Assembly (NCBI GenBank): GCA_005502775.1 | Contig: SCNI01000019.1 | Location: forward strand, 1-64,000 | Direction: 5' to 3' | Length of the DNA: 64,000 bases | Source of the DNA: Microbacteriaceae bacterium 3FA27C10 | GTDB lineage: Bacteria > Actinomycetota > Actinomycetes > Actinomycetales > Microbacteriaceae | Part shown: one piece after another, positions 1-64,000 of the stretch | How positions within the stretch are numbered: the stretch's first letter is position 1 | Layout of the letters: each line of letters begins with the position of its first letter | Translations under genes and position numbers: made by a program | Notes under the pieces: model-generated | The model's database searches: none | Seen by the model: the letters and a program-made list of their open reading frames with translations, nothing else | Told to the model about the DNA's origin: nothing

Positions 1-10
1 GAGGGGCGGG

Positions 11-1396
11 TCAGGATGCCCGGCGGGCCGCCAGCAGGGTCGTGAGGCCCGCGGCGAGGGCCCGCTGATCGTGGTCGACGAGCTCGTAGTCGCGCACCAC
101 CACGCGGCCGGCCACGACCACGTGCTTGGGGCGCCGGCCGGGGGAGCCCCAGAGCAGCCCGGCCACCGGATCGGCGACGCCCGCGTCGGCGACGCCCGAG
201 ACGTCCCACACGCAGAGGTCGGCGGCGGCGCCCACGCGCAGGTGCCCGAGCTCCGGGCGGCCGAGACCGGCGGCCGAGCCCTCCGTGGCCATCGACAGGA
301 TGCTGCGGGCGTCGATGGGCGGACCGGCGAGCGGAGCCACCTGCATGGCGAGCCGCGCATCCGCGAGCAGGTGCCCGGCGTCGTTGCTGCCGCCACCGCT
401 CGTGCCGAGCCCCACCGGGATGCCTGCCGCGCGCAGTGCCGCGACCGGGGCGATGCCCCAGCCCATCGGCAGGTCACACCCCGGCGCGTGCGTGGCGGTG
501 ACGCCGCGCTCGGCGAGCAGAGCGATCTCCTCGTCGGTGACTGCGCAGAGGTGGGCGAGGGTGACGTCGTCGTCGAGCCAGCCCCACTCCTCGAGCAGCC
601 GGATGGGCCGCTTGCCGTACTTCTCGAGCGCGATGGCCACGTCGACCTGCTCGTTCGCCTGGGTGCGGCGGCGCAGGCCGCGTCGGGCAGCCACCTCGCC
701 GAGCAGCCGGAAGGTGGCTTCGCTGTCGCTGTGGACGCCGGCGGGGCCGACCGCGAGCTGCAGCAGACCGTCGTCGGTGATGCCGCCCCGGGCATCCGGA
801 ACCAGCGCCTCGGCGATCGCGTCGGCCGAGGCGGCGGCCTCCTCGGGGTCGTCGCGCGCGGAGCCGCGCACGAAGGCGAGGCGGCCGCCGAGCTCGCGGG
901 CGGCCGCGGCGGTCGCGCGCGCGATGCCGACGCTGTCGCTGCCCGCGGGCCAGGTGAGGTGGTGGTCGGCGACGGTCGTGACGCCGTTGAGGAGGCCCTC
1001 CGCCACTCCCACGAGAGCGGAGGCGCGAGCGAGCTCCGGGTCGATGCCGACGCGGGCATACGCCGCGGCCATCGTGGGCAACCAGACGTGCATCGGCACG
1101 CCCCGGGTGCCGGGCAGCGTGCGGAAGGCACTCTGCAGCAGGTGGTGGTGGGCGTTCACGAGGCCGGGGGTGACGACGCAGCCGGAGGCGTCGAGGCGCA
1201 CGATGGCGTCGTCGCCGGCCAGCGCCGCGGCGTCGGCGGCCGTGACCCCGGGCGCGCTCCGCACGGTGGTGCTGAGGAGCAGCGAGCCCGGGGCGCCTGC
1301 CTGGGGAGTGGTGCCGTCGGCTCGGGGCGCGGCATCCGTCTCGGCGTCGGAGGAGGCGGCGATCACGATGTGCACGGCGTCGTCGATGAGGAGCAT
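11..1396 (-). CDS. Amidohydrolase, TRZ/ATZ (8-oxoguanine deaminase-like) family, altered active site
   Basis: A 461-aa protein of the amidohydrolase superfamily, closest in layout to guanine/8-oxoguanine deaminases. The first metal site is visible as NAHHHLLQ (residues 81-88), and LAHLCAV (about 280) supplies another expected His. Compared with the paralogue at 2669-4105, two conserved positions differ: the His of the HTHGSE motif is Gln246 (in TQANE), and the catalytic Asp of the VDGSASN motif is Ser333 (in TSGGGSND). It may therefore have lost deaminase chemistry or use another one. It diverges from xdhC across 91 bp, and an ATG start at 1396 fits the family N-terminus. The neighbourhood (xdhC, a second deaminase, xanthine dehydrogenase) points to purine or related heterocycle breakdown. 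The family is sure, the substrate unknown. Confidence 0.85.
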   Translation of the reverse strand: MLLIDDAVHIVIAASSDAETDAAPRADGTTPQAGAPGSLLLSTTVRSAPGVTAADAAALAGDDAIVRLDASGCVVTPGLVNAHHHLLQSAFRTLPGTRGVPMHVWLPTMAAAYARVGIDPELARASALVGVAEGLLNGVTTVADHHLTWPAGSDSVGIARATAAAARELGGRLAFVRGSARDDPEEAAASADAIAEALVPDARGGITDDGLLQLAVGPAGVHSDSEATFRLLGEVAARRGLRRRTQANEQVDVAIALEKYGKRPIRLLEEWGWLDDDVTLAHLCAVTDEEIALLAERGVTATHAPGCDLPMGWGIAPVAALRAAGIPVGLGTSGGGSNDAGHLLADARLAMQVAPLAGPPIDARSILSMATEGSAAGLGRPELGHLRVGAAADLCVWDVSGVADAGVADPVAGLLWGSPGRRPKHVVVAGRVVVRDYELVDHDQRALAAGLTTLLAARRAS

Positions 1397-1487
1397 GCAG
1401 AATGTCTAACACGATCATGTGTCAGGCTGATGACGGCCCCGATCGCGTGCCCGACGCGATCCGAACGACGGAAAGGCCGGTGAACGG

Positions 1488-2672
1488 ATGCTCGAACTCG
1501 CGGAATCGCTGCTCGCCGCCCTCGACGCCGGCCGGCGTCTCGCGGTGGCCACGGTGATCGGCGTCGACGGCAGTGCGCCGCGTGCGCTCGGCACCTCGAT
1601 GGCCGTGGATGCCGACGGCCGCGTGATCGGGAGCATCTCCGGCGGCTGCGTGGAGGGTGCTGTCTACGACACCTGCAACCGGGTGCTCGAGACGGGTGCG
1701 CCCGAGGTGTGCGAGTTCGGCTTCAGCGACGACGACGCCTTCGCGGTGGGGCTCGCTTGCGGCGGCCGGCTGCGCGTGTTCGTGCAGGAGCTCGGCCTCC
1801 CGGATGCACGCAATGCGCTCCCGGCGAGCGTGCGGGGCGAGCTGGAGCGGGCTCGTGACGGGCGTGCGGCCGGGCTGGCGCTCGTGCTCGGGCTCGCGCT
1901 CGACGCGGAGTCTGCCGGCGACGGCGTGGTCGTGCTCGCCGCTCACGACTCCGCTGAAGAACACCCGGTCGCGAGCGCTTTCTCGAGCCGCGCGAGCGGG
2001 ACCGGCCAGCTCGGCGCATCCGTTCGCCATCGTGTCTCGGCGGAGCTCGCGGCGGGCATCCACTCGGGTCGCTCGGTGCGTCGCCGGGTCGACTGCGAGG
2101 GCGAGTCCGTCGAGGTCGTGTTCCTCGTGAGCGCGCCGCCGCCGCGCCTGATCGTGTTCGGCGCCGTCGACTTCTCGGTGGCCCTCTCGAACGCGGCCCG
2201 CCTGCTCGGGTACCGCGTCACGGTCTGCGACGCGCGGCCGGTGTTCGCCACGCCGGAGCGGTTCCCGGGTGCCGAGGTCGTCAACCAGTGGCCCTCGGAC
2301 TACCTGCTGCAGACCGAGGTCGACGAGCGCACGGTGCTGTGCATCCTCACCCACGACGACAAGTTCGACGTGCCGCTGATCGAGGCGGCGCTGTCGCTGC
2401 CCGTGGCCTACGTGGGCGCGATGGGGTCGCGCAAGACCCACGAGCGGCGTCTGGCGGCGCTGCGTGACCGCGGGATCTCCGAGGAGGCGCTCGCCTCGCT
2501 GCACTCGCCGATCGGGCTCGATCTCGGGGCCGGCAGCCCCGAGGAGACGGCCGTGTCTATTCTCGCCGAGGTGCTCGCCGAGCGCAGTGGATCCACGGGA
2601 GCCCCGCTGCGGACCACCCGCGGGGCGATTCATCGCGACGTCGTCGCGACGCGGCCGGGAGGCGCAGAATGA
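1488..2672 (+). CDS. xdhC: XdhC/CoxI-family molybdenum hydroxylase maturation factor
   Basis: A 394-aa cytoplasmic accessory protein. In characterised relatives XdhC binds molybdenum cofactor, protects it while the essential sulfido ligand is added, and hands it to xanthine dehydrogenase. The N-terminal CoxI motif SGGCVEG is at residues 51-57; the C-terminal Rossmann-type XdhC_C domain starts near RLIVFGAVDFS (about 220) and contains YVGAMGSRKTHERR and the IGLDLGAGSPEETAVSILAE signature. The ATG is preceded by GGAAAGG at about 12 nt. Its TGA overlaps the next start by 4 bp (ATGA), so it is co-translated with the downstream deaminase. The matching enzyme subunits lie at 5744-9414 on the other strand. 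Confidence 0.93.
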   Translation: MLELAESLLAALDAGRRLAVATVIGVDGSAPRALGTSMAVDADGRVIGSISGGCVEGAVYDTCNRVLETGAPEVCEFGFSDDDAFAVGLACGGRLRVFVQELGLPDARNALPASVRGELERARDGRAAGLALVLGLALDAESAGDGVVVLAAHDSAEEHPVASAFSSRASGTGQLGASVRHRVSAELAAGIHSGRSVRRRVDCEGESVEVVFLVSAPPPRLIVFGAVDFSVALSNAARLLGYRVTVCDARPVFATPERFPGAEVVNQWPSDYLLQTEVDERTVLCILTHDDKFDVPLIEAALSLPVAYVGAMGSRKTHERRLAALRDRGISEEALASLHSPIGLDLGAGSPEETAVSILAEVLAERSGSTGAPLRTTRGAIHRDVVATRPGGAE

Positions 2673-4105
2673 GCGCGGTCTCACGCACGATCATCGAGAA
2701 CGCGTATGTCGCCACCGTGGACATAGCCGGAGCGGAATATGACGGCGGACACGTCGTCATCGACGGGGCCGAGATCGTGGCCGTCGGGGCTGGTCCGGCG
2801 CCGCGGTGGGCGCTCGACGGCCTGGCGGCGCCCGGCCCGGCCGACGCGCCCGCTGGGAGCGCGATCGGCGTAGCCGGCACATCCATGCTCGCGGTCACCC
2901 GCGTCGACGGCACCGGCCACCTGCTCACCCCGGGGCTCATCAACACGCATCACCACCTCTACCAGTGGCTCACGCGCGGGATCGCGCAGGACGCCATCCT
3001 GTTCGACTGGCTCACGGCGCTCTACCCGACCTGGTCGAAGATCACGGCCGACACCGTGCGCGCCGGCGCCCTCGGCGGCATGGCCGTCGGCGCGCTCTCG
3101 GGGTGTACGACGATGGGCGACCACCACTACGTCTTCCCGCGAGGTTCGGGCGACATCCTCGGCGGCATCGTCGACGCCGCCTCGACGCTCGGCGTGCGCC
3201 TGCACGGCACCCGCGGCTCGATGGACCTCGGAGCCTCGCAGGGCGGCCTTCCGCCCGACTTCGCCGTCGAGACCACGGCCGACGCGCTGCAGGCGAGCGC
3301 GGATGCGGTGGCCCGCTTCCACGACCCGTCCCGCGAGGCGATGGTGAAGATCGCGATCGCGCCCTGCTCTCCCTTCTCGGTGACCACGGACCTGCTCCGC
3401 GAGGCGGCCGTGCTCGCGCGCTCTCTCGACGTGCGGCTGCACACCCACGGCTCCGAGACCGTGGAGGAGGACGCCTACTGCCTCGAGCGCTTCGGCCGCA
3501 CGCCCACGCAGTACCTCGACGATCTGGGCTGGCTCGGTTCCGACGTCTGGATGGCGCACTGCGTGCACCTCGACGACGCGGCGATCACCCGTTTCGCGCA
3601 GACCGGCACGGGGGTCGCCCACTGCCCGTCGTCGAACGCGCGGCTCGCCGCCGGAATCGCGCCCGTTCCGCAGTTGCTCGCCGCCGGAGTGCCGGTGGGG
3701 CTCGGGGTCGACGGCTCGGCCTCGAACGAGTCGGGCGAGCTCGGCACGGAGATCCGGATGTCGGTGCTCGTCAACCGCCTGCGCGGCGGCGCCTCGGCGA
3801 TGAGCGGACGCGACGGCCTCTACGTGGCCACGATGGGCGGCGCCCGCGTGCTGGGCCGTGACCGCGAGCTCGGCTCGATCGAGGTGGGCAAGCTGGCCGA
3901 CCTCGCGCTCTGGAAGGTCGATGGCGTGCAGCACGCCGGCATCGTCGACCCGGTGGCGGCCCTCACCCTCGGCGCTCAGCCGCCGCTCTCGCTGCTGCTC
4001 GTGAACGGGCGCGCCGTGGTGCGCGACGGAGTGCTCACCGGCTCCGACGCCGGCGCGGTCGCGCGCGAGGTCTCCGCCGCCGTGCGCACCCTGCTCGACG
4101 CCTGA
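2669..4105 (+). CDS. 8-oxoguanine deaminase-like amidohydrolase
   Basis: A 478-aa metal-dependent deaminase of the TRZ/ATZ group. The motifs are complete: NTHHHLYQW (residues 92-100) for the first metal site, HTHGSE with His260 and Glu263, MAHCVHLDD for the second His region, and the catalytic Asp348 in GVDGSASNES. THHHLYQ followed by a tryptophan is typical of bacterial 8-oxoguanine deaminases, which release ammonia from 8-oxoguanine to give urate; related members act on guanine or hydroxy-triazines. The start ATG overlaps the xdhC stop (ATGA). Coupling to xdhC and proximity to xanthine dehydrogenase support a purine-degradation role. The exact substrate is inferred. Confidence 0.88.
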   Translation: MSAVSRTIIENAYVATVDIAGAEYDGGHVVIDGAEIVAVGAGPAPRWALDGLAAPGPADAPAGSAIGVAGTSMLAVTRVDGTGHLLTPGLINTHHHLYQWLTRGIAQDAILFDWLTALYPTWSKITADTVRAGALGGMAVGALSGCTTMGDHHYVFPRGSGDILGGIVDAASTLGVRLHGTRGSMDLGASQGGLPPDFAVETTADALQASADAVARFHDPSREAMVKIAIAPCSPFSVTTDLLREAAVLARSLDVRLHTHGSETVEEDAYCLERFGRTPTQYLDDLGWLGSDVWMAHCVHLDDAAITRFAQTGTGVAHCPSSNARLAAGIAPVPQLLAAGVPVGLGVDGSASNESGELGTEIRMSVLVNRLRGGASAMSGRDGLYVATMGGARVLGRDRELGSIEVGKLADLALWKVDGVQHAGIVDPVAALTLGAQPPLSLLLVNGRAVVRDGVLTGSDAGAVAREVSAAVRTLLDA

Positions 4106-4114
4106 CAGCACCGC

Positions 4115-4738
4115 TCAGAGGCCGAGCAGCAGGGAGGCCGCGATGGCGATCATGATGAGGGCGATCAGCCCGTCGAGCACGCGCCAGGCCACGGGCCGCG
4201 CGAACACCGGCTGCAGCAGGCGCGCGCCGTAGCCGAGCGCCGTGAACCAGAGCACGCTGCCGATCGCGGCACCGAGTCCGAACATCCAGCGGGAGTCGCC
4301 GTGCGTGTTCGCCACCGACCCCAGCAGCACCACCGTGTCGAGATACACGTGCGGGTTCAGCCACGTCAGGGCGAGACAGGTCGTGACCGTGGCGAGCAGG
4401 CCGGCCGATGCGCGGGGCGACGAGGCCGCATCCAGCCGGGCCGGGCGCAGTGCGCGCCGCGCCGCCAGGATGCCGTAGACGACGAGAAACGCCGCTCCGC
4501 CGATGCGCGCGACCGTCATCAGAACCGGCGCCTGCTGCAGCGCGAGTCCGACACCGCTGATGCCGAGCGCGATCAGCACCGCGTCGGAGAGCGCGCAGAT
4601 GGCGACGACCGCGCCGACATGGCGGCGGAGGAGGCCCTGACGCAGCACGAAGGCGTTCTGGGCACCGATCGCGACGATGAGCGAGAGTCCGAAGCCGAGC
4701 CCGGCGAACAGGGCGAGCGGGTCGAGGGCTGAGGGCAC
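4115..4738 (-). CDS. argO: LysE/ArgO-family basic amino acid exporter
   Basis: An inner-membrane exporter of the LysE superfamily, about 207 aa, with six hydrophobic segments. The family motif SLIVAIGAQNAFVLRQGLLR lies in the first quarter, and TCLALTWLNPHVYLDT is the second conserved loop. In Corynebacterium LysE exports lysine and arginine; in E. coli ArgO exports arginine. I place the start at the GTG at 4738 (VPSALDPLALF), which fits the family N-terminus; an in-frame GTG at 4771 would add 11 atypical residues. It is divergent from the LysR-type regulator at 4808 with a palindrome between them, the classic lysE-lysG/argO-argP arrangement. Confidence 0.9.
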   Translation of the reverse strand: MPSALDPLALFAGLGFGLSLIVAIGAQNAFVLRQGLLRRHVGAVVAICALSDAVLIALGISGVGLALQQAPVLMTVARIGGAAFLVVYGILAARRALRPARLDAASSPRASAGLLATVTTCLALTWLNPHVYLDTVVLLGSVANTHGDSRWMFGLGAAIGSVLWFTALGYGARLLQPVFARPVAWRVLDGLIALIMIAIAASLLLGL

Positions 4739-4774
4739 CCTTCGACCGTAGGGCGGAACACTGCACCACACCAG

Positions 4775-4798
4775 CTAATGTTTCTGTCGCAACATTAG
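4775..4798. promoter_or_regulatory. Operator between argO/lysE and argP/lysG
   Basis: A perfect inverted repeat: CTAATGTT (4775-4782) and AACATTAG (4791-4798) separated by 8 nt, in the gap between the exporter and its LysR-type regulator. It overlaps the proposed -10 hexamer of the regulator gene (4796-4801), so binding would directly autoregulate it. LysG/ArgP binding here is inferred from the gene pairing. Confidence 0.65.
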
Positions 4799-4801
4799 AG
4801 T
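4796..4801 (+). promoter_or_regulatory. -10 hexamer of leaderless argP/lysG
   Basis: TAGAGT ends 7 nt before the A of the argP ATG (4808), so transcription is predicted to start at the initiation codon. No Shine-Dalgarno sequence precedes the ATG and no clear -35 is visible. Confidence 0.5.
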
Positions 4802-4807
4802 TGCTTC

Positions 4808-5719
4808 ATGAGTCTGGATCTCGACCTCGCCCAGCTGAGCGCCCTGCGGGCCGCCGTCAGCGAGGGCACCTTCGATGCGGCCGCCCGCTCGCTCCACGTC
4901 ACGCCCTCGGCGGTCAGCCAGCGCATCAAAGCGCTCGAGGCGACGGTGGGCCGGGTGCTGCTCCAGCGCAGCAGGCCGGTGGTGCCCACCGAGTCCGGCC
5001 GGGCGCTGCTCTCGCTGGCGCATCAGATCGAGGTGCTCTCGGCCGACCTGGTGCACACCCTGAACCTCGAGTCCGGCGACGATTCCGCAGACCCGGCATC
5101 GCCGCCCCGCCCCGCCCCGCGCATCCCGATGCCGCTCGCCGTCAACGCGGATTCGCTCGCCACCTGGATCCTCCCCGCCCTCGCCGGCCTCACGGACCGC
5201 ATCGCGTTCGAACTCCACCGCGAAGACCAGGCCCACACCGCCTCGCTCCTCCGGGAGGGAACGGTGATGGCGGCGATCACGGGTGAGTCCGCTCCGGTGC
5301 AGGGATGCTCCTCGACCCTGCTCGGCGCCATGCGATACCGCGCGGTGGCCACTCCCGGGTTCATGGCGGAGTGGTTCCCCTCCGGTGCGACCGCCGAGGC
5401 CCTCGGCCGAGCGCCTGTCGTGGTGTTCGACCGACGCGACGACCTCCAGGATGCGTTCCTCCGTTCGAAGGGGGCCCCAGCGGATGCGCCCCGTCACCTC
5501 GTCCCCTCGTCGAGTGACTTCGTGCGGGCGGTCGGGCTCGGTTTCGGCTGGGGCATGGTGCCCGACCTGCAGCGTGACGGCGCGCCCGAGCTCGTGGAGC
5601 TGGCCGCCGACGGCATCATCGACGTTCCGCTCCACTGGCAGCAGTGGCAGCTGCGCACGCCCTCGCTCGAACTCGTCGCGGCCGCCGTGAAGCACGCTGC
5701 GGCGGGCTCGCTGCGCTGA
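4808..5719 (+). CDS. LysR-family regulator of the exporter (LysG/ArgP type)
   Basis: A 303-aa LysR-type transcription factor. The N-terminal winged helix-turn-helix (residues about 5-65) contains LSALRAAVSEGTFDAAARSL and TPSAVSQRIKALEATVGRVL, the LysG/ArgP/IciA signature. The rest is the two-lobed effector domain, which in relatives senses lysine, arginine or histidine and activates the exporter. It is divergent from the exporter gene at 4115-4738. Its start lacks a ribosome-binding site, consistent with a leaderless mRNA. The C-terminus converges on the xanthine dehydrogenase gene, with a hairpin between them. Confidence 0.9.
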   Translation: MSLDLDLAQLSALRAAVSEGTFDAAARSLHVTPSAVSQRIKALEATVGRVLLQRSRPVVPTESGRALLSLAHQIEVLSADLVHTLNLESGDDSADPASPPRPAPRIPMPLAVNADSLATWILPALAGLTDRIAFELHREDQAHTASLLREGTVMAAITGESAPVQGCSSTLLGAMRYRAVATPGFMAEWFPSGATAEALGRAPVVVFDRRDDLQDAFLRSKGAPADAPRHLVPSSSDFVRAVGLGFGWGMVPDLQRDGAPELVELAADGIIDVPLHWQQWQLRTPSLELVAAAVKHAAAGSLR

Positions 5720-5744
5720 AGCCCGGATGAACCGGATCCGGGCT
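5720..5744. terminator. Bidirectional hairpin between argP and xdhA
   Basis: AGCCCGGAT (5720-5728) and ATCCGGGCT (5736-5744) form a perfect 9-bp stem with a 7-nt loop exactly in the gap between two convergent genes. There is no T-tract, as is usual for actinobacterial terminators. Confidence 0.6.
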
Positions 5745-8587
5745 CAGGCGTTGAGCATCCGCCACACCCGGTCACGTGAGAGCGGCAGTTCGTGCGGCCG
5801 TGTGCCCGTCGCGTCGCGCACGGAGTTCGCCAGCGCGGCCGCGACTGGGTTGTAGGGCGCCTCGCTCATCGACTTGGCGCCGAACGGCCCCACCTCGTCG
5901 TCGGTGGCGGCGAAGTACACCTCGGTCTCGGGGACGTCGGCGAACTGGGGAAGGTGGTAGCTCCGGAAGACGTCGGTGGTCACCGTGCCGTCGCGGAGGA
6001 TGACCTCCTCGTAGAGCGACGAGCCGATGGCCTGCGCCACGCCGCCCTCGATCTGGCCGCGCAACTGCTGCGGGTTCAGCACGAAGCCCGGGTCGGCGGT
6101 GTGCACCGACTGCAGGATGCGCACCTCGCCCGTGTCGCGGCTCACGGCCACCCGGAAGGCGTGCACGTTGAAGGCGAGCGAACGCTTCGCACCGTCTTCG
6201 CTGCCGTGCTCGGTGATCGATCCGCCCGCCGCTGCCGCGATCTCGGCGAGGGTCACGAAGCTCTCGCCGATCCGCACGCCGTCGGGCTCGAGCACCGTGC
6301 CGGCGAGGCCGGCATCGGTCGCGTCCGTCATCGCCGCAGCCTGCTGCAGGATGGCCGCCTTGAGCCGGGTGGCCGCGGAGTAGAGCGCTTTTCCCGCCAC
6401 CACGCTGCCCGCGGAGCCGAACGCGCCGGTGTCGTACTTGGCGGCATCCGTGTCCGACTGGCGGATGCGGATGCGCTCCGGCGTGGTTCCGAGCACGCTC
6501 GAGGCGATCTGGGTGTGCACCGTGGTGGTGCCGTTGCCGAACTCGGAGGTGCCGACGCCGGCGAGGTAGCCGCCGTCGCTCTCGAGGGAGGCGGAAGCCT
6601 GGGAGAAGTGGCCCCGCGGGGGCATCGTGGCGATCATGGTCGACGCCATGCCGACCCCCACCGACCACTCCGGGCCCACGGGAGCCGAGACGCCGTTGCC
6701 GCGCTCGAGCGCCGCCTGCGTGAGGTCGAGGCACTGGTCGAGCCCGTAACTGCCGCCGAAGCCGATGTCGTCGCCCTCGACGTGGCTCGCCACGAGCGGC
6801 TCGCCGGGACGCACGGCGTTGATGCGCCGCAGGTCGAAGGGGTCGATGCCGAGCTCGACGGCCAGCTCGTCCATCGCCGATTCGATGCCGAACACCACCT
6901 GGCCGAGCCCGTAGCCGCGGAACGCCCCCGACGGGATGTTGTTGGTGTACACCACCTCGGCGTCGATCTTCTTGTTCGGCACCGTGTAGAGGCTCACCGT
7001 CTCGCCCACGCTGTGGTACATCACGCCGGGGCCGTGGTTGCCGTAGGCCCCGGTGTCGCTCAGCACGTCGACCGCCAGCGCGGTGAGCCTGCCGTCGCGG
7101 GTGGCGCCGAGCTGAACCGAGACGCGCATCGGATGCCGGCACGGTGCCATGGTGAACTCGTCGGTGCGGGTGAACTCGAACTGCACGGGGCGCCCGGTCT
7201 TCAGCACAGCGAGGGTCACGACGTCTTCGGTGAGGATCTCCTGCTTGCCCCCGAAGCCACCGCCCACGCGGGCCGTGAACACGCGCACCTTCTCGGGGTC
7301 GAGACCGAAGATGTGGCTGATCTCGTCGCGCACCAGGAACGGCACCTGCGTGCTGGTGCGCAGCACGAGACGGCCGTCGTCGTCGACCCACCCGATGGTG
7401 GCGTGCGTCTCGAGCGCCGCATGCGACACGCGGTGGGTCTGCCACGTGCCGGAGACCTGCACTTCGGCCGCCTCGAGGCCGGCCTCGATCGAGCCGATCT
7501 CGCTGTGCACGGCGGCGATGACGTTGCGGCGCGGTTCGAGCACGCGCGAGACGGCCGGGTCGAGGTCGCCGTGCAGCAACGGCGCTCCCGGGCTGCGGGC
7601 CTCCTCGGGGTCGAACACGGCGGGCAGCAGCTCGTACTCCACCTCGATGAGCCGGCAGGCGGCCTCCGCGACGGCGATCGAGTCGGCCACCACAGCGGCG
7701 ATGCGCTGCCCGCGGTAGCGCACCACGGTGTCGAACACCCGTGTGTCGTCGGGGTCGTCGGTGCGGTGCTCGTGGCGGGCGGTGGAGTAGAGGGTCTCGG
7801 GGGAGTCGGCCGCGGTGAGCACGGCGTGCACACCCGGCAGCGCCTCGGCCGCCGTCGTGTCCATCGACAGGATGCGCGCATGCGCGTGCGGGCTCTGCAG
7901 CAGCTTGAGGTGTGTGACGCCCGGCACGGCGACGTCGAGCGTGTACGGCTCGCGGCCCGTCACGATCCGGCGGCTCGCCGGAGCCGGAACCGAGGTGCCG
8001 ACCGTGAGCTCGCCCTCGACGTCGGCCTCGCGCCGCGCCCGCCCGGTGCGCCGCACCGCGCCGGCCTGGCCGCCGCCGTCGCCGTCGACGTGTGCGTGCC
8101 CCGTGCAGAGGCCACCGCATCCCGCACCGTCGCCGGCATCCGTCACTCCCGCCGCCGCCTTCACCCCTGCGCGGATCGACTCCTCGACCGCCCGGTAGCC
8201 GGTGCACCGGCAGAGGTTGCCCTTGAGCAGACGCGGCAGCTCGTCGAGCTGCTCGGGCCGCAGGGTCGTGGCCGTCACCACCATGCCCGCGGTGCAGAAG
8301 CCGCACTGGAAGCCGGCGTGGTCGACGAAGCTCTGCTGCACGGCGCTGAGGTCGTCGGGCTCGCCGAGCCCCGCCACCGTCGTGACGATCGTGTTCTCGG
8401 CGCGGTAGGCCGGGTAGACGCAAGAATGCACGGGCGTTCCGTCGACGATCACCGAGCAGGCCCCGCAGTCGCCCGAGTCGCAGCCCTTCTTGACCTCGAA
8501 GTGCCCGTGATCGCGCACGAAGGTGCGCAGGCACTGGCCCGCCGCGGGCTCGCCCTCGAGCTGTTCGCCGTTCAGGATGAACTTCAT
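5744..8587 (-). CDS. Xanthine dehydrogenase-type hydroxylase, fused [2Fe-2S] and molybdopterin subunits
   Basis: A 947-aa fusion of two subunits that are separate proteins in many bacteria. The N-terminal ferredoxin part (residues 1 to about 165) has both cluster sites: CDSGDCGAC then C (plant-type [2Fe-2S]), and CGFC ... CRC of the four-helix domain. From about residue 200 follows the Mo-binding domain with GGGFGGKQE, SGAFRGYGLGQ and the C-terminal FGAKSMSEAPYNPVAAALANSVRDATG. It catalyses oxidative hydroxylation of a purine-like heterocycle; xanthine is likely but unproven. The start is ATG at 8587 (MKFILNGEQ), overlapping the FAD-subunit stop; the reading frame continues upstream to 9319 but that part is a shadow of the neighbour. 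The xdhC and moa/moe genes nearby provide cofactor and maturation. Confidence 0.9.
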   Translation of the reverse strand: MKFILNGEQLEGEPAAGQCLRTFVRDHGHFEVKKGCDSGDCGACSVIVDGTPVHSCVYPAYRAENTIVTTVAGLGEPDDLSAVQQSFVDHAGFQCGFCTAGMVVTATTLRPEQLDELPRLLKGNLCRCTGYRAVEESIRAGVKAAAGVTDAGDGAGCGGLCTGHAHVDGDGGGQAGAVRRTGRARREADVEGELTVGTSVPAPASRRIVTGREPYTLDVAVPGVTHLKLLQSPHAHARILSMDTTAAEALPGVHAVLTAADSPETLYSTARHEHRTDDPDDTRVFDTVVRYRGQRIAAVVADSIAVAEAACRLIEVEYELLPAVFDPEEARSPGAPLLHGDLDPAVSRVLEPRRNVIAAVHSEIGSIEAGLEAAEVQVSGTWQTHRVSHAALETHATIGWVDDDGRLVLRTSTQVPFLVRDEISHIFGLDPEKVRVFTARVGGGFGGKQEILTEDVVTLAVLKTGRPVQFEFTRTDEFTMAPCRHPMRVSVQLGATRDGRLTALAVDVLSDTGAYGNHGPGVMYHSVGETVSLYTVPNKKIDAEVVYTNNIPSGAFRGYGLGQVVFGIESAMDELAVELGIDPFDLRRINAVRPGEPLVASHVEGDDIGFGGSYGLDQCLDLTQAALERGNGVSAPVGPEWSVGVGMASTMIATMPPRGHFSQASASLESDGGYLAGVGTSEFGNGTTTVHTQIASSVLGTTPERIRIRQSDTDAAKYDTGAFGSAGSVVAGKALYSAATRLKAAILQQAAAMTDATDAGLAGTVLEPDGVRIGESFVTLAEIAAAAGGSITEHGSEDGAKRSLAFNVHAFRVAVSRDTGEVRILQSVHTADPGFVLNPQQLRGQIEGGVAQAIGSSLYEEVILRDGTVTTDVFRSYHLPQFADVPETEVYFAATDDEVGPFGAKSMSEAPYNPVAAALANSVRDATGTRPHELPLSRDRVWRMLNA

Positions 8588-9414
8588 CGCCCCGCCTCCG
8601 CTCCGGCCGGTGCGGCCAGTTCGGCGAGGATCTCGCGGGCGAGCAGCGACGACACCGCCCGTCGCCAGTCGGCGGCGCCGTGCGGATCGGTGAACCACGT
8701 CTCGAGGCGCTCGACGTCGGCACCGAGCGTCGCGGCATCCGGCAGCGCGGGGTACCTCAGCTGCTCGGGGTGCACCGTGGCGCCCGACACCGTGAGCGTG
8801 AACGCGCCGTCGGCGTCGAGCCGCCCCACGATCACGGCGCCCGAGCGCCCGAGTGGCGAGAGCGCGATCTTGCGGTAGCCGGTGCGCGCTTCGAGCGAAC
8901 CGAGCGGAACATGCAGCGACCGCAGTACGTCGCCGGCGCGCAGCCGGTTCGTGCCGTTGCCCGTCACGAACGCGGCGACCGGGATGCGTTCGTCGCTCCC
9001 GTCGGCACGCCAGACGAGCGCCTCGGCGTCGAGCGAGGAGAAGAGCGAGGTCATCGGCCCTGCCGGGAGCGAGGCCGAGATGTTGCCGCCGACGGTGGCC
9101 ACGTTCCATACCTTGAACGAGCCGAGCAGGGCGGTGCAGCACTGGAAGAACAGCGGATGCGCGGCCCAACCCCGATCGTCGGGCAGCGCCGCGAGCTCGG
9201 CGAGGGTGCAGGTGGAGGCCACCTCGAGGCCGTCGGGCCTGACCGTGAGCGAGGGCCACTCGAAGGTCATCAGGTCGACGAGGCCGGTGAGGTGGTCTTG
9301 CGTCTCCGAGAACAGCCACGAGCCGCCGGCGAGCGGCGCGACGGTTGCTCCGAGGGCGGTGAGGTCATCGCGATGACGGGCCGGGACGATGGTCGCGATG
9401 GTGTTGAGGTCCAC
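8584..9414 (-). CDS. Xanthine dehydrogenase-type hydroxylase, FAD-binding subunit
   Basis: A 276-aa FAD-binding (PCMH-type/CoxM) subunit that passes electrons from the Fe-S clusters to the acceptor. The flavin-binding segments are recognisable: APLAGGSWLFSE near residue 30 and the TVGGNISASLPAGPM segment near residue 105, followed by the CO_deh_flav_C domain. The GTG start at 9414 has GGAG about 8 nt upstream. Its stop overlaps the ATG of the Mo/Fe-S subunit (ATGA), so the two are translationally coupled and together give a complete enzyme. The 130-bp region upstream holds two palindromes that may be operators. Confidence 0.9.
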   Translation of the reverse strand: MDLNTIATIVPARHRDDLTALGATVAPLAGGSWLFSETQDHLTGLVDLMTFEWPSLTVRPDGLEVASTCTLAELAALPDDRGWAAHPLFFQCCTALLGSFKVWNVATVGGNISASLPAGPMTSLFSSLDAEALVWRADGSDERIPVAAFVTGNGTNRLRAGDVLRSLHVPLGSLEARTGYRKIALSPLGRSGAVIVGRLDADGAFTLTVSGATVHPEQLRYPALPDAATLGADVERLETWFTDPHGAADWRRAVSSLLAREILAELAAPAGAEAGR

Positions 9415-9449
9415 GTGGTGCTCCGTTCGGGGATGGTGCTCCGTTCAGT

Positions 9450-9466
9450 ACACATCAGCAATGTGT
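9450..9466. promoter_or_regulatory. Inverted repeat upstream of the xanthine dehydrogenase operon
   Basis: ACACAT and ATGTGT form a perfect 6-bp inverted repeat with a 5-nt centre, 36 bp upstream of the FAD-subunit start. It is a candidate binding site for a purine-responsive repressor; the regulator is not identified in this window. Confidence 0.4.
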
Positions 9467-9487
9467 CTGGCATGTAACGCCCGGCCG

Positions 9488-9501
9488 GGTTGTGCACAAC
9501 C
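9488..9501. promoter_or_regulatory. 14-bp perfect palindrome upstream of the xanthine dehydrogenase operon
   Basis: GGTTGTGCACAACC is perfectly self-complementary with no spacer. It lies between moaE and the FAD subunit gene, 74 bp upstream of the latter. With one extra base in the left arm the symmetry extends to GCCGG/CCGGC, so it could also form a hairpin that terminates moaE transcription. Confidence 0.4.
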
Positions 9502-9544
9502 GGCACCCTGCCCTCGACTGTGGAGGAGTCGTCCGATCACGGGC

Positions 9545-9994
9545 TCAGCCCAGCGACGCCACCCACTCCGAGCTGCCGTCGTCGAACGACTGCTCCTTCC
9601 AGATCTGCACCCGCTTCTTGATCTCGTCGACGAGTTCCGAGCACGCGGCGAAGGCCGCCCCCCGATGGGCCGACGCCACCGCGCAGGCGAGCGCCACGTC
9701 GCCCACGACGAGGTCGCCGGTGCGGTGCTCGACGGCGATCGTGACGGCCGGGTGCCGGGCGGCGATCTCGGCAGCGACCGCGCGCAGGGTCGCTTCGGCC
9801 TCCGGATGCGCGGTGTAGCCGAGCGCCGTCACCCCGCGGCCCTCGTCGTGGTCGCGCACCACCCCCGCGAAGGTCACCACGGCTCCCGCCGAGGCGCTCT
9901 CGACCGCCGCCGCGCAGGACTCGACGGTGATCGGCGACGCGGAGATCCGCGCCCGCACGACCCGTGCATCCTCGATGTCAGTCGCCTCTGACAT
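9545..9994 (-). CDS. moaE: Molybdopterin synthase catalytic subunit MoaE
   Basis: A 149-aa large subunit of molybdopterin synthase. It converts precursor Z (cPMP) to molybdopterin using sulfur from the MoaD C-terminus. Family motifs are seen: AGAVVTFAGVVRDHDEG, LGYTAHPEAE, HRTGDLVVGDVALACAVASAHRGAAFAACSELVDEIKKRVQIWKEQ, which contains the active-site lysines. I chose the ATG at 9994 because GGAGG lies 5 nt upstream, although an ATG at 10006 is in frame. It overlaps the end of moaB by 17 bp. It closes the minus-strand run moeA-moaC-moaB-moaE, with the xanthine dehydrogenase genes just downstream. Confidence 0.95.
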   Translation of the reverse strand: MSEATDIEDARVVRARISASPITVESCAAAVESASAGAVVTFAGVVRDHDEGRGVTALGYTAHPEAEATLRAVAAEIAARHPAVTIAVEHRTGDLVVGDVALACAVASAHRGAAFAACSELVDEIKKRVQIWKEQSFDDGSSEWVASLG

Positions 9995-10469
9995 GGTCGC
10001 CTCCATGGATCTGATCGAGAAGATGGTCGAGCACCGGGCCGAGCACGGCGAGTCCGTCGCGCACGCCGCCCTGCGAGCCCGGCAGGTTCACCACGAGCGT
10101 GCGCCCGGCCACCCCCGCGAGCCCGCGCGAGAGCAGCGCGAGCGGGGTGTTCGCGGCGCCGACCCGCCGGATCTCCTCGGCGATGCCGGGGATCTCGAAG
10201 TCGAGCACCGTCCGGGTCTGCTCGGGCGTGCGGTCGGTGGGCGAGGCACCGGTTCCGCCCGTCGTGACCACGAGGGCCGCGCCGGCCGCGACGGCCTCGC
10301 GGAGCCGGCCGCCCACGGGCTCGCCATCCGGAACCACCGCGATCTCGGCCGTCCAGCCGCGCTCGCCGAGCCAGGCGCGGATGACGGGGCCGGTCGTGTC
10401 GTCGTAGACCCCGGCCGCCGCCCGGCTCGAGGCGACCAGAACCACGGCGGAGTGTGCGACGGCGGTCAT
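9978..10469 (-). CDS. moaB: Molybdopterin adenylyltransferase/MoaB-Mog family protein
   Basis: A 163-aa MoCF_biosynth-domain protein of the MoaB/Mog family, which in Mog activates molybdopterin by adenylation before metal insertion. The signature VVTTGGTGASPTDRTPEQTRTVLD and the later NLPGSQGGVRDGLAVLGPVLDHLLDQ are characteristic. The start is set at the ATG at 10469, which overlaps the moaC stop in the usual ATGA manner; an in-frame ATG four codons upstream is possible. It works with MoeA encoded upstream in the same run. Whether it acts as Mog or as a non-catalytic MoaB cannot be told from sequence alone; the lack of a second mog here favours adenylyltransferase. Confidence 0.92.
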   Translation of the reverse strand: MTAVAHSAVVLVASSRAAAGVYDDTTGPVIRAWLGERGWTAEIAVVPDGEPVGGRLREAVAAGAALVVTTGGTGASPTDRTPEQTRTVLDFEIPGIAEEIRRVGAANTPLALLSRGLAGVAGRTLVVNLPGSQGGVRDGLAVLGPVLDHLLDQIHGGDHVRGD

Positions 10470-10945
10470 CCGCGCGTCCACTCGCCGCTCGCGCCACCCG
10501 ACTTCGAGAGCACCTCGAGGTCGGTGATGCGCGCGCCGCGGTCGACGGCCTTGATCATGTCGTACACGGTGAGAGCGGCGACGGATGCGGCGGTCAGCGC
10601 CTCCATCTCCACCCCGGTCACGCCCGTGGTCTTCACGGTCGTCACGATGCGCACGGTCGTCTCACCGGTGGTGAACTCGACGGTCACGCCCGAGATGGGC
10701 AGCGGGTGGCAGAGCGGGATGAGGGTGGAGGTCTGCTTCGCGGCCATGATGCCGGCCACCCGGGCCACCGCGAGGGCCTCGCCCTTCGGCAGCTCGCCGG
10801 CGACGAGCAGCGCGATCACGTCGGCGCGCGTGTGCAGCACGGCCTGGGCCGAGGCCACGCGCTTGGTGATCGCCTTGTCGCTCACGTCCACCATGTGGGC
10901 GGCGCCGTCGGGGAGCACGTGGGTGAGTTCGGAGCCGTCAGCCAT
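10466..10945 (-). CDS. moaC: Cyclic pyranopterin monophosphate synthase MoaC
   Basis: A 159-aa partner of MoaA that converts the MoaA product to cyclic pyranopterin monophosphate, the first committed step of molybdenum cofactor synthesis. The family is clear from MVDVSDKAITKRVASA, AGIMAAKQTSTLIPLCHPLPISGV, VEMEALTAASVAALTVYDMIKAVDRG and the C-terminal VLSKSGGASGEWTR. The ATG at 10945 has GGAGG 5 nt upstream and overlaps the end of moeA by 8 bp. The downstream moaB start overlaps its stop. Confidence 0.96.
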   Translation of the reverse strand: MADGSELTHVLPDGAAHMVDVSDKAITKRVASAQAVLHTRADVIALLVAGELPKGEALAVARVAGIMAAKQTSTLIPLCHPLPISGVTVEFTTGETTVRIVTTVKTTGVTGVEMEALTAASVAALTVYDMIKAVDRGARITDLEVLSKSGGASGEWTRG

Positions 10946-12257
10946 CGATCCTCCAGTAGTCGAGTTCGTCGCCGGCGGCCACCACGCTCACGCCGAGGGG
11001 AACGTGTACGAGGGCGGTCGACTCCGCGTAGGAGTGCAGCAGGTGGCTCGAGGGCCCGCCCACCAGTTCGAGCGTGCCGTCCGGGAGCACCCGAGCCCGG
11101 CGCAGCTGGTGGTGGGTCGCGGGCGAGTCGAACGGATGCGCGGCCCGCCCCCGGCGCCGCTCGCGCAAGACGGTGGTGGCGCCGAGCGCCGCCAGCAGGG
11201 CCGGTCGCAGGAAGACCTCGAAGGAGACGAGCGCGCTGACCGGATTGCCGGGGAGGCACACCACGGGCATCTCGCCGGCCGCGGCGCCCGAGAGCCGGGC
11301 GAGGCCGAAGCCCTGGGGCCCGCCGGGCTGCATGGCGACCTTCATGAAGCTCACGCCGAGCGGCCCGAGCGCATCGCGCACGACCTCGCGCGCCCCGGCG
11401 CTCACGCCGCCGACGGTCACCACGAGATCGGTGCCGGAGGCGTGATCGGCCAGCAGGCCTAGCAGCTCGTCGGCGTCGTCGGAGCGGCACGGAGCGGCCG
11501 TCACCGCGCATCCGATGCCCTGGAGGGCCGAGGTGAGCGCGACGGTGTTGGCGTCGTAGATCTGGCCGGGCGCGAGCGCCGACCCCGGCTCGCGGATCTC
11601 GTGGCCGGTCGAGACGAGCAGCACGCGCGGGCGGCGGCGCACCGCCACCTCGGTGGCGCCCGTCCCGGCGATCACCCCGTAGTGCGCGGGGCCGAGCGTC
11701 GTTCCGGCGCGCAGCAGGGTCTGTCCGGCGGTGACGTCGCTGCCGGCGGCGCGCACGAAGGTGCCGGTTGCCACGGGGGCCGCGAAGGCGACCCGGTGTG
11801 CGGCAGCGGCGGCAGCGGCGAGTGCCGCCCCGCCGGCGCCCTGAACACCGTCGTCGGGTGTGAACACCGGCGGGTCCGCCCGCTCGATCTGCACCACCGC
11901 ATCCGCTCCCACCGGGATGGGCGCGCCCGTCATCACGGGCGTCGCCGTTCCAGGGCGATGCTGCGAGAACGGGTCGCCCGCGGCCACACGCCGGGCGACG
12001 GCGAGCGTCACCGGCCGGTCGGCGCTCGCCGAAGCCAGCTCGGCGGCGATGACGGCGTAGCCGTCCATCTGCGAGTTGTCGAAGGCCGGCAGGCTGCTCG
12101 GCGCGAGAAGGTCGTGCGCGAGCACGCGGTGGGCGTAGGCATCCGGCGCCGCGGTGAGGGCGGCTCCGGAAACCGTGAGCGTCTCGGCCTCGAGCGGGCC
12201 GAGCGACCCGGTCACGAGTGCCGTGACCTCGCGGCGATGATCCTCGATCGTGCGCAT
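10938..12257 (-). CDS. moeA: Molybdopterin molybdenumtransferase MoeA
   Basis: About 439 aa. MoeA inserts molybdate into adenylated molybdopterin. The signature PSSLPAFDNSQMDGYAV is near residues 50-65, and the central MoCF domain has LVSTGHEIREPG, GQIYDANTVALTSAL, DLVVTVGGVSAGAREVVRDAL and CLPGNPVSALVSFEVFLRPAL, all diagnostic. A C-terminal beta-barrel domain closes the protein. The open frame runs upstream to 12515, but the ATG at 12257 (MRTIEDHRREV) fits the family N-terminus; the upstream part overlaps the divergent moaA gene. It is the first gene of the minus-strand moeA-moaC-moaB-moaE run. Confidence 0.95.
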   Translation of the reverse strand: MRTIEDHRREVTALVTGSLGPLEAETLTVSGAALTAAPDAYAHRVLAHDLLAPSSLPAFDNSQMDGYAVIAAELASASADRPVTLAVARRVAAGDPFSQHRPGTATPVMTGAPIPVGADAVVQIERADPPVFTPDDGVQGAGGAALAAAAAAAHRVAFAAPVATGTFVRAAGSDVTAGQTLLRAGTTLGPAHYGVIAGTGATEVAVRRRPRVLLVSTGHEIREPGSALAPGQIYDANTVALTSALQGIGCAVTAAPCRSDDADELLGLLADHASGTDLVVTVGGVSAGAREVVRDALGPLGVSFMKVAMQPGGPQGFGLARLSGAAAGEMPVVCLPGNPVSALVSFEVFLRPALLAALGATTVLRERRRGRAAHPFDSPATHHQLRRARVLPDGTLELVGGPSSHLLHSYAESTALVHVPLGVSVVAAGDELDYWRIDG

Positions 12258-12342
12258 CGTCTCAGTCTGCCCTACCGGCTTCGTCACCGGTTCCGCGCTC
12301 AGGAGTTCCCGGCGCCGAGGCCGAGCACCCTGGTGCGGCGCG

Positions 12343-12348
12343 TAGGCT
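12343..12348 (+). promoter_or_regulatory. -10 hexamer of leaderless moaA
   Basis: TAGGCT ends 7 nt before the moaA ATG (12355). No ribosome-binding site is present, so a leaderless mRNA is predicted; this also excludes a Moco riboswitch in front of moaA. Confidence 0.5.
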
Positions 12349-12354
12349 TTCGGC

Positions 12355-13449
12355 ATGAGCATCGTGTTGGGGCTGCCGCAGCCGCGTCCCGGCCTGTCGG
12401 GCCCCAGCCTCTCGCTCGCCGGCCGGCCCGAGGCATCCGGGCTGCTCGACCGCTTCGGCCGCCTGGCCACCGATCTGCGCATCTCGCTCACCGACCGCTG
12501 CAACCTCCGCTGCACCTACTGCATGCCGGCCGAGGGCTTGCCCTTCCTTCCCCCGCCGGCACTGATGTCGCGCGACGAGATCACGCGCCTCGCCCGCATC
12601 GCGGTCACCGAGTTCGGGGTGCGGCAGATCCGCTTCACCGGCGGCGAGCCGTTGCTGCGCAAAGACCTCGTCGAGATCATCCGCGACGTCGCCGCCCTCG
12701 AGCCGCGGCCGGAGATCTCGCTCACCACCAACGCCATCGGCCTCACGAGCCGGGCCGAGGCGCTCGCCGCAGCGGGCCTGAACCGCATCAACGTCTCGCT
12801 CGACTCGATCGAGCCCGAGACCTTCGCGAAGATCACCCGCCGCCCGTTCCTCGAGCGCGTGCTGGCGGGCATCGACGCGGTCAAGCGAGCCGGTCTCGCC
12901 GAGACCAAGATCAACGCCGTGCTCATGCCGGGCATCAACGACCATCAGGCCGTGGAGCTGCTCGAATGGGCGCTCGCCGGTGGCCATCAGCTGCGCTTCA
13001 TCGAGCAGATGCCCCTCGACGCCGACCACAGCTGGGCGCGCGACACGATGATCACGGCCGAGGGAATCCGCGACCGCCTCGGCGTGCGCTACCTGCTCAC
13101 CCCCGACGACGCCCCGCGCGACGGCGCTCCCGCCGAGCTCTACCAGGTGCGCGAGCGGAGCGAGGGGCCAGGCAGCCGGATGCTCGGCCTCGTCGGCGTG
13201 ATCGCCTCGGTCAGCGAGCCGTTCTGCTCCGACTGCCGCCGCACGCGTCTCACGGCCGAGGGCGCCGTGCGCAGCTGCCTGTTCTCGCACACCGAGACCG
13301 ACTTGCTCGGTCCGCTGCGGGCGGGAGCCGGCGACGCCGAGCTGGCCGATCTCTGGCGCGCGGCGATGTGGGCCAAGCCCGCCGGGCACCTCATGAACGA
13401 GGCCGGGTTCGCGCAGCCCGACCGCCCGATGAGCGCGATCGGCGGCTGA
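12355..13449 (+). CDS. moaA: GTP 3',8-cyclase MoaA (radical SAM)
   Basis: A 364-aa radical SAM enzyme that converts GTP to 3',8-cyclo-7,8-dihydro-GTP. The N-terminal cluster motif CNLRCTYC places its three cysteines at 49, 53 and 56; RFTGGEPLLRKDL is the SAM-contact motif; the second [4Fe-4S] site is FCSDCRRTRLTAEGAVRSC. The conserved C-terminal Gly-Gly that activates catalysis is present (AIGG). It is divergent from moeA, with 97 bp between them, and moaD follows after 5 bp. The first 30 residues are a variable extension typical of actinobacterial MoaA. Confidence 0.97.
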   Translation: MSIVLGLPQPRPGLSGPSLSLAGRPEASGLLDRFGRLATDLRISLTDRCNLRCTYCMPAEGLPFLPPPALMSRDEITRLARIAVTEFGVRQIRFTGGEPLLRKDLVEIIRDVAALEPRPEISLTTNAIGLTSRAEALAAAGLNRINVSLDSIEPETFAKITRRPFLERVLAGIDAVKRAGLAETKINAVLMPGINDHQAVELLEWALAGGHQLRFIEQMPLDADHSWARDTMITAEGIRDRLGVRYLLTPDDAPRDGAPAELYQVRERSEGPGSRMLGLVGVIASVSEPFCSDCRRTRLTAEGAVRSCLFSHTETDLLGPLRAGAGDAELADLWRAAMWAKPAGHLMNEAGFAQPDRPMSAIGG

Positions 13450-13454
13450 GGGTC

Positions 13455-13706
13455 GTGCTGCGCATCCGCTACTTCGCCGCCGCGAAGGCCGCCCTCGGCG
13501 TGGGCGAGGAGAACCGTGAGGCCGCGGGGCTCACCATCGGCGAGTTCCTGGCCGAACGCGCCGCCGAGGCTCCGGATGCGCCGGGCGCGGCGGCCGTGCT
13601 GGCCCGCTGCTCCTTCATCCTGAACCGCGCCGCCACGACCGACCGCGCCACCCGCCTCACCGACGGCGACGCCCTCGACGTGCTCCCGCCCTTCGCCGGC
13701 GGCTGA
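13455..13706 (+). CDS. moaD: Molybdopterin synthase sulfur carrier subunit MoaD
   Basis: An 83-aa ubiquitin-fold protein. Its C-terminal Gly-Gly (LPPFAGG) is adenylated and thiocarboxylated by MoeB/MoeZ and donates sulfur through MoaE. The N-terminal strand VLRIRYFAAAKAALG and the core LARCSFILNRAATTD fit MoaD. The start is a GTG at 13455, 5 bp after the moaA stop; the same reading frame stays open far upstream inside moaA, but that is a shadow. The activating enzyme MoeZ lies convergently at 13795-15015. Confidence 0.92.
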   Translation: MLRIRYFAAAKAALGVGEENREAAGLTIGEFLAERAAEAPDAPGAAAVLARCSFILNRAATTDRATRLTDGDALDVLPPFAGG

Positions 13707-13732
13707 GCGCCCCGCGCCCGTGCCTTGCGCCT

Positions 13733-13794
13733 CGCCGAGGAGTCACATCGACGCGCAAGACCGTGCGGCTGTACGTCGAAGTGACTTCTCGTCG
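13733..13794. terminator. Bidirectional hairpin between moaD and moeZ
   Basis: Arms at 13737-13753 and 13774-13790 pair over 17 bp with one A/A mismatch and one G-U pair, and pairing continues in part outwards. It fills the gap between convergent genes. The stem shares GTCAC...CG-CG-CAA-GA on the left and CGAAGTGAC on the right with the hairpin at 19417-19475. Confidence 0.6.
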
Positions 13795-15015
13795 CTAGTA
13801 CCGCGGCTTGTCCGGCTCCACCTCGGCCACCCAGGCGTCGATCCCGCCCTGCACGAACACCACGTCCTCCCAGCCGTTCGCGCGCAGCACGGCGGCGGCG
13901 TGCCGCGAGCGGCCGTCGTGGTGGCAGTGCACGATCACCTTCTCCTGCGGCGGCAGGATCTCGCGGGCCGCGTCGCTGAGGATGCTGCCGAGCGGCACGA
14001 GTTCGGCCCCGTCGATCGACACGAGCTGGTTCTCGTGCGGCTCCCGCACGTCGACGAGCACGAAGTCGGCCTCGCCGCGCTCGCGGGCCGCGAGCAGTTC
14101 GGCGAGCTCGGTGACGGTGACGGAATCGGATGCGGGGGAGTCGCTCACGGGTGACCTTTCGAACAGTTTGGTGGCGGGCCCGGTCGCCCGGACCCCTTGC
14201 TTGGTGATGCTGTAGGGCTCGCCGATGTTCGCAGCACGCGCCGAGGGGGCGGCATGCCCGAACGGCACCTCGCTCCAGCTCGCGTCGAGGGCGTCGTGCA
14301 CGAGCATCCGTCCCAGAAGCGGGGTGCCGAAGCCGCCGAGCAGCTTGAGGGTCTCGGTGGCCATCACGGCTCCGATGGCGGCGCAGACGGGGCCCAGCAC
14401 CCCGGCCACCGAGCACGACTCGGCCGGATCGGCGCCGGGCTGCTCGGGGTAGAGGTCGCTGAGCATCCGGTCGAGTCCGTCGGGCGCCGTGGCCCAGAAC
14501 ACCGTCACCTGGCCGTCGAAACGCAGCACGGAGCCCCACACGATCGGCTTGCCCACAAGTGCGCAGGCCGCGTCGAGGATGTACTGCACCTCGAAGTTGT
14601 CGGTGCCGTCGACCACCACGTCGTACTCCGACACGAGCTCGAGCACGTTCGACGGGGAGACCTCTTCGTCGTGCTCGATCACGGAGACGAAGGGGTTGAG
14701 CGCCCGCACGGCGGCCGCGGCGGATGCCGTCTTGCGCTCGCCGACGGAGGCGTCGGTGTGGATGGTCTGCCGCTGCAGGTTCGACACCTCCACGGTGTCG
14801 TGGTCGGCGATGCCGAGCGTGCCGACGCCCGCCGCCGCGAGGTACTGCAGCACGGGGGAGCCGAGCCCACCGGCGCCGAGCACGAGCACACGGGCGTCCT
14901 TGAGCCGACGCTGACCCTCGACGCCGATGTGCGGCAGCGAGATCTGGCGCGCGTAGCGCACGAGCTCCGCGCGGGTGAGTTCGGGCCCGGGCGACACGAG
15001 CGCCTGCAGAGTCAT
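13795..15015 (-). CDS. moeZ: Sulfur carrier adenylyltransferase/sulfurtransferase, MoeB-rhodanese fusion (MoeZ type)
   Basis: A 406-aa two-domain protein. The N-terminal E1-like adenylyltransferase has RYARQISLPHIGVEGQ, LGAGGLGSP (residues 47-55) for ATP, and SCSVAGVLGPVCAAIG. The C-terminal rhodanese domain (about 285-406) carries the active-site loop CHHDGRSR with Cys364. In mycobacterial MoeZ this pair adenylates and then thiocarboxylates MoaD and other sulfur carriers. The zinc-binding CxxC pairs of E. coli MoeB are absent here, as in other MoeZ proteins. A GAAAGGA ribosome-binding site precedes the ATG at 15015. It converges on moaD and diverges from the VOC gene at 15069. Confidence 0.93.
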   Translation of the reverse strand: MTLQALVSPGPELTRAELVRYARQISLPHIGVEGQRRLKDARVLVLGAGGLGSPVLQYLAAAGVGTLGIADHDTVEVSNLQRQTIHTDASVGERKTASAAAAVRALNPFVSVIEHDEEVSPSNVLELVSEYDVVVDGTDNFEVQYILDAACALVGKPIVWGSVLRFDGQVTVFWATAPDGLDRMLSDLYPEQPGADPAESCSVAGVLGPVCAAIGAVMATETLKLLGGFGTPLLGRMLVHDALDASWSEVPFGHAAPSARAANIGEPYSITKQGVRATGPATKLFERSPVSDSPASDSVTVTELAELLAARERGEADFVLVDVREPHENQLVSIDGAELVPLGSILSDAAREILPPQEKVIVHCHHDGRSRHAAAVLRANGWEDVVFVQGGIDAWVAEVEPDKPRY

Positions 15016-15056
15016 GCTGTTCCTTTCGAGCCCTTCCAGCGTAAGCGCCCCGGGGG

Positions 15057-15062
15057 TAGGGT
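15057..15062 (+). promoter_or_regulatory. -10 hexamer of a leaderless VOC gene
   Basis: TAGGGT ends 7 nt before the ATG at 15069, and there is no ribosome-binding site; a leaderless mRNA is predicted. Confidence 0.45.
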
Positions 15063-15068
15063 CGGCGC

Positions 15069-15437
15069 ATGTCGTTGCGCTGGGAGCAGGTCGTCGTCGA
15101 TTCCCACGATCCGCGCCGCCTCGCCCACTGGTGGGCCGAGGCGCTGGGCTGGTCGGTGATCTTCGAGAGCGAGGATCCGGATGACCCGGACCCCGAGATC
15201 GAGATCGCCTCCGCCGAGGGCGCGCATCCGACCCTGCTGTTCTTGACGGTGCCCGAGGCGAAGACGGTCAAGAACCGCCTGCACTTCGACTTCGTGCCCG
15301 ACGATCAGGCCGCCGAGGTGGAGCGTCTGCTCGCTCTCGGGGCCACCCGGGCCGACATCGGGCAGAGCGAGTCGGTGACGTGGGTGGTGCTGACCGACCC
15401 CGAGGGCAACGAGTTCTGCGTGCTCAGCGCGCGCTGA
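15069..15437 (+). CDS. VOC/glyoxalase-superfamily protein
   Basis: A 122-aa single-domain protein of the vicinal oxygen chelate superfamily (Glyoxalase_6 type). The paired beta-alpha-beta-beta-beta modules show WEQVVVDSHDPRRLAHWWAEALGW at the start and DPEGNEFCVL at the end, with LHFDFVP in between. Members include glyoxalases, dioxygenases and antibiotic-binding proteins; the small cytosolic form here gives no clue to substrate. It stands alone between the divergent moeZ and smc. Confidence 0.85.
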   Translation: MSLRWEQVVVDSHDPRRLAHWWAEALGWSVIFESEDPDDPDPEIEIASAEGAHPTLLFLTVPEAKTVKNRLHFDFVPDDQAAEVERLLALGATRADIGQSESVTWVVLTDPEGNEFCVLSAR

Positions 15438-15585
15438 GCATCCGTTCGCGTGGTGCGTCTGCGTGGCGCGTCCTGTTCTCCACAGGTGCCGGATGCGACG
15501 CGACTGCGTACAGATTCCGCCCGTTGCACGGTGGGCGGGTGCGCATTCGGTACCGTAGGGGCACACCGACGACGAAAGGCCCCCT

Positions 15586-18500
15586 GTGCATCTGAAGAGC
15601 TTGACCCTCAAGGGATTCAAGAGCTTCGCCAACCCCACCACCTTCGCGTTCGAGACCGGGGTCACCTGCGTGGTCGGCCCGAACGGCTCGGGCAAGAGCA
15701 ACGTGGTCGACGCCCTGGCCTGGGTGATGGGGGAGCAGGGCGCCAAGACCCTCCGCGGCGGCAAGATGGAAGACGTCATCTTCGCCGGCACGAGCACCAA
15801 GGGCCCGCTCGGCCGCGCCGAGGTCACGCTGACCATCGACAACGCCGACGGAGCGCTGCCGATCGACTACACCGAGGTCACCATCAGCCGCACGCTGTTC
15901 CGCAACGGCGGCAGCGAATACGCCATCAACGGAGACAGCTGCCGCCTGCTCGACGTGCAGGAGCTGCTCTCCGACTCCGGGCTCGGCCGCGAGATGCACG
16001 TCATCGTGGGTCAGGGGCAGCTGGACGCGGTGCTGCACGCGACCCCCGAGGGGCGGCGAGGCTTCATCGAAGAGGCGGCGGGCATCCTGAAGCACCGCCG
16101 CCGCAAGGAGAAGACCCAGCGCAAGCTCGAGGCCATGCAGGCCAACCTCACGCGGCTCAGCGATCTCGCGGGCGAGATCCGGCGGCAGCTGAAGCCGCTC
16201 GGGCGCCAGGCCGAGATCGCGAAGGAGGCGCAGTCCATCGCCGCGATCGTGCGCGACGCGAAGGCGCGGCTGCTGGCCGACGAGATCGTGGGGCTGCGGC
16301 AGGCGCTCGATGCGGCCGCGCGCAGCGAGAGCGAGCGGCACACCGAGCGCATCGTGCTGCAGGAGCGTCTCGAGCAGAACCAGCTCCGGGTCAACCGGCT
16401 CGAACAGGCGCAGGTGGGCGACGCCGTCGACCTCGCGCGGCGCACGAGCTTCGGGCTCGAGTCGGTGCAGGAGCGGCTGCGCAACCTCTACAACCTGGCC
16501 ACCCAGCGGCTCGCGCTGCTCGGCGGTGAAGAGAGCGTTCCGGAGACGGCGCCGAGCGTCACGCCCGGCATGGTCGCCGAGTCGAAAGAGGAGGCCAGGC
16601 GTCTGGCCGGCGAGGTGCAGGCGGCCCAGGCGGCCTGGGAGGCCTCCCAGCTGGCCACCACGAAGGCCCGCGGTTCGCTCGACGCGCTCGACGAGCAGAT
16701 CGCCTACCAGAGTTCGCTCGTCTCCAAGCACGACCTCGAGCTCTCCAAGCTCACGGGCCAGCTCGAGTCGGCCAACTCCCGGCTCGCCGCCGTTCGCGGC
16801 GAGGTGCTCCGGCAGCAGAACGCCCTCGACGCGGCCGACGAGCGGCGCGAGCGCGCGCAAGCCGACTTCGCGCAAGCCGAAGCGGAGGCGTCGATCGGCG
16901 AGGTCGACGAGACCGACCTCGACGAGGCCTACGAGTTCGCGCAGGCGCAGGTCTTCGAGGCCGAGGGCGAGATCGAGCGCCTGCGTGAAGAACTGCACAC
17001 CCATGAACGGGAGCGGGATGCGCTGGCCGCCCGAACGAGCGCGCTCACCATGGCGCTCGACCAGAAGGACGGCTCGGCCGAACTCGTCGCCGCCCGGCTC
17101 GCCGGCGTCCGCGGGCTCGTCGCCGAGCAGGTCAAGGTGCAGCCCGGTTTCGAAGCCGCCGTCGCGGCCGCGCTCGGCTCCCTGGCCGACGCGGTGCTGG
17201 CCGACGACGTGAATGCGGCCGTCGCCGCGGCCACCGCGGCCGCCGCGGCGGACATGGGCCGTGTCGAGCTCGTGATCGCCAGCCCCGCGGGTCGCTCCAG
17301 CGGCCGGCCGGGTGGCGAGGGCGACGGGTCCGCCGCGTCGTGGGCAGACGACTTCGCCGTCGGCGCGGCCCTCGCCGATCTCACCGGCGCCGATGGTGTC
17401 GTGGCCGCGACGACGGTGGTGACGGCTCCGGGCGGAGTCATCGGGCTGTTGCGCGCGGTGCTCATCGCCGACGACCTCGACGCCGCGCGGGCGGCCTGGG
17501 CCGGACTCGACGCGGGGCGCGCCGCCGCGGCCGGGTCTTCGACCCTGGCAGCATCCGGGCTCGAGGGCCTCACCATCGTCACGAAGGCGGGCGAGGTGCT
17601 CACGCGCTATGTGCTGCGCGGAGGCTCGGGCGCCACGCGCTCGCGCATCGAGCTGGTGGCCGAGCGCGACGCTGCGGCCGAGGCCCTCGACGAGCGCAAC
17701 TCCCACATCGCGCGGGCGCGGTTCGCGCTCGCCGAGCAGCGTGGCATCGCCCAGGTGGCCAAGGAGCAGTCGCAGGCGGCCCTCTCGGCCCTGCGGGAAT
17801 TCGACGCGAAGCTCGCGGCCCGCACCGAGCGCCTCAGCCGGCTGAAGGCGCAGGTCGACGCGAGCGCCGGCGAGCTCGAGCGCTTGCAGACGGCCCTGCA
17901 GCTGGCTCAGGATGCCGTGGCCCAGGCCGAGCAGGCCGCCGAGAAGGCGAAGTCCGAGCTCGAGTCCGTGCGGGAGCGGCCGAGGCCGATTCTCGACGTG
18001 AGTTCGCGCGAGGGCCTGCTCACCGAGCTCGAGGCGGCGCGCGACCACGAGGTCGAGGCGCGGCTCGGGGTCGAGACCGCAAGGGAGCGCGTGCGGGCCG
18101 AGCAGGCGCGCACTGCGGGCCTCGAGCGTCAGCTCGAGGCCGACCGGGCGGCGGCCGAGGCTGCCGCCCGGCGTGCGGTCATCCGTCGCCGGCAGATCGA
18201 GGCGGCGACCGACGTGGTCGACTCGCTCCCGCCCGTGCTCGAGTCGATGGATCGCTCGGTGTCCGAGGCCCGGGTCGTGCTCGCACGGCGCGAAGCCGAG
18301 CGCGCCGAGCAGAACGAGGAGCTCCTCGCGCTGAGGCGCGACGAGGCGGGCCTGCGTGAACGGCTGCAGACCATCACCGAGAACGTGCACGGACTCGAAC
18401 TGCAGATCTACGAGAAGAAGCTGCACCTCTCGGGGCTGCTCGAGCGCGCTGGTTCGGAGCTCGGCCTGGTCGAAGACGTGCTCGTGGCGGAATACGGCCC

Positions 18501-19398
18501 GGATCAGCTGATTCCCGACGACAGCGCGGTGGCGATCATCGACACGAGTGCCGCCGCGGTGGCCGAAGCCATGGCCCCGTCCAGCGACGACGGCGAAGAC
18601 GACGAAGACGACGACTTCGGTGAGCCCGAGTTCGATGAGCCCGCGAACGACCCGACCTCCGCAGAATCCGCCGGGGCCGAGGCGCCCGTTGCCGAGCAGT
18701 CCGCGGCCGTGCCGCCTGTGGGCCGCCCGTTCGTGCGCAGCGAGCAGCAGCAGCGCCTGGCGAAGGCGGAGCGCAAGCTCGCCGAACTCGGCCGGGTCAA
18801 CCCGCTCGCGCTCGAGGAGTTCGACGCGCTCGAGCAGCGCCACAAGTTCCTCACCGAGCAGCTCACCGACCTCACGAACACCCGCAAAGACCTGCTCACC
18901 ATCATCGACGAGATCGACGAGCGCATGCAGACGATCTTCGAGAGCGCCTTCGCCGACACGCAGGAGGCGTTCGCCCAGGTCTTCCCGGTGCTCTTCCCAG
19001 GCGGCACCGGGTCGATCCATCTCACGAACCCCGGCGACCTGCTGACCACGGGCATCGAGGTGAGTGTCAAGCCCGCGGGCAAGAAGATCGAGCGACTCTC
19101 CCTGCTCTCCGGCGGTGAGCGCTCGCTCGCCGCGGTGGCCCTGCTCATCGCCATCTTCAAGGCGCGCCCCAGCCCGTTCTACATCATGGACGAGGTGGAG
19201 GCCGCGCTCGACGACGCCAACCTCGGCCGCCTGCTCACGATCTTCGAAGACCTGCGCCAGACCAGCCAGCTCATCGTCATCACGCACCAGAAGCGCACCA
19301 TGGAGATCGCGGATGCCCTCTACGGCGTCTCGATGCGCCAAGACGGCGTCTCCGCCGTCGTCGGCCAGCGCGTCAAGACCGAGGAAGCCTCGGCCTGA
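15586..19398 (+). CDS. smc: Chromosome segregation protein SMC
   Basis: A 1270-aa SMC ATPase that forms the core of the bacterial condensin with ScpA and ScpB. The N-terminal head has the Walker A GPNGSGKSN (31-39); long coiled coils flank a hinge at about residues 500-690; the C-terminal head has the signature LSGGERSLA (from 1174) and Walker B FYIMDEVEAALDD. The GTG at 15586 has GAAAGG 8-13 nt upstream, and MHLKSLTLKGFKSF is the expected N-terminus. It is longer than most bacterial SMCs (about 1190 aa), largely because of an acidic, Pro/Ala-rich insert (about 996-1051, with a run of Asp/Glu) in the coiled coil near the C-terminal head. The usual ftsY neighbour is absent. Confidence 0.96.
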   Translation: MHLKSLTLKGFKSFANPTTFAFETGVTCVVGPNGSGKSNVVDALAWVMGEQGAKTLRGGKMEDVIFAGTSTKGPLGRAEVTLTIDNADGALPIDYTEVTISRTLFRNGGSEYAINGDSCRLLDVQELLSDSGLGREMHVIVGQGQLDAVLHATPEGRRGFIEEAAGILKHRRRKEKTQRKLEAMQANLTRLSDLAGEIRRQLKPLGRQAEIAKEAQSIAAIVRDAKARLLADEIVGLRQALDAAARSESERHTERIVLQERLEQNQLRVNRLEQAQVGDAVDLARRTSFGLESVQERLRNLYNLATQRLALLGGEESVPETAPSVTPGMVAESKEEARRLAGEVQAAQAAWEASQLATTKARGSLDALDEQIAYQSSLVSKHDLELSKLTGQLESANSRLAAVRGEVLRQQNALDAADERRERAQADFAQAEAEASIGEVDETDLDEAYEFAQAQVFEAEGEIERLREELHTHERERDALAARTSALTMALDQKDGSAELVAARLAGVRGLVAEQVKVQPGFEAAVAAALGSLADAVLADDVNAAVAAATAAAAADMGRVELVIASPAGRSSGRPGGEGDGSAASWADDFAVGAALADLTGADGVVAATTVVTAPGGVIGLLRAVLIADDLDAARAAWAGLDAGRAAAAGSSTLAASGLEGLTIVTKAGEVLTRYVLRGGSGATRSRIELVAERDAAAEALDERNSHIARARFALAEQRGIAQVAKEQSQAALSALREFDAKLAARTERLSRLKAQVDASAGELERLQTALQLAQDAVAQAEQAAEKAKSELESVRERPRPILDVSSREGLLTELEAARDHEVEARLGVETARERVRAEQARTAGLERQLEADRAAAEAAARRAVIRRRQIEAATDVVDSLPPVLESMDRSVSEARVVLARREAERAEQNEELLALRRDEAGLRERLQTITENVHGLELQIYEKKLHLSGLLERAGSELGLVEDVLVAEYGPDQLIPDDSAVAIIDTSAAAVAEAMAPSSDDGEDDEDDDFGEPEFDEPANDPTSAESAGAEAPVAEQSAAVPPVGRPFVRSEQQQRLAKAERKLAELGRVNPLALEEFDALEQRHKFLTEQLTDLTNTRKDLLTIIDEIDERMQTIFESAFADTQEAFAQVFPVLFPGGTGSIHLTNPGDLLTTGIEVSVKPAGKKIERLSLLSGGERSLAAVALLIAIFKARPSPFYIMDEVEAALDDANLGRLLTIFEDLRQTSQLIVITHQKRTMEIADALYGVSMRQDGVSAVVGQRVKTEEASA

Positions 19399-19416
19399 CC
19401 CCCTCGCTTAACGACG

Positions 19417-19475
19417 CAGACTCGTCACTTTCGGCGCAAAGAACTGGTGTTGTTCCGCCGAAAGTGACGAGTCTG
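19417..19475. terminator. Bidirectional hairpin between smc and gnd
   Basis: A perfect 20-bp stem (19417-19436 with 19456-19475; core ACTCGTCACTTTCGG) and a 19-nt loop that itself contains GAAC/GTTC pairing. It lies exactly between convergent smc and gnd. The stem sequence resembles the hairpin at 13733-13794. Confidence 0.75.
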
Positions 19476-19487
19476 GAGGTCGTGGGG

Positions 19488-20945
19488 CTAGTGGGTGGAG
19501 GGCTCGCTCTCGATCTCGGTGCGGTCGCCCGACCAGAGGGTGTGGAAGGTGCCCTCACGGTCGACGCGCTTGTAGGTGTGCGCTCCGAAGAAGTCGCGCT
19601 GCCCCTGCACGAGGGCGGCGGGCAGACGCGGCACCGACAGGGAGTCGTAGTACGACAGCGCCGCACCGAAGCCGGGTACCGGCACGCCCGAGAGCGCGGC
19701 GGTCGACACCACGCGGCGCCAGGCCTCCTCGCCCGAGGCGACGGCCTCCGCGAAGTACGGGTCTTCGAGAAGCGTTTCGAGCTCCGGGTTCTTCTCGTAG
19801 GCCTCGACAATGCGGTTGAGGAACTGCGCGCGGATGATGCAGCCCGCGCGCCAGATCTTCGCGATCGCACCCTTGTCGATGTTCCAGCCGTACTGCTGGG
19901 CGCCGGCGATGATCTCGTCGAAGCCCTGCGCGTAGGCCACCACCTTCGAGGCGTAGAGCGCCGCGCGGATGTCGTCGGCGAAGCTGTCGACGTCGACCTC
20001 GACCACAGCGGGCCGGGCTTTGATCGTCGCCTGCACGGCGGCGCGCTGCGCCGGCTTCGAGGAGAGCGAGCGCGCGAAGACGGCCTCCGCGATGCCGCCG
20101 ACCGGCACGCCGAGGTCGAGCGCGTTCTGCACGGTCCACGAGCCCGTGCCCTTGGCGCCGGCCTGGTCCAGCACGATGTCGATGAACGGCTTGCCGGTCG
20201 ACGCGTCCACCTGGCGCAGCACCTCGGCGGTGATCTCGATCAGGTAGGACTCGAGGTCGCCCGAGTTCCAGGCCTCGAAGACCTCGGCGATCTCGGCCGG
20301 CTGGCGCTTGGTGAGGGTGCGGAGCAGGTCGTAGGCCTCGGCGATGAGCTGCATGTCGGCGTACTCGATGCCGTTGTGCACCATCTTCACGAAGTGGCCT
20401 GCGCCGTCCGTTCCGATGTGGGTCACGCAGGGCTCTCCCTCGGCGACCGCGGCGATCGAGGCGAGGATGGGGCCGAGCGTCTCGTAGGCCTCGACGGTGC
20501 CGCCGGGCATGATCGAGGGGCCGTTCAGTGCGCCCTCCTCGCCGCCGGAGATGCCGGTGCCGACGAAGTGGATGCCGGTGGCCGAGATGTCCTTCTCGCG
20601 GCGGATGGTGTCGTGGAAGTTCGCGTTGCCGCCGTCGACGATGATGTCGCCGGGCTCGAAGCGGGCGGCGAGCTCGGAGATGACCGCATCCGTGCCGGCG
20701 CCGGCCTGCACCATGATGATCGCGGTGCGCGGCTTGGCGAGCGAGGCCACGAAGTCGTCGACCGACTCGGAGGCCACGAAGCCGGCTTCCGGGTGCTCGG
20801 CGACGAGCTTGCGGGTGCGCTCGGGCGAGCGGTTGTAAACGGCGACGGTGTTCCCCTCGCGGCTGGCGAGGTTGCGGGCCAGGTTCGACCCCATCACCGC
20901 CATCCCGACGACTCCGATGTTGGCGGTTCCCGACTCTGCTGACAT
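19488..20945 (-). CDS. gnd: 6-phosphogluconate dehydrogenase, decarboxylating
   Basis: A 485-aa cytosolic enzyme of the oxidative pentose phosphate pathway that converts 6-phosphogluconate to ribulose 5-phosphate, CO2 and NADPH. Motifs: the Rossmann GVVGMAVMGSNLARNLASRG-like N-terminus, VDGGNANFHDT, GTGISGGEEGALNGPSIMPGG around the active site, and KMVHNGIEYADMQLIAEAY. The ATG at 20945 has AAGGAG about 9 nt upstream; the open frame continues to 21047 but lacks support there. It is the long form typical of the E. coli type. It diverges from rplY across 210 bp and converges on smc. Confidence 0.96.
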   Translation of the reverse strand: MSAESGTANIGVVGMAVMGSNLARNLASREGNTVAVYNRSPERTRKLVAEHPEAGFVASESVDDFVASLAKPRTAIIMVQAGAGTDAVISELAARFEPGDIIVDGGNANFHDTIRREKDISATGIHFVGTGISGGEEGALNGPSIMPGGTVEAYETLGPILASIAAVAEGEPCVTHIGTDGAGHFVKMVHNGIEYADMQLIAEAYDLLRTLTKRQPAEIAEVFEAWNSGDLESYLIEITAEVLRQVDASTGKPFIDIVLDQAGAKGTGSWTVQNALDLGVPVGGIAEAVFARSLSSKPAQRAAVQATIKARPAVVEVDVDSFADDIRAALYASKVVAYAQGFDEIIAGAQQYGWNIDKGAIAKIWRAGCIIRAQFLNRIVEAYEKNPELETLLEDPYFAEAVASGEEAWRRVVSTAALSGVPVPGFGAALSYYDSLSVPRLPAALVQGQRDFFGAHTYKRVDREGTFHTLWSGDRTEIESEPSTH

Positions 20946-20996
20946 GGGTGATGCTCCTTGTAGACGTGGACTCCCAGCGTAGTAGAGCGGATGCGG

Positions 20997-21155
20997 TAGA
21001 GTAGGCGACTGAACTTCGGCGAGGGATGCGCGTGCGATCGCGAGCATCCGTTATCGACGCGGTGGACTGGGCTCACGTCTTTCCTCTCGCTTCATGCGGT
21101 CGAGTTGAAATCGAATCATCGAATGCGGGCCCAGCGGCTCGCGAAGGAGTACATC
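20997..21155 (+). promoter_or_regulatory. Promoter and structured leader of rplY
   Basis: TAGAGT at 20997-21002 is a plausible -10, giving a leader of about 147 nt before the rplY ATG. The leader holds an inverted repeat GGATGC (21024-21029) and GCATCC (21044-21049), and ends in GCGAAGGAG. An autoregulatory role is possible but not shown. The gnd promoter must lie in the same 210-bp gap. Confidence 0.4.
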
Positions 21156-21755
21156 ATGGCTGACGACACCAAGGTCTCTGCAGAGATCCGCACCACCTTC
21201 GGCAAGGGAGCGGCTCGCCGCATCCGCGCCATCGGCAAGATCCCCGCCGTCATCTACGGTCACGGCACCGAGCCGCAGCACATCACCCTGCCCGGTCACC
21301 AGACCGCGCTCATCCTGCGCAAGGCGAACCAGGTGCTCGAGCTCGACATCGAGGGCACCCAGTCGCTCGCGCTCGTGAAGGACGTGCAGAAGGACCCGGT
21401 TCTCCAGATCATCGAGCACATCGACCTCATCGTCGTGCGCAAGGGCGAGAAGGTGCAGATCGAGGTCCCGATCCACCTCGAGGGCGAGTCCTACCCCGGC
21501 ACCATCGCCACGCAGGACACCAACACGGTGCTGCTCGAGGCCGAGGCCACCAACATCCCCGAGCGCGTCGTCGTCTCGATCGAGGGCCTCGAAGAGGGCA
21601 CCCTCGTGCACGCGAAGGACCTCGTGCTCCCCGCCGGCTCGACCCTCATCAGCGAGGAAGACCTCGTCATCGTCGGCATCACCGTGCCGGCCGCGGGCGA
21701 GAGCGAAGAGGGCGCCGAGGGCGAGGCCGCCCCGGCCGCCGAGAGCGCCGAGTAG
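21156..21755 (+). CDS. rplY: 50S ribosomal protein L25/general stress protein Ctc
   Basis: A 199-aa ribosomal protein of the Ctc type, which binds 5S rRNA. The N-terminal L25 domain begins VSAEIRTTFGKGAARRIRAIGKIPAVIYGHG, followed by the TL5-type C-terminal beta domain (about 100-185) and a short acidic Ala/Glu tail. A strong ribosome-binding site (AAGGAG) precedes the ATG at 21156. It is followed after 46 bp by pth, an association conserved across actinobacteria. Confidence 0.96.
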   Translation: MADDTKVSAEIRTTFGKGAARRIRAIGKIPAVIYGHGTEPQHITLPGHQTALILRKANQVLELDIEGTQSLALVKDVQKDPVLQIIEHIDLIVVRKGEKVQIEVPIHLEGESYPGTIATQDTNTVLLEAEATNIPERVVVSIEGLEEGTLVHAKDLVLPAGSTLISEEDLVIVGITVPAAGESEEGAEGEAAPAAESAE

Positions 21756-21801
21756 TCGCGTCCGATTCCTCGAATCGTCTGAACAGATCTGAGCTGACTT
21801 C

Positions 21802-22386
21802 GTGAGCGCAGCAGATCTCTGGCTCGTAGTCGGGCTCGGCAACCCCGGGCCCGGCTACGCCGCCAACAGGCACAACGTGGGGCAGATGGTCGTGGCCGAG
21901 CTGGCCGACCGGATGCGCGCCTCGTTCAAGACTCACAAGGCCAACGCCCGGGTGGCCGAGGGTCGCGTCGTTCCGGGCGCACCCCGTTTCGTGCTCGCGA
22001 TGCCGAACACCTACATGAACGTCTCGGGCGGCCCGGTCAACGGCCTGCTGAAGTTCTACGGCCTGCCTCCGGAGCAGCTCATCGTGGTGCACGACGAGCT
22101 CGACATCCCGTTCGACACGCTCAAGCTCAAGCAGGGCGGCGGCCACGGCGGCCACAACGGCCTGCGCGACATCATCGCCGCCACGGGCAGCTCCGACTTC
22201 CTGCGCGTGCGGGTGGGCATCGGCCGCCCGCCCGGCCGCATGCAGGCGGCGGACTTCGTGCTGCAGAACTTCTCCTCGGTCGAGCGCCAGACGCTCCCGA
22301 ACCTCGTCTCCGACGCGGCCGACGCGGTCGAGCTCATCGCCGGATCCGGTCTCACGGCCGCCCAACTCAAGGTCCACACGGCCTGA
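21802..22386 (+). CDS. pth: Peptidyl-tRNA hydrolase
   Basis: A 194-aa enzyme that cleaves peptidyl-tRNA released by drop-off, recycling tRNA. The motifs are complete: [22 protein letters not shown] with catalytic His24, [13 protein letters not shown], the conserved Asp in [29 protein letters not shown], and [11 protein letters not shown]. The GTG start at 21802 fits the family N-terminus. It lies between rplY and mfd, a common actinobacterial order. Confidence 0.97.
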
Positions 22387-22430
22387 CCGCCCCGGCCGGG
22401 CTTCCGGGCCGGGGTGTCGGTGGGGGCGCG

Positions 22431-22436
22431 TAAACT
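22431..22436 (+). promoter_or_regulatory. -10 hexamer of leaderless mfd
   Basis: TAAACT ends 7 nt before the mfd GTG (22443). No ribosome-binding site is seen. It sits just after a GC-rich inverted repeat (CCGGCCGGG...CCGGGCCGG, about 22392-22411) that may terminate pth. Confidence 0.5.
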
Positions 22437-22442
22437 CGTCGG

Positions 22443-25400
22443 GTGACTCTCCACGGGATTATCGACGTACTCGCGCGCGCCTCCACGGTGGAGAAGGCCC
22501 TGGCCAATGCCGGCCGTGACAGCGATTTCTCGCTGCCCGAAGGCATCCGTGCGCCCTTCCTGGCGGCGATGCTCGCGCGCCGGGTCGAGCGCGATCTGCC
22601 CGCCGTCCTGCTCGTGGTCACCGCCACCGGGCGCGAGTCCGAGAAACTGCGCGAGACCCTCGGATGCTTCGCCCCCGACGCCTCGATCATCGAGTTCCCC
22701 GCCTGGGAGACGCTCCCGCACGAGCGGCTGAGCCCGAGCGCCGAGATCGTCGGCAAGCGCATCCAGGCCCTGCGCCGGCTCGTGCTCTGGCAGCGCGCCC
22801 GCGACGCCGGCGAGAACCCGGCGCCGCTGGTGGTCGTCGCCTCCGTGCGCGCCGCCCTGCAGCCGCTGGCTGCGAACCTCACCGAGCTCGAGCCGATCGT
22901 GTTGCAGAAGGGCGCCCGCGGTTTCGACCTCTCGGCGCTCTCGGTGCAGCTCGTCGAGCTCGCCTACTCCCGGGTCGACATGGTCACCCGCCGCGGCGAG
23001 TACGCCGTGCGCGGCGGCATCCTCGACGTGTTCCCGCCCGTGGCGGAGCATCCGTACCGCGTCGACTTCTTCGGCGACGAGGTCGAGGAGATCCGCGCGT
23101 TCTCGGTGGCCGACCAGCGCTCGCTGCCGGACGCGGTGGGCAGCGTGAGCCTTCCTCCGAGCCGCGAGCTGCTGCTCGACGACGCCGTGCGCCAGCGCGC
23201 GCGGGAGATGCAGCACGAGTTCCCGAGCCTCGCGGGCATGCTCGAGAAGATCGCCGAGGGCATCCCGGTCGAGGGCATGGAATCCCTCGCGCCGGCGCTG
23301 CTGGACCAGCTGGTCACCGTCGCGCACTACCTGCCCGAGGGGGCGGCGGTCGCGGTCGTGAGCCCGGAGCGGGTGGCCACCCGCGCGGTCAACCTCTCCG
23401 AGACCAACCGGGAGTTCCTCGCCGCCGCCTGGACGGCGGCCACCGCGGGTGCCGAGGCCCCGATCGATCTCGCCTCGGGCGAGTTCATCACCCTGAACGC
23501 ACTCCGGCACGCCGCCGGCACCGGCCGGGCCTGGTGGACCCTGAGCGAGTTCCAGCAGGGTCCTGCAGAAGACGAGATCCTGCCCGAGCACCGCGAGCTC
23601 GAAGAGCACCTCACCTTGCGGATCGCCGCGGATGCGGTGCCGAGCTTCCAGGGCAACGCCGAGGGAGCCATCCAGCACGTCGCCTCGCGCCTCGCCGAAG
23701 GCTGGACCGTGGCGGTGGCCGCGAAGGGCCAGGGGCTGGTGGAGCGGGCCGGCGACGTGCTCGCCGAGCGCGAGGTGCCGGCTCGCCTGGTCGACGACTT
23801 CCCGGCCGCTCCCGACAGCGGCGTCGCCTACCTGCTGAAGGCCGCGGTGGAGCACGGCTTCGAGCTGCCCGAACTGAAGCTCGCCCTGATCGGCGAGACC
23901 GAGTTCTACGGGCGCACCATCGGCTACGACACCCGCCAGGTGAAGAAGCTCGCCAGCCGCCGCAAGAACGTGGTCGACCCGCTGCAGCTGAAGACCGGCG
24001 ACTTCGTGGTGCACCAGACGCACGGCATCGGGAAGTTCCTCGAGCTGACACAGCGGGAGGTGTCATCCGGCGGCCGCAACGCCGTGAAGACCACCCGGGA
24101 GTACCTCGTGATCGAGTACGCGCCGTCCAAGCGCGGGTACCCCGGTGACAAGCTCTACGTGCCCACCGACCAGCTCGACCTTCTGAGTCGCTACGTGGGC
24201 GGCGAGGCGCCTTCGCTCAGCAAGATGGGCGGCAGCGACTGGGCCGGCGCCAAGAGCAAGGCCCGCAAGGCCGTGCGCGACATCGCGGTCGAGCTCGTGA
24301 AGCTCTACTCGGCCCGGATGGCGTCGAAGGGGCACGCCTTCGGTCCGGACACCCCGTGGCAGCACGAACTGGAGGAGTCGTTCCCGTTCCAGGAGACGCC
24401 CGACCAGCTCACCGTGATCGACGAGGTGAAGGCCGACATGGAGCGGCCGATCCCGATGGATCGGCTCCTCAGCGGCGACGTCGGCTTCGGCAAGACCGAG
24501 ATCGCCATCCGGGCCGCGTTCAAGGCGATCCAGGACGGCAAGCAGGTCGCCATGCTCGTTCCCACCACGCTTCTCGTGCGTCAGCACATGGAGACCTTCG
24601 CCGAGCGTTTCGCCGGCTTCCCGGTGCATCTGAAGGCGCTCAGCCGCTTCCAGACCGAGAAGGAGACGAAGGAGACCATCGCGGGGCTCGCCGACGGCAC
24701 GGTCGACATCGTGATCGCGACCCATCGCATCCTGAGCGACAACATCGCCTTCAAAGACCTGGGGCTTCTCATCATCGACGAGGAGCAGCGCTTCGGTGTC
24801 GAGCACAAAGACCAGCTGAAGAAGCTCAAGACCAACGTCGACATCCTCGCGATGAGCGCGACGCCCATCCCGCGCACGCTCGAGATGGCGGTCACCGGCA
24901 TCCGAGAGGTGTCGACGCTCGCGACGCCGCCGGAGGACCGGCATCCGATCCTCACCTTCGTGGGGCCCTACTCCGACAAGCAGGTCTCGGCCGCCATCCG
25001 GCGCGAGCTGTTGCGCGAGGGCCAGGTGTTCTTCGTGCACAACCGGGTCTCGTCGATCAACCGCGTCGCCGCCCAGCTGGCCGAGCTCGTGCCCGAGGCG
25101 CGCATCGCGGTGGCGCACGGGCAGATGAACGAGCACGTGCTCGAACAGGTGATCGTCGACTTCTGGGAGCGCAAGTTCGACGTGCTCGTGTCGACCACGA
25201 TCATCGAGACGGGCATCGACATCGCGAACGCGAACACCCTGATCGTCGACCGGGCCGACAAGTACGGCCTCTCGCAGCTGCACCAGCTGCGCGGGCGCGT
25301 CGGCCGTGGGCGCGAGCGGGCCTACGCCTACCTGCTGTTCGACGAGCACAAGCCGCTCAGCGAGACCGCGAACGACCGCCTGTCTACCCTGGCGGCGAAC

Positions 25401-26054
25401 AACGAGCTCGGCTCGGGCATCCAGGTGGCGTTGAAAGACCTCGAGATCCGCGGGGCCGGCAACCTGCTCGGCGGCGAGCAGGCCGGGCACATCGCGGGGG
25501 TCGGCTTCGACCTCTACCTGCGGATGATCGGCGAGGCCGTCTCGACCTTCCGCGGCGACGTCGCCGAGGGCCAGACCGAGCTGCGGCTCGAGCTGCCGGT
25601 GGACGCGCACATCCCCGAGGACTACGTCGACAGCGAGCGTCTGCGCCTCGAGGCCTACCAGAAGCTCTCGACGGCCTCGTCGCCGACGGCCTCCGAAGAC
25701 TCGATCGACCGCGTGATCGAGGAGCTGACCGACCGCTACGGCGAGCCGCCCGCGCAACTCACCTCGCTCATCGCCGTCTCGCGGTTGCGCCGCAAGGCCC
25801 AGAAGTCGAGCCTCAGCGAGGTGGTGACCATGGGCTCGAACCTGCGCATCGCGCCCGCCGACCTGCCCGACTCCATCCAGGTGCGCCTCAAGCGCCTGTA
25901 CCCGGGCTCGAAGTACTTCGCGCAGACCAGCTCGGTCTCGGTGCCGATGCCCGTCGTCGACGGCAAGCCCCTGGCCGACGCCGAACTCATCACCTGGGTC
26001 GACCAGCTCCTCGACGCCATCTTCGCCCCGGCGAAGGCCCCCACCCCGAGCTAG
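22443..26054 (+). CDS. mfd: Transcription-repair coupling factor Mfd
   Basis: A 1203-aa ATP-dependent translocase that removes RNA polymerase stalled at DNA lesions and recruits UvrA. Domains in order: UvrB-like N-terminal region (1 to about 350), the RNA-polymerase-interacting CarD-like domain beginning LKTGDFVVHQTHGIGKF (about 520), RecG-type helicase with Walker A SGDVGFGKTE and DEEQRFGV box, helicase C with SATPIPRTLEMA and QLRGRVGRGRERAYAYLL, and the C-terminal TRCF domain. Full length and intact. The GTG start is predicted to be leaderless. mazG follows after 9 bp. Confidence 0.97.
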   Translation: MTLHGIIDVLARASTVEKALANAGRDSDFSLPEGIRAPFLAAMLARRVERDLPAVLLVVTATGRESEKLRETLGCFAPDASIIEFPAWETLPHERLSPSAEIVGKRIQALRRLVLWQRARDAGENPAPLVVVASVRAALQPLAANLTELEPIVLQKGARGFDLSALSVQLVELAYSRVDMVTRRGEYAVRGGILDVFPPVAEHPYRVDFFGDEVEEIRAFSVADQRSLPDAVGSVSLPPSRELLLDDAVRQRAREMQHEFPSLAGMLEKIAEGIPVEGMESLAPALLDQLVTVAHYLPEGAAVAVVSPERVATRAVNLSETNREFLAAAWTAATAGAEAPIDLASGEFITLNALRHAAGTGRAWWTLSEFQQGPAEDEILPEHRELEEHLTLRIAADAVPSFQGNAEGAIQHVASRLAEGWTVAVAAKGQGLVERAGDVLAEREVPARLVDDFPAAPDSGVAYLLKAAVEHGFELPELKLALIGETEFYGRTIGYDTRQVKKLASRRKNVVDPLQLKTGDFVVHQTHGIGKFLELTQREVSSGGRNAVKTTREYLVIEYAPSKRGYPGDKLYVPTDQLDLLSRYVGGEAPSLSKMGGSDWAGAKSKARKAVRDIAVELVKLYSARMASKGHAFGPDTPWQHELEESFPFQETPDQLTVIDEVKADMERPIPMDRLLSGDVGFGKTEIAIRAAFKAIQDGKQVAMLVPTTLLVRQHMETFAERFAGFPVHLKALSRFQTEKETKETIAGLADGTVDIVIATHRILSDNIAFKDLGLLIIDEEQRFGVEHKDQLKKLKTNVDILAMSATPIPRTLEMAVTGIREVSTLATPPEDRHPILTFVGPYSDKQVSAAIRRELLREGQVFFVHNRVSSINRVAAQLAELVPEARIAVAHGQMNEHVLEQVIVDFWERKFDVLVSTTIIETGIDIANANTLIVDRADKYGLSQLHQLRGRVGRGRERAYAYLLFDEHKPLSETANDRLSTLAANNELGSGIQVALKDLEIRGAGNLLGGEQAGHIAGVGFDLYLRMIGEAVSTFRGDVAEGQTELRLELPVDAHIPEDYVDSERLRLEAYQKLSTASSPTASEDSIDRVIEELTDRYGEPPAQLTSLIAVSRLRRKAQKSSLSEVVTMGSNLRIAPADLPDSIQVRLKRLYPGSKYFAQTSSVSVPMPVVDGKPLADAELITWVDQLLDAIFAPAKAPTPS

Positions 26055-26057
26055 CAT
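26052..26057 (+). promoter_or_regulatory. -10 hexamer of leaderless mazG
   Basis: TAGCAT overlaps the mfd stop codon and ends 7 nt before the mazG ATG (26064); no ribosome-binding site lies in the 9-bp gap. A promoter inside the mfd end is inferred. Confidence 0.45.
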
Positions 26058-26063
26058 CGCTCC

Positions 26064-26789
26064 ATGGCTGAGATTCCGGATGCGCCCACCAAGCTCGACC
26101 AGCTCGTCGCGGTGACCGCGCTGCTGCGGGCGCCAGGCGGATGCCCGTGGGATGCCGAGCAGACCCACGAGAGCCTCGTGCAGTACCTCACCGAGGAGAC
26201 CCACGAGCTCATCGATGCCATCGAGGCCGGATCTCGCGAGGAGATGATCGAGGAGCTCGGTGACGTGCTCTACCAGGTGGTGTTCCACGCCGACATCGCG
26301 GCGCACACGCCGGGGGAGGAGTTCGACCTCCAGGACGTGGCGGCGCACATGACCGCGAAGATGGTGGGGCGGCATCCGCACGTCTTCGGCGATCTCGACC
26401 TCGCCACCGCCGGCGACGTGGAGAACGCCTGGGACTCGTTCAAGGCGCGCGAGAAGCCCACCCGCACGAGCGTGCTCGACGGCATCCCGCTCGGCATGCC
26501 CTCGTTGGCGCTCGCGGACAAACTGCTCGGCAAGGCCCAGAAGATCGGGGTGCTGGAGAAGGATGGGCCGGCGGCGATCCCCGTGGAGAACGAGGAGGAG
26601 CTCGGCGGCCTGCTGCTCGCGATCGTCGACTCGGCGAAGGCGCAGGGACTCGACGCGGAGCGCGCCCTGCGCTCCACCCTCCGCACCCTCCGCGCCGAGA
26701 TCGTGGAGGCCGAGGCGCTCGCGGCCGCCGACGCCGGCGTCATCGGTCTGCCGGCCGTGAGCGCCGTCTCCTCCGAAGACAACCAGTGA
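26064..26789 (+). CDS. mazG: Nucleoside triphosphate pyrophosphohydrolase MazG
   Basis: A 241-aa all-alpha NTP pyrophosphatase that removes non-canonical or excess nucleoside triphosphates. The first MazG domain has LRAPGGCPWDAEQTHESLVQYLTEETHELIDAIE and the metal-binding EELGDVLYQVVFHAD; the second half contains LADKLLGKAQKIGV. In mycobacteria MazG protects against oxidised dCTP. It follows mfd by 9 bp and has its own predicted -10. Confidence 0.95.
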   Translation: MAEIPDAPTKLDQLVAVTALLRAPGGCPWDAEQTHESLVQYLTEETHELIDAIEAGSREEMIEELGDVLYQVVFHADIAAHTPGEEFDLQDVAAHMTAKMVGRHPHVFGDLDLATAGDVENAWDSFKAREKPTRTSVLDGIPLGMPSLALADKLLGKAQKIGVLEKDGPAAIPVENEEELGGLLLAIVDSAKAQGLDAERALRSTLRTLRAEIVEAEALAAADAGVIGLPAVSAVSSEDNQ

Positions 26790-26844
26790 CTGCAGGGAAC
26801 CCGTAGGCTATCCGACGAGTGATGATCGTGAGGCCGGGGGAGCA

Positions 26845-28776
26845 ATGCGAAGCAAGACGAGCTGGGTCATCGGCGAGGCCGCCGTCCTCCTGATCGGGAT
26901 GCTCGTGGTGCCTGCCGCGTCAGCGCACGCGAGCGTCACCGTCACCGACACTGCCCCCGCGACCGCACTCGCCACAGCCCTCACCCCGGTCAGCACTCCC
27001 TCGACCGACCCCTACAGTCGCACGGTTCTGGGGGACTACGGCTACACCCCCAGCGCGCCCGAACCGCTCGTTCCCACTTCGACCACCACCCTGCGTTTCG
27101 AGCTCCCTCCCCAGGCCGTCGCGCTCGGCATCACCACGTACTCCTACAGCGTGAGCGGTGGGCCCGGAAACCCGCGCTCCCACGGCCTGATTACGGTCGC
27201 AGCCGGCGCGACGTCCATCGACGCGCCGCTGAAGAGCGGATCGCTGGACGGCCCGAATCTGGATCCCCTCATCGACGCCTCGGGGAACCCCTACTACACC
27301 TTCCACATCTCGGCGACGGCCGACTACCGGGGCCGAGTCGGAGCGCCGCCTCAGAGCAAGATCCAGTCGACGGGGCCACTCTCCGGCACGATCGAGCTGA
27401 AAGGCAGCTTCCGCCCGGTGCCTCCGGATGCTGGCACGGCTGCCGCGACGACGGTACTCTCGCTGGATCCGGCGAAAGCCGACACCTTCACCTCGAGCAA
27501 CACGTACTGGATCGACTCCCCGGTGCCGGCCTGGCTGTCGCCCGGATCCCAGTTCACGGTCATGGTGCCTGCGTCCGGTAGCGACGGGGGCAGCACCGCG
27601 CGCGTCGAGTCGGGCAACATCTGGTCGGACCCGCCGACGCCCGTGCCTGCCGAGCCGGGTACGCCGACCGGGAACGGGCTGGTTCCGGTGTCCGTGTCGA
27701 TACCCACGGACTTCGACGTCAGCGCTGCGCTGGGGGGCAGCGGTTCCGTTGTGCTCGGCGTGGCGGTGCGGAACGGCATCGACGAGTCGGTGGTCAGGCT
27801 GCCCGCCATGATCGGGAGTGCGCCCACCGTGGCAACGCCCGTCTCGGTGTCGCGGATCGCGGGTCAGGACCGCTTCATGGGGGCCTACGAGATCTCCAAA
27901 GCGCTGGTGCCGCATCCGATCGACACGATCTACCTGGCCTCCGGTCAGATCTTCGCCGATGCGCTCAGCGTCGCACCGCTCGCGGCGATGCAGGGGAGGC
28001 CGGTGGCCCTCGGCACGGCCGACCAATCGCAACTCAACCATGCGATCGACTATGTCGACGTCACCGGCACCGGGGCCGGGGCGTCGCAGCTCGTGGAGAT
28101 CGGCGGAGACGCGTCGCTGCCGTACATCTGGTACTGGGCCCTGACCCAAGGCCAGGGTGCCCGCTTCTTCACCGAGAAGATCGAGGGGGCCGACCGCTTC
28201 GAGGTGTCGCGCAACATCGCGTCGTACGGCTGGGGAGCCACCGGCGCGCCGACCGTCTTCATCGCGACCGGTCGTTCCTTCGCGGATGCGCTCTCGTCGG
28301 TGCCGGCGGCCGCGTCGCAGAAGGCCCCGGTCGTGCTCGTCGACGGCAGCTCCGGAACGATCGGCGACGCCACGCGGGCACTGCTCGCCCAACTGGGCAC
28401 GCGCCGGGCCGTGATCGTCGGGGGGCCCGAAAGCGTGTCACCCGCGATCGAGGGGGAGTTGCGCGCCCTGCTGCCGGGGGCATCCGTCACCCGCTTCGGC
28501 GGCGCCGACCGCTACTCCGTCTCGCAGGCCATCAATGCCGCGTACTTCCCCCGCGCGGGCGCGGCTTACCTGGCCTCAGGTCAGGCCTTCGCCGACGCCC
28601 TCCCCGGGGGCGTGCTCGCGGGCGCTCAAGGCGCTCCGCTCTACCTCGCCCATGCCGACTGCGTGCCTGGGGGCGTTCTCGACAGCATGGCGGCGTCGCA
28701 CGTCACGCAGGTGACGCTGCTCGGCGGATCGGCCACGCTCACCTCCGCCGTTCAGGAGCTTCGGCGCTGCGGCTGA
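26845..28776 (+). CDS. Secreted protein with cell wall-binding repeat 2 domains
   Basis: A 643-aa secreted protein. A signal peptide is evident (basic start MRSKTSWVIG, hydrophobic stretch, cleavage near ASAHA at about 30). Residues 30-330 form an unrecognised, Thr/Ser/Pro-rich region. The C-terminal half has three CW_binding_2 (CwbR2) repeats: RIAGQDRFMGAYEISK...IYLASGQIFADALS, EKIEGADRFEVSRNIA...VFIATGRSFADALSS and TRFGGADRYSVSQAIN...AYLASGQAFADALPG. Such repeats anchor Gram-positive surface proteins to wall polymers. The ATG has GGGGGAG upstream; a -10 TAGGCT lies at 26804-26809. No catalytic domain is recognised in the first half. Confidence 0.88.
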   Translation: MRSKTSWVIGEAAVLLIGMLVVPAASAHASVTVTDTAPATALATALTPVSTPSTDPYSRTVLGDYGYTPSAPEPLVPTSTTTLRFELPPQAVALGITTYSYSVSGGPGNPRSHGLITVAAGATSIDAPLKSGSLDGPNLDPLIDASGNPYYTFHISATADYRGRVGAPPQSKIQSTGPLSGTIELKGSFRPVPPDAGTAAATTVLSLDPAKADTFTSSNTYWIDSPVPAWLSPGSQFTVMVPASGSDGGSTARVESGNIWSDPPTPVPAEPGTPTGNGLVPVSVSIPTDFDVSAALGGSGSVVLGVAVRNGIDESVVRLPAMIGSAPTVATPVSVSRIAGQDRFMGAYEISKALVPHPIDTIYLASGQIFADALSVAPLAAMQGRPVALGTADQSQLNHAIDYVDVTGTGAGASQLVEIGGDASLPYIWYWALTQGQGARFFTEKIEGADRFEVSRNIASYGWGATGAPTVFIATGRSFADALSSVPAAASQKAPVVLVDGSSGTIGDATRALLAQLGTRRAVIVGGPESVSPAIEGELRALLPGASVTRFGGADRYSVSQAINAAYFPRAGAAYLASGQAFADALPGGVLAGAQGAPLYLAHADCVPGGVLDSMAASHVTQVTLLGGSATLTSAVQELRRCG

Positions 28777-28803
28777 CCGGCCACCTGCCTGCGACTCACC
28801 CGC

Positions 28804-29856
28804 TCAGGCGATGCGGCTGCCCGAAGCCAGGCGCCCCGACGGCGTGCGCGTGAACCGCCACGCCCCGAACAGCGCGGCGGCCCCGAGCACGGCTTGGATC
28901 CCGAGCCCCACGAACCAACTCGGCACCCCCGAGCGCATGGCCTCCTGTGGGGTCGGCCGGTCGTCGACGTAGCCGTTGCCGTTCATGTGGCAGTAGTCGT
29001 CGAAGCGCTCGGTCTCGGGCGGGATCTGCGCCTGCCGCACACCGTAGGCGATCGTGCCGAAGAGGTCGTTGGGCTGACCGCTCGACGTGAAGTCGCCGTA
29101 CGAGGCGTCCGCCACCACCACGTAGGGGTTCGCGGCGAGCAGGCCCCAGTAGAGATCGAAGCGGGGCGCGGAGTAGGTGCTGGTCGAGGGCGCGGCACAC
29201 CCGGCCAGCGGGCTGCCGTCGACCGAGTAGTTGGACTCGACCGTGGTCTGCGTCACGGTCGTCTGGGTGACCGCGCCGCCGATGGCGAAGGCGATCAGGG
29301 TGCCGATGCTGAGCGCGGCGACCACGAGATAGCTCACCACCACGGAGAACAGCGGCTTGCGGATGAGGCCGGAGAGCCCGACGCCGAGCGCCGCGAACAC
29401 GCCGAGCTCGGCGGTGAGGATGGCGAGCGACGAGGCCACCGTGGCGGCCGACACCGCGCCGATGCCGACGGCGATCGCCAGGAACGGCAGCGTCACCACG
29501 AGCAGGGCGAGCGACGCCAGCCACGCGGCGAGCCACTTGCCGATGACGATCTGCCCTGTGGTGATGGCGGTGACCTGGATGGTCGCGAGGGTTCCGCCCT
29601 CGCGCTCGCCGTTGATGGCGTTGCCGCTGAGCGCCGGCGAGATGAGGCTCGACAGCAGCAGCACGAAGTAGACGACCGAGGAGAACAGTGCGCCGCCGCT
29701 CGTGCCCCAGCCGCCCGTGATCACCCAGACGCCGATGGTGACCACCGCGATGAGTCCGAAGAACACGCCGAGGATGACGTACCACGCCACCCCGCGCACG
29801 CGCTGTTTGAGTTCGAGGGCGACGATGAGTCCGACCCCGCGCAGGAACGCGCTCAT
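28804..29856 (-). CDS. ABC transporter permease (ABC-2 type)
   Basis: A 350-aa membrane protein with about six transmembrane segments: one near the N-terminus (VAWYVILGVFFGLIAVV), a cluster between about 50 and 210, and one close to the C-terminus (LGIQAVLGAAALFGAW). A large extracytoplasmic loop (about 215-310) carries two cysteines. The motif NAINGEREGGTLATIQVTAITTGQIVIGKWLAAW is typical of ABC-2 exporters. The ATG at 29856 overlaps the stop of the ATPase gene by 4 bp, so both are translated together. Substrate unknown. Confidence 0.88.
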   Translation of the reverse strand: MSAFLRGVGLIVALELKQRVRGVAWYVILGVFFGLIAVVTIGVWVITGGWGTSGGALFSSVVYFVLLLSSLISPALSGNAINGEREGGTLATIQVTAITTGQIVIGKWLAAWLASLALLVVTLPFLAIAVGIGAVSAATVASSLAILTAELGVFAALGVGLSGLIRKPLFSVVVSYLVVAALSIGTLIAFAIGGAVTQTTVTQTTVESNYSVDGSPLAGCAAPSTSTYSAPRFDLYWGLLAANPYVVVADASYGDFTSSGQPNDLFGTIAYGVRQAQIPPETERFDDYCHMNGNGYVDDRPTPQEAMRSGVPSWFVGLGIQAVLGAAALFGAWRFTRTPSGRLASGSRIA

Positions 29857-30833
29857 GCCGAATCTCCGTTCGTCAGGTCGAGCAGCGTGCGCTCGAGCTC
29901 GCCGGCGGCCGGCGCGAACCAGGTGACCCGCGTACCGGCGGCCACCAGTGCGCTCAGCACGGCCGCCGCATCCGCTTCGTCGGTCATGGTGACCGAGAAG
30001 CCCTGGCTGTCGGTGCTGATGCGCGCCCGGTCGACGCCGATGCCCTCCAGCGCCGGACCGAGCTGGGCGCCTTCGAGCGCCTTGATGCGCCAGGAGCGCG
30101 CGGTGGCTCGGGCCCGGGCCACCGCCTCGGTCGAGGCCGTGACGCCGTGGTCGAGATAGACGGCGTCGGTGGCGACCTCGTCGAGCTCGGCGAGCACGTG
30201 GCTCGAGAGCAGGATGGTGCGCCCCTGGGCGGCGAGCCCGAGCAGCAGCTCGCGGAGCTCGATGCGCGCCACGGGGTCGAGCCCGGATGCCGGTTCGTCC
30301 AGCAGCAGCACCGCCGGGTCGTTCGTGAGCGCGCGGGCGAGGCTCAGCTTCTGCTTCTGGCCGCGCGAGAGCACCCGGGTGGGCCGGTCGGCGAGCTCGA
30401 CCAGGTCGACGAGCTCGATCAGCTGCTCGGCGCGAGCGGCGGATGCGGCACGGTCGTGGCCGTACATGCGGTGGGTCATCTGCAGGGCCGAGCGCACGGT
30501 GAGGTTGTTCCAGGAGCCGAGGGCGTCGGGCATCCAGCCGATCAGCGGCCGCACGCGATGCGGCTCGGTCACCGGGTCGATGCCGGCGATCCGGATGCTG
30601 CCCGCGTCGGGCCGCAGCAGGGTCGCGAGCATCAGCAGCAGCGTGGTCTTGCCCGAGCCGTTCGGGCCGATGAGCGCCGTGATCGAGCCGGGCCGCGCCT
30701 TGAAGCTCACCGAGCGCACGGCGTGCACCGAGCCGAAGGATCGCCGCACGTCGTCGACGACGATGCCGGCCGGCGCCGGGGCGGCGGATGCGCCCGGCAC
30801 CGCGCTCGGGAGCGGCGGGGGATACTGCGTCAC
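29853..30833 (-). CDS. ABC transporter ATP-binding protein (CcmA/NatA type)
   Basis: A 326-aa ATPase subunit that energises the permease at 28804-29856. Walker A GPNGSGKTT is at residues 56-64, the ABC signature is LSRGQKQKLSLARAL, Walker B VLLLDEPASGLDP, and the switch His in SSHVLAEL. About 22 Pro/Ala-rich residues precede the domain, and a 90-residue C-terminal accessory domain follows. The GTG at 30833 has CTGGAGG upstream; TAGACT on the minus strand at 30866-30871 is a plausible -10, giving a 30-nt leader. The two-gene layout suits an exporter of drugs, peptides or lipids. Confidence 0.92.
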   Translation of the reverse strand: MTQYPPPLPSAVPGASAAPAPAGIVVDDVRRSFGSVHAVRSVSFKARPGSITALIGPNGSGKTTLLLMLATLLRPDAGSIRIAGIDPVTEPHRVRPLIGWMPDALGSWNNLTVRSALQMTHRMYGHDRAASAARAEQLIELVDLVELADRPTRVLSRGQKQKLSLARALTNDPAVLLLDEPASGLDPVARIELRELLLGLAAQGRTILLSSHVLAELDEVATDAVYLDHGVTASTEAVARARATARSWRIKALEGAQLGPALEGIGVDRARISTDSQGFSVTMTDEADAAAVLSALVAAGTRVTWFAPAAGELERTLLDLTNGDSA

Positions 30834-30949
30834 GGGGCCTCCAGGGTGTCTCGCGGCGAAACTCGAGTCTAGGGCCGCTCGACAGCTGATGACCAGCCCT
30901 GGAGGCCGCAGGGCCCGGCCCCGTCATCGCCGACGCGTCGCTGCACGCT

Positions 30950-31031
30950 GCAGAACGACGGAGGGTCTGCCGAACTTCGGGCTGAGCCTCCGTCGTCTGC
31001 GGGCCCCGGCCTGAGGATCCGTCGTCTGCGG
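30950..31031. repeat. Hairpin and direct repeat upstream of hisS
   Basis: GCAGAACGACGGAGG (30950-30964) pairs with CCTCCGTCGTCTGC (30987-31000), a 14-bp stem with one bulged A; the loop contains a CCGAA/TTCGG mini-hairpin. The sequence TCCGTCGTCTGCGG occurs twice, at 30989-31002 and 31018-31031. Since hisS seems leaderless, the element lies upstream of its transcript; it may terminate antisense transcription or be a dispersed repeat. Confidence 0.45.
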
Positions 31032-31040
31032 CGCCCTCGG

Positions 31041-31046
31041 TAGAAT
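31041..31046 (+). promoter_or_regulatory. -10 hexamer of leaderless hisS
   Basis: TAGAAT ends 7 nt before the hisS ATG (31053). No ribosome-binding site and no T-box-like leader fit between them. Confidence 0.55.
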
Positions 31047-31052
31047 CGAGCA

Positions 31053-32396
31053 ATGGCAACCCCCGTCTCCCCGCCGCGCGGCATGCGCGACTTCCTGCCC
31101 GCCGACAAGGCCAAGAGGGAGCGGGCGCTCGGCGTCATCCGCGCCACCTACGCCGCTCACGGGTTCGACGAGATCGAGACGCCGGTGGTCGAGGACTTCG
31201 CCCGCCTGCACGCCGGGCTCGGCGGCGACAACGAGAAGCTCGCCTTCAACGTGATGAAGCGCGGCCTCGACGCCGAGGCCCTGCAGCGCGCCGCCGCCGC
31301 CGACGACCCCGACGCGCTCGCCGACCTGGGCCTCCGCTTCGACCTCACGGTACCGCTCGCGCGCTTCTACGCGACCCACCGCGCGAACCTGCCGCAGGTG
31401 TTCCGCAGCGTGCAGGTGGCCCCGGTCTGGCGCGCCGAGCGTCCGCAGAAGGGCCGGTATCGCCAGTTCGTCCAGTGCGACATCGACATCATCGGCGAGG
31501 CCGGCATCCTCGCCGAGATCGAGCTGCTCACCGCCACCCTCGCCACGCTCGACGCCCTGGGGCTCGAGGGCTGCAGCATCCGCATCAACGACCGCCGGCT
31601 GCTCATCGGCATGCTCGACGCCTTCGGCTTCGACGCCGCCGAGCACGCGGGCGTGCTCATCACCGTCGACAAGCTCGACAAGATCGGCACCGGGGGAGTG
31701 GTCGACGAGCTCCGCTCGAAGGGCGCCACCCCGTCGGCGGTCGACGCCCTCGCGGACTACTTCGAGGCCAGTCCGCCCGCCGCGGCAGCGGGCGCAGCGG
31801 CCCCCGACGCCCTCGCGGTCGAGTCGACCCCGCTCACGGCGGAGTCGGTGGCTGCAGCGCTCCCCAGCGGTGTCGCTCCGGATGCCGTGGCCGGCCTGGC
31901 CGCCATCGGCGCCGCCCTGCGCGACGCCGGCATCCAGGGCGCCCTCGTGTTCGACCCCTTCCTCGTGCGCGGCATGGGCTACTACACCGGCACCATCTTC
32001 GAGATCGAGCACCCCGACTTCACCTTCTCTCTCGGCGGCGGCGGACGCTACGACGGCATGATCGGCCGTTTCCTCGGCGAAGACGTGCCCGCGTGCGGCT
32101 TCTCCATCGGCTTCGAGCGCATCATCGACCTGATCGCCGACCCGGCCGACGGGCAGACGGATGCCGTGGTGCTGGTGCACGACAAGGCCGCCGACCCGAC
32201 GCGACTGCTCGCTCTCAAGCAGCAGCTCGTGGCGGAGGGCAAGCGGGTGCGCCTCGAGCGCCGCACCAAGAACCTCACGCCGCTGCTCGACCGGGCGGCG
32301 GCATCCGGATTCACCGCTTTCGCGCTCGTGGGGCGCGAGACGGCAGCGGCGGAAGAGCTCGACTTCAAGCCGTTGGGCGCGAATCCACCGGCCTGA
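31053..32396 (+). CDS. hisS: Histidyl-tRNA synthetase
   Basis: A 447-aa class II aminoacyl-tRNA synthetase charging tRNA-His. Motif 1 region RGMRDFLPADKAKRERAL, motif 2 (FRSVQVAPVWRAERPQKGRYRQFVQCDIDIIG), and the histidine-specific signatures LVRGMGYYTGTIFEIE and SLGGGGRYDGMIGRF are present; motif 3 is GFSIGFERI. The C-terminal anticodon-binding domain covers about 360-447. A run of Ala-rich residues near 240-260 is an insertion within the insertion domain. It is monocistronic and apparently leaderless. Confidence 0.97.
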   Translation: MATPVSPPRGMRDFLPADKAKRERALGVIRATYAAHGFDEIETPVVEDFARLHAGLGGDNEKLAFNVMKRGLDAEALQRAAAADDPDALADLGLRFDLTVPLARFYATHRANLPQVFRSVQVAPVWRAERPQKGRYRQFVQCDIDIIGEAGILAEIELLTATLATLDALGLEGCSIRINDRRLLIGMLDAFGFDAAEHAGVLITVDKLDKIGTGGVVDELRSKGATPSAVDALADYFEASPPAAAAGAAAPDALAVESTPLTAESVAAALPSGVAPDAVAGLAAIGAALRDAGIQGALVFDPFLVRGMGYYTGTIFEIEHPDFTFSLGGGGRYDGMIGRFLGEDVPACGFSIGFERIIDLIADPADGQTDAVVLVHDKAADPTRLLALKQQLVAEGKRVRLERRTKNLTPLLDRAAASGFTAFALVGRETAAAEELDFKPLGANPPA

Positions 32397-32415
32397 CGCA
32401 CGGATTTCGCGGAAA

Positions 32416-32454
32416 GTGACAATTGAATAGTTGAGCTATGTAAAATAGATTCCC
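32416..32454 (+). promoter_or_regulatory. Promoter and possible operator of the MarR-MFS operon
   Basis: GTGACA (32416-32421) and TAAAAT (32441-32446), 19 bp apart, form a plausible promoter; the GTG start follows at 32455 without a ribosome-binding site. An AT-rich imperfect repeat ATAG-N5-CTAT (32427-32439) between the hexamers is a likely MarR operator. This is the most AT-rich stretch of the region. Confidence 0.45.
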
Positions 32455-32934
32455 GTGAATACCCTAGAAGCCACCACCACTGCCCCGTCTCCCGAACTCT
32501 CCGAACTCCTCTCCGACCTCGTGTCGGTCACCCACCGCCTCACCCGCATCGCCGCTCAGGCGACCGGCGAATCCACCTCTCCTGCCACGTGGCGCACCCT
32601 CAGCGTGCTCAGCTCCTTCGGCCCGATGCGCCTCGGCGAACTCGCCAAGCAGAGCCGGGTGTCGCAGCCCACCATGACCAAGATCGTCGCGAACCTCAAC
32701 GAGGTCGAGTGGATCCGCCGCATCGCCGACGTCGACGACGCCCGCGCCTGGCAGATCGCCCTCGCCCCCAAGGGCGTCCGTGCCCTCCAGGACTGGCGCG
32801 ACCGCCTCGGCTCGGTGCTCGCCCCGATGTTCAGCGACCTCGACGGCGCCGAGCTCGACGTGATCAGCCGTGCGGTCGACCTGCTGCACGAGGCCACCGA
32901 TCTGCGCGACGACCGGATCGTGCGGGCGGCTTAG
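32455..32934 (+). CDS. MarR-family transcriptional regulator
   Basis: A 159-aa winged-helix regulator. The DNA-binding part is visible in LSVLSSFGPMRLGELAKQSRVSQPTMTKIVANLNEVEWIRRIADVDDARAWQIALAPKGVRAL (about 50-115), with the wing residues D-x-R-x. Long N- and C-terminal helices make the dimer interface. It is followed after a single base by an MFS exporter gene, so it most likely represses this operon and is relieved by an exported compound. The start is a GTG, chosen because it lies just behind the promoter and the N-terminus has the usual length. Confidence 0.9.
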   Translation: MNTLEATTTAPSPELSELLSDLVSVTHRLTRIAAQATGESTSPATWRTLSVLSSFGPMRLGELAKQSRVSQPTMTKIVANLNEVEWIRRIADVDDARAWQIALAPKGVRALQDWRDRLGSVLAPMFSDLDGAELDVISRAVDLLHEATDLRDDRIVRAA

Positions 32935-32935
32935 G

Positions 32936-34195
32936 ATGACGGCCACCGCAAAGCCCACCACCGCCGGAGTCGCCGCGGCGCCGAAGAAGCAGAACTCGAT
33001 CCTGCACCAGCCCAAGGCCGTCTGGGCCGTCGCCTTCGCCTGCGTGATCGCCTTCATGGGCATCGGCCTCGTCGATCCCATCCTCCCGGCCATCGCCGAG
33101 AGCCTGCACGCCACCCAGACCCAGACGAGCCTGCTCTTCACGAGCTACCTGCTCATCACCGGCTTCGCGATGCTCTTCACGAGCTGGATCTCCACTCGCA
33201 TCGGCGCCCGCAAGACGCTGCTGATCGGCCTCGCGCTGATCGTCGTCTTCGCCCTGCTGGCCGGGCTCTCCGGCAGCGTCGAGGCCGTCATCGGCTTCCG
33301 CGCCGGCTGGGGTCTCGGCAACGCCCTCTTCATCTCCACCGCGCTCGCCACCATCGTGGGCGCGGCGAGCGGAGGAGCGAGCTCGGCCATCATCCTGTAC
33401 GAGGCGGCCCTCGGTCTCGGCATCGCGATCGGCCCGCTGCTGGGTGGTCTGCTCGGTTCGATCAGCTGGCGCGGCCCGTTCTTCGGCACCTCGGTGCTGA
33501 TGGCCGTCGGCTTCATCGCCATCTTCGCCCTGATGAAGAAGGATGCACAGCGCCCGACGCCGACTCCGCTCTCGGCCCCCTTCAAAGCCCTGACGAGGCC
33601 CGCCCTCGCGGTTCTGGCCGTGGCAGCCCTGTTCTACAACATCGCCTTCTTCATCCTCCTCGCCTACACGCCGTTCCCGCTCGGTCTCTCGGCCATCGGC
33701 CTCGGGCTCACCTTCTTCGGCTGGGGGCTCGCGGTGGCGATCACCTCGGTCTGGGTGGCCCCGGCGCTCACCCGGCGCGTCCCGCGCACCCGCGTGCTCT
33801 GGGTGGTATTGCTGTTGCTCGCCGTGGATCTGGTGCTAGCCGGCGTGTTCATCGGGACGACGGCCGGCCTCATCGCCTGCGTGGTCGCGGGCGGCGCGCT
33901 GCTCGGCGTGATGAACACCGTGCTCACCGAGTCGGTCATGGCCGCGACCGAGCTGCCGCGCCCGGTGGCGTCGTCGGCCTACTCGGCCGTGCGGTTCATC
34001 GGAGGCGCCGTGGCTCCGCCGCTGGCGTCGCTCATCGCGGTGTGGTTCACCGCCGCGACGCCGTTCTACTTCGCGGCCGGATCGGCCGTCGTCGCCTCGC
34101 TCATCGTCATCCTCGGCCACCGCGCCATCGCGCACGTCGACCACGAAGAGGAAGACGAGATCGAAGAGGCTGAGGCGATCACCGCGGGGGAGTAG
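32936..34195 (+). CDS. MFS efflux transporter, DHA1-like
   Basis: A 419-aa major facilitator with 12 predicted transmembrane helices. The N-terminal part begins WAVAFACVIAFMGIGLVDPILPAIAESL, typical of drug:H+ antiporters, and the loop 2-3 motif A remnant is SWISTRIGARKTLL; motif C-like glycines are in YEAALGLGIAIGPLLGGLLG. The C-terminus is acidic. The start ATG lies one base after the MarR stop (TAG G ATG), so the two form an operon and expression is probably inducible by substrate. The exported compound is unknown. Confidence 0.9.
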   Translation: MTATAKPTTAGVAAAPKKQNSILHQPKAVWAVAFACVIAFMGIGLVDPILPAIAESLHATQTQTSLLFTSYLLITGFAMLFTSWISTRIGARKTLLIGLALIVVFALLAGLSGSVEAVIGFRAGWGLGNALFISTALATIVGAASGGASSAIILYEAALGLGIAIGPLLGGLLGSISWRGPFFGTSVLMAVGFIAIFALMKKDAQRPTPTPLSAPFKALTRPALAVLAVAALFYNIAFFILLAYTPFPLGLSAIGLGLTFFGWGLAVAITSVWVAPALTRRVPRTRVLWVVLLLLAVDLVLAGVFIGTTAGLIACVVAGGALLGVMNTVLTESVMAATELPRPVASSAYSAVRFIGGAVAPPLASLIAVWFTAATPFYFAAGSAVVASLIVILGHRAIAHVDHEEEDEIEEAEAITAGE

Positions 34196-34250
34196 ACCCC
34201 ACGGGCTCTCTTCCTACACGACGAGAAAGTTTGCGCATCCTGCAATAATT

Positions 34251-34267
34251 AGTTGATCTGCGTCAAC
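34251..34267. promoter_or_regulatory. Operator copy 1 upstream of the DHA2 efflux operon
   Basis: AGTTGATCTGCGTCAAC contains the palindrome GTTGA-N6-TCAAC. It is repeated in inverted orientation at 34280-34296 with 16 of 17 bases identical. Likely bound by the TetR or MarR protein encoded downstream. Confidence 0.6.
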
Positions 34268-34279
34268 AAGGGGTCTATC

Positions 34280-34296
34280 GTTGATGCAGATCAACT
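34280..34296. promoter_or_regulatory. Operator copy 2 upstream of the DHA2 efflux operon
   Basis: GTTGATGCAGATCAACT is the reverse complement of copy 1 except for one base. The two copies lie 29 bp apart centre to centre and sit 20-66 bp upstream of the GTG start, over the expected promoter. Confidence 0.6.
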
Positions 34297-34316
34297 TTCT
34301 TACTCCCAGGAGAACC

Positions 34317-36008
34317 GTGTCCCTCACAACCTCTGATGCCACTGCCACAGCGGTGGCCGCACCCCGCACGTCGCGGCGAGACGTGCTCGTGCCGCTGTCG
34401 GGCCTCCTGCTCGGCATGTTCGTGGCGATGCTCGCGAGCACCGTCGTGTCGAGCTCCCTGCCGAAGATCATCGGCGACCTCGGCGGCACCCAGGCCGGCT
34501 ACACCTGGGTCGTCACCGCGACCCTGCTGGCCACCACGGTGTCCACGCCCATCTGGGGCAAGCTCGCCGACCTCACGAACCGCAAGCTGCTCATCCAGCT
34601 CTCCCTCGTGATCTTCGTGGTGGGCTCGGCCCTCGCGGGCCTCGCCGCCAACACCGAGATGCTCATCTTCTTCCGCGTGCTCCAGGGACTCGGCGCCGGC
34701 GGCCTCACGGCCCTCGTGCAGGTCGTGATGGCCGACATCATCCCGCCGCGCGAACGCGGTCGCTACATGGGCCTGCTCGGCGCGGTGATGGCCGTCGCCA
34801 CGGTCGGCGGCCCGCTGCTCGGCGGCGTCATCACCGACTCCGCCGGCTGGCGCTGGAACTTCTACATCGCCGTGCCCTTCGCGGTGATCGCGATCATCGT
34901 GCTGCAGCGCACCCTGCACATCCCGACGCACAAGCGGAAGGTGCAGATCGACTACCTCGGCGCCGCGCTCATCGCCGCGGGCGTCTCGCTCCTGCTGATC
35001 TGGGTGACCCTCGCGGGCAACCAGTTCGAGTGGGGCTCGGCCATCTCCATCGTGATGGTGGTGGGTGCCGTCGTGCTGCTCGGCCTCGCGGTGCTCACCG
35101 AGCTCAAGGTGAAGGAGCCCATCATCCCGATGACGCTCTTCAAGAACCGCACCTTCTGGCTCGCCGTCATCGCCTCGATCTCCGTGGGTGTGGCGATGTT
35201 CGGCACGAGCGTGTTCCTCAGCCAGTACATGCAGCTGGCCCGGGGCAAGACCCCCACCGAATCGGGTCTGTACACGATCCCGATGATCGCGGGCGTGCTC
35301 GTCTCCTCGATCGTGATCGGCCAGGTCATCAGCCGCACCGGCAAGTGGAAGCGCTACATGGTGATCGGTTCGGTGCTGCTCACCATCGGGCTCGCCCTGA
35401 TGAGCACCATCCGCTACGACACGAGCTTCGGCCTGGTGTTCCTCTTCATGTTCGTGATGGGCGCCGGCGTGGGCATGGTGATGCAGAACCTCGTTCTCAT
35501 CGTGCAGAACGCGGTCGACCCGCGCCAGATCGGCACGGCCAGCGCCTCGGTGGCGTTCTTCCGGAGCCTCGGCGGCACCATCGGCGTGAGTGTGATGGGC
35601 GCCGTCCTCGGCAGCCGCATCACGACGCTGATCACCGACGGACTCGTGAAGCTGGGCGTCGATCCGAGCTCCGTGGGATCGCTCGACGGCGGCGGCATCC
35701 CGAACCTCAGCACACTGCCCGACCCGATGCGCATCCTGGTGGAGTCTGCCTACGGCGAGGCCGTGGGCGACGTCTTCCTCCTCGGCGTGCCGCTCGCCGT
35801 CATCTCGATCATCGCCATCGCCCTTCTGCCGAACCGCACGCTCGGCACCAAGACCTCGGTGGAGCAGATCGCCGAGAGCGAGGCCGCCACGCTCGTGGCC
35901 GTCGCCGGCGCCGAAGTGGCCGGCGACACGGTGAGCGAGGAGCTCGAAGACCAGGAGGCCCTCCTGGCCCGGGGCGACGGGCGGACCCAGGCCGAGAAGT
36001 TACGCTGA
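34317..36008 (+). CDS. MFS multidrug transporter, DHA2 (EmrB/QacA) family
   Basis: A 563-aa drug:H+ antiporter with 14 predicted transmembrane helices. Family motifs: LLGMFVAMLASTVVSSSLPKIIGDLGG at the start, TPIWGKLADLTNRK (motif A), and GPLLGGVITDSAGWRWNFYIAVPF (motif C region). A charged 60-residue cytoplasmic tail follows the last helix. The start is the GTG at 34317, with AGGAG 4 nt upstream; the frame extends to 34281 but only into the operator. It is first in a three-gene operon with a MarR and a TetR gene, and two operator copies precede it. Substrate unknown. Confidence 0.92.
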   Translation: MSLTTSDATATAVAAPRTSRRDVLVPLSGLLLGMFVAMLASTVVSSSLPKIIGDLGGTQAGYTWVVTATLLATTVSTPIWGKLADLTNRKLLIQLSLVIFVVGSALAGLAANTEMLIFFRVLQGLGAGGLTALVQVVMADIIPPRERGRYMGLLGAVMAVATVGGPLLGGVITDSAGWRWNFYIAVPFAVIAIIVLQRTLHIPTHKRKVQIDYLGAALIAAGVSLLLIWVTLAGNQFEWGSAISIVMVVGAVVLLGLAVLTELKVKEPIIPMTLFKNRTFWLAVIASISVGVAMFGTSVFLSQYMQLARGKTPTESGLYTIPMIAGVLVSSIVIGQVISRTGKWKRYMVIGSVLLTIGLALMSTIRYDTSFGLVFLFMFVMGAGVGMVMQNLVLIVQNAVDPRQIGTASASVAFFRSLGGTIGVSVMGAVLGSRITTLITDGLVKLGVDPSSVGSLDGGGIPNLSTLPDPMRILVESAYGEAVGDVFLLGVPLAVISIIAIALLPNRTLGTKTSVEQIAESEAATLVAVAGAEVAGDTVSEELEDQEALLARGDGRTQAEKLR

Positions 36009-36013
36009 GTGCT

Positions 36014-36462
36014 GTGAATTCCGAGCCGAGCCGAGCCGACTCCGCCCTCGCGATCGAGGGGGAGATGGCTCGGCTCGTGCGCGCGGTGCGCGTGATGATC
36101 CATGGCAACGCGCTGCGCTTCTCGCCTGAGGTGCAGCCCTCCGGCTACGCCGTGCTCCGGTACGTGATCGTGCACGGGCCCACTCCGCCGGGTGCCGTGA
36201 TCAACGGCCTCGGCATGGACAAGAGCGCCGTGAGCCGGCAGCTCCGCATCCTCAAGGACCTCGGGTTCGTCACGAGCGTCCCCGACCCCGACGACCGGCG
36301 CGCGAGCCTCTATGCTCCGACCGACGAGACCCTCGAGCGGATGGAGCGCCTGCGCCTCGAGATCAAGGCCGACTACTCCGGCATGCTCGACGACTGGTCC
36401 GACGACGACCTCGAGACCTTCGTGCGCCTGCTGGGTCTCTTCAACGACAGGATCGAGCGACG

Positions 36463-36466
<4 letters not shown>
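36014..36466 (+). CDS. MarR-family transcriptional regulator
   Basis: A 150-aa winged-helix regulator with the recognition region PPGAVINGLGMDKSAVSRQLRILKDLGFVTSVPDPDDRRASLYAPT (about 60-105). The GTG at 36014 is 5 bp after the stop of the efflux gene; an ATG at 36065 would cut off the first dimerisation helix. The TetR gene overlaps its stop. Two regulators of different families at the end of one efflux operon suggest layered control or an additional target elsewhere. Confidence 0.87.
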
Positions 36467-38428
<1,962 letters not shown>

Positions 38429-38449
38429 CGGCTCCCCGCCGCCCGGCCT

Positions 38450-38465
38450 GCCCTGACACCAGGGC
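38450..38465 (+). terminator. Short hairpin between eno and ftsB
   Basis: GCCCTG and CAGGGC form a 6-bp stem with a 4-nt loop in the 58-bp gap between eno and ftsB. It may attenuate transcription rather than stop it fully. Confidence 0.3.
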
Positions 38466-38486
38466 GACAGACCAGAGGTAGGCAGC

Positions 38487-39008
38487 ATGCGGCAGCGCAC
38501 ACCGGCATCGCGCCCCACGCGGGTGCCGGTTGCGCTGCCGCCGTCGTCTGCGGGCCAGGCGGCGCCCGCGCACTGGCTGCGGAGCATCCGGTTCTCGGGC
38601 TTCACGGTGCTCATGTTCGTGGTGATCGTGATGTTCGTGGTGATCGTGGCGCCGGGCCTCCGGGTCTACATCGAGCAACGGCAGCAACTCGCGCAGCTGC
38701 ACGCGGCCGTCGATTCGCAGACCGCCGCGAACAACGACCTCACCACCCAGATCGCCCGGTGGAACGACCCGGCCTACATCAAGGCCGAAGCGCGCGACCG
38801 GCTCTACTACGTGATGCCGGGGGAGACGAGCTTCCTCATCATCGACGACGTTCCCGCCGCCGACTCGGGAACGCCCGCGCCGGTGAGCGGCAGCATCACC
38901 ACCACGAACGTCGACTGGCTCTCCTCGCTCTTCGCCTCGGGCGTGACGGCCGGCCTCTCCACCCAGACCCCCGACCAGCTGCAGACGAACGGAGTGGTGC
39001 TGCCATGA
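38487..39008 (+). CDS. ftsB: FtsB/DivIC-family septum formation initiator
   Basis: A 173-aa bitopic membrane protein of the cell-division machinery. After a Pro-rich cytoplasmic region comes one transmembrane segment (FTVLMFVVIVMFVVIVAPGL, about 38-57), then a short coiled coil (QRQQLAQLHAAVDSQTAANNDLTTQIARW) and the motif ARDRLYYVMPGE, which is conserved in DivIC/FtsB. The tail is Ser/Thr-rich. It lies between eno and the DUF501 gene, whose start overlaps its stop, matching the conserved actinobacterial cluster. Confidence 0.9.
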   Translation: MRQRTPASRPTRVPVALPPSSAGQAAPAHWLRSIRFSGFTVLMFVVIVMFVVIVAPGLRVYIEQRQQLAQLHAAVDSQTAANNDLTTQIARWNDPAYIKAEARDRLYYVMPGETSFLIIDDVPAADSGTPAPVSGSITTTNVDWLSSLFASGVTAGLSTQTPDQLQTNGVVLP

Positions 39009-39520
39009 CGACACCCCCGTTCGAGCCGGCCAGCGAGCGCGACCTGGCCGTCGCCTCCGCCCAGCTCGGCCGCCCCGTGCGCAACGTGCTCGGCATCGCC
39101 GCGCGCTGCGTGTGCGGCAATCCCACCGTGGTGGCCACCGCGCCTCGCCTCGCCGACGGCACTCCGTTCCCCACCCTCTACTACCTCTCGCACCCGGCTG
39201 CCACCGCGGCGATGAGCGACCTCGAGGCCGAGCACGTGATGGTGGAGCTGCAGGATGCGCTCGCCGGCGAAGAGCTCCAGGCCGCCTACACCGCGGCCCA
39301 CCAGGCCTACCTCGCCGATCGCGCGCACTTCGGCGAGGTGCCGGAGATCGCCGGTATCTCGGCGGGCGGGATGCCCGCGCGCGTCAAGTGCCTGCACGCG
39401 CTGGCGGCGCACTCCCTGGCCGCGGGCCCCGGCGTGAACCCCATCGGCGATCTCGCCCTCGAGCGCGGCGACTGGTCGCCGCTCGTCTGCGAGTGCGTCG
39501 ACTACGCGATCGACGTGTGA
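39005..39520 (+). CDS. DUF501 domain-containing protein
   Basis: A 171-aa cytosolic protein of unknown function, found almost always beside ftsB and eno in actinobacteria. Conserved features are RCVCGNPTVVATAPRLADGTPFPTLYYL at about 34-61, GISAGGMPARVKCLHALAAHSLA with an invariant-looking Cys/His, GVNPIGDLAL, and a C-terminal CEC motif. The Cys and His residues could bind metal; this is inference. The ATG overlaps the ftsB stop (ATGA) and its own stop overlaps the next gene. Confidence 0.88.
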   Translation: MTTPPFEPASERDLAVASAQLGRPVRNVLGIAARCVCGNPTVVATAPRLADGTPFPTLYYLSHPAATAAMSDLEAEHVMVELQDALAGEELQAAYTAAHQAYLADRAHFGEVPEIAGISAGGMPARVKCLHALAAHSLAAGPGVNPIGDLALERGDWSPLVCECVDYAIDV

Positions 39521-40821
39521 TGTCTGGGCGCCGGTCCGCGCATCCCTCGGCTCCCCGGCGCCGCCGCGCATCCTGGGTCGCCGTCGTCGTGCTCGTGACG
39601 GCGGTCGCGACCGTCGGTGCCCTCTGGCCGTTCGACACCGTCGGGCCGCTCGGGGCGGTGCCCGCTGCCCGGGCCGACTCGATCCGCGACATGGAGTACT
39701 GGCTGAGCGACTACGGCTACACCGCGGCGTGGGCCGAGACGCGCGGGGCCGGGGCGACGGTCGCAGTGATCGATACCGGTGTCGACGGCAGCGTGGCGGA
39801 GCTCAAGGGCGCCGTGGTCGACGGAACGGATGTCTCGGGCATCGGCTCCTCCGACGGCCAGACCCCGGTCGGCGACGTGCCCGACCACGGCACCATGGTG
39901 GCCTCTCTCATCGCGGGCCGTGGCTCGGGCGTCGGCAGCGGCGTGCTGGGAGTGGCGCCCGAGGCCTCGCTGCTGTCGATCTCGGTGGCCCTCAGCACCG
40001 GCTCGGTCGACTCCGACCAGCAGATCGCGCGAGCCGTGCGCTGGGCCGTCGATCACGGCGCCGACGTCATCAACATGTCGCTCACGCGCAACAGTCTCGA
40101 CTGGCCGGCGAGTTGGGACGACGCCTTCTCCTATGCCTTCGCCCACGACGTCGTGGTGGTGGCAGCCGCGGGCAACCGAGGGAGCGGCACCACCGAGGTC
40201 GGCGCGCCGGCGACCATCCCGGGGGTCGTGGCGGTCGGTGGAGTGAATCAGCAGGGCGAGGCGAGCGCCGATGATTCGTCGCAGGGGATCTCGATCGCCG
40301 TGGCCGCACCGAGCGAGCAGCTCGTGGGCGTGGTGCCGGGCGGCGGCTACGTGCTCTGGAGCGGCACCTCGGGAGCCACGCCCCTCGTGAGCGGGCTGGC
40401 TGCGCTCGTGCGCTCCGCGCATCCGGAGCTCAGTGCGAACGACGTCATCCAGCGCATCATCGCCACGGCCGCCCCCAAGGGATCCCCGGTGCCCGGGCCT
40501 CTCTACGGCTACGGGCTCGTGGATGCCGCGGCCGCGGTCTCGGCCGACGTCGCGCCGGTCTCCGCGAACCCGCTGGGCGACCTCGGTGCCTGGATCGCGA
40601 CGTACCGGCCCGGCTCCGGTACGACCTCGATCGACACCCTCGTCGTCCCGCCGCCCGACGCCTCTCCGACGCCGACGCCGGCCGCTTCGGCCGCGCGACC
40701 CGAGGTGTACAATCTCATTCAATGGGCGGTGCCGCTGGGGCTCCTGCTCGGGTTCCTCATCCTCATGGCGACATCGGCCATCGGAGCGGTCTCGCATTTC
40801 AGAGGGCTGCTTCGCAAGTAG
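39520..40821 (+). CDS. Membrane-anchored S8 (subtilisin/mycosin-like) serine peptidase
   Basis: A 433-aa exported protease. An N-terminal signal/anchor (about 18-38) follows a basic stretch. The catalytic triad is complete: Asp85 in VIDTGVDG, His123 in DHGTMVAS, Ser284 in SGTSGATPLVSG, with oxyanion Asn219 in AAAGN. A Pro/Ser/Thr linker leads to a C-terminal transmembrane segment (WAVPLGLLLGFLILMATSAIGAV), the layout of type VII secretion mycosins, although no ESX genes occur here. The ATG overlaps the DUF501 stop (TGATG), so it belongs to the ftsB operon and may act at the cell surface during envelope growth. Substrate unknown. Confidence 0.9.
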   Translation: MSGRRSAHPSAPRRRRASWVAVVVLVTAVATVGALWPFDTVGPLGAVPAARADSIRDMEYWLSDYGYTAAWAETRGAGATVAVIDTGVDGSVAELKGAVVDGTDVSGIGSSDGQTPVGDVPDHGTMVASLIAGRGSGVGSGVLGVAPEASLLSISVALSTGSVDSDQQIARAVRWAVDHGADVINMSLTRNSLDWPASWDDAFSYAFAHDVVVVAAAGNRGSGTTEVGAPATIPGVVAVGGVNQQGEASADDSSQGISIAVAAPSEQLVGVVPGGGYVLWSGTSGATPLVSGLAALVRSAHPELSANDVIQRIIATAAPKGSPVPGPLYGYGLVDAAAAVSADVAPVSANPLGDLGAWIATYRPGSGTTSIDTLVVPPPDASPTPTPAASAARPEVYNLIQWAVPLGLLLGFLILMATSAIGAVSHFRGLLRK

Positions 40822-40863
40822 TAGCCTGTACCCAGGCCCCTGTACTGAGGAGATCGTTTCACT

Positions 40864-42387
40864 GTGCCCAAGATCCTGATTGTCGGCGGCGGCTACGCCG
40901 GTTTCTACACTGCATGGAAGCTGGAGAAGTGGCTTCGCTCCGGTGAGGCCGAGGTCACGGTGGTCGACCCGCTGCCGTACATGACCTACCAGCCGTTCCT
41001 GCCGGAGGTCGCGGCCGGGTCGATCGAGCCTCGTCACGCCGTCGTCGGCATCCGTCGCCACCTCAAGAAGACCCGCGTCATCGCGGGCAAGGTGACCTCG
41101 GTGAGCCACGACTCGAAGACCGCCACGATCACCCCCGTGGCCGGTGAGCCGTGGGAGGAGACGTACGACCAGATCGTCATCACCGCGGGCGCCGTGTCGC
41201 GCACCTTCCCGATCCCCGGCGTGGCCGACGAGGCCATCGGCCTCAAGACCATCGAGGAGGCGACCGCCATCCGCGACCGCATCCTCACCAACTTCGACAA
41301 GGCCGCCCAGCTGCCGGCCGGCCCTGAGCGCGACCGCCTGCTGACGGTCGTCGTGGTGGGCGGCGGGTTCGCGGGCATCGAGGTCTTCGCCGAGCTGCGC
41401 TCCTTCGTGACCGCGCTGCTCGACAGCTACCCCGAGATCGGTTTCGAGGACACCCACTTCCACCTCATCGAGGCGATGGGCCGCATCATGCCCGAGGTGA
41501 GCCTGCCCACCTCGCTCTGGGTCATCAAGAACCTCGCCGAGCGAGGTGCCCAGGTGCACCTCGACACGCAGCTCAAGTCCGCCGTCGGCGGCGTCATCGA
41601 GCTGTCGACCGGCGAGAGCTTCGAGAGCGACCTCATCATCTGGACGGCGGGCGTCATGGCCACGCCCGACATCAAGAACTACGGTCTGCCGATCGAGGAG
41701 CGCGGGCGCCTGCGCGTGCGCGCCGACCTTCGGGTCGAGGGCGACGACGGCATCGTCGAGGGCGCCTGGGGCGCCGGCGACGTGTCGGCCGTGCCCGACC
41801 TCACGGGCGGCGGCGTCGGCGGCTTCTGCGTGCCGAACGCCCAGCACGCCGTGCGTCAGGGGAAGCTGCTCGCGAAGAACATCGTCGCCACCTTGCGCGG
41901 CGAGGGCGTTCGCGACTACTTCCACAAGAACATGGGTGCGGTCGCCGGTCTCGGCCTCGGCATCGGCGTGTTCCAGTCGGGCAAGATCGCGCTCAAGGGC
42001 CTGCCGGCCTGGTTCGCGCACCGTGGCTACCACGGCCTGGCGATGCCCTCGTGGGAGCGCAAGTTCCGCGTGATCTGGGGCTGGGTGAACAACTTCTTCC
42101 TCGGCCGTGACAACGTCTCGCTCGAGGCGCGTGTCGAGCCGCGTGCGGCATTCGAGAAGTGGGCGGCGCGTCCGCGTCCGGCTGCTCCGGCTGTGGATGC
42201 TCCGGCTGCGCAGGCCGCACCCGCTCCTGCCGCTGCGGCTCCGGCCGAGAAGGAGGCGCCCGTGCTCGTCGGCGCCCCGGCATCCGCCCCGGCCGCCGAG
42301 GCCGTCGCTGACGCCGAGGCCGCGCCGGCCAAGGCGCCGCGCACCACCAAGGCCCGCGCCCCGAAGGCTGCTCCCACCGCGGAGTAG
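40864..42387 (+). CDS. ndh: Type II NADH dehydrogenase (NAD(P)/FAD-dependent oxidoreductase)
   Basis: A 507-aa peripheral membrane flavoprotein that passes electrons from NADH to quinone without proton pumping. The FAD site is ILIVGGGYAGFYTAWKLE near the N-terminus; the NADH site is VVVVGGGFAGIEVFAELR (about 160). AWGAGDVSAVP and the membrane-associated C-terminal segment (about 370-430) fit NDH-2. Residues from about 435 form an Ala/Pro-rich tail with basic repeats at the very end. The GTG start has TGAGGAG upstream. A strong hairpin follows the gene. Confidence 0.92.
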   Translation: MPKILIVGGGYAGFYTAWKLEKWLRSGEAEVTVVDPLPYMTYQPFLPEVAAGSIEPRHAVVGIRRHLKKTRVIAGKVTSVSHDSKTATITPVAGEPWEETYDQIVITAGAVSRTFPIPGVADEAIGLKTIEEATAIRDRILTNFDKAAQLPAGPERDRLLTVVVVGGGFAGIEVFAELRSFVTALLDSYPEIGFEDTHFHLIEAMGRIMPEVSLPTSLWVIKNLAERGAQVHLDTQLKSAVGGVIELSTGESFESDLIIWTAGVMATPDIKNYGLPIEERGRLRVRADLRVEGDDGIVEGAWGAGDVSAVPDLTGGGVGGFCVPNAQHAVRQGKLLAKNIVATLRGEGVRDYFHKNMGAVAGLGLGIGVFQSGKIALKGLPAWFAHRGYHGLAMPSWERKFRVIWGWVNNFFLGRDNVSLEARVEPRAAFEKWAARPRPAAPAVDAPAAQAAPAPAAAAPAEKEAPVLVGAPASAPAAEAVADAEAAPAKAPRTTKARAPKAAPTAE

Positions 42388-42416
42388 TCCCCGGGCGTTC
42401 ACGTCCCCGTCGTCGC

Positions 42417-42458
42417 GCGCCGCGCATCCGGTCGATTTCCGCTCCGGATGCGCGGCGC
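42417..42458 (+). terminator. Terminator hairpin after ndh
   Basis: A perfect 15-bp stem (core GCCGCGCATCCGG with CCGGATGCGCGGC) and a 12-nt loop, 30 bp after the ndh stop and about 90 bp before the tRNA gene. No T-tract. Both arms contain the frequent GCATCC/GGATGC word. Confidence 0.7.
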
Positions 42459-42547
42459 CGCTGTCTGCGGCCGTGCCGGCGCTACGATGGGGGACGCCCT
42501 GCGCCGGGGTCTCCGGAGCTCCGGCCCGGTGAGACGGGCGCACCCGG

Positions 42548-42621
42548 GCCCCCATAGCCCAATCGGCAGAGGCAGGCGACTTAAAATCGTCCCAGTCTGG
42601 GTTCGAGTCCCAGTGGGGGTA
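42548..42621 (+). tRNA. tRNA-Leu, anticodon UAA, short variable loop
   Basis: A full cloverleaf of 74 nt: acceptor arms GCCCCCA and TGGGGGT (one terminal G-U), a 3-bp D stem with AATCGGCAGA loop as in bacterial tRNA-Leu, anticodon stem GGCGA/TCGTC with loop CTTAAAA (anticodon TAA at 42582-42584), a 5-nt variable loop (42592-42596), T stem CTGGG/CCCAG with TTCGAGT, and discriminator A. CCA is not encoded. Ordinary tRNA-Leu has a long variable arm; here it is missing, though the D arm, anticodon and A73 all point to leucine. Confidence 0.85.
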
Positions 42622-42696
42622 CGGCCGATCTGAACTCTCGGCGACGCGTCATGGTCTCCCTGCGACAGATCGTGCGCGATCGGCGCGATCTCCCGC

Positions 42697-43215
42697 CTAG
42701 GAGCCGGACACAGTGCTGCGGCGTTCGATGAGGATGGTGTCTCGCCATCGGCCGCCCCACGGGCCGTAGGTCATGAGGGCGATGCCTTCGCGGGTGCCGA
42801 TGCGGCGGAAACCAGCCCGGTCGTGGAGGGTGAGGCTGGCGACATTCTCGGGGAAGATGCTGGATTGGATCGTCCAGATTCCTGCGCGGTCGGCTGCGGC
42901 GATGAACGCGTCGACGAGTCGTCGTCCGATGCCCTGCCCGGACGCGGCGGGGGAGACGTAGACGGAGTGTTCGACCACCCCGCGGTAGACATCGCGAGCG
43001 GATACAGGAGATGCGGCGACCCAGCCGACGATGGAGCCGGCGTAGTCAACCGCGACCAGGCGGCCGGCGTCGAGCTTGCCGGCGTCGAATTGCTCCCACC
43101 GCGGTGGTTCGGCCTCGAAAGTAGCATTGCCGGTGTCGATCCCGGCGCGGTAGATCGTCTCGACGGCCGGCCAGTCGGCTGCGGTCATCGGCCGGATCGT
43201 CAGTGTTTCGGTCAT
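42697..43215 (-). CDS. arsN1: GNAT acetyltransferase, phosphinothricin/arsinothricin acetyltransferase-like
   Basis: A 172-aa GNAT-fold enzyme of the phosphinothricin N-acetyltransferase (PAT) group. The acetyl-CoA loop is VYVSPAASGQGIGRRLVDAFIAAA (about 88-111), and TIRPMTAADWPAVETIYRAGIDTGNATFE is the typical PAT start. PAT-like proteins inside arsenic operons (ArsN1) acetylate the organoarsenical antibiotic arsinothricin. Its ATG overlaps the arsR stop, placing it in the arsR transcript, so this function is the best inference; methionine sulfoximine or phosphinothricin could also be substrates. It is the island gene closest to the tRNA. Confidence 0.8.
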   Translation of the reverse strand: MTETLTIRPMTAADWPAVETIYRAGIDTGNATFEAEPPRWEQFDAGKLDAGRLVAVDYAGSIVGWVAASPVSARDVYRGVVEHSVYVSPAASGQGIGRRLVDAFIAAADRAGIWTIQSSIFPENVASLTLHDRAGFRRIGTREGIALMTYGPWGGRWRDTILIERRSTVSGS

Positions 43216-43559
43216 GGGCGGAGGGCTTGGGCCGCTCGGTCGAGAGCGTCGTCGACCACATGGTAGTAGGCCCAGCGCCCGCGTTGCTCACGCACGGCGA
43301 GGCCGGCGTCGACGAGCTGCTTCATGTGGTGGGAAACGGTCGGCTGCGAGAGTCCGACGGGCTCGGTGAGGTCGCAGATGCAGGCCTCCCCGCCTTCGCT
43401 TGCAGCGATCAGCGAGAGCAGGCGCACCCGTGTCGGGTCGCCGAGCGCTTTGAAGGTGTGCGCGATCCGCTCGGCGTCCTCGGCCGTGAGCACCCCGCCG
43501 GTGACGGGGGTGCAGCAGGCCGCGGCATCCGTGGTCAGCAAGGGCAGGGCGATCGTCAT
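43212..43559 (-). CDS. arsR: ArsR-family arsenic-responsive repressor (CgArsR type)
   Basis: A 115-aa SmtB/ArsR winged-helix repressor. The DNA-binding region is ALGDPTRVRLLSLI...VGLSQPTVSHHMKQLVDAGLAVREQRGRWAYYHV. The N-terminal cysteine pair lies at residues 15 and 16, just as in Corynebacterium ArsR, where Cys15, Cys16 and a third Cys bind As(III); Cys60 and Cys62 in EACICDL could complete the site. It is divergent from the arsO-like gene, with two palindromic operators in the 90-bp gap, and is co-transcribed with arsN1. Confidence 0.92.
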   Translation of the reverse strand: MTIALPLLTTDAAACCTPVTGGVLTAEDAERIAHTFKALGDPTRVRLLSLIAASEGGEACICDLTEPVGLSQPTVSHHMKQLVDAGLAVREQRGRWAYYHVVDDALDRAAQALRP

Positions 43560-43581
43560 GAGTCGATCCTCTCACGTCGTA

Positions 43582-43621
43582 TTGACATCTGTCGATGCAT
43601 CGAGCAATCTCGATGTATCGA
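43582..43621. promoter_or_regulatory. Divergent ars promoter with two ArsR-type operators
   Basis: TTGACA (43582-43587) is a consensus -35 for the arsO-like gene. Two copies of TCGAT-N2-ATCGA follow: TCGATGCATCGA (43592-43603) and TCGATGTATCGA (43610-43621), 18 bp apart centre to centre. The first lies in the spacer and the second touches the expected -10 (17 bp spacing gives 43605-43610). Binding by ArsR is inferred from position. Confidence 0.65.
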
Positions 43622-43649
43622 AGTGTGTCGATGAGTGAGGAGTTGAACG

Positions 43650-44975
43650 GTGCAGAACGAGCTACCCGTCGTCGTGATCGGTGCCGGCCCCCAGGGTCTG
43701 GCTGCAGCCGCGCACCTGGTCGAGCGCGAGCAACCGGTGCTGGTGCTCGAGGCCGGCGAGAGCGCCGCAGCTGCGGTGTCCCAGTGGGGTCACGTGCGAC
43801 TGTTCTCCGAATGGGGTGAGCTGGTCGACCCAGCTGCCGCCCGGATGCTCCAGCCGACCGGGTGGGGAGCTCCCACGACCGGCTACCCGACGGGTGCGCA
43901 GTGGATCAGCGGCTACCTCGCCCCGCTCGCCGACGAGCTGGGTGACCGCATCCGCTACGGTTCCCGGGTCGTCGGTGTCTCGCGCCGCGGCCGCGACCGC
44001 CTGGTCGACGCGGGCCGGGCAGAGCAGCCCTTCACCGTCCACATCGAAGCTGCCGACGGCGCCGAGTACCGGGTGGATGCGCGCGCGGTGATCGACGCAT
44101 CCGGCACCTGGTCGACGCCGAATCCCGCCGGCGCCGACGGCCTGCCCGCGATCGGGGAACGTGCGGCCGCGGAGCTGCTGGACTACCGCATCCCGGACTA
44201 CCGTGCCCGCACGAAGCACGAGGGCAAGCACAGCGTCGTCGTCGGCTCCGGGCATTCGGCCGTGACGGCCGTGATCGCGCTCGGACGGATCGCGCGCCGC
44301 GACCCGTCGACGAAGGTCACCTGGGTGCTGCGCCGCGGCACCGTCGGGAACACCTTCGGTGGGGGAGAGGCCGATGAGCTGCCCGCGCGCGGCCAGCTCG
44401 GCATCACCGCGAAGGAGTTCGTCGACGCCGGCCTCATCGACATGGTGACCGGGTTCCGGGTCGAGAAGGTCACCCGCGCCGGCGACCAGGTGCTTCTCAC
44501 CAGCGAAGACGGCCGAACCCTCGCACCCGCCGACCATGTCGCGGTGCTGACCGGATTCCGGCCCGATCTGTCGTTCCTGTCGGAGCTGCGGCTGGAGCTG
44601 GATGCGACGCTGCAGGCGCCGGTGCGCATCGCGGCCGAGATCGACCCCAATCTGCACTCCTGCGGCTCCGTCGCTGCGACCGGCGCGAAAGACCTCGCCC
44701 AGCCCGAGCCCGACTTCTACCTCGTCGGCGCCAAGTCCTACGGACGCGCGCCGACGTTCCTCGCGATGACCGGCTACGAGCAGGTCCGCTCGGTCGTCGC
44801 GGCGCTGGCCGGCGACCATGAGGCCGCCGCGCGCGTCGAGCTGGTGCTGCCCGACACGGGCGTGTGCGGGGGCGCGGGCTTGTTCGACTCCACCGGTACG
44901 GCGATCGGCGGGAGCTGCTGCGCTCTGCCGGATCAGCCGTTCATCCAGATCGGGCGTCCTCCCGCGCGGGTCTAG
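43650..44975 (+). CDS. FAD-dependent oxidoreductase, ArsO-like flavoprotein
   Basis: A 441-aa flavoprotein of the NAD(P)-binding/FMO-like group. The FAD site is VVVIGAGPQGLAAAAHL (about 6-22), and the second dinucleotide site is SVVVGSGHSAVTAVIAL (about 190). The later motif VLTGFRPDLSFL and a Cys-rich C-terminus (CGGAGLF, GGSCCALPDQPF) are typical of ArsO-type proteins in actinobacterial ars clusters, annotated as flavin monooxygenases but with unsettled function. The GTG start at 43650 has GAGGAG 8 nt upstream. Its TAG stop shares the palindrome CTAG with the convergent arsC stop. Confidence 0.8.
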   Translation: MQNELPVVVIGAGPQGLAAAAHLVEREQPVLVLEAGESAAAAVSQWGHVRLFSEWGELVDPAAARMLQPTGWGAPTTGYPTGAQWISGYLAPLADELGDRIRYGSRVVGVSRRGRDRLVDAGRAEQPFTVHIEAADGAEYRVDARAVIDASGTWSTPNPAGADGLPAIGERAAAELLDYRIPDYRARTKHEGKHSVVVGSGHSAVTAVIALGRIARRDPSTKVTWVLRRGTVGNTFGGGEADELPARGQLGITAKEFVDAGLIDMVTGFRVEKVTRAGDQVLLTSEDGRTLAPADHVAVLTGFRPDLSFLSELRLELDATLQAPVRIAAEIDPNLHSCGSVAATGAKDLAQPEPDFYLVGAKSYGRAPTFLAMTGYEQVRSVVAALAGDHEAAARVELVLPDTGVCGGAGLFDSTGTAIGGSCCALPDQPFIQIGRPPARV

Positions 44976-45367
44976 CGGTCGAGGATCGTCGACCGAATCT
45001 GCGCGGCGACGGCCTCGCGCAGCGGCCGCACCGCCTCGACGTCCCACGCTTCCGGGTTCGGGAATGACCACTCCAACAACTCGCCTCGCACCGGGCCGGG
45101 CAGGGTGAGCCCGGGCTTCATCAGCACGACGATGTCGGCGTCGTCGAGGTCGGCCGCGGTGACCGCGCGCGGCACCCGGGTGGTGATATCGATGCCGAGT
45201 TCCGCGAGGGTTGCCGCCACCGCATCGTTCACCTGGTCGGCCGGGGAGAGCCCGGCGGAGGTGGCGGTGTAGCGGTCGCCGGCGAGGTGTTCGAGGAGGC
45301 CGGCGCCGAGTTGGGAGCGGCCGGCGTTGTGCTGGCAGATGAACAGGACAGTGGGCTTGGTGCTCAT
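44972..45367 (-). CDS. arsC: Arsenate reductase, low-molecular-weight phosphatase/mycothiol type
   Basis: A 131-aa protein of the low-molecular-weight protein tyrosine phosphatase fold. The P-loop CQHNAGRSQ gives Cys11 and Arg17. The C-terminal part LLEWSFPNPEAWDVEAVRPLREAVAAQIRSTI resembles the mycothiol-dependent ArsC1/ArsC2 of Corynebacterium, which form an arsenate-mycothiol adduct that is then reduced by mycoredoxin. Consistent with that, the extra redox cysteines of thioredoxin-coupled ArsC are absent. The product As(III) would need an exporter, which this island lacks. It follows the phosphatase remnant by 27 bp on the same strand. Confidence 0.85.
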   Translation of the reverse strand: MSTKPTVLFICQHNAGRSQLGAGLLEHLAGDRYTATSAGLSPADQVNDAVAATLAELGIDITTRVPRAVTAADLDDADIVVLMKPGLTLPGPVRGELLEWSFPNPEAWDVEAVRPLREAVAAQIRSTILDR

Positions 45368-45394
45368 GCATCGCTTTCGTCGGGGTGCAGGGGG

Positions 45395-45682
45395 TCAGGA
45401 TGCGGCGAGCCGCGGAGCGAGGTCCGAGATGCGGCGTTGCAGCTCCAGGTAGGTTGTGTCGAACGAGGCCGCGGTCCCGATCCGCACCGGGTCGGGGATC
45501 GACCAGTGCAGGTTCCCGGCGATGCCGATCTCTTCGTGCGCGTTGTCTCAGACCGTGACCACGAAATCCGTGCCTGTCAGCACCTCCCCGAGCGCGCGGG
45601 GCCGCGCGTCGGCGAGGGCGAGGTGGTGACGCTTCGCCGTGGTGATCGCGCCCGGGTCGATCTCGCTTTGCTCAGTGTTCAT
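45395..45682 (-). pseudogene. Remnant of an ArsR-phosphatase (LMWP) gene with in-frame TGA
   Basis: A 96-codon frame whose translation matches the C-terminal part of actinobacterial ArsR/phosphatase fusion proteins: AITTAKRHHLALADARPR, LGEVLTGTDFVVTV, then a TGA (codon 45, 45548-45550) where relatives have Cys, then DNAHEEIG, LHWSIPDPVRIGT and LQRRISDLAPRLAAS. The catalytic P-loop and the regulator part are missing; the ATG at 45682 lies directly behind the divergent promoter without a ribosome-binding site. It looks like a truncated, decayed duplicate of an arsenate reductase-type gene. A sequencing error or recoding at the TGA cannot be excluded. Confidence 0.65.
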
Positions 45683-45686
45683 TGTT

Positions 45687-45722
45687 TCAATATTGACTGA
45701 ATGATATGGGTCGAGTCAAGAT
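45687..45722. promoter_or_regulatory. Divergent ars promoter with palindrome
   Basis: TCAATATTGA (45687-45696) is a perfect 10-bp palindrome. On the plus strand TTGACT (45693-45698) and CAAGAT (45717-45722), 18 bp apart, could serve the flavoprotein at 45821; on the minus strand TTGACT with CAATAT, 18 bp apart, could serve the arsC transcript, with the palindrome over its -10. Another ArsR-type site is likely. Confidence 0.5.
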
Positions 45723-45820
45723 GGGGCCGACATGAAAACCACGCCCCTCACACCGGGCCGCCGCCCGCACCGCGCGCGACGTCGTCATCCCTGTCGAAGC
45801 CCTCTGAAAGGCACACCCTC

Positions 45821-47215
45821 ATGCATCTCGTAGCGATCGGCGGAAGCGACGCCGGAATCTCCACCGCTCTCCGCGCCCGCGAACTCGACCCCACCGTCGA
45901 CGTCACCGTCGTGGTCGCGGATTCGTACCCGAACTTCTCCATCTGCGGCATCCCGTACTACTTCTCCCACGAGGTCAACCCGTGGCAGTCCCTCGCCCAC
46001 CGCACCCACGCGGACCTCGAAGCGATCGGGATGCACTTGCGGCTCGACACCCTCGCCGCGCGCATCGACGTCGCCGGCCAGCAGCTCACCGTCCGCGACG
46101 CCGACGGGAGTGAGTCGACGATCGCCTACGACGAGCTGATGGTCGGCACGGGCGCATCCCCCTCCACAGCCGGCATCGCCGGCATCGGGCCCGACGGGCT
46201 CGGCCCTGACGACGGGGTACACGTTCTGCACTCGATGGGCGACACCTTCGCGCTCGAGCGCTACCTCGACGAGCACCAGCCCGAAACCGCCATCATCGTC
46301 GGCGCCGGCTACGTCGGCCTCGAAATGGCCGAAGCCCTCACCATCCGCGGCCTCCAGGTCACGCAGCTCCAGCGCGGTCCCGAAGTGCTCTCCACCCTCG
46401 ACCCCGAACTCGGCGCCCTCGTCCACGACGAACTCACCCGCCACGGCGTCGACGTGGTCACCGGCGCCCGCGTCCAGCAGATCACCCGCACGGCCGCCGG
46501 CCTCACCGTCACCGGCCAACGGGACGGTGCCGTGTTCGCTCGCACGGCCGACCTCGTGCTCGTCGTCGTCGGCGTGCGCCCCAACACCAGCCTGCTCACG
46601 GATGCCGGCGCGAGTGTCGGGGCCGGGGGAGCGGTCGTCGTCGACGAGCAGATGCGCACCGGCCTGCCCCACGTCTGGGCGGCCGGCGACGGCGTCGTGA
46701 CGCACCACCGCCTGCTCGGTGTCACCTACCTGCCGCTCGGCACGACGTCCCACAAGCAGGGACGAGTTGCCGGGGAGAACGCGATCGGCGGAGATGCACG
46801 GTTCGCCGGCAGCCTCGGCACTCAAGTCGTGAAGGTCTTCGAACTCGTCGCCGCCCGCACCGGCCTCCGCGACCACGAGGCCGTCTCCGCCGGCTACACA
46901 CCCCTCAGTGGCACGGCGATCGCGGACGACCACAAGGCGTACTACCCGGGCGCGAAACCGCTCAGCATCTGCATCACCGGCGACACCGACTCCGGGCTGC
47001 TGCTCGGCGCGCAGCTCGTCGGCGCCCGCGGAGCCGAGATCGCCAAGCGGGTCGACACCTACGCCGTCGCCCTGCACCACGACATGACCGTCGACGCGAT
47101 GAGCGACCTCGACCTGTCGTACACACCCCCGCTCGGCTCGCCCTGGGATGCCGTACAGGTCGCCACCCAAGCCTGGAGCCGCCAGCTGCGGAGCGCCCAG
47201 GTTGCCGTTCGGTAG
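45821..47215 (+). CDS. FAD-dependent pyridine nucleotide-disulfide oxidoreductase, CoA-disulfide reductase-like
   Basis: A 464-aa flavoprotein of the NADH oxidase/CoA-disulfide reductase family. The FAD motif IGGSDAGISTALRARELD is at the N-terminus, and the redox-active single Cys42 lies in NFSICGIPYYF as in CoA-disulfide reductase. The NAD(P) site is AIIVGAGYVGLEMAEAL (about 155), followed by WAAGDGV and the dimerisation domain. Such enzymes recur in actinobacterial arsenic clusters, perhaps keeping thiols reduced for arsenate reduction; that role is inferred. The ATG at 45821 has GAAAGG 8 nt upstream. The coding region is intact. Confidence 0.85.
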   Translation: MHLVAIGGSDAGISTALRARELDPTVDVTVVVADSYPNFSICGIPYYFSHEVNPWQSLAHRTHADLEAIGMHLRLDTLAARIDVAGQQLTVRDADGSESTIAYDELMVGTGASPSTAGIAGIGPDGLGPDDGVHVLHSMGDTFALERYLDEHQPETAIIVGAGYVGLEMAEALTIRGLQVTQLQRGPEVLSTLDPELGALVHDELTRHGVDVVTGARVQQITRTAAGLTVTGQRDGAVFARTADLVLVVVGVRPNTSLLTDAGASVGAGGAVVVDEQMRTGLPHVWAAGDGVVTHHRLLGVTYLPLGTTSHKQGRVAGENAIGGDARFAGSLGTQVVKVFELVAARTGLRDHEAVSAGYTPLSGTAIADDHKAYYPGAKPLSICITGDTDSGLLLGAQLVGARGAEIAKRVDTYAVALHHDMTVDAMSDLDLSYTPPLGSPWDAVQVATQAWSRQLRSAQVAVR

Positions 47216-47331
47216 AACGTCAGCCGATCAGAGGAGCGAATCGTCGCCGTTCGCGTGTGTGGCGAGGGGCGTCCGGATTGACGCCGTGATCGGTGAGTCT
47301 GACACGCCGAGATCACCCGTCTCGCGCGCGT

Positions 47332-47562
47332 CTACCCGCCGAGGTACCGGCGGAGGATGATCTCCTGGGTCTTGAAGTGGTGCCGCACCCGCACCATGGT
47401 GAACCCGGCATCGCGGAGACGCTCGGCCGTCCCCTTCGTGAGGCGCTCGTCGGCGGTGGGCGTCGTCCAGCCGCCGGCACCGGCGTAGACCCCGACGATC
47501 TTGGGGCGTGCGCTGCCGGAATGGAACTTGTGCTTGCCGTAGTCGGTGACACTGTCTGGCAT
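47332..47562 (-). CDS. Hypothetical protein, 76 aa
   Basis: An unrecognised small soluble protein. The ATG at 47562 has GGAGG 4 nt upstream, which is why I prefer it to the start of the open frame at 47613. The sequence is rich in His, Arg and Gly (GKHKFHSGSARPKIVGVYAGAGG near the start, then KGTAERLRDAGFTMVRVRHHFKTQEIILRRYL) and looks like a compact alpha/beta peptide. It marks the right-hand edge of the arsenic island. No function is proposed. Confidence 0.5.
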   Translation of the reverse strand: MPDSVTDYGKHKFHSGSARPKIVGVYAGAGGWTTPTADERLTKGTAERLRDAGFTMVRVRHHFKTQEIILRRYLGG

Positions 47563-47769
47563 GTGGCCTCCACGATGGCGGCCGAGCCGGAGAGCGCAGC
47601 GATCAGCAATCACTCCGGCCCGGCATTGGGTGGCCGACGCGGGGCGGGGAACGACGCGCGTGCGGCACGCCCCACAGTAGGTGCGGGAGTGCCGATCTCC
47701 TGGGTTTCTGAATGGATTGCGGGCGTGCGCCCAGCGTTCCTGAGCCGAGCCGTCGGATGGCTCGCGAGC
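47563..47769. other. Intergenic stretch without a supported gene
   Basis: About 207 bp between the 76-aa gene and the MarR gene. An open frame crosses it on the plus strand (47293-47784), but it has no ribosome-binding site and no recognisable protein. I see no att-like copy of the tRNA 3' end here. Confidence 0.4.
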
Positions 47770-48195
47770 TCACTCGGCGAGTGAGTCCACGCACGCCGCG
47801 AGGCCCCGGGCCAGGGCCGCGCTGTCGCCGGGGGTCAGGGCGGAGAGCATCCGCTGCTCCACGGCGTCGACGAGCGCCTGAGCGGCGTCGAGGGCGGCAT
47901 CGCCGGCGGGCGTCAGAACGGCGGGCAGGGCGCGGCCGCTGTCGGCCTGGGCCGGCCGGGTGACGAGTTCGCGGTCGATCAGCTGCTGCAGCATCACGTT
48001 CATCGACTGGCGCGTCACGAAGGTGCGCCGCGCGAGTGCCGCGGCCGAGATGCCGGGCTCGAGGCGCAGTCGGTAGAGGCAGGAGTAGTGGGACACCGTG
48101 AGGTCGAGAGGCTTCAGCGCCTCGTCCATGCGCAGGTGCAGCAGCGACTGCGCGTGCTTCAGCAGGTAGCCGAGCTGCGGGGAGAGGTTGCTCAT
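47770..48195 (-). CDS. MarR-family transcriptional regulator
   Basis: A 141-aa winged-helix regulator. The recognition region is GISAAALARRTFVTRQSMNVMLQQLIDRELVTRPAQADSGRALPAVLTPAGDAAL (about 50-105), with long dimerisation helices before and after. The start is set at the ATG at 48195 (MSNLSPQLGYLLK); the open frame extends 14 codons upstream through the operator. It diverges from a VOC-family gene, and a large palindrome covers the start codon, so autoregulation together with control of the VOC gene is very likely. The inducer may be the substrate of the VOC protein. Confidence 0.9.
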   Translation of the reverse strand: MSNLSPQLGYLLKHAQSLLHLRMDEALKPLDLTVSHYSCLYRLRLEPGISAAALARRTFVTRQSMNVMLQQLIDRELVTRPAQADSGRALPAVLTPAGDAALDAAQALVDAVEQRMLSALTPGDSAALARGLAACVDSLAE

Positions 48196-48237
48196 GTCAG
48201 TATCCTCACATACAATCAAATGTAAGGAAACTGACAT
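48194..48237. promoter_or_regulatory. 44-bp imperfect palindrome between marR and the VOC gene
   Basis: Outer arms ATGTCAGT (48194) and ACTGACAT (ending 48237) are perfect complements; the symmetry continues inwards as TCCT/AGGA and ACAT/ATGT. The left end covers the ATG of the MarR gene on the minus strand. The length suits two adjacent MarR dimers. Confidence 0.75.
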
Positions 48238-48251
48238 AAAGGAGAATCATC

Positions 48252-48623
48252 GTGAGTGTGACCGGCCCCGACTTCATCGCCCTGCAGGTGCGCGACCTCG
48301 AGAAGGCGGCGGGCTTCTACGAGGAGGTCGTCGGGCTCACCCGTGCCCCGTTCTCGCCGCCGCACGCCGTCGTCTTCGACACCCAGCCGACCTTCGCTGT
48401 GCGCGACCCCGCTCCAGGTGTCGATCTGGATGCCGGCCCCGCGGGTCTCGGCGTCGCACTCTGGCTGCACGATCCGGATGCCGTGGCGCTGCACGCCACG
48501 GTCGCCGCATCGGGCGCCGTGATCGTCCAGCCGCCCTTCGAAGGACCGTTCGGCACCACCTTCGTCTTCCAGGACCTCGACGGCTACCTCGTGACCGTGC
48601 ACGACCGCGCCACGCGCGGCTGA
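48252..48623 (+). CDS. VOC/glyoxalase-superfamily protein under MarR control
   Basis: A 123-aa vicinal oxygen chelate protein. The N-terminal module starts FIALQVRDLEKAAGFYEEVVGLTRAP and the C-terminal one ends PFEGPFGTTFVFQDLDGYLVTVHD, with a Glu or Asp at the usual metal position. Small VOC proteins with a linked MarR repressor often detoxify electrophiles or bind antibiotics; substrate unknown here. The GTG at 48252 has AAAGGAG 8 nt upstream. It is the only gene divergent from the MarR gene and probably its main target. Confidence 0.88.
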   Translation: MSVTGPDFIALQVRDLEKAAGFYEEVVGLTRAPFSPPHAVVFDTQPTFAVRDPAPGVDLDAGPAGLGVALWLHDPDAVALHATVAASGAVIVQPPFEGPFGTTFVFQDLDGYLVTVHDRATRG

Positions 48624-48775
48624 CGCCACGGCATCACCGTCTGGCCGCACCGGGCCGGCCCGCTCCGAAGGTGTTCGAACGCGCGACACCCGAGGTGACC
48701 CGACCGACGAGGTTTGCGCCGAGGGGGTGCTGTTCGGGCTCCGGCGACGTACCGTTGACCCGACGGAGGAGGCCG

Positions 48776-49138
48776 ATGTCGCAACCACACCTGACGACGG
48801 TGGCCGTGCTCGACGCGGATGCCCGCGAACTGCGCGCGAAGACCGCCGCGCTCGCGCGCAGCCCCGGCGTCGACATCCACATCTCCGCCGGCTCGCTCGG
48901 TGAGCTGCTGACCGATCCCGCGTTCCCCACCGAGGTCGTCATCCTGCAGCAGCGGGCCGGGGAGCGCGTCTCGGTCAACTACAAGATCCGCGTGTGCCGT
49001 CTGGCCGACGCGCGCGTGATCGTGATCGCCGGCACCGACGCGGAGGGGACGGTCGCCGCCGACGCCCGCGTGCTGAGCAGCTCCGTCGTGGACTTCGCCC
49101 ACGCGCTCGCCCTGGTCACGGATCCTCACCCCGAGTGA
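48776..49138 (+). CDS. Receiver-like orphan protein without the phosphorylation Asp
   Basis: A 120-aa protein resembling a response regulator receiver domain alone. TVAVLDADARELRAKTAALARSPGVDIHISAGSLGELL has the alternating beta-alpha pattern of a receiver, and EVVILQQRAGERVSVNYKIRVCRLADARVIVIAGT would cover beta-3 to beta-4, but the Asp normally phosphorylated is Gln (LQQ in place of LD). No DNA-binding output domain follows. GGAGGA precedes the ATG. It may be a pseudo-receiver partner of the two-component system next door; that is inference. Confidence 0.6.
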   Translation: MSQPHLTTVAVLDADARELRAKTAALARSPGVDIHISAGSLGELLTDPAFPTEVVILQQRAGERVSVNYKIRVCRLADARVIVIAGTDAEGTVAADARVLSSSVVDFAHALALVTDPHPE

Positions 49139-49189
49139 CCGACTGTCTGGCGCCCGTCCCTGCGCCCGCCGCCCGGCCGCCGCTCGGCC

Positions 49190-49855
49190 TCAGGAGACGA
49201 GCTGGTTCTGGTAGGCGAAGATCACGAGCTGCACGCGGTCGCGCAGCTCGAGCTTGCCGAGGATGCGGCTCACGTGCGTCTTCACGGTCGCCTCGCTCAC
49301 CACGAGCCGGCCGGCGATCTCGGCGTTGCTGAGCCCCTGGGCGAGCAGGCCGAAGAGGTCGCGTTCTCTCGGGGTGAGCAGTTCGAGCGGGTCGTCGCCC
49401 TCGCCGGCCGTGCGCTCGCGCGGCTCCGCGAAGCGGCGCACGAGCCCGGCGGTGGCGCGTGGCGCGATCACGGCGCTGCCGGAGTGCACGGTGCGGATGG
49501 CCGCGAGCAGGAACTCGGGCTCGGCCGACTTCAGCAGGAACCCGCTCGCACCGGCGTCGATGGCCTGGAAGGTCTTGTCGTCGAGGTCGAAGGTCGTGAG
49601 CACGAGGAAGCGGGTCGTGGTGCCGCCGCGCCGCACGATCTGCCGGATGGCGTCGATGCCGCCGAGCCGGGGCATCTCGAGGTCCATGAGCACCACGTCG
49701 ACGGGATCACGCGCCGTGAGATCGACGGCCTCGAGACCGTCGGAGGCCTCCCAGGCCACGGTGAGGTCGGGCTGGGAGCCCACCACCATGGCGATGCCCG
49801 CACGGAACAGGGGCTGGTCGTCGGTCAGCCCGACGCGGATCGGCTCGGCGCTCAT
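49190..49855 (-). CDS. NarL/FixJ-family response regulator
   Basis: A 221-aa response regulator. The receiver has the phospho-acceptor Asp58 in VVLMDLEMPRLGG, acidic TDDQ at 11-14, the Thr of LVLTTFD and Lys of GFLLKSAEP. The C-terminal LuxR-type helix-turn-helix is LTPRERDLFGLLAQGLSNAEIAGRLVVSEATVKTHVSRILGKLELRDRVQLVIFAYQ. The ATG overlaps the histidine kinase stop, making an operon of membrane peptide, kinase and regulator. Signal and targets are unknown. Confidence 0.94.
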   Translation of the reverse strand: MSAEPIRVGLTDDQPLFRAGIAMVVGSQPDLTVAWEASDGLEAVDLTARDPVDVVLMDLEMPRLGGIDAIRQIVRRGGTTTRFLVLTTFDLDDKTFQAIDAGASGFLLKSAEPEFLLAAIRTVHSGSAVIAPRATAGLVRRFAEPRERTAGEGDDPLELLTPRERDLFGLLAQGLSNAEIAGRLVVSEATVKTHVSRILGKLELRDRVQLVIFAYQNQLVS

Positions 49856-51114
49856 CGGAAGCCGTCCGGCGCTCGGTAGGGCAGCCGGGCCGAGACCGTG
49901 AAGCCGGGATCGGCCCCCGTTCTCGGGCCGGTGGCGACCGAGCCGTCGAGCAGGCGCATCCGCTCGCTCATGCCGATGAGGCCCTGCCCGGCCGAGGGCG
50001 CGGTCGCGGCTGAGCGGCGGGCCGAGGTGTTCGACGCCCCGGCGGCCGGCGCCGCGGGCAGGAGCGCGGCGCGGCGTGCTGGCTCGGAGGTGACCACCCC
50101 GAAACGCACGTCGTCGGCGCCCCACGCGATCCGCACCTCGGCCCGGGCCCCCGGGCCGCCGTGCTTGATGGCGTTGGTGAGCGACTCCTGCAGCACGCGG
50201 TACATCGCGAGCTCGTGCGCCCCCGAGAGCGCGACCGGCTCTCCGGTCACGGCCAGCGACACCGCGAGCCCGGCGTCCCCGACGCTCGCGAGCAACTGCT
50301 CGAGATCGGCGCTCGTGACCGCCGCGCGGCGGGCATCGCTCGGTTCCCGGAGCACGCTGAGCAGTTCGTGCACGTCGTCGATAGCGGCTCGCGCGGTGCG
50401 GTTGATGGTCTCGAGGGCCGTACTCTCCGCGTGCGGGTCGTTCGCCTTCGCGTAGCGGGCGCCGTCGGACTGCGCGATGACCACGGCCAGCGCGTGCCCG
50501 ATGAGGTCGTGCATCTCGCGGCTGAGCAGAGCCCGCTCCTTCTCCTGGATGAGTGCGGCCTCGGCGAGGATGCGGTCGCGGTCGCGCTCCAGCCGCTGCC
50601 GCGCGGCGGCCTGACGGTTGCGCACGAGCACGCCGAGGGCCCAGAACAGGATGAGCGCCGCTGCCACCACGCCGCTCACGATCGCGAAAGGCACGCCACG
50701 CGCGGAGAGGCCGGTCACGAGGAATTCGGCGTCGCTCGAGGCCGGTGCGAACAGCACGAGCCGCGCGCCCGCGATCGCCCCGCCGACGATGCCCGACACC
50801 ACGCCCGCCACCCGCACAGCCCGGCTCCGGGCCAGCCCGGTGGCGAACACGGCGACGAGGATCAGGAGGTCGCCCACCAGGAGGCCGCCGAAAGTGAGCA
50901 CCTGCACGAGGGCGCCCACCCAGGCGATGGCGAGTCCGAGGCCGGGCAGTCGTCGCCAGAACACCACGGAGACGGCGAAGAGCACCGTGATGAGGGCCCC
51001 GCGCGCGCCGTCGCGCAGAAGGTCGGCGAGCCCGAAGAGCACCAGGGCGACACCGCCGATCGCGAGGTCGGCGACCCGCGGATGCTGTTCGAACCAGGCC
51101 CACACGAGCGCCAC
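49852..51114 (-). CDS. Sensor histidine kinase (HisKA_3/NarL-partner type)
   Basis: A 420-aa membrane kinase. Five or six transmembrane segments occupy residues about 15-165, with very short loops, so the sensed signal may lie in or at the membrane. The dimerisation/phospho-acceptor motif EKERALLSREMHDLIGHAL contains His202, and the N-box ESLTNAIKHGGPG and GQGLIGMSERMRLLDG belong to the HATPase domain; the G1 Asp-rich box is replaced by a Ser/Pro/Ala-rich segment (about 345-375). It starts with a GTG at 51114, one base after the stop of the small membrane peptide, and its stop overlaps the regulator gene. Confidence 0.92.
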   Translation of the reverse strand: MALVWAWFEQHPRVADLAIGGVALVLFGLADLLRDGARGALITVLFAVSVVFWRRLPGLGLAIAWVGALVQVLTFGGLLVGDLLILVAVFATGLARSRAVRVAGVVSGIVGGAIAGARLVLFAPASSDAEFLVTGLSARGVPFAIVSGVVAAALILFWALGVLVRNRQAAARQRLERDRDRILAEAALIQEKERALLSREMHDLIGHALAVVIAQSDGARYAKANDPHAESTALETINRTARAAIDDVHELLSVLREPSDARRAAVTSADLEQLLASVGDAGLAVSLAVTGEPVALSGAHELAMYRVLQESLTNAIKHGGPGARAEVRIAWGADDVRFGVVTSEPARRAALLPAAPAAGASNTSARRSAATAPSAGQGLIGMSERMRLLDGSVATGPRTGADPGFTVSARLPYRAPDGFR

Positions 51115-51115
51115 T

Positions 51116-51250
51116 CTACCGGCGAAGGCCGCCGTGATCCCGGGCGTGGATCACGCGGCCGAGCACCACGGCGACGCCGACGGAGCTCGCGAGCCAGACC
51201 ACGGCGAAGGGGATGCCGTACTTCAGCAGTTCGTGGGTCAGCTCGTGCAT
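51116..51250 (-). CDS. Small membrane peptide (44 aa) coupled to the histidine kinase
   Basis: A 44-aa peptide with one transmembrane helix (YGIPFAVVWLASSVGVAVVLG), a short acidic/His start (MHELTHELLK) and a basic end (HARDHGGLRR), predicted N-out/C-in. Its TAG is separated by a single base from the kinase GTG (TAG A GTG), so the kinase is probably translated by re-initiation. Too short for most gene finders. Likely a modulator or stabiliser of the kinase; no homologous family is recognised. Confidence 0.6.
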   Translation of the reverse strand: MHELTHELLKYGIPFAVVWLASSVGVAVVLGRVIHARDHGGLRR

Positions 51251-51271
51251 GGCGCATCCGTTCCTCGGGTC

Positions 51272-51291
51272 GTGGCGCCGGAGAGCGCCAC
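51272..51291 (-). terminator. Hairpin downstream of the 79-aa gene
   Basis: GTGGCGC and GCGCCAC form a 7-bp stem with a 6-nt loop, 54 bp downstream of the minus-strand gene at 51345-51584 and upstream of the kinase operon. It probably separates the two transcripts. Confidence 0.4.
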
Positions 51292-51344
51292 CACCGACCA
51301 CGCTACGCAGAGCGGATGCACGGGGCATCGCCCGAGCGGATGAC

Positions 51345-51584
51345 CTACCGCGTACGCCGAACGGCTGAGGCGCCCGCTGCGGCGGCGAGTTCGGTGAACC
51401 AGCGGCGGCTGGCCTCGAGCGAGGTGCAGAGCCGGTCCGCGCGCACCTGGCCATAGCGGCCGGCCTCGAACACGAGCCGCTCGCGCACCCAGCCGAGGGG
51501 CACGGCGTGGTTGTCGCTGTGGTCGCGCACGAGCCAGTAGTCGCTCTCGATGCGTTCGAAACGGATATCACGGGACTGGGTCAT
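51345..51584 (-). CDS. Hypothetical protein, 79 aa
   Basis: A small soluble protein of unknown function. It contains RFERIESDYWLVRDHSDNHAVPLGWVRERLVFEAGRYGQVRADRL, a likely beta-hairpin-rich module, then RRWFTELAAAAGASAVRRTR. I chose the ATG at 51584 because GGAG lies 7 nt upstream. It lies between a flavin reductase gene and the two-component operon, all on the minus strand. No function is proposed. Confidence 0.6.
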   Translation of the reverse strand: MTQSRDIRFERIESDYWLVRDHSDNHAVPLGWVRERLVFEAGRYGQVRADRLCTSLEASRRWFTELAAAAGASAVRRTR

Positions 51585-51680
51585 GGTGGAACTCCGGGCA
51601 TCCCCCCGGTCGGGCACCGGGGTTGTTCACCAGTGTGCGCCTCGAGACCTTCGGAGTATGTCCCCTTTTCGGGGGCTTCT

Positions 51681-52292
51681 CTACTGGATCTTGGAGTGTT
51701 CGCCGAGGCGATGCCAGGTGCGGTTGTGGTACACCAGCGGTTCGGCCTCGGAGGCGTCGGCCGAGGGGTCGCCCGCCGGCGGCGCCTTCGTCTGCAGGGC
51801 CTGCACGGCGACGACGGTCGAGCCGCCCGCCTCCATCTTGTTCACCACGCGGCCGCGGATCCACGCGTGCGCGGCGGGGAAGTAAGGCTCACCCGTGGGC
51901 AGGCGCTCCCAGATGGAGGTGTCGGCGAAGCGGTCGATGCCGCTCGTGGCGCCGAGCTTCGCGATGTCGAGCTGGCCGGCGCCGAGCAGGTGCACCACGA
52001 CGGTGTCGGCCTTGCGGATGGTGGGGGTGCTCGAGGAGAGCTCCGAGACGGAGAAGACGAGCAGTGGCGGTTCGGCGCTCACCGAGAACACCGAGGTGGC
52101 GGTCAGGGCGACCGGGCCGTCTCCGGCGTCGGCCGTGATGACCGCGACCCCGGCGGGGTGGTTGCGGAATGCCGCCTTGAACTCCTCGGGGCTCACGCTC
52201 TCGGCGCTCGGATGCGCCACGAGGTTGTTCTCGTGGTGTTCGCTCCCGTGGTCGAAGTCGTCGTGGTTCGGAAAAGCCTGTGCGCCTGTCAC
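51681..52292 (-). CDS. Flavin reductase-like (FMN-binding split barrel) protein
   Basis: A 203-aa protein of the HpaC/flavin reductase-like family, which reduces FMN or FAD with NAD(P)H for a partner monooxygenase. The N-terminal core FKAAFRNHPAGVAVITADAGDGPVALTATSVFSVSAEPPLLVFSVSELSSSTPTIRKADTVVVHLLGAGQ is characteristic. The His-rich start (about 10-25) is a variable extension. The start is a GTG at 52292. No monooxygenase lies beside it, so its partner is unknown. Confidence 0.88.
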   Translation of the reverse strand: MTGAQAFPNHDDFDHGSEHHENNLVAHPSAESVSPEEFKAAFRNHPAGVAVITADAGDGPVALTATSVFSVSAEPPLLVFSVSELSSSTPTIRKADTVVVHLLGAGQLDIAKLGATSGIDRFADTSIWERLPTGEPYFPAAHAWIRGRVVNKMEAGGSTVVAVQALQTKAPPAGDPSADASEAEPLVYHNRTWHRLGEHSKIQ

Positions 52293-52378
52293 CCTTCGAT
52301 CCTAAGTCGGTTCCCGGGCCGCTCCGCCCCACGGCGTAACCTGCGTAACACTCTCTTAACACCCGCGGTCGCTCCGTG

Positions 52379-54733
52379 TCAGCGGGCGCGCTCCTCGTCG
52401 TCGGCGAGGTAGCGCTGCCATACCCAGGCCGAGACGCTCACGGCCGCGAAGGCCGCCGTCGCGATGCCGAGCGCGAGCAGGGCTCCACCGGTGCCCGCGG
52501 TGAGGGTGGGCACGAAGAGCATCGCGAGCGCCGTGAACGAGGCGATGGTGAGCAGGGTCCAGGTGGCCGGCGACCACTCGAGCAGGCTGCGGCCGGGGCT
52601 GCGGCCCACCGGCAGCAGCAGCGCCGAGCTCGCACCGAACGAGGCGAGCACCACCACGTGCAGCAGTTCGGCCAGGGCGGCGCCCCAGACGTCGCCCGAC
52701 GCCGGATCCACACCGAGTGCTCCCGAGACCAGCCATGCCACGGCGCCGAGCGCGAGCAGGCACAGGACCTGCACGGTGGCGAGGGTGCCGCGGGCGCTGC
52801 GTGCGGCGGTCTCCGCGACCACGAGTCCGGCCACCAGTCCGAAGACGAGCACGGGGTCGAGATCGGCGAGACGCGAGAACACCGCGAGGGCCGCCGAGAG
52901 CAGCAGGAGGGCGGGCCGGATGCGCGGGGCCGCGACCACGCCGAGCGTGACTTTCGCGACAGCCGCGGGAACGACCGTCGCCACCGCGTTCACGATGGCG
53001 AGCCCGGCCGCCACCGCCAGGAACAGACGCAGGTAGGCGGGCTGGCTCTCGACCGGCCCGGAGAGGGTCACGAGCGCCGCCGAGGCGAGCACGACCGCGA
53101 CCGTGGTGACGGCCGGACTGATGTGGATCTCCGGGGCCTCGTCGTATTCATGGCGGCTGCGATTGCGGCCGAGCAGCGACGCCAGCAGTCCGGCCCGTGC
53201 GCCGCCGCTCGGGGTCTCCCGGGGAGCGAGCTCGCGCACGGTGCCGGCGAGCAGCCGGGCCGGAAGGGCGATCCCCACCAGGGCGACGGCCCCGAGCACG
53301 AGCGCGAGCCACCAGAGGGCGCCGGCGCCGGTGCCGAAGGCGGGCTGCAGCGCCGCGGTGAAGCGGGTGGCGTCCGACCAGCTTCCGGGGGTGACCGGGC
53401 TGCCGCCGGCCGCGGGCGGGGCGGCCCCGCCGGGGGTCGACGGCGCCGACGGGCTGGACGGCTCCGCTCCGCTGCCCGGCGTCGAGCCGTCGCCCGTCGC
53501 CGGCGGGCCGGGTGCGGCGGGGTCGGAGCCGGCGGACGGGGAGGTGGGGGCGGTGGTGCCGGCCGGCGCCGTCGGGCCGGAAGGAGTGGCCGGCGCCGTG
53601 GCCGAGGCATCCTGGAACAGCATCGTCAGAGGGCCCGACTGCACACTCACGTTGCCCGCGGCATCCTGTTGCAGCACGGCGAGCGAATAGCCTCCCGCCG
53701 GCACGGCGGCCGCGACGCACGACCACGAGCTGTTGCTCACGGTGACCTGGCAGATCGTGTAGGCGCCGGCGAACACCGAGACGGTGGCGCCGTCCTCACC
53801 GGTGCCGCTGAAGGTCGAGCCCGAGGTGGGGAGCGTGGTGCCCGACCGCGGCGAGAGCAGCACGGGAGCCGCCGGCACCGTCACGTCGACGCGGATGGCG
53901 ACGGCGTCGCTCGCCGGCGACGCTCCGCTGCTCCACGAGGTGCTCTGGGTGGCCGAGACCAGGTAGTCGCCGTCGGTGATGCCGCCGCCCAGCGGGCACG
54001 ACCAGGCTCCGGAGGCGTCGGCCGTGCCGCTGCAGACGAAGGAGCCCGCCGTGGCCGTGACGGTGGCGCCGGCGAAGGCGGTTCCCTGAACGACGGCATT
54101 GGTGAGGGTTCCGCGCGGGCCGCCTGTCACCACCGGGGCGTTGAGCACGCGCACGGTGACCGAAGCCTCCTGCTGCGGCGAGCCGGAGACGAGCTGTACC
54201 GCGCGGATGACGGTCGAGGCCGAGCTCGCGAGCCCGGTCGTCGCACAGCTCCAGTCGCCTGACCCGCCGGGCGTGACGATGCACAGCGGCTCCGACGAGC
54301 CGCCGGCGAGCACCTGCACCGAGCTGCCGGGCTCTCCCGTGCCCGAGACGGTGACGGCGCCGGCGAGTTGCGCGCCGCCCGCGGGGGAGAGGATGACCGG
54401 GGCGGCGGGCTCGGTCGGCGGCGGCGTCGGGGAAGAGCCCCCCGGGTCTGTCGACGGTGCCGGTGCCGGTGCCGCGGGAGCCGTCGAGGGCGCTGGAGTC
54501 GGCGCGGGCGCGGCGGCGATGGGGGAGGCGCTCGCCGAAGCGGCGCCTGCGCCGCCCACCACGGCGAGGCCGCCCGCGAGTAGGGCGGCGGCAAAGAGGA
54601 GGGCCGCGACGAGCCGGACGGGAGAGGCGGATCGGGAGCCCGAGTCGGGCCCTGAGGTGTCGAGGGTTCGCCACTCGACGCCGTCGCCGACTCGCGACGG
54701 CGTTCGTTCCCACCCCTTGCGCGATCCCGACAC
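52379..54733 (-). CDS. Ig-like-domain protein with C-terminal multi-span membrane region
   Basis: A large envelope protein of about 784 aa and unknown function. Order: a short cytoplasmic part, a hydrophobic signal or anchor (VRLVAALLFAAALLAGGLAVVGGAGA), an Ala/Pro-rich linker, three bacterial Ig-like domains (from PAAPVILSPAGGAQLAGAVTVSGTGEPG, PVVTGGPRGTLTNAVVQGTA and PAAPVLLSPRSGTTLPTSG), each with a Cys pair near its end, a second Pro/Ser/Gly linker, and about 9-10 transmembrane helices in the last 330 residues. The start is uncertain: GTG at 54733 is used here; the frame is open to 54865, where it runs into an operator. It is divergent from a TetR gene. Confidence 0.75.
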   Translation of the reverse strand: MSGSRKGWERTPSRVGDGVEWRTLDTSGPDSGSRSASPVRLVAALLFAAALLAGGLAVVGGAGAASASASPIAAAPAPTPAPSTAPAAPAPAPSTDPGGSSPTPPPTEPAAPVILSPAGGAQLAGAVTVSGTGEPGSSVQVLAGGSSEPLCIVTPGGSGDWSCATTGLASSASTVIRAVQLVSGSPQQEASVTVRVLNAPVVTGGPRGTLTNAVVQGTAFAGATVTATAGSFVCSGTADASGAWSCPLGGGITDGDYLVSATQSTSWSSGASPASDAVAIRVDVTVPAAPVLLSPRSGTTLPTSGSTFSGTGEDGATVSVFAGAYTICQVTVSNSSWSCVAAAVPAGGYSLAVLQQDAAGNVSVQSGPLTMLFQDASATAPATPSGPTAPAGTTAPTSPSAGSDPAAPGPPATGDGSTPGSGAEPSSPSAPSTPGGAAPPAAGGSPVTPGSWSDATRFTAALQPAFGTGAGALWWLALVLGAVALVGIALPARLLAGTVRELAPRETPSGGARAGLLASLLGRNRSRHEYDEAPEIHISPAVTTVAVVLASAALVTLSGPVESQPAYLRLFLAVAAGLAIVNAVATVVPAAVAKVTLGVVAAPRIRPALLLLSAALAVFSRLADLDPVLVFGLVAGLVVAETAARSARGTLATVQVLCLLALGAVAWLVSGALGVDPASGDVWGAALAELLHVVVLASFGASSALLLPVGRSPGRSLLEWSPATWTLLTIASFTALAMLFVPTLTAGTGGALLALGIATAAFAAVSVSAWVWQRYLADDEERAR

Positions 54734-54848
54734 CTCCCACCATTTACGCCGATGCGCCGCGTTCCGCGCCACCCCCGCCCCGGCGTTTCGGATGAAATTC
54801 GGAGCCGGGCGTGTACAGATCGGCCCTGTTACGGCATACTGACGCAAC

Positions 54849-54864
54849 TGGGTCAGATGACCCA
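54849..54864. promoter_or_regulatory. TetR-type operator upstream of the glycoside operon
   Basis: TGGGTCAGATGACCCA: two perfect 7-bp arms around a 2-bp centre, 34 bp upstream of the TetR gene start and in the divergent region shared with the Ig-domain protein. Autoregulation by the adjacent TetR is the natural reading. Confidence 0.65.
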
Positions 54865-54897
54865 CTCCATCGTCAGACCAGGCACGCGAGGGGGAGC

Positions 54898-55575
54898 ATG
54901 GCGCGCATGCCGGTGGCCGAGCGCCGCAGCATTCTGCTCTCCGCCGCCTTCGCGGTCATCTCACGTCAGGGCGTGAGCGGCGCCACCACCCGGGCCATCG
55001 TCGACGAGGCGGGCATGAAGCTCGCGAGCTTCCACTACGCCTTCGAGTCGCGCGAGGAGCTGCTCGCCCAGCTCGTCGACGTGGTGGTCGGCAATCAAGA
55101 GGTGGTGCTCGCCCTCCCCGCCGAGGCCGGCACCGATCTCGAGCGTCTGCTCGAGCTGGGCCTGCTGCGCTACTTCGAGCAGGTGCGCGAGAACCCGCTG
55201 CGCGAACGCGCGATGTTCGAACTCACCCAGTACTCCATGCGCACGCCCTCGATGCAGGGCTTCGCCGAGCGCCAGTACGCCCGCTACCGCGAGCTGGCCG
55301 TGGCGTCGCTTCGGGAGGCCGCCGACCGCACCGGATGCTCGTGGCGGGTGCCCCTGCCCGAGCTCGCGGCCGACCTGGTGGCCCTCACCGACGGCATCAC
55401 GCTCGCGTGGCTCGCCGACGGCGACGACGGGCGTGCGCGCCGCACCATCGCCTTCGCCGCGCGCGCCCTGGCATCGGAGGGCGTGCATCCGCCCGCCGCC
55501 GCCCCGACAGACTCCACCTCACGCACCACCCTCACCGGCACCACCCCCACGACCCGCAGAGGAGAAGCGTCATGA
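54898..55575 (+). CDS. TetR-family transcriptional regulator of the glycoside operon
   Basis: A 225-aa regulator. The helix-turn-helix region is ERRSILLSAAFAVISRQGVSGATTRAIVDEAGMKLASFHYAFESREELLAQLVD (about 8-60), and the C-terminal TetR_C-like region follows. AGGGGGAG precedes the ATG at 54898. A perfect palindrome lies 34 bp upstream. It is the first gene of a five-gene operon joined by 4-bp overlaps (transporter, PLP enzyme, lactone oxidase) and a 3-bp gap (GH1), so its ligand is likely a metabolite of that pathway. Confidence 0.92.
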   Translation: MARMPVAERRSILLSAAFAVISRQGVSGATTRAIVDEAGMKLASFHYAFESREELLAQLVDVVVGNQEVVLALPAEAGTDLERLLELGLLRYFEQVRENPLRERAMFELTQYSMRTPSMQGFAERQYARYRELAVASLREAADRTGCSWRVPLPELAADLVALTDGITLAWLADGDDGRARRTIAFAARALASEGVHPPAAAPTDSTSRTTLTGTTPTTRRGEAS

Positions 55576-56840
55576 CGACAGAACGCGAGGAGGCCGCCCC
55601 GGGCGTGTTCTCGGAGCCCGTGCGCCGGGTCGGGGGGCTGTGGATCGCCCTGTTCGGCGCCTCGTGGCTCGGCATCTGGATGGCGCAGCTCACGCCGGTG
55701 CAGCTGCTGCTGCCGCTGCAGGTCGAGCAGCGATTGGGAGCGGCGAGCTGGACCGACAACGTGGTGGCGTTCGGCGTGATCTCGGCGATCGCCGGCGTCT
55801 TCGCCCTCGTGACCTTTCCGGTGACCGGCGCGCTCTCCGACCGCACCACCTCGCGCTTCGGCCGGCGCCGCCCCTGGATCGCGGGCGGGGCCGTGCTCTT
55901 CGCGCTCGCGCTCTTCCTCCTCGGCTTCCAGGTCGACCTGCTCGGCATCGGGGTGTTCTGGACCCTCGCGATCATCGGCTTCTGCGTGCTCTCCGCCGCC
56001 CTGACCGCCAGCATCTCCGACCAGGTGCCGGTCGACCAGCGCGGCTTCGTCTCGAGCTGGATCTCGGCCCCGCAGGCCGTCGGCCTCATCCTCGGCGTGC
56101 TGCTGGCCACGACGCTGTTCACCGGCCAGTTCCTGGGCTACACCGCGGTGGCCGTGCTCCTGCTGCTGCTCGTCGGACCGTTCTGCCTGTGGATGCCGGA
56201 TGCGCGCCTGCGCCCCGAGGAACGGCCGCCGCTCACCCTGCGCGCGCTCGTCGAGAGCATGTGGGTGAGTCCGCGCGCGCATCCGGACTTCGGCTGGACG
56301 CTGCTCAGCCGCATCCTCGTGAACATCGGCAACGCGCTCGGCACCACGCTGCTGCTCTACTTCCTGATGTACGGGCTGAACGACCCGACCGCCGAAGACG
56401 ATCTGCTCGTGCTCATCGTGATCTACACGATCTTCGTGGTGGTCGCCTCGATCAGCGCCGGGGCGCTCTCCGACAAGCTGCGCCGCCGCCGGGTGTTCGT
56501 GCTCGTCGCCGCCGTGCTGCAGGCCGTGGCGGCGCTGCTGCTCGCCTTCGTGCCCGACCTCACCGTCACGATGGTGGGCGCCGCCCTGCTCGGCCTCGGC
56601 TACGGCTGCTTCCTCTCGGTCGACCAGGCGCTCGCCACCCAGGTGCTGCCCGACCCCGCCTCCCGCGGAAAAGACCTCGGCATCATGAACATCGCCACGG
56701 CCGTGCCACAGGCGATCGCGCCGCTGCTCGGCGCCTTCGTGGTGGCCCTTCTCGGCGGCTTCCCCGCCCTGTTCCTGCTCTCGGCGATCTTCGGTTTCGC
56801 CGGAGCGTTCGCCGTCTCGCGCGTGAGGAGCGTCCGATGA
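55572..56840 (+). CDS. MFS transporter, glycoside/sucrose symporter-like (GPH/SLC45 type)
   Basis: A 422-aa transporter with 12 predicted transmembrane helices. The loop between helices 2 and 3 reads GALSDRTTSRFGRRRPWIAGG, the motif of GPH-type and SLC45/plant sucrose:H+ symporters, rather than that of drug exporters; the matching second-half motif is GALSDKLRRRRVFV. It therefore probably imports a sugar or glycoside. The ATG overlaps the TetR stop (ATGA), with GAGGAG 8 nt upstream. The downstream GH1 beta-glucosidase would hydrolyse the imported compound. Substrate inferred. Confidence 0.85.
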   Translation: MTTEREEAAPGVFSEPVRRVGGLWIALFGASWLGIWMAQLTPVQLLLPLQVEQRLGAASWTDNVVAFGVISAIAGVFALVTFPVTGALSDRTTSRFGRRRPWIAGGAVLFALALFLLGFQVDLLGIGVFWTLAIIGFCVLSAALTASISDQVPVDQRGFVSSWISAPQAVGLILGVLLATTLFTGQFLGYTAVAVLLLLLVGPFCLWMPDARLRPEERPPLTLRALVESMWVSPRAHPDFGWTLLSRILVNIGNALGTTLLLYFLMYGLNDPTAEDDLLVLIVIYTIFVVVASISAGALSDKLRRRRVFVLVAAVLQAVAALLLAFVPDLTVTMVGAALLGLGYGCFLSVDQALATQVLPDPASRGKDLGIMNIATAVPQAIAPLLGAFVVALLGGFPALFLLSAIFGFAGAFAVSRVRSVR

Positions 56841-58075
56841 CCCTCGACCTGTCCCGCACCCCCGCCAACCCCGGCGCCTGGCGCGACGGCCAGCGCTACT
56901 GGCGCGGCCTCACCGCGGCCACCGCCGACCGCGAGCCGCCCGTGGCCGTGATCGGCCTCGAGGCGCTCGTGCACAACGCCCGCGACATGCTCAGGCGGGC
57001 CGGGGGCATGCCGATCCGGGTGGCGAGCAAGTCCATCCGGGTGCGGGCGGTGCAGGATGCGGTGCTCGCGCTGCGAGGATACGCCGGCGTGCTCGCCTAC
57101 ACGCTGCCCGAGGCGCTCTGGCTGGCCGAGACCGTCACCGACGTGGTGGTGGGGTACCCCAGCGTCGACCGTGCCGCCATCCGCGCCCTCGCCGCCGACG
57201 AGAAGCTGGCGGCACGCGTGACGCTCATGATCGACTCCGTCGAGCACCTCGACCTCATCGACGCCGCCATCGCGCCCGGCGCGCGGCCGGCTCTGCGGGT
57301 GGCGATCGAGCTCGACGCCTCCTATACCGCCCCGGGTCTCGGCCGGCTCGGCGTCTGGCGTTCGCCGATCTCCACGGTCTCGCAGGCCGAGGCGCTCGCT
57401 CACGCCGTGGTCTCGCGCCCCGGCTTCGCGCTCGTGGGCATGATGGCCTACGAGTCGCAGATCGCGGGCGTCGGCAACCGCCCGGCGGGCAAGCCCGCGA
57501 TGGGTCGGGTGATCGACTGGATGCAGTCGCGCTCGGTCGCCGAGCTCGCCGAGCGGCGCGGCGCCGTGGTGGCCGCGGTGCGGCGGATCGCCGAGCTCGA
57601 GTTCGTGAACGGCGGGGGCACCGGCTCGCTCGAGAGCACGAGCGCCGACCCCTCGGTCACCGAGGTCGCGGCCGGCAGCGGGCTCTTCGGCGGGCACCTG
57701 TTCGACACCTACTCGCGCTTCGCCCCGGCGCCGGCGGCCGCGTTCGCGCTGGCGGTGGTGCGCAAGCCCCGGCCCGAGATGGCGACGCTCCTGGGCGGCG
57801 GCTGGGTCGCATCCGGGCCACCCGCCGCCGACCGGCTGCCCGAGATCGTGTGGCCCCGCAACACCAGGATGCAGGCGCGCGAGATGGCCGGCGAGGTGCA
57901 GACGCCGCTCTCGGGCCGCGGTGCTGCGGCACTGCGCACGGGCGACCGCGTGTGGCTCCGGCACACCAAGTCGGGCGAGCTCTCCGAGCACGTGAACGAG
58001 TTCTGCGTGGTCGAGAACGAGATGGTGATCGACGTGGTGCCGAGCTACCGCGGTGAGGGGAAGGCGTTCCTGTGA
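56837..58075 (+). CDS. PLP-dependent amino acid deaminase/aldolase (D-threonine aldolase-like, fold type III)
   Basis: A 412-aa enzyme with an alanine racemase-type TIM barrel. The PLP lysine is Lys65 in IRVASKSIRVRAV; LRVAIELDASY and LVGMMAYESQIAGVG follow, and EFVNGGGTGSLE is the phosphate-binding Gly-rich loop. The C-terminal domain ends HVNEFCVVENEMVIDVVPSYRGEG, where D-threonine aldolases and D-serine dehydratases bind metal (His and Cys visible). It would cleave or deaminate a beta-hydroxy-D-amino acid. Its ATG overlaps the transporter stop and its stop overlaps the oxidase GTG. Why it is paired with sugar genes is not clear. Confidence 0.85.
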   Translation: MTLDLSRTPANPGAWRDGQRYWRGLTAATADREPPVAVIGLEALVHNARDMLRRAGGMPIRVASKSIRVRAVQDAVLALRGYAGVLAYTLPEALWLAETVTDVVVGYPSVDRAAIRALAADEKLAARVTLMIDSVEHLDLIDAAIAPGARPALRVAIELDASYTAPGLGRLGVWRSPISTVSQAEALAHAVVSRPGFALVGMMAYESQIAGVGNRPAGKPAMGRVIDWMQSRSVAELAERRGAVVAAVRRIAELEFVNGGGTGSLESTSADPSVTEVAAGSGLFGGHLFDTYSRFAPAPAAAFALAVVRKPRPEMATLLGGGWVASGPPAADRLPEIVWPRNTRMQAREMAGEVQTPLSGRGAAALRTGDRVWLRHTKSGELSEHVNEFCVVENEMVIDVVPSYRGEGKAFL

Positions 58076-59385
58076 CGGCGGCGAACGGCGTGTGGCGCAA
58101 CTGGGCGCGCACCGAGACGGTCAAACCGGTGCGGGTCGAGCGGCCCGCCTCGATCGGGGCGGTGCAGCGGTCCGTGCGGGCCGCGGCGCGCAGCGGCCTG
58201 AGGGTGAAGGCGGTGGGCGCCGGCCACAGCTTCACCGGCATCGCCGTGGCCACCGGGGTGCTGCTCGAACTCGACGAGCTGAGCGGCATCGTGGCCGTCG
58301 ACCGTGAACGGATGCGCGTCACGCTCCTCGGCGGAACCCGCCTGTTCGAGCTTCCGCGGCTGCTGAAGCCGCACGGGCTCGCCATGGAGAACATGGGCGA
58401 CATCGACCGCCAGTCGATCTCGGGCGCCATCTCCACGGGCACCCACGGCACCGGCCGCGAGTTCGGCGGCATCTCCACGCAGGTGGTGGGTCTCACGCTC
58501 GTCGCGGCCGACGGCGAACTGCTCACGATCGACGAGAACCAGAACGCCGAGCTCCTTCCGGCGGCGGCCGTGGGGCTCGGGGCGCTGGGCATCATCGTGG
58601 AGGTCACCCTCCAGTGCGTGCCGGCCTTCGTGCTCGAGGCGGTCGAGCGGCCGTTGCCGTTGGCGGAGGTGATCGGCGATCTCGACGGGCACATCGGCGG
58701 CGCCGACCACTTCGAGTTCTACTGGTTCCCGGGCACCCGCACGGCCGTCACCAAGACGAACACGCGGGCCGCGGCATCCGTCGCCCGCCGGCCGCTCACC
58801 CGGCGCCAGGTCTTCGTCGACGACACCTTCCTGGCCAACGGCGTCTACCGGGTCACCTGCGCCGCCGGGGCCGTGGTGCCCGCGATCGTGCCGAGCGTCA
58901 ACGCGCTCGCCGAGCGGCTCTGGTCCAACCGCTCCTTCTCCGACCACTCGCACAAGGTGTTCACCACCAAGCGCACGGTGCGGTTCCGTGAGATGGAGTA
59001 CGCCGTGCCGGCGGCGGACGTGCCGGTCGTGCTCACCGAGATCGACGAACTGATCGAGTCGCGCGGCTGGAGGATCTCGTTCCCGATCGAGGTGCGCAAC
59101 GCCCGGGCTGACGATCTCTGGCTGTCGACCGCCTCCGGCCGCGAGAGCGGCTACATCGCCGTGCACCGCTACTTCCGCGAGAGCCACACGGAGTACTTCG
59201 AGGCCGTCGAGGAGATCATGGCCCGGCACGCCGGGCGTCCGCACTGGGGCAAGCTGCACACGCTCGACGCCGCCGCACTCGGCGCGCTCTACCCGCGGCA
59301 CGCCGACTTCGTGGCCCTGCGTGACAGACTCGACCCGGCGCGGATGTTCTCCAACGCCTACCTCGACCGAGTGCTGGGAGCCTGA
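58072..59385 (+). CDS. FAD-linked lactone oxidase (D-arabinono-1,4-lactone/L-gulonolactone oxidase family)
   Basis: A 437-aa flavoenzyme of the aldonolactone oxidoreductase (VAO) family. The FAD domain has VKAVGAGHSFTGIAVATG with His52, the position of covalent FAD attachment in relatives, and DRQSISGAISTGTHGTGREFGGIS. The ALO domain ends with the family hallmark HWGK (391-394), then LDPARMFSNAYL. It oxidises an aldono-1,4-lactone or sugar alcohol with oxygen or another acceptor. The GTG start overlaps the aldolase stop (GTGA); GH1 follows after 3 bp. No signal peptide is visible, so the enzyme is cytosolic. Confidence 0.88.
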   Translation: MTAANGVWRNWARTETVKPVRVERPASIGAVQRSVRAAARSGLRVKAVGAGHSFTGIAVATGVLLELDELSGIVAVDRERMRVTLLGGTRLFELPRLLKPHGLAMENMGDIDRQSISGAISTGTHGTGREFGGISTQVVGLTLVAADGELLTIDENQNAELLPAAAVGLGALGIIVEVTLQCVPAFVLEAVERPLPLAEVIGDLDGHIGGADHFEFYWFPGTRTAVTKTNTRAAASVARRPLTRRQVFVDDTFLANGVYRVTCAAGAVVPAIVPSVNALAERLWSNRSFSDHSHKVFTTKRTVRFREMEYAVPAADVPVVLTEIDELIESRGWRISFPIEVRNARADDLWLSTASGRESGYIAVHRYFRESHTEYFEAVEEIMARHAGRPHWGKLHTLDAAALGALYPRHADFVALRDRLDPARMFSNAYLDRVLGA

Positions 59386-59388
59386 ACC

Positions 59389-60831
59389 ATGCCCGCCATG
59401 TCTCCGGAGGAGCGCCGCGAGTTCGCGCGCGACCTCGGCGGCCGTCTGCCGGCAGGCTTCGTGCTCGGCGCCGCGACGAGCGCCTTCCAGATCGAGGGGG
59501 CCACCCACGAGGGAGGCCGCGGGGAGTCGGTGTGGGATGCCTTCACCACCCAGCCCGGCCGCATCCTCGACGGGTCGACGGCGGATCGCGCCACCGACCA
59601 CTTCCATCGCACGACCGAGGACGTGGCGCTGCTGCGCGACCTCGGCGTGGACTCCTACCGCTTCTCGTTCGCCTGGCCGCGGCTGCAGCCGGAGGGCAAG
59701 GGGGCGCTGCGGGCATCCGGGGTCGAGTTCTACGAGCGGCTGCTCGACCAGCTCGCCGCCGCCGGCGTCGACACGATGGCCACGCTCTTCCACTGGGACA
59801 CGCCGAACGAGCTGCGCGGGGGCTGGTTCGCGCGCGACACCGCGCTGCGCTTCGGAGACTTCGCGCACGCGATGGGCGAGCGCTTCGGCGACCGGATCGG
59901 ACGATGGGTCACCATCAACGAGCCGGCGACGGTGACGCTCGACGGCTACGCGCTCGGCGTGCACGCCCCGGGGGCGACGCGCCTGTTCAACTCGCTGCCG
60001 GCCGCGCACCACCAGCTGCTCGGCCACGGGCTCGCCGTGCAGGGACTGCGGGCGGCCGGCGTGCAGGGCGGGATCGGCATCGTCAACGTGCACTCGCCCG
60101 TCGTGCCGGCCACGGGATCGGAGGCGGATGCGGCCTTCGCCGAGCTGTTCGACCTGCTGCACAACCGCGTCTTCGCCGACCCGGTGCTGCTCGGTCACTA
60201 CCCGGCGCCGCCCGAGGGCTTCGAGGCGCTGTTCTCGGCGCTCGCCGAGGTCGACCCGGCCGACCTCGCGGTGATCTCCGAGAAGCTCGACTTCTACGGC
60301 CTCAACTACTACGCGCCGACGAAGATCGCGGCGGGCTCGGGCGGCAGCGCCACCCCTGACGGCTCCTCCGACGCGATGGCGTCACTGCCCTTCCATCTCG
60401 CTCCCTGGCCGGAGTTCCCGCGCACGGGCTTCGGCTGGCCGATCGCCCCCGAGTTCCTCGGCACCACCCTCGACGAGCTCGCCACCCGCTACGGTTCGCT
60501 GCTTCCGCCCGTGTTCATCACCGAGAACGGCGCGAGCTTCGCGGATGCGGTCGAGCTCGACCCCGAGACCGGTGAGCCCCACGTGCACGACGGCGCCCGC
60601 ATCGACTACCTGGCGGCCCACCTCGACGCCGCCGTGGGCGCGGTGACCGGCGGCGGCCCGGCCTCGGCCGTCTCGCTGCGCGGCTACTACGTCTGGTCGC
60701 TCCTGGACAACTGGGAGTGGGCCGCCGGTTTCACCCAGCGCTTCGGCCTCGTGCACGTCGACTTCGACGACTTCACCCGCACCCCCAAGGACTCCTACGC
60801 CTGGCTGCGCCTCGTCGCCGAATCGCGCTGA
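59389..60831 (+). CDS. Glycoside hydrolase family 1 beta-glucosidase
   Basis: A 480-aa retaining beta-glycosidase with a TIM barrel. The N-terminal signature FVLGAATSAFQIEGATHEGGRGESVWD is diagnostic; the acid/base is Glu178 in TINEPATV and the nucleophile Glu379 in ITENGAS. NYYAPTKI and WSLLDNWEWAAGFTQRFGLVHVDF complete the glucose subsite. No signal peptide, so it acts on imported glycosides, consistent with the GPH-like transporter in the same operon. The ATG follows the lactone oxidase stop by 3 bp. Aglycone preference cannot be read from the sequence. Confidence 0.95.
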   Translation: MPAMSPEERREFARDLGGRLPAGFVLGAATSAFQIEGATHEGGRGESVWDAFTTQPGRILDGSTADRATDHFHRTTEDVALLRDLGVDSYRFSFAWPRLQPEGKGALRASGVEFYERLLDQLAAAGVDTMATLFHWDTPNELRGGWFARDTALRFGDFAHAMGERFGDRIGRWVTINEPATVTLDGYALGVHAPGATRLFNSLPAAHHQLLGHGLAVQGLRAAGVQGGIGIVNVHSPVVPATGSEADAAFAELFDLLHNRVFADPVLLGHYPAPPEGFEALFSALAEVDPADLAVISEKLDFYGLNYYAPTKIAAGSGGSATPDGSSDAMASLPFHLAPWPEFPRTGFGWPIAPEFLGTTLDELATRYGSLLPPVFITENGASFADAVELDPETGEPHVHDGARIDYLAAHLDAAVGAVTGGGPASAVSLRGYYVWSLLDNWEWAAGFTQRFGLVHVDFDDFTRTPKDSYAWLRLVAESR

Positions 60832-60893
60832 GACGCAGTGGCGGGATGCTGTGAGGACGCCTGCAGGCCCGTGATCGACGGGCGTCGGGTCGA

Positions 60894-60899
60894 TATACT
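60894..60899 (+). promoter_or_regulatory. -10 hexamer of leaderless lemA
   Basis: TATACT, the closest match to the -10 consensus in the window, ends 7 nt before the lemA ATG (60906). No ribosome-binding site lies between them. Confidence 0.6.
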
Positions 60900-60905
60900 C
60901 AGCGC

Positions 60906-61472
60906 ATGGAATGGCTCATCCCGGTAATCATCGTCGTCGTTCTGGTGCTCATCGTCGGCATCTACCTGTGGGCGACCTACAACTCGCTCGTCACGCTCAA
61001 TGTGCGCGTCGACGAGGCGTGGAGCGACATCACGGTGCAGCTGAAGCGCCGAGCCGACCTGCTGCCCAACCTGATCGAGTCGGTCAAGGGCTACGCGGCG
61101 CACGAGAAGGGCGTGTTCGAGAACGTCACCAAGGCGCGCGCCGAGACGCTGAGCGCCCAGGGACCGGCCGAGGCCTCCGTGGCCGAGAACCACATGCAGA
61201 CCGCTCTGAAGAGCATCTTCGCGGTGGCCGAGGCCTACCCGCAGCTCCAGGCGAGCCAGAACTTCCTGCAGCTGCAGGCCGAGATCGTCGACACCGAAGA
61301 CAAGGTGCAGGCGTCCCGCCGCTTCTACAACGGCGGTGTGCGCGAGCTGAACACCAAGATCAAGGTGTTCCCCAACAACATCTTCGCCCGCAACCTCGGC
61401 TTCACCGAGCGCGAGTTCTTCGAGGTCTCCGACGTCGCCGCCATCGCGGAGCCGCCGCGCGTGCAGTTCTGA
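60906..61472 (+). CDS. lemA: LemA family protein
   Basis: A 188-aa membrane-anchored protein. One N-terminal transmembrane segment (WLIPVIIVVVLVLIVGIYLWATYN, about 3-26) is followed by a helical LemA domain: LVTLNVRVDEAWSDITVQLKRRADLLPNLIESVKGYAAHEKGVFENVTKARAE, then QLQAEIVDTEDKVQASRRFYNGGVRELNTKIKVFPNNIFA. Function is not established; LemA proteins are linked to envelope stress and to HtpX-type proteases. Here htpX follows after 43 bp, the conserved pairing. Predicted leaderless. Confidence 0.93.
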   Translation: MEWLIPVIIVVVLVLIVGIYLWATYNSLVTLNVRVDEAWSDITVQLKRRADLLPNLIESVKGYAAHEKGVFENVTKARAETLSAQGPAEASVAENHMQTALKSIFAVAEAYPQLQASQNFLQLQAEIVDTEDKVQASRRFYNGGVRELNTKIKVFPNNIFARNLGFTEREFFEVSDVAAIAEPPRVQF

Positions 61473-61515
61473 CCCGCACGCCGATCAACGACACCCGAGC
61501 AGGTAGAACGGCTCC

Positions 61516-62388
61516 ATGTACAGCGCCATAGCCAAGAACAAGCGCAACACCGTCATCATCATCGCCTTGTTCCTGCTGATCATCGGCGGGCTCGGCTACC
61601 TCGCCAGCATCATCTACCGCAGCTGGTCGATCGTCATCATCACGCTCATCGTGGCGATCGCGTACGCCCTCATCCAGTACTTCGCCGCCAGCGGCCAGGC
61701 TCTGGCCATGAGCGGCGCCCGCGAGATCCAGAAGCGCGACAACCCGCGCCTCTGGCGCGTGGTCGAGAACCTGTCGATCACCACCGGCACCCCGATGCCG
61801 AAGGTCTACGTCATCGACGACCCGGCGCCGAACGCCTTCGCCACCGGGCGAGACCCCCAGCACGCGATCGTGGCCGCCACCACCGGCCTCCTCGACCTCA
61901 TGGACGACGCCGAGCTCGAGGGCGTCATGGCCCACGAGATCGGCCACGTGCGCAACTATGACATCCGCGTCTCGATGATCGTGTTCGGGCTGGTCGTGGC
62001 CGTGGGCTTCATCGCCGACATGTTCCTGCGCATGGCCTTCTTCGGCCGCAACAACAACAACCAGAACCCGATCGTGCTCGTGTTCGGTCTCGTCGCCATC
62101 ATCGTCGCCCCGATCGTGGCCACCGTGGTGCAGCTCGCCGTCTCCCGCCAGCGCGAATACCTCGCGGATGCGACGGGCGCCATGACCACCCGCCACCCGG
62201 ATGCGCTCGCCAGCGCCCTCGAGAAGCTCGGCGCCTACGGGCGCCCGCTGCAGAAGCAGTCCACCTCGATGGCCCACATGTGGATCGCCGACCCCAACAA
62301 GCCCGGCATCATGGACCGCCTCTTCGCGACCCACCCCCCGATCCCCGACCGCGTGAAGCGCCTCCACGACATGGGTGGCAGCTTCTAG
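61516..62388 (+). CDS. htpX: M48-family membrane metalloprotease HtpX-like
   Basis: A 290-aa membrane zinc protease for quality control of membrane proteins. Two N-terminal transmembrane segments (about 12-58) are followed by the zinc site HEIGH (His140, Glu141, His144) in VMAHEIGHVRNYD. The third ligand is expected in SRQREYLADATGA (about 212-224). Two further hydrophobic segments lie between about 153 and 205. The C-terminal part IMDRLFATHPPIPDRVKRL is typical. It is downstream of lemA in the usual operon; a short gene-free gap separates it from the convergent YcaQ-type gene. Confidence 0.95.
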   Translation: MYSAIAKNKRNTVIIIALFLLIIGGLGYLASIIYRSWSIVIITLIVAIAYALIQYFAASGQALAMSGAREIQKRDNPRLWRVVENLSITTGTPMPKVYVIDDPAPNAFATGRDPQHAIVAATTGLLDLMDDAELEGVMAHEIGHVRNYDIRVSMIVFGLVVAVGFIADMFLRMAFFGRNNNNQNPIVLVFGLVAIIVAPIVATVVQLAVSRQREYLADATGAMTTRHPDALASALEKLGAYGRPLQKQSTSMAHMWIADPNKPGIMDRLFATHPPIPDRVKRLHDMGGSF

Positions 62389-62396
62389 CCCTCCGC

Positions 62397-63590
62397 TCAG
62401 GACCGCCGGAGTTCGGCGGCCAGCGCGGGCGCGAGGGTGCCGGGGCCGGCCACCACGATCTCACCGGGCAGCCCCTGCCAGGAGGCCGCCTCCCGCACGA
62501 GCTGCGCGATGCGCGGCACGTCGTCGGCCACGAGGCCGGGCTCCGCCCAGGCCGCCTGCACGCGCAGCACGCCGTTCTGACGGTCGCTCTTCAAGTCGAG
62601 GCGGGCCGGGATGCGGTCGTCGATCAGTACGGGCAGCACGTAGTAGCCGTACACGCGCTTGGGTTGCGGGGTGTAGATCTCGATGCGGTAGTGGAAGTCG
62701 AACATCCGCAGCGCCCTCTCGCGCTCCCACACCACGGGGTCGAACGGCGAGAGCAGCGCCGCGGCCTCCAGACGGCGGGGGAGCCGCGCGTCGCGGTGCA
62801 GCCAGGCCTTCTTCTTCCAGCCGGGAACGGTCACGGGCAGCAGCTCGCCGGCCTCTTCGAGGGCGGCGATGGCGGGCAGCGCATCCACGTTCTTCAGCCG
62901 GAAGTAGTCGGCGAGGTCGCTCGCGGTGCCCACGCCGAGTGCCCGGGCCGAGAGCGAGATCAGCTGCCTGATGGCGTCGGCCCGCGGCACCTCCGCGTTC
63001 AGTACGGCCGCGGGCAGCGCCTGCTCCGGCAGCGCGTAGACCCGCTCGAAGCGCACCCGCCCGGCCGACACCACGTCACCCTGCCGGAACAGCGTCTCGA
63101 GCCCGCGCTTCATGTCGGACCAGCCCCACCACGGCCCCTGCCGCCGGTTGGACTCGTGCTCGATCTCGCTCGCCCGCATCGGGCCCTTCTCGGCCAGCTC
63201 GGCGAGGAGCCAGGCCAGGGTCTCGGGGTTCGACGCCCCCCAGGAATCCGGATGCGCGGCGTAGTAGTCGCGGTAGTCGCCCTTGCGCCACGCCATCAAC
63301 GGCAGCGTCTCGATCGGCAGAAACGAGGCTTCGTGCGCCCAGAACTCGGTGACGGTCTTGCCGTAGGTGACCTTGTCGAGCAGCGCCTTGTCGTAGTGGC
63401 CGAGCCGGGCGAAGACCGGCTGATAATGGCTGCGTTCGTAGACGTTCACGGAGTCGATCTGCAGCAGGGCGAGCCGCTTCAGCAGCAGCCCGAGCTGCCG
63501 GGTGCCGGCCTCCGCCGCCGGCGGCCGTCCGAAACCTTGCGCGGCCAGGGCCACGCGGCGCGCCAGTGCGGGGGAGAGAGTGTCGGCCAC
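62397..63590 (-). CDS. YcaQ/AlkX-type winged-helix DNA glycosylase family protein
   Basis: A 397-aa protein of the HTH_42/YcaQ (formerly DUF1006) family; E. coli YcaQ unhooks DNA interstrand crosslinks and removes bulky alkylated bases. Recognisable parts are LLKRLALLQIDSVNVYERSHYQPVFARLG, EFWAHEASFLPIETLPL, LLSPFDPVVWERERALRMFDFHYRIEIYTPQPKRVYGYYVLPVLIDDRIPARLDLKSDR. The catalytic QxQ-like region of YcaQ corresponds here to LLQIDSVN, with Gln and Asp. I use the GTG at 63590; the frame runs to 63629 without a better start. Confidence 0.87.
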   Translation of the reverse strand: MADTLSPALARRVALAAQGFGRPPAAEAGTRQLGLLLKRLALLQIDSVNVYERSHYQPVFARLGHYDKALLDKVTYGKTVTEFWAHEASFLPIETLPLMAWRKGDYRDYYAAHPDSWGASNPETLAWLLAELAEKGPMRASEIEHESNRRQGPWWGWSDMKRGLETLFRQGDVVSAGRVRFERVYALPEQALPAAVLNAEVPRADAIRQLISLSARALGVGTASDLADYFRLKNVDALPAIAALEEAGELLPVTVPGWKKKAWLHRDARLPRRLEAAALLSPFDPVVWERERALRMFDFHYRIEIYTPQPKRVYGYYVLPVLIDDRIPARLDLKSDRQNGVLRVQAAWAEPGLVADDVPRIAQLVREAASWQGLPGEIVVAGPGTLAPALAAELRRS

Positions 63591-63650
63591 GCTTACGACC
63601 CTACCCAGAGCATCCGACACGCATCGCATGCGCTCGTCACTTCTCGTTCA

Positions 63651-63668
63651 TCCCCCATTCAGGGGGGA
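63651..63668. promoter_or_regulatory. Inverted repeat upstream of the lipoprotein gene
   Basis: TCCCCC and GGGGGA form a 6-bp inverted repeat with a 6-nt centre, in the 188-bp gap between the YcaQ-type gene and the lipoprotein gene. It could be an operator or a terminator; the gap must also contain both promoters (a TACTGT hexamer is at about 63693). Confidence 0.3.
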
Positions 63669-63778
63669 GACGGATGCCCGCCCCGTCGACTGCCTACTGT
63701 CCCGATTGTCGGCACAACGGCGTCGAACTGCCCGCACACAGCGCGGGCGGCCCACGGGCCGACTCCATGGAGGACATC

Positions 63779-64000
63779 GTGTTCACGAAGCGCATCGCGA
63801 CGGCCGGCATCGCCGCCGCCGTGGCACTCACCCTGGGGCTGGCCGGATGCTCGTCCGCGTCGACCGCCTCGTCGACCTCGGGCGCCGCCGACGCGGCCAC
63901 CGCCACCAACCTCGACGCGTTCGGCGGTCTGGCCGGGCTCGAGGCCGCGGCCAAGGCCGAGGGCGCCCTCAACGTCATCGCGCTCCCGCGCGACTGGGCC
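63779..64000 (+). CDS. Extracellular solute-binding lipoprotein (ABC transporter), partial
   Basis: The first 74 codons of a substrate-binding protein, cut by the window end. The signal peptide (FTKRIATAGIAAAVALTLGLAGCSS) ends in the lipobox LAGC, so the mature protein is lipid-anchored outside the membrane. After a Ser/Thr/Ala linker, the mature start FGGLAGLEAAAKAEGALNVIALPRDWA resembles family 1 or spermidine/putrescine- and iron-type binding proteins. The GTG start at 63779 has GGAGG about 6 nt upstream. Permease and ATPase genes are expected just beyond the window. Confidence 0.8.
   Translation, partial: MFTKRIATAGIAAAVALTLGLAGCSSASTASSTSGAADAATATNLDAFGGLAGLEAAAKAEGALNVIALPRDWA

Follow-up and report, generated by a model that had tools for sequence, protein, structure and literature searches.

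A conserved PLP enzyme and flavin oxidase pair in a five-gene operon of Microbacteriaceae bacterium 3FA27C10 and its possible role in sphingoid base metabolism

The conserved core of a five-gene operon in Microbacteriaceae bacterium 3FA27C10 is a PLP enzyme together with an ALO-type flavin oxidase. The operon was analysed within a window of 64,000 nucleotides, which is the whole stretch of contig SCNI01000019.1 from position 1 to position 64,000. On balance, we favour a TetR-controlled function of this operon in breaking down or detoxifying sphingoid bases (sphinganine, sphingosine, and phytosphingosine), probably including 1-O-glucosylated ones. Sphingoid bases are antimicrobial lipid backbones that are made by eukaryotes.

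Organisation and regulation of the operon

The features of the operon are shown in Table 1. Neighbouring genes overlap by 4 bp at three of the junctions, and a gap of 3 bp separates the oxidase and GH1 genes. All five genes were confirmed at the places given in the first-pass annotation, and they lie on the + strand. Promoter and terminator scans gave no signal above chance. Literature searches on Rv1769/Rv1771, on the gulono-lactone enzyme, and on actinobacterial sphingosine catabolism yielded no paper describing the operon.

Table 1. Features of the operon, with positions in the window.
Feature	Position	Strand	Basis
TetR-family regulator, 225 aa	54898..55575	+	Pfam TetR_N, TetR_C_6; present in 43/66 relatives
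MFS transporter, 422 aa, GPH-like, GRRRP motif	55572..56840	+	MFS_1, MFS_2; adjoins PLP gene in 47/66 relatives
Fold-type III PLP enzyme, 412 aa, D-threonine-aldolase-like	56837..58075	+	Predicted structure, PDB matches
ALO/alditol-oxidase-type flavin oxidase, 437 aa, SphC-like	58072..59385	+	ALO, TIGR01679, SphC identity
GH1 beta-glucosidase-like enzyme, 480 aa, accessory gene	59389..60831	+	Glyco_hydro_1; adjoins ALO in 30/64 loci
Probable TetR operator, perfect palindrome TGGGTCA-GA-TGACCCA (TGGGTCAGATGACCCA)	54849..54864	.	Pattern search, conservation in relatives

The palindrome TGGGTCAGATGACCCA is the sole match with up to two mismatches in the 64 kb (0.15 expected). A relaxed consensus, TGGG[TA]C[AG]NN[TC]G[AT]CCCA, lies 5' of the TetR gene in 37 of the 43 loci with TetR and in none of the 23 loci without it. 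Judged from this pattern, the conserved palindrome is probably the TetR operator, which TetR would bind and let go upon encountering its ligand. The strict pattern was found only once in the whole genome of this bacterium, so regulation by TetR looks local and a wider regulon in this genome was rejected.

The MFS protein matches MFS_1 (115.6 bits) and MFS_2 (52.8 bits, cut-off 27), and its GRRRPW motif starts at residue 97. GPH-specific models match it only under their cut-off (TIGR00792, 45 bits against 231), so GPH-like is the strongest label that can be given. The GRRRP motif given in the first-pass annotation is present in this protein. The GH1 protein matches Glyco_hydro_1 at 430 bits and TIGR03356 at 471 bits, slightly below the cut-off of 478.5, and has the catalytic motifs of its family, INEPA (from residue 176) and ITENGA (from residue 377).

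Conservation of the PLP enzyme and oxidase pair

The order of the PLP and ALO genes is kept in 64 of the 66 relatives, which indicates more than a chance operon. One exception is a contig end (L010), and the other is on a MAG contig where the pair is divergent (L065); both genes are adjacent in every complete relative. TetR occurs in 43 relatives, MFS in 47, and both together in 39. The first-pass annotation had made its reading depend on conserved gene order, and among the relatives this order holds as far as the fourth gene. Of all members of the operon, GH1 shows the poorest conservation. The pair recurs in Gordonia, Actinoplanes, Tsukamurella, Mycobacterium, and Burkholderia, where GH1 is missing, often along with TetR or MFS.

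Roughly half of the sampled actinobacterial genomes carry both core genes. Among 395 Actinomycetia genomes, 190 have both genes, eight the PLP enzyme alone, 21 the oxidase alone, and 176 neither (odds ratio 199). The corresponding counts by genus are 58, 4, 8, and 68 (p 5e-25). The two genes co-occur even in genomes where they are separated. In 11 of the 12 oxidase-only loci examined, the oxidase is adjoined by a different D-threonine-aldolase-like enzyme with an H-x-D motif; no aldolase-type gene was found near the oxidase loci of genus g53.

In relatives without GH1, the interval from ALO to LemA mostly holds an ABC exporter and another TetR, as judged by eye, and exhibits no carbohydrate theme. 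A sugar pathway as the core was rejected on this interval and on the poor conservation of GH1. The glycoside-oxidation route proposed at first as the core was likewise given up, given the 30 of 64 loci with GH1 and the recurrence of the pair without it.

An amino-sugar route was also considered, where an amino sugar or amino-alditol is released by GH1 from a beta-glycoside and converted by the oxidase to a 2-amino-2-deoxyaldonic acid (e.g. D-glucosaminate), which the PLP enzyme then deaminates like OngC of Pseudoalteromonas. The GPH-like MFS and GH1 genes within the operon and the alditol oxidase as best solved relative of the oxidase agree with this route. However, GH1 and MFS are not core, a 2-keto-3-deoxygluconate kinase or aldolase and a deacetylase are absent from the window operon and were not seen beside the pair, and the ceramidase and SphC links described below are left unexplained. 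We regard this route as quite unlikely.

The flavin oxidase

The oxidase matches Pfam ALO (249 bits) and FAD_binding_4, and TIGR01679 at 413 bits, above the cut-off. It keeps the GHSF histidine, IEVR, and HWGK motifs of the ALO family (PF04030). It shares 37% identity with SphC of Pseudomonas aeruginosa across 435 aa (E 1e-82), and SphC is also above the TIGR01679 cut-off. Because no root can be placed in the oxidase tree, we do not claim that SphC and the actinobacterial oxidases form a monophyletic group.

The family names (PF04030, TIGR01678) and the alditol oxidase as solved homologue would also suit sugar-lactone or alditol oxidation of the L-gulono- or D-arabinono-lactone type, ascorbate-like, with a separate D-amino-acid function for the PLP enzyme. 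The order PLP - M28 peptidase - ALO in Mycobacterium riyadhense adds to this. The order of Rv1769-Rv1771 is similar, and the M. tuberculosis gene at the position of the oxidase is described as an L-gulono-1,4-lactone dehydrogenase, which counts against a sphingoid substrate. Such oxidation is nevertheless quite unlikely, since the oxidase co-occurs almost without exception with aldolase-fold enzymes of several lineages, which argues for a single two-step pathway, and since the solved alditol oxidase stands apart in the unrooted tree on its own branch (length 1.92).

The PLP enzyme

The PLP enzyme matched no Pfam model and scored 45 bits against the BhcC profile, far under the cut-off of 690. 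The best PDB matches of its AlphaFold model (pLDDT 90.6) are 7dib, 6qkb, and 4v15 at Z of about 35, which are D-threonine aldolases and a beta-hydroxyaspartate aldolase. The predicted model exhibits the alanine-racemase-like barrel and beta domain, with Z of 35 to 7dib and 4v15 across about 350 residues. This bears out the fold of the D-threonine aldolase-like enzyme that had been annotated as the odd member of the operon.

The PLP lysine is K65 according to the alignment. D-threonine aldolase is defined by the metal ligands His347 and Asp349 and the base His193 (PMC4401734). The PLP enzyme has H376-T-K378 at the metal-site position and G211 at the His193 position, as located by sequence motifs and not by superposition. 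It lacks the full set of defining residues, and its assignment as a D-threonine aldolase was rejected. Compared to the Alcaligenes enzyme, the Mn ligand Asp349 is replaced by K378 and the base His193 by G211, which makes aldol cleavage by the PLP enzyme uncertain. SphD likewise departs from D-threonine aldolase at those positions.

Proposed metabolism of sphingoid bases

In the proposed pathway, the MFS protein would move the sphingoid compound and GH1 would take glucose off O-1 of a 1-O-glucosyl sphingoid base. As the first step, the flavin oxidase would turn the freed C1 alcohol into an acid; the model for this step is alditol oxidase, which oxidises primary alcohols. The (2S,3R) 2-amino-1,3-diol would become a (2R,3R)-2-amino-3-hydroxy fatty acid, a homologue of D-allo-threonine. 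By established stereochemistry, C1 oxidation would yield a D-amino acid and so fit the D-specific aldolase fold. As the second step, the PLP enzyme may perform aldol cleavage of this 3-hydroxy-D-amino acid to glycine and a fatty aldehyde. C1 oxidation followed by aldol cleavage to glycine and an aldehyde was predicted in 2014 for P. aeruginosa (PMC3900636).

Three loci of Williamsia and one of a Mycobacteriaceae MAG have a neutral ceramidase gene (PF04734, E 1e-149) after the oxidase gene, and 31 of the 34 genomes with a strong ceramidase match have the oxidase (p 1e-6). The gcvT gene lies two genes past the oxidase in Tsukamurella, and in family f24 the PLP gene has gcvT, gcvH-like, and sdaA genes in its vicinity. 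These gcv and sdaA neighbours point to glycine/serine metabolism and are counted as support. Counting against sphingoid bases, the ceramidase adjacency is confined to Mycobacteriales, GH1 and the family of the MFS protein hint at sugars, and the breadth of the pair's distribution leaves room for a commoner substrate. It also counts against them that no neutral ceramidase was found in the genome of this bacterium by the same search that gave matches in other genomes.

The wide spread of the pair among soil actinobacteria and the departure of the PLP active site from D-threonine aldolases are also consistent with related chemistry on another compound, for instance a bacterial secondary metabolite. 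The pair would then use some other 2-amino-1,3-diol or produce a 3-hydroxy-D-amino acid. We find this unlikely, as the SphR/sphingosine regulon of Pseudomonas and the neutral ceramidase of the Williamsia operons indicate sphingoid bases. The amino-containing substrate to which the PLP enzyme had been taken to point was judged right. The earlier suggestions of aldonolactone oxidation or a glycosyl-amino-acid substrate gave way to sphingosine metabolism, the best functional lead, on the likeness to SphC and SphD and the ceramidase.

More tentatively, these genes may represent a full cleavage of sphingoid bases that is free of kinase and sphingosine-1-phosphate lyase, by a cytosolic oxidase and a metal-site-altered aldolase-fold enzyme in about half of Actinomycetia, with GH1 deglucosylating plant glucosyl-sphingoid bases in some Microbacteriaceae. 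Such a pathway, if true, would provide many of the fold-type III D-amino-acid aldolases with a natural substrate. What D-threonine aldolases do physiologically has been described as 'still largely unknown' (PMC4401734).

Comparison with known systems

The operon oxidase shares the GHSF histidine, E-x-R, and HWGK motifs with AldO of Streptomyces. It is 47-52% identical to the paired oxidases of family f26 (about 410-450 bits), whereas it scores 151 bits against AldO. The PLP enzyme shares the overall fold, the PLP lysine, and the GGGTGS phosphate motif with D-threonine aldolase and BhcC, but is only 19-22% identical to them. OngC, the D-glucosaminate deaminase of the Pseudoalteromonas ong cluster, belongs to the same PLP superfamily and also acts on a 2-amino-3-hydroxy acid. 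The ong cluster, however, differs in content from the operon, as it carries a deacetylase, RidA, and KdgK. The GH1 enzyme shares its family and catalytic motifs with GH1 beta-glucosidases, including the cytosolic human GBA3-type enzymes; its tie to glucosyl-sphingoid bases is a proposal.

Both the operon and the sphingosine-induced sphBCD-sphA-sphR module of P. aeruginosa have an ALO-type oxidase beside a fold-type III PLP enzyme of alanine-racemase/threonine-aldolase type, a dedicated regulator, and a transport protein. The operon differs in having TetR and not AraC, MFS and not a porin, and GH1 in addition. It has no cytochrome c gene as counterpart of SphB; such a gene is present in the Pseudomonas, Ruegeria, and Yoonia loci. 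The operon oxidase begins immediately with the FAD domain, which leaves no space for an export signal, whereas SphC is Tat-exported and SphB is a periplasmic cytochrome c (PMC11893366). SphR-like AraC regulators (33-39% identical) are found near the PLP-oxidase pair in Tsukamurella and Burkholderia, and in Burkholderia the PLP enzyme and oxidase are of the type seen in the operon.

The PLP enzyme and SphD belong to the same superfamily with 22% identity (E 4e-9), and SphD is closer to an Eleftheria enzyme (43%). The PLP enzyme comes from another branch than SphD. Direct orthology to SphD was rejected at this identity, so the operon is said to work like SphBCD and not to be SphBCD. In P. aeruginosa, sphBC is needed to remove sphingosine and to tolerate sphingosine, sphinganine, and phytosphingosine (PMC11893366), which supports the proposed pathway. 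Counting against it, growth with sphingosine does not require sphD, and no product of SphBC-dependent metabolism has ever been identified (PMC11893366). Elsewhere the SphC-type oxidase is paired with different enzymes of the aldolase superfamily, namely SphD in Pseudomonas and a DSD1 enzyme in Ruegeria. This repeated pairing of a SphC-like oxidase with various aldolase-fold enzymes suggests a testable answer for both the product of SphBC and the role of the aldolases, namely a C1-oxidised sphingoid acid.

Operon layout and conserved core

The first-pass annotation described five genes joined by 4-bp overlaps or a 3-bp gap, and the coordinates bear this out, with three overlaps, one gap, and all genes on the plus strand. 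The operon is followed downstream by LemA and HtpX genes. The divergent ORF upstream is syntenic at most Microbacteriaceae loci and its product is probably an Ig-like repeat surface protein, as judged by eye.

Features of the operon and its upstream region
Feature	Position	Strand	Remark
Divergent 828-aa ORF	52379-54865	-	GTG start as listed
Perfect palindrome TGGGTCA-GA-TGACCCA	54849-54864		33 bases ahead of TetR start
TetR gene	54898-55575	+	
MFS gene	55572-56840	+	
PLP enzyme gene	56837-58075	+	
ALO-type oxidase gene	58072-59385	+	
GH1 gene	59389-60831	+	

Related loci (66) were identified by searching named genomes with the PLP protein, and the nearest belong to named Herbiconiux species (PLP enzyme identity of 76-87%), which places the window in Herbiconiux or in a very close relative. 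The PLP gene is followed by a same-strand oxidase gene in 64 of the 66 loci (except one at a contig end and one MAG contig where the pair is divergent). Of the 66 loci, 43 have TetR, 47 have the MFS gene, and 39 have both; GH1 adjoins the oxidase in 30. Since the oxidase follows the PLP gene in 64 loci and the other genes occur in fewer, the PLP enzyme and the oxidase are the conserved core of the operon. In Microbacteriaceae and Williamsia, the pair is usually accompanied by TetR and MFS. GH1 goes with one Microbacteriaceae set (Herbiconiux, Subtercola, Cryobacterium, Glaciibacter, Compostimonas, and Diaminobutyricibacter). Elsewhere, the pair mostly lacks all three genes and is on the same strand or divergent.

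One contig filed under Candidatus Melainabacteria (L065) encodes an actinobacterial-type pair, and its label is probably a binning error. The PLP and oxidase genes of Mycobacterium riyadhense are separated by a gene for an M28-family peptidase (L152, 9193-10398), the order also of Rv1769-Rv1771 in M. tuberculosis.

Co-occurrence of the PLP enzyme and the oxidase

In a sample of 395 genomes spread evenly over the class, the PLP enzyme was found in 198 and the oxidase in 211. Both were found in 190 genomes, the PLP enzyme alone in 8, the oxidase alone in 21, and neither in 176. The corresponding counts per genus are 58, 4, 8, and 68 (p 5e-25), where shared descent causes p-values to overstate independence. 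The link is not one of synteny alone because the two genes are far apart in many of the 190 genomes (families f24, f26, and f27).

Probable TetR operator

The palindrome is the sole match at up to two mismatches within the window (0.15 expected). A relaxed consensus, TGGG[TA]C[AG]NN[TC]G[AT]CCCA, is located 5' of TetR in 37 of the 43 TetR-bearing loci and in none of the 23 TetR-lacking ones. In four further TetR-bearing loci, a site differs from the strict pattern at no more than two positions. The palindrome is very probably the TetR operator. The listed GTG start of the divergent ORF abuts it, so the real start is probably further in. The strict palindrome occurs once in its own genome and as single sites in 13 of 60 related genomes, 11 of them beside this TetR gene. 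The regulation looks local. Two genomes (L182 and L193, both at 1501-1516) carry the strict palindrome with no gene for this TetR inside 1.5 kb of it.

The PLP enzyme and other partners of the oxidase

No Pfam model matched the PLP protein, and the one NCBIfam model matched was BhcC (beta-hydroxyaspartate aldolase), far under threshold. The AlphaFold model of the window enzyme (pLDDT 90.6) is closest to D-threonine aldolases and BhcC (Z 34-35). Next come D-threo-hydroxyaspartate dehydratase and D-serine dehydratase (Z 30-32), ahead of alanine racemases (Z 25 and below). The mechanism of the Alcaligenes D-threonine aldolase is defined by His347, Asp349, and His193 (PMC4401734). These residues are incompletely kept in the window family, where H376 and K378 are invariant at the metal position and G211 is at the base position, and the name D-threonine aldolase was dropped for this reason. 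SphD, the PLP enzyme of Pseudomonas aeruginosa, likewise departs from them at the metal and base positions. The window enzyme may instead catalyse dehydration or a metal-free cleavage.

Twelve oxidase loci were taken from genomes without the window-type PLP family. At 11 of these loci, the oxidase gene has the gene of another enzyme beside it, on the same or opposite strand. This enzyme carries the H-x-D metal motif of D-threonine aldolase (PAHVDPT) and has a match to the Filomicrobium D-threonine aldolase (7e-45). In a thirteenth locus (genus g88), the window-type PLP gene is truncated by the contig end. No aldolase-type gene adjoins the oxidase loci of genus g53. The partner in Proteobacteria is SphD or a DSD1 enzyme. 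The partners of the oxidase come from at least three branches of the aldolase-fold superfamily, and this speaks for the oxidase product being the substrate of such an enzyme. A marine form of the module, headed by a TetR gene, is carried on the Ruegeria pomeroyi megaplasmid (L177, 2824-7607), in the order TetR, cytochrome c, oxidase, DSD1 PLP enzyme, and DUF819 protein.

Proposed sphingosine link and chemistry

The sphBCD genes of P. aeruginosa encode a cytochrome c, an ALO-type oxidase, and a threonine-aldolase-like PLP enzyme, and are induced by sphingosine via SphR; the bacterium needs sphBC to remove sphingosine and to grow with sphingosine, sphinganine, or phytosphingosine, and sphD is dispensable (PMC11893366). 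We located the sph locus on record NZ_CP070468.1 (L155). This record is labelled a plasmid, but its genes (sphBCD, sphR, pyrE, argB, spoT, dut, and coaBC among them) suggest a fragment of chromosome that was deposited under that label.

An SphR-like AraC gene is located immediately upstream of the pair in Tsukamurella and near both window-type genes (45% and 41%) in Burkholderia arboris. A neutral ceramidase gene (PF04734, E 1e-149) lies just 3' of the oxidase in three Williamsia loci and one Mycobacteriaceae MAG, and begins directly where the oxidase match ends in one of these (L046). A strong neutral ceramidase occurs in 34 genomes; 31 of these also encode the oxidase, and 25 encode the PLP enzyme. 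In the Williamsia locus L046, the ceramidase is followed by an endonuclease/exonuclease/phosphatase-family gene (9400-10602), a superfamily that also includes bacterial sphingomyelinases.

The operon is best read, with moderate confidence, as a route of sphingoid-base oxidation and cleavage, with sphingoid bases as the predicted substrate. Being 2-amino-1,3-diols, sphingoid bases have, like alditols, a primary alcohol (C1) beside a substituted carbon (C2), and the oxidase retains the alditol-oxidase motifs (GHSF histidine, E-x-R, and HWGK). In the natural (2S,3R) base, oxidation of C1 to a carboxylate would give C2 the D (2R) configuration, since the carboxylate would occupy the position that CH2OH has in serine. 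By stereochemical reasoning, the product would be a D-allo-threonine homologue; D-specificity is a property of fold-type III aldolases. The PLP step would then release glycine, a product supported by gcvT two genes 3' of the oxidase in Tsukamurella. Family f24 (L102, L105, L112-L115, and L131), which counts as one lineage, lends further support: its PLP gene stands without the oxidase and has gcvT, a gcvH-like gene, and sdaA (L-serine ammonia-lyase) nearby. A serB-like gene is near the PLP gene in family f27 (L116, L117, and L133), and the neighbours in both families suggest glycine/serine metabolism. The PLP gene of one genome (G222) has a semialdehyde-dehydrogenase-like gene divergent to it. 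GH1 would fit this route because the glucose of plant glucosylceramides occupies O-1, which must be free for C1 oxidation.

Comparison with the Pseudomonas Sph module

The window oxidase shares 37% identity with SphC, whereas the PLP enzyme shares just 22% with SphD. The operon would be a variant of the Pseudomonas Sph module that differs in its PLP branch, the absence of the cytochrome, the TetR control, and the optional GH1.
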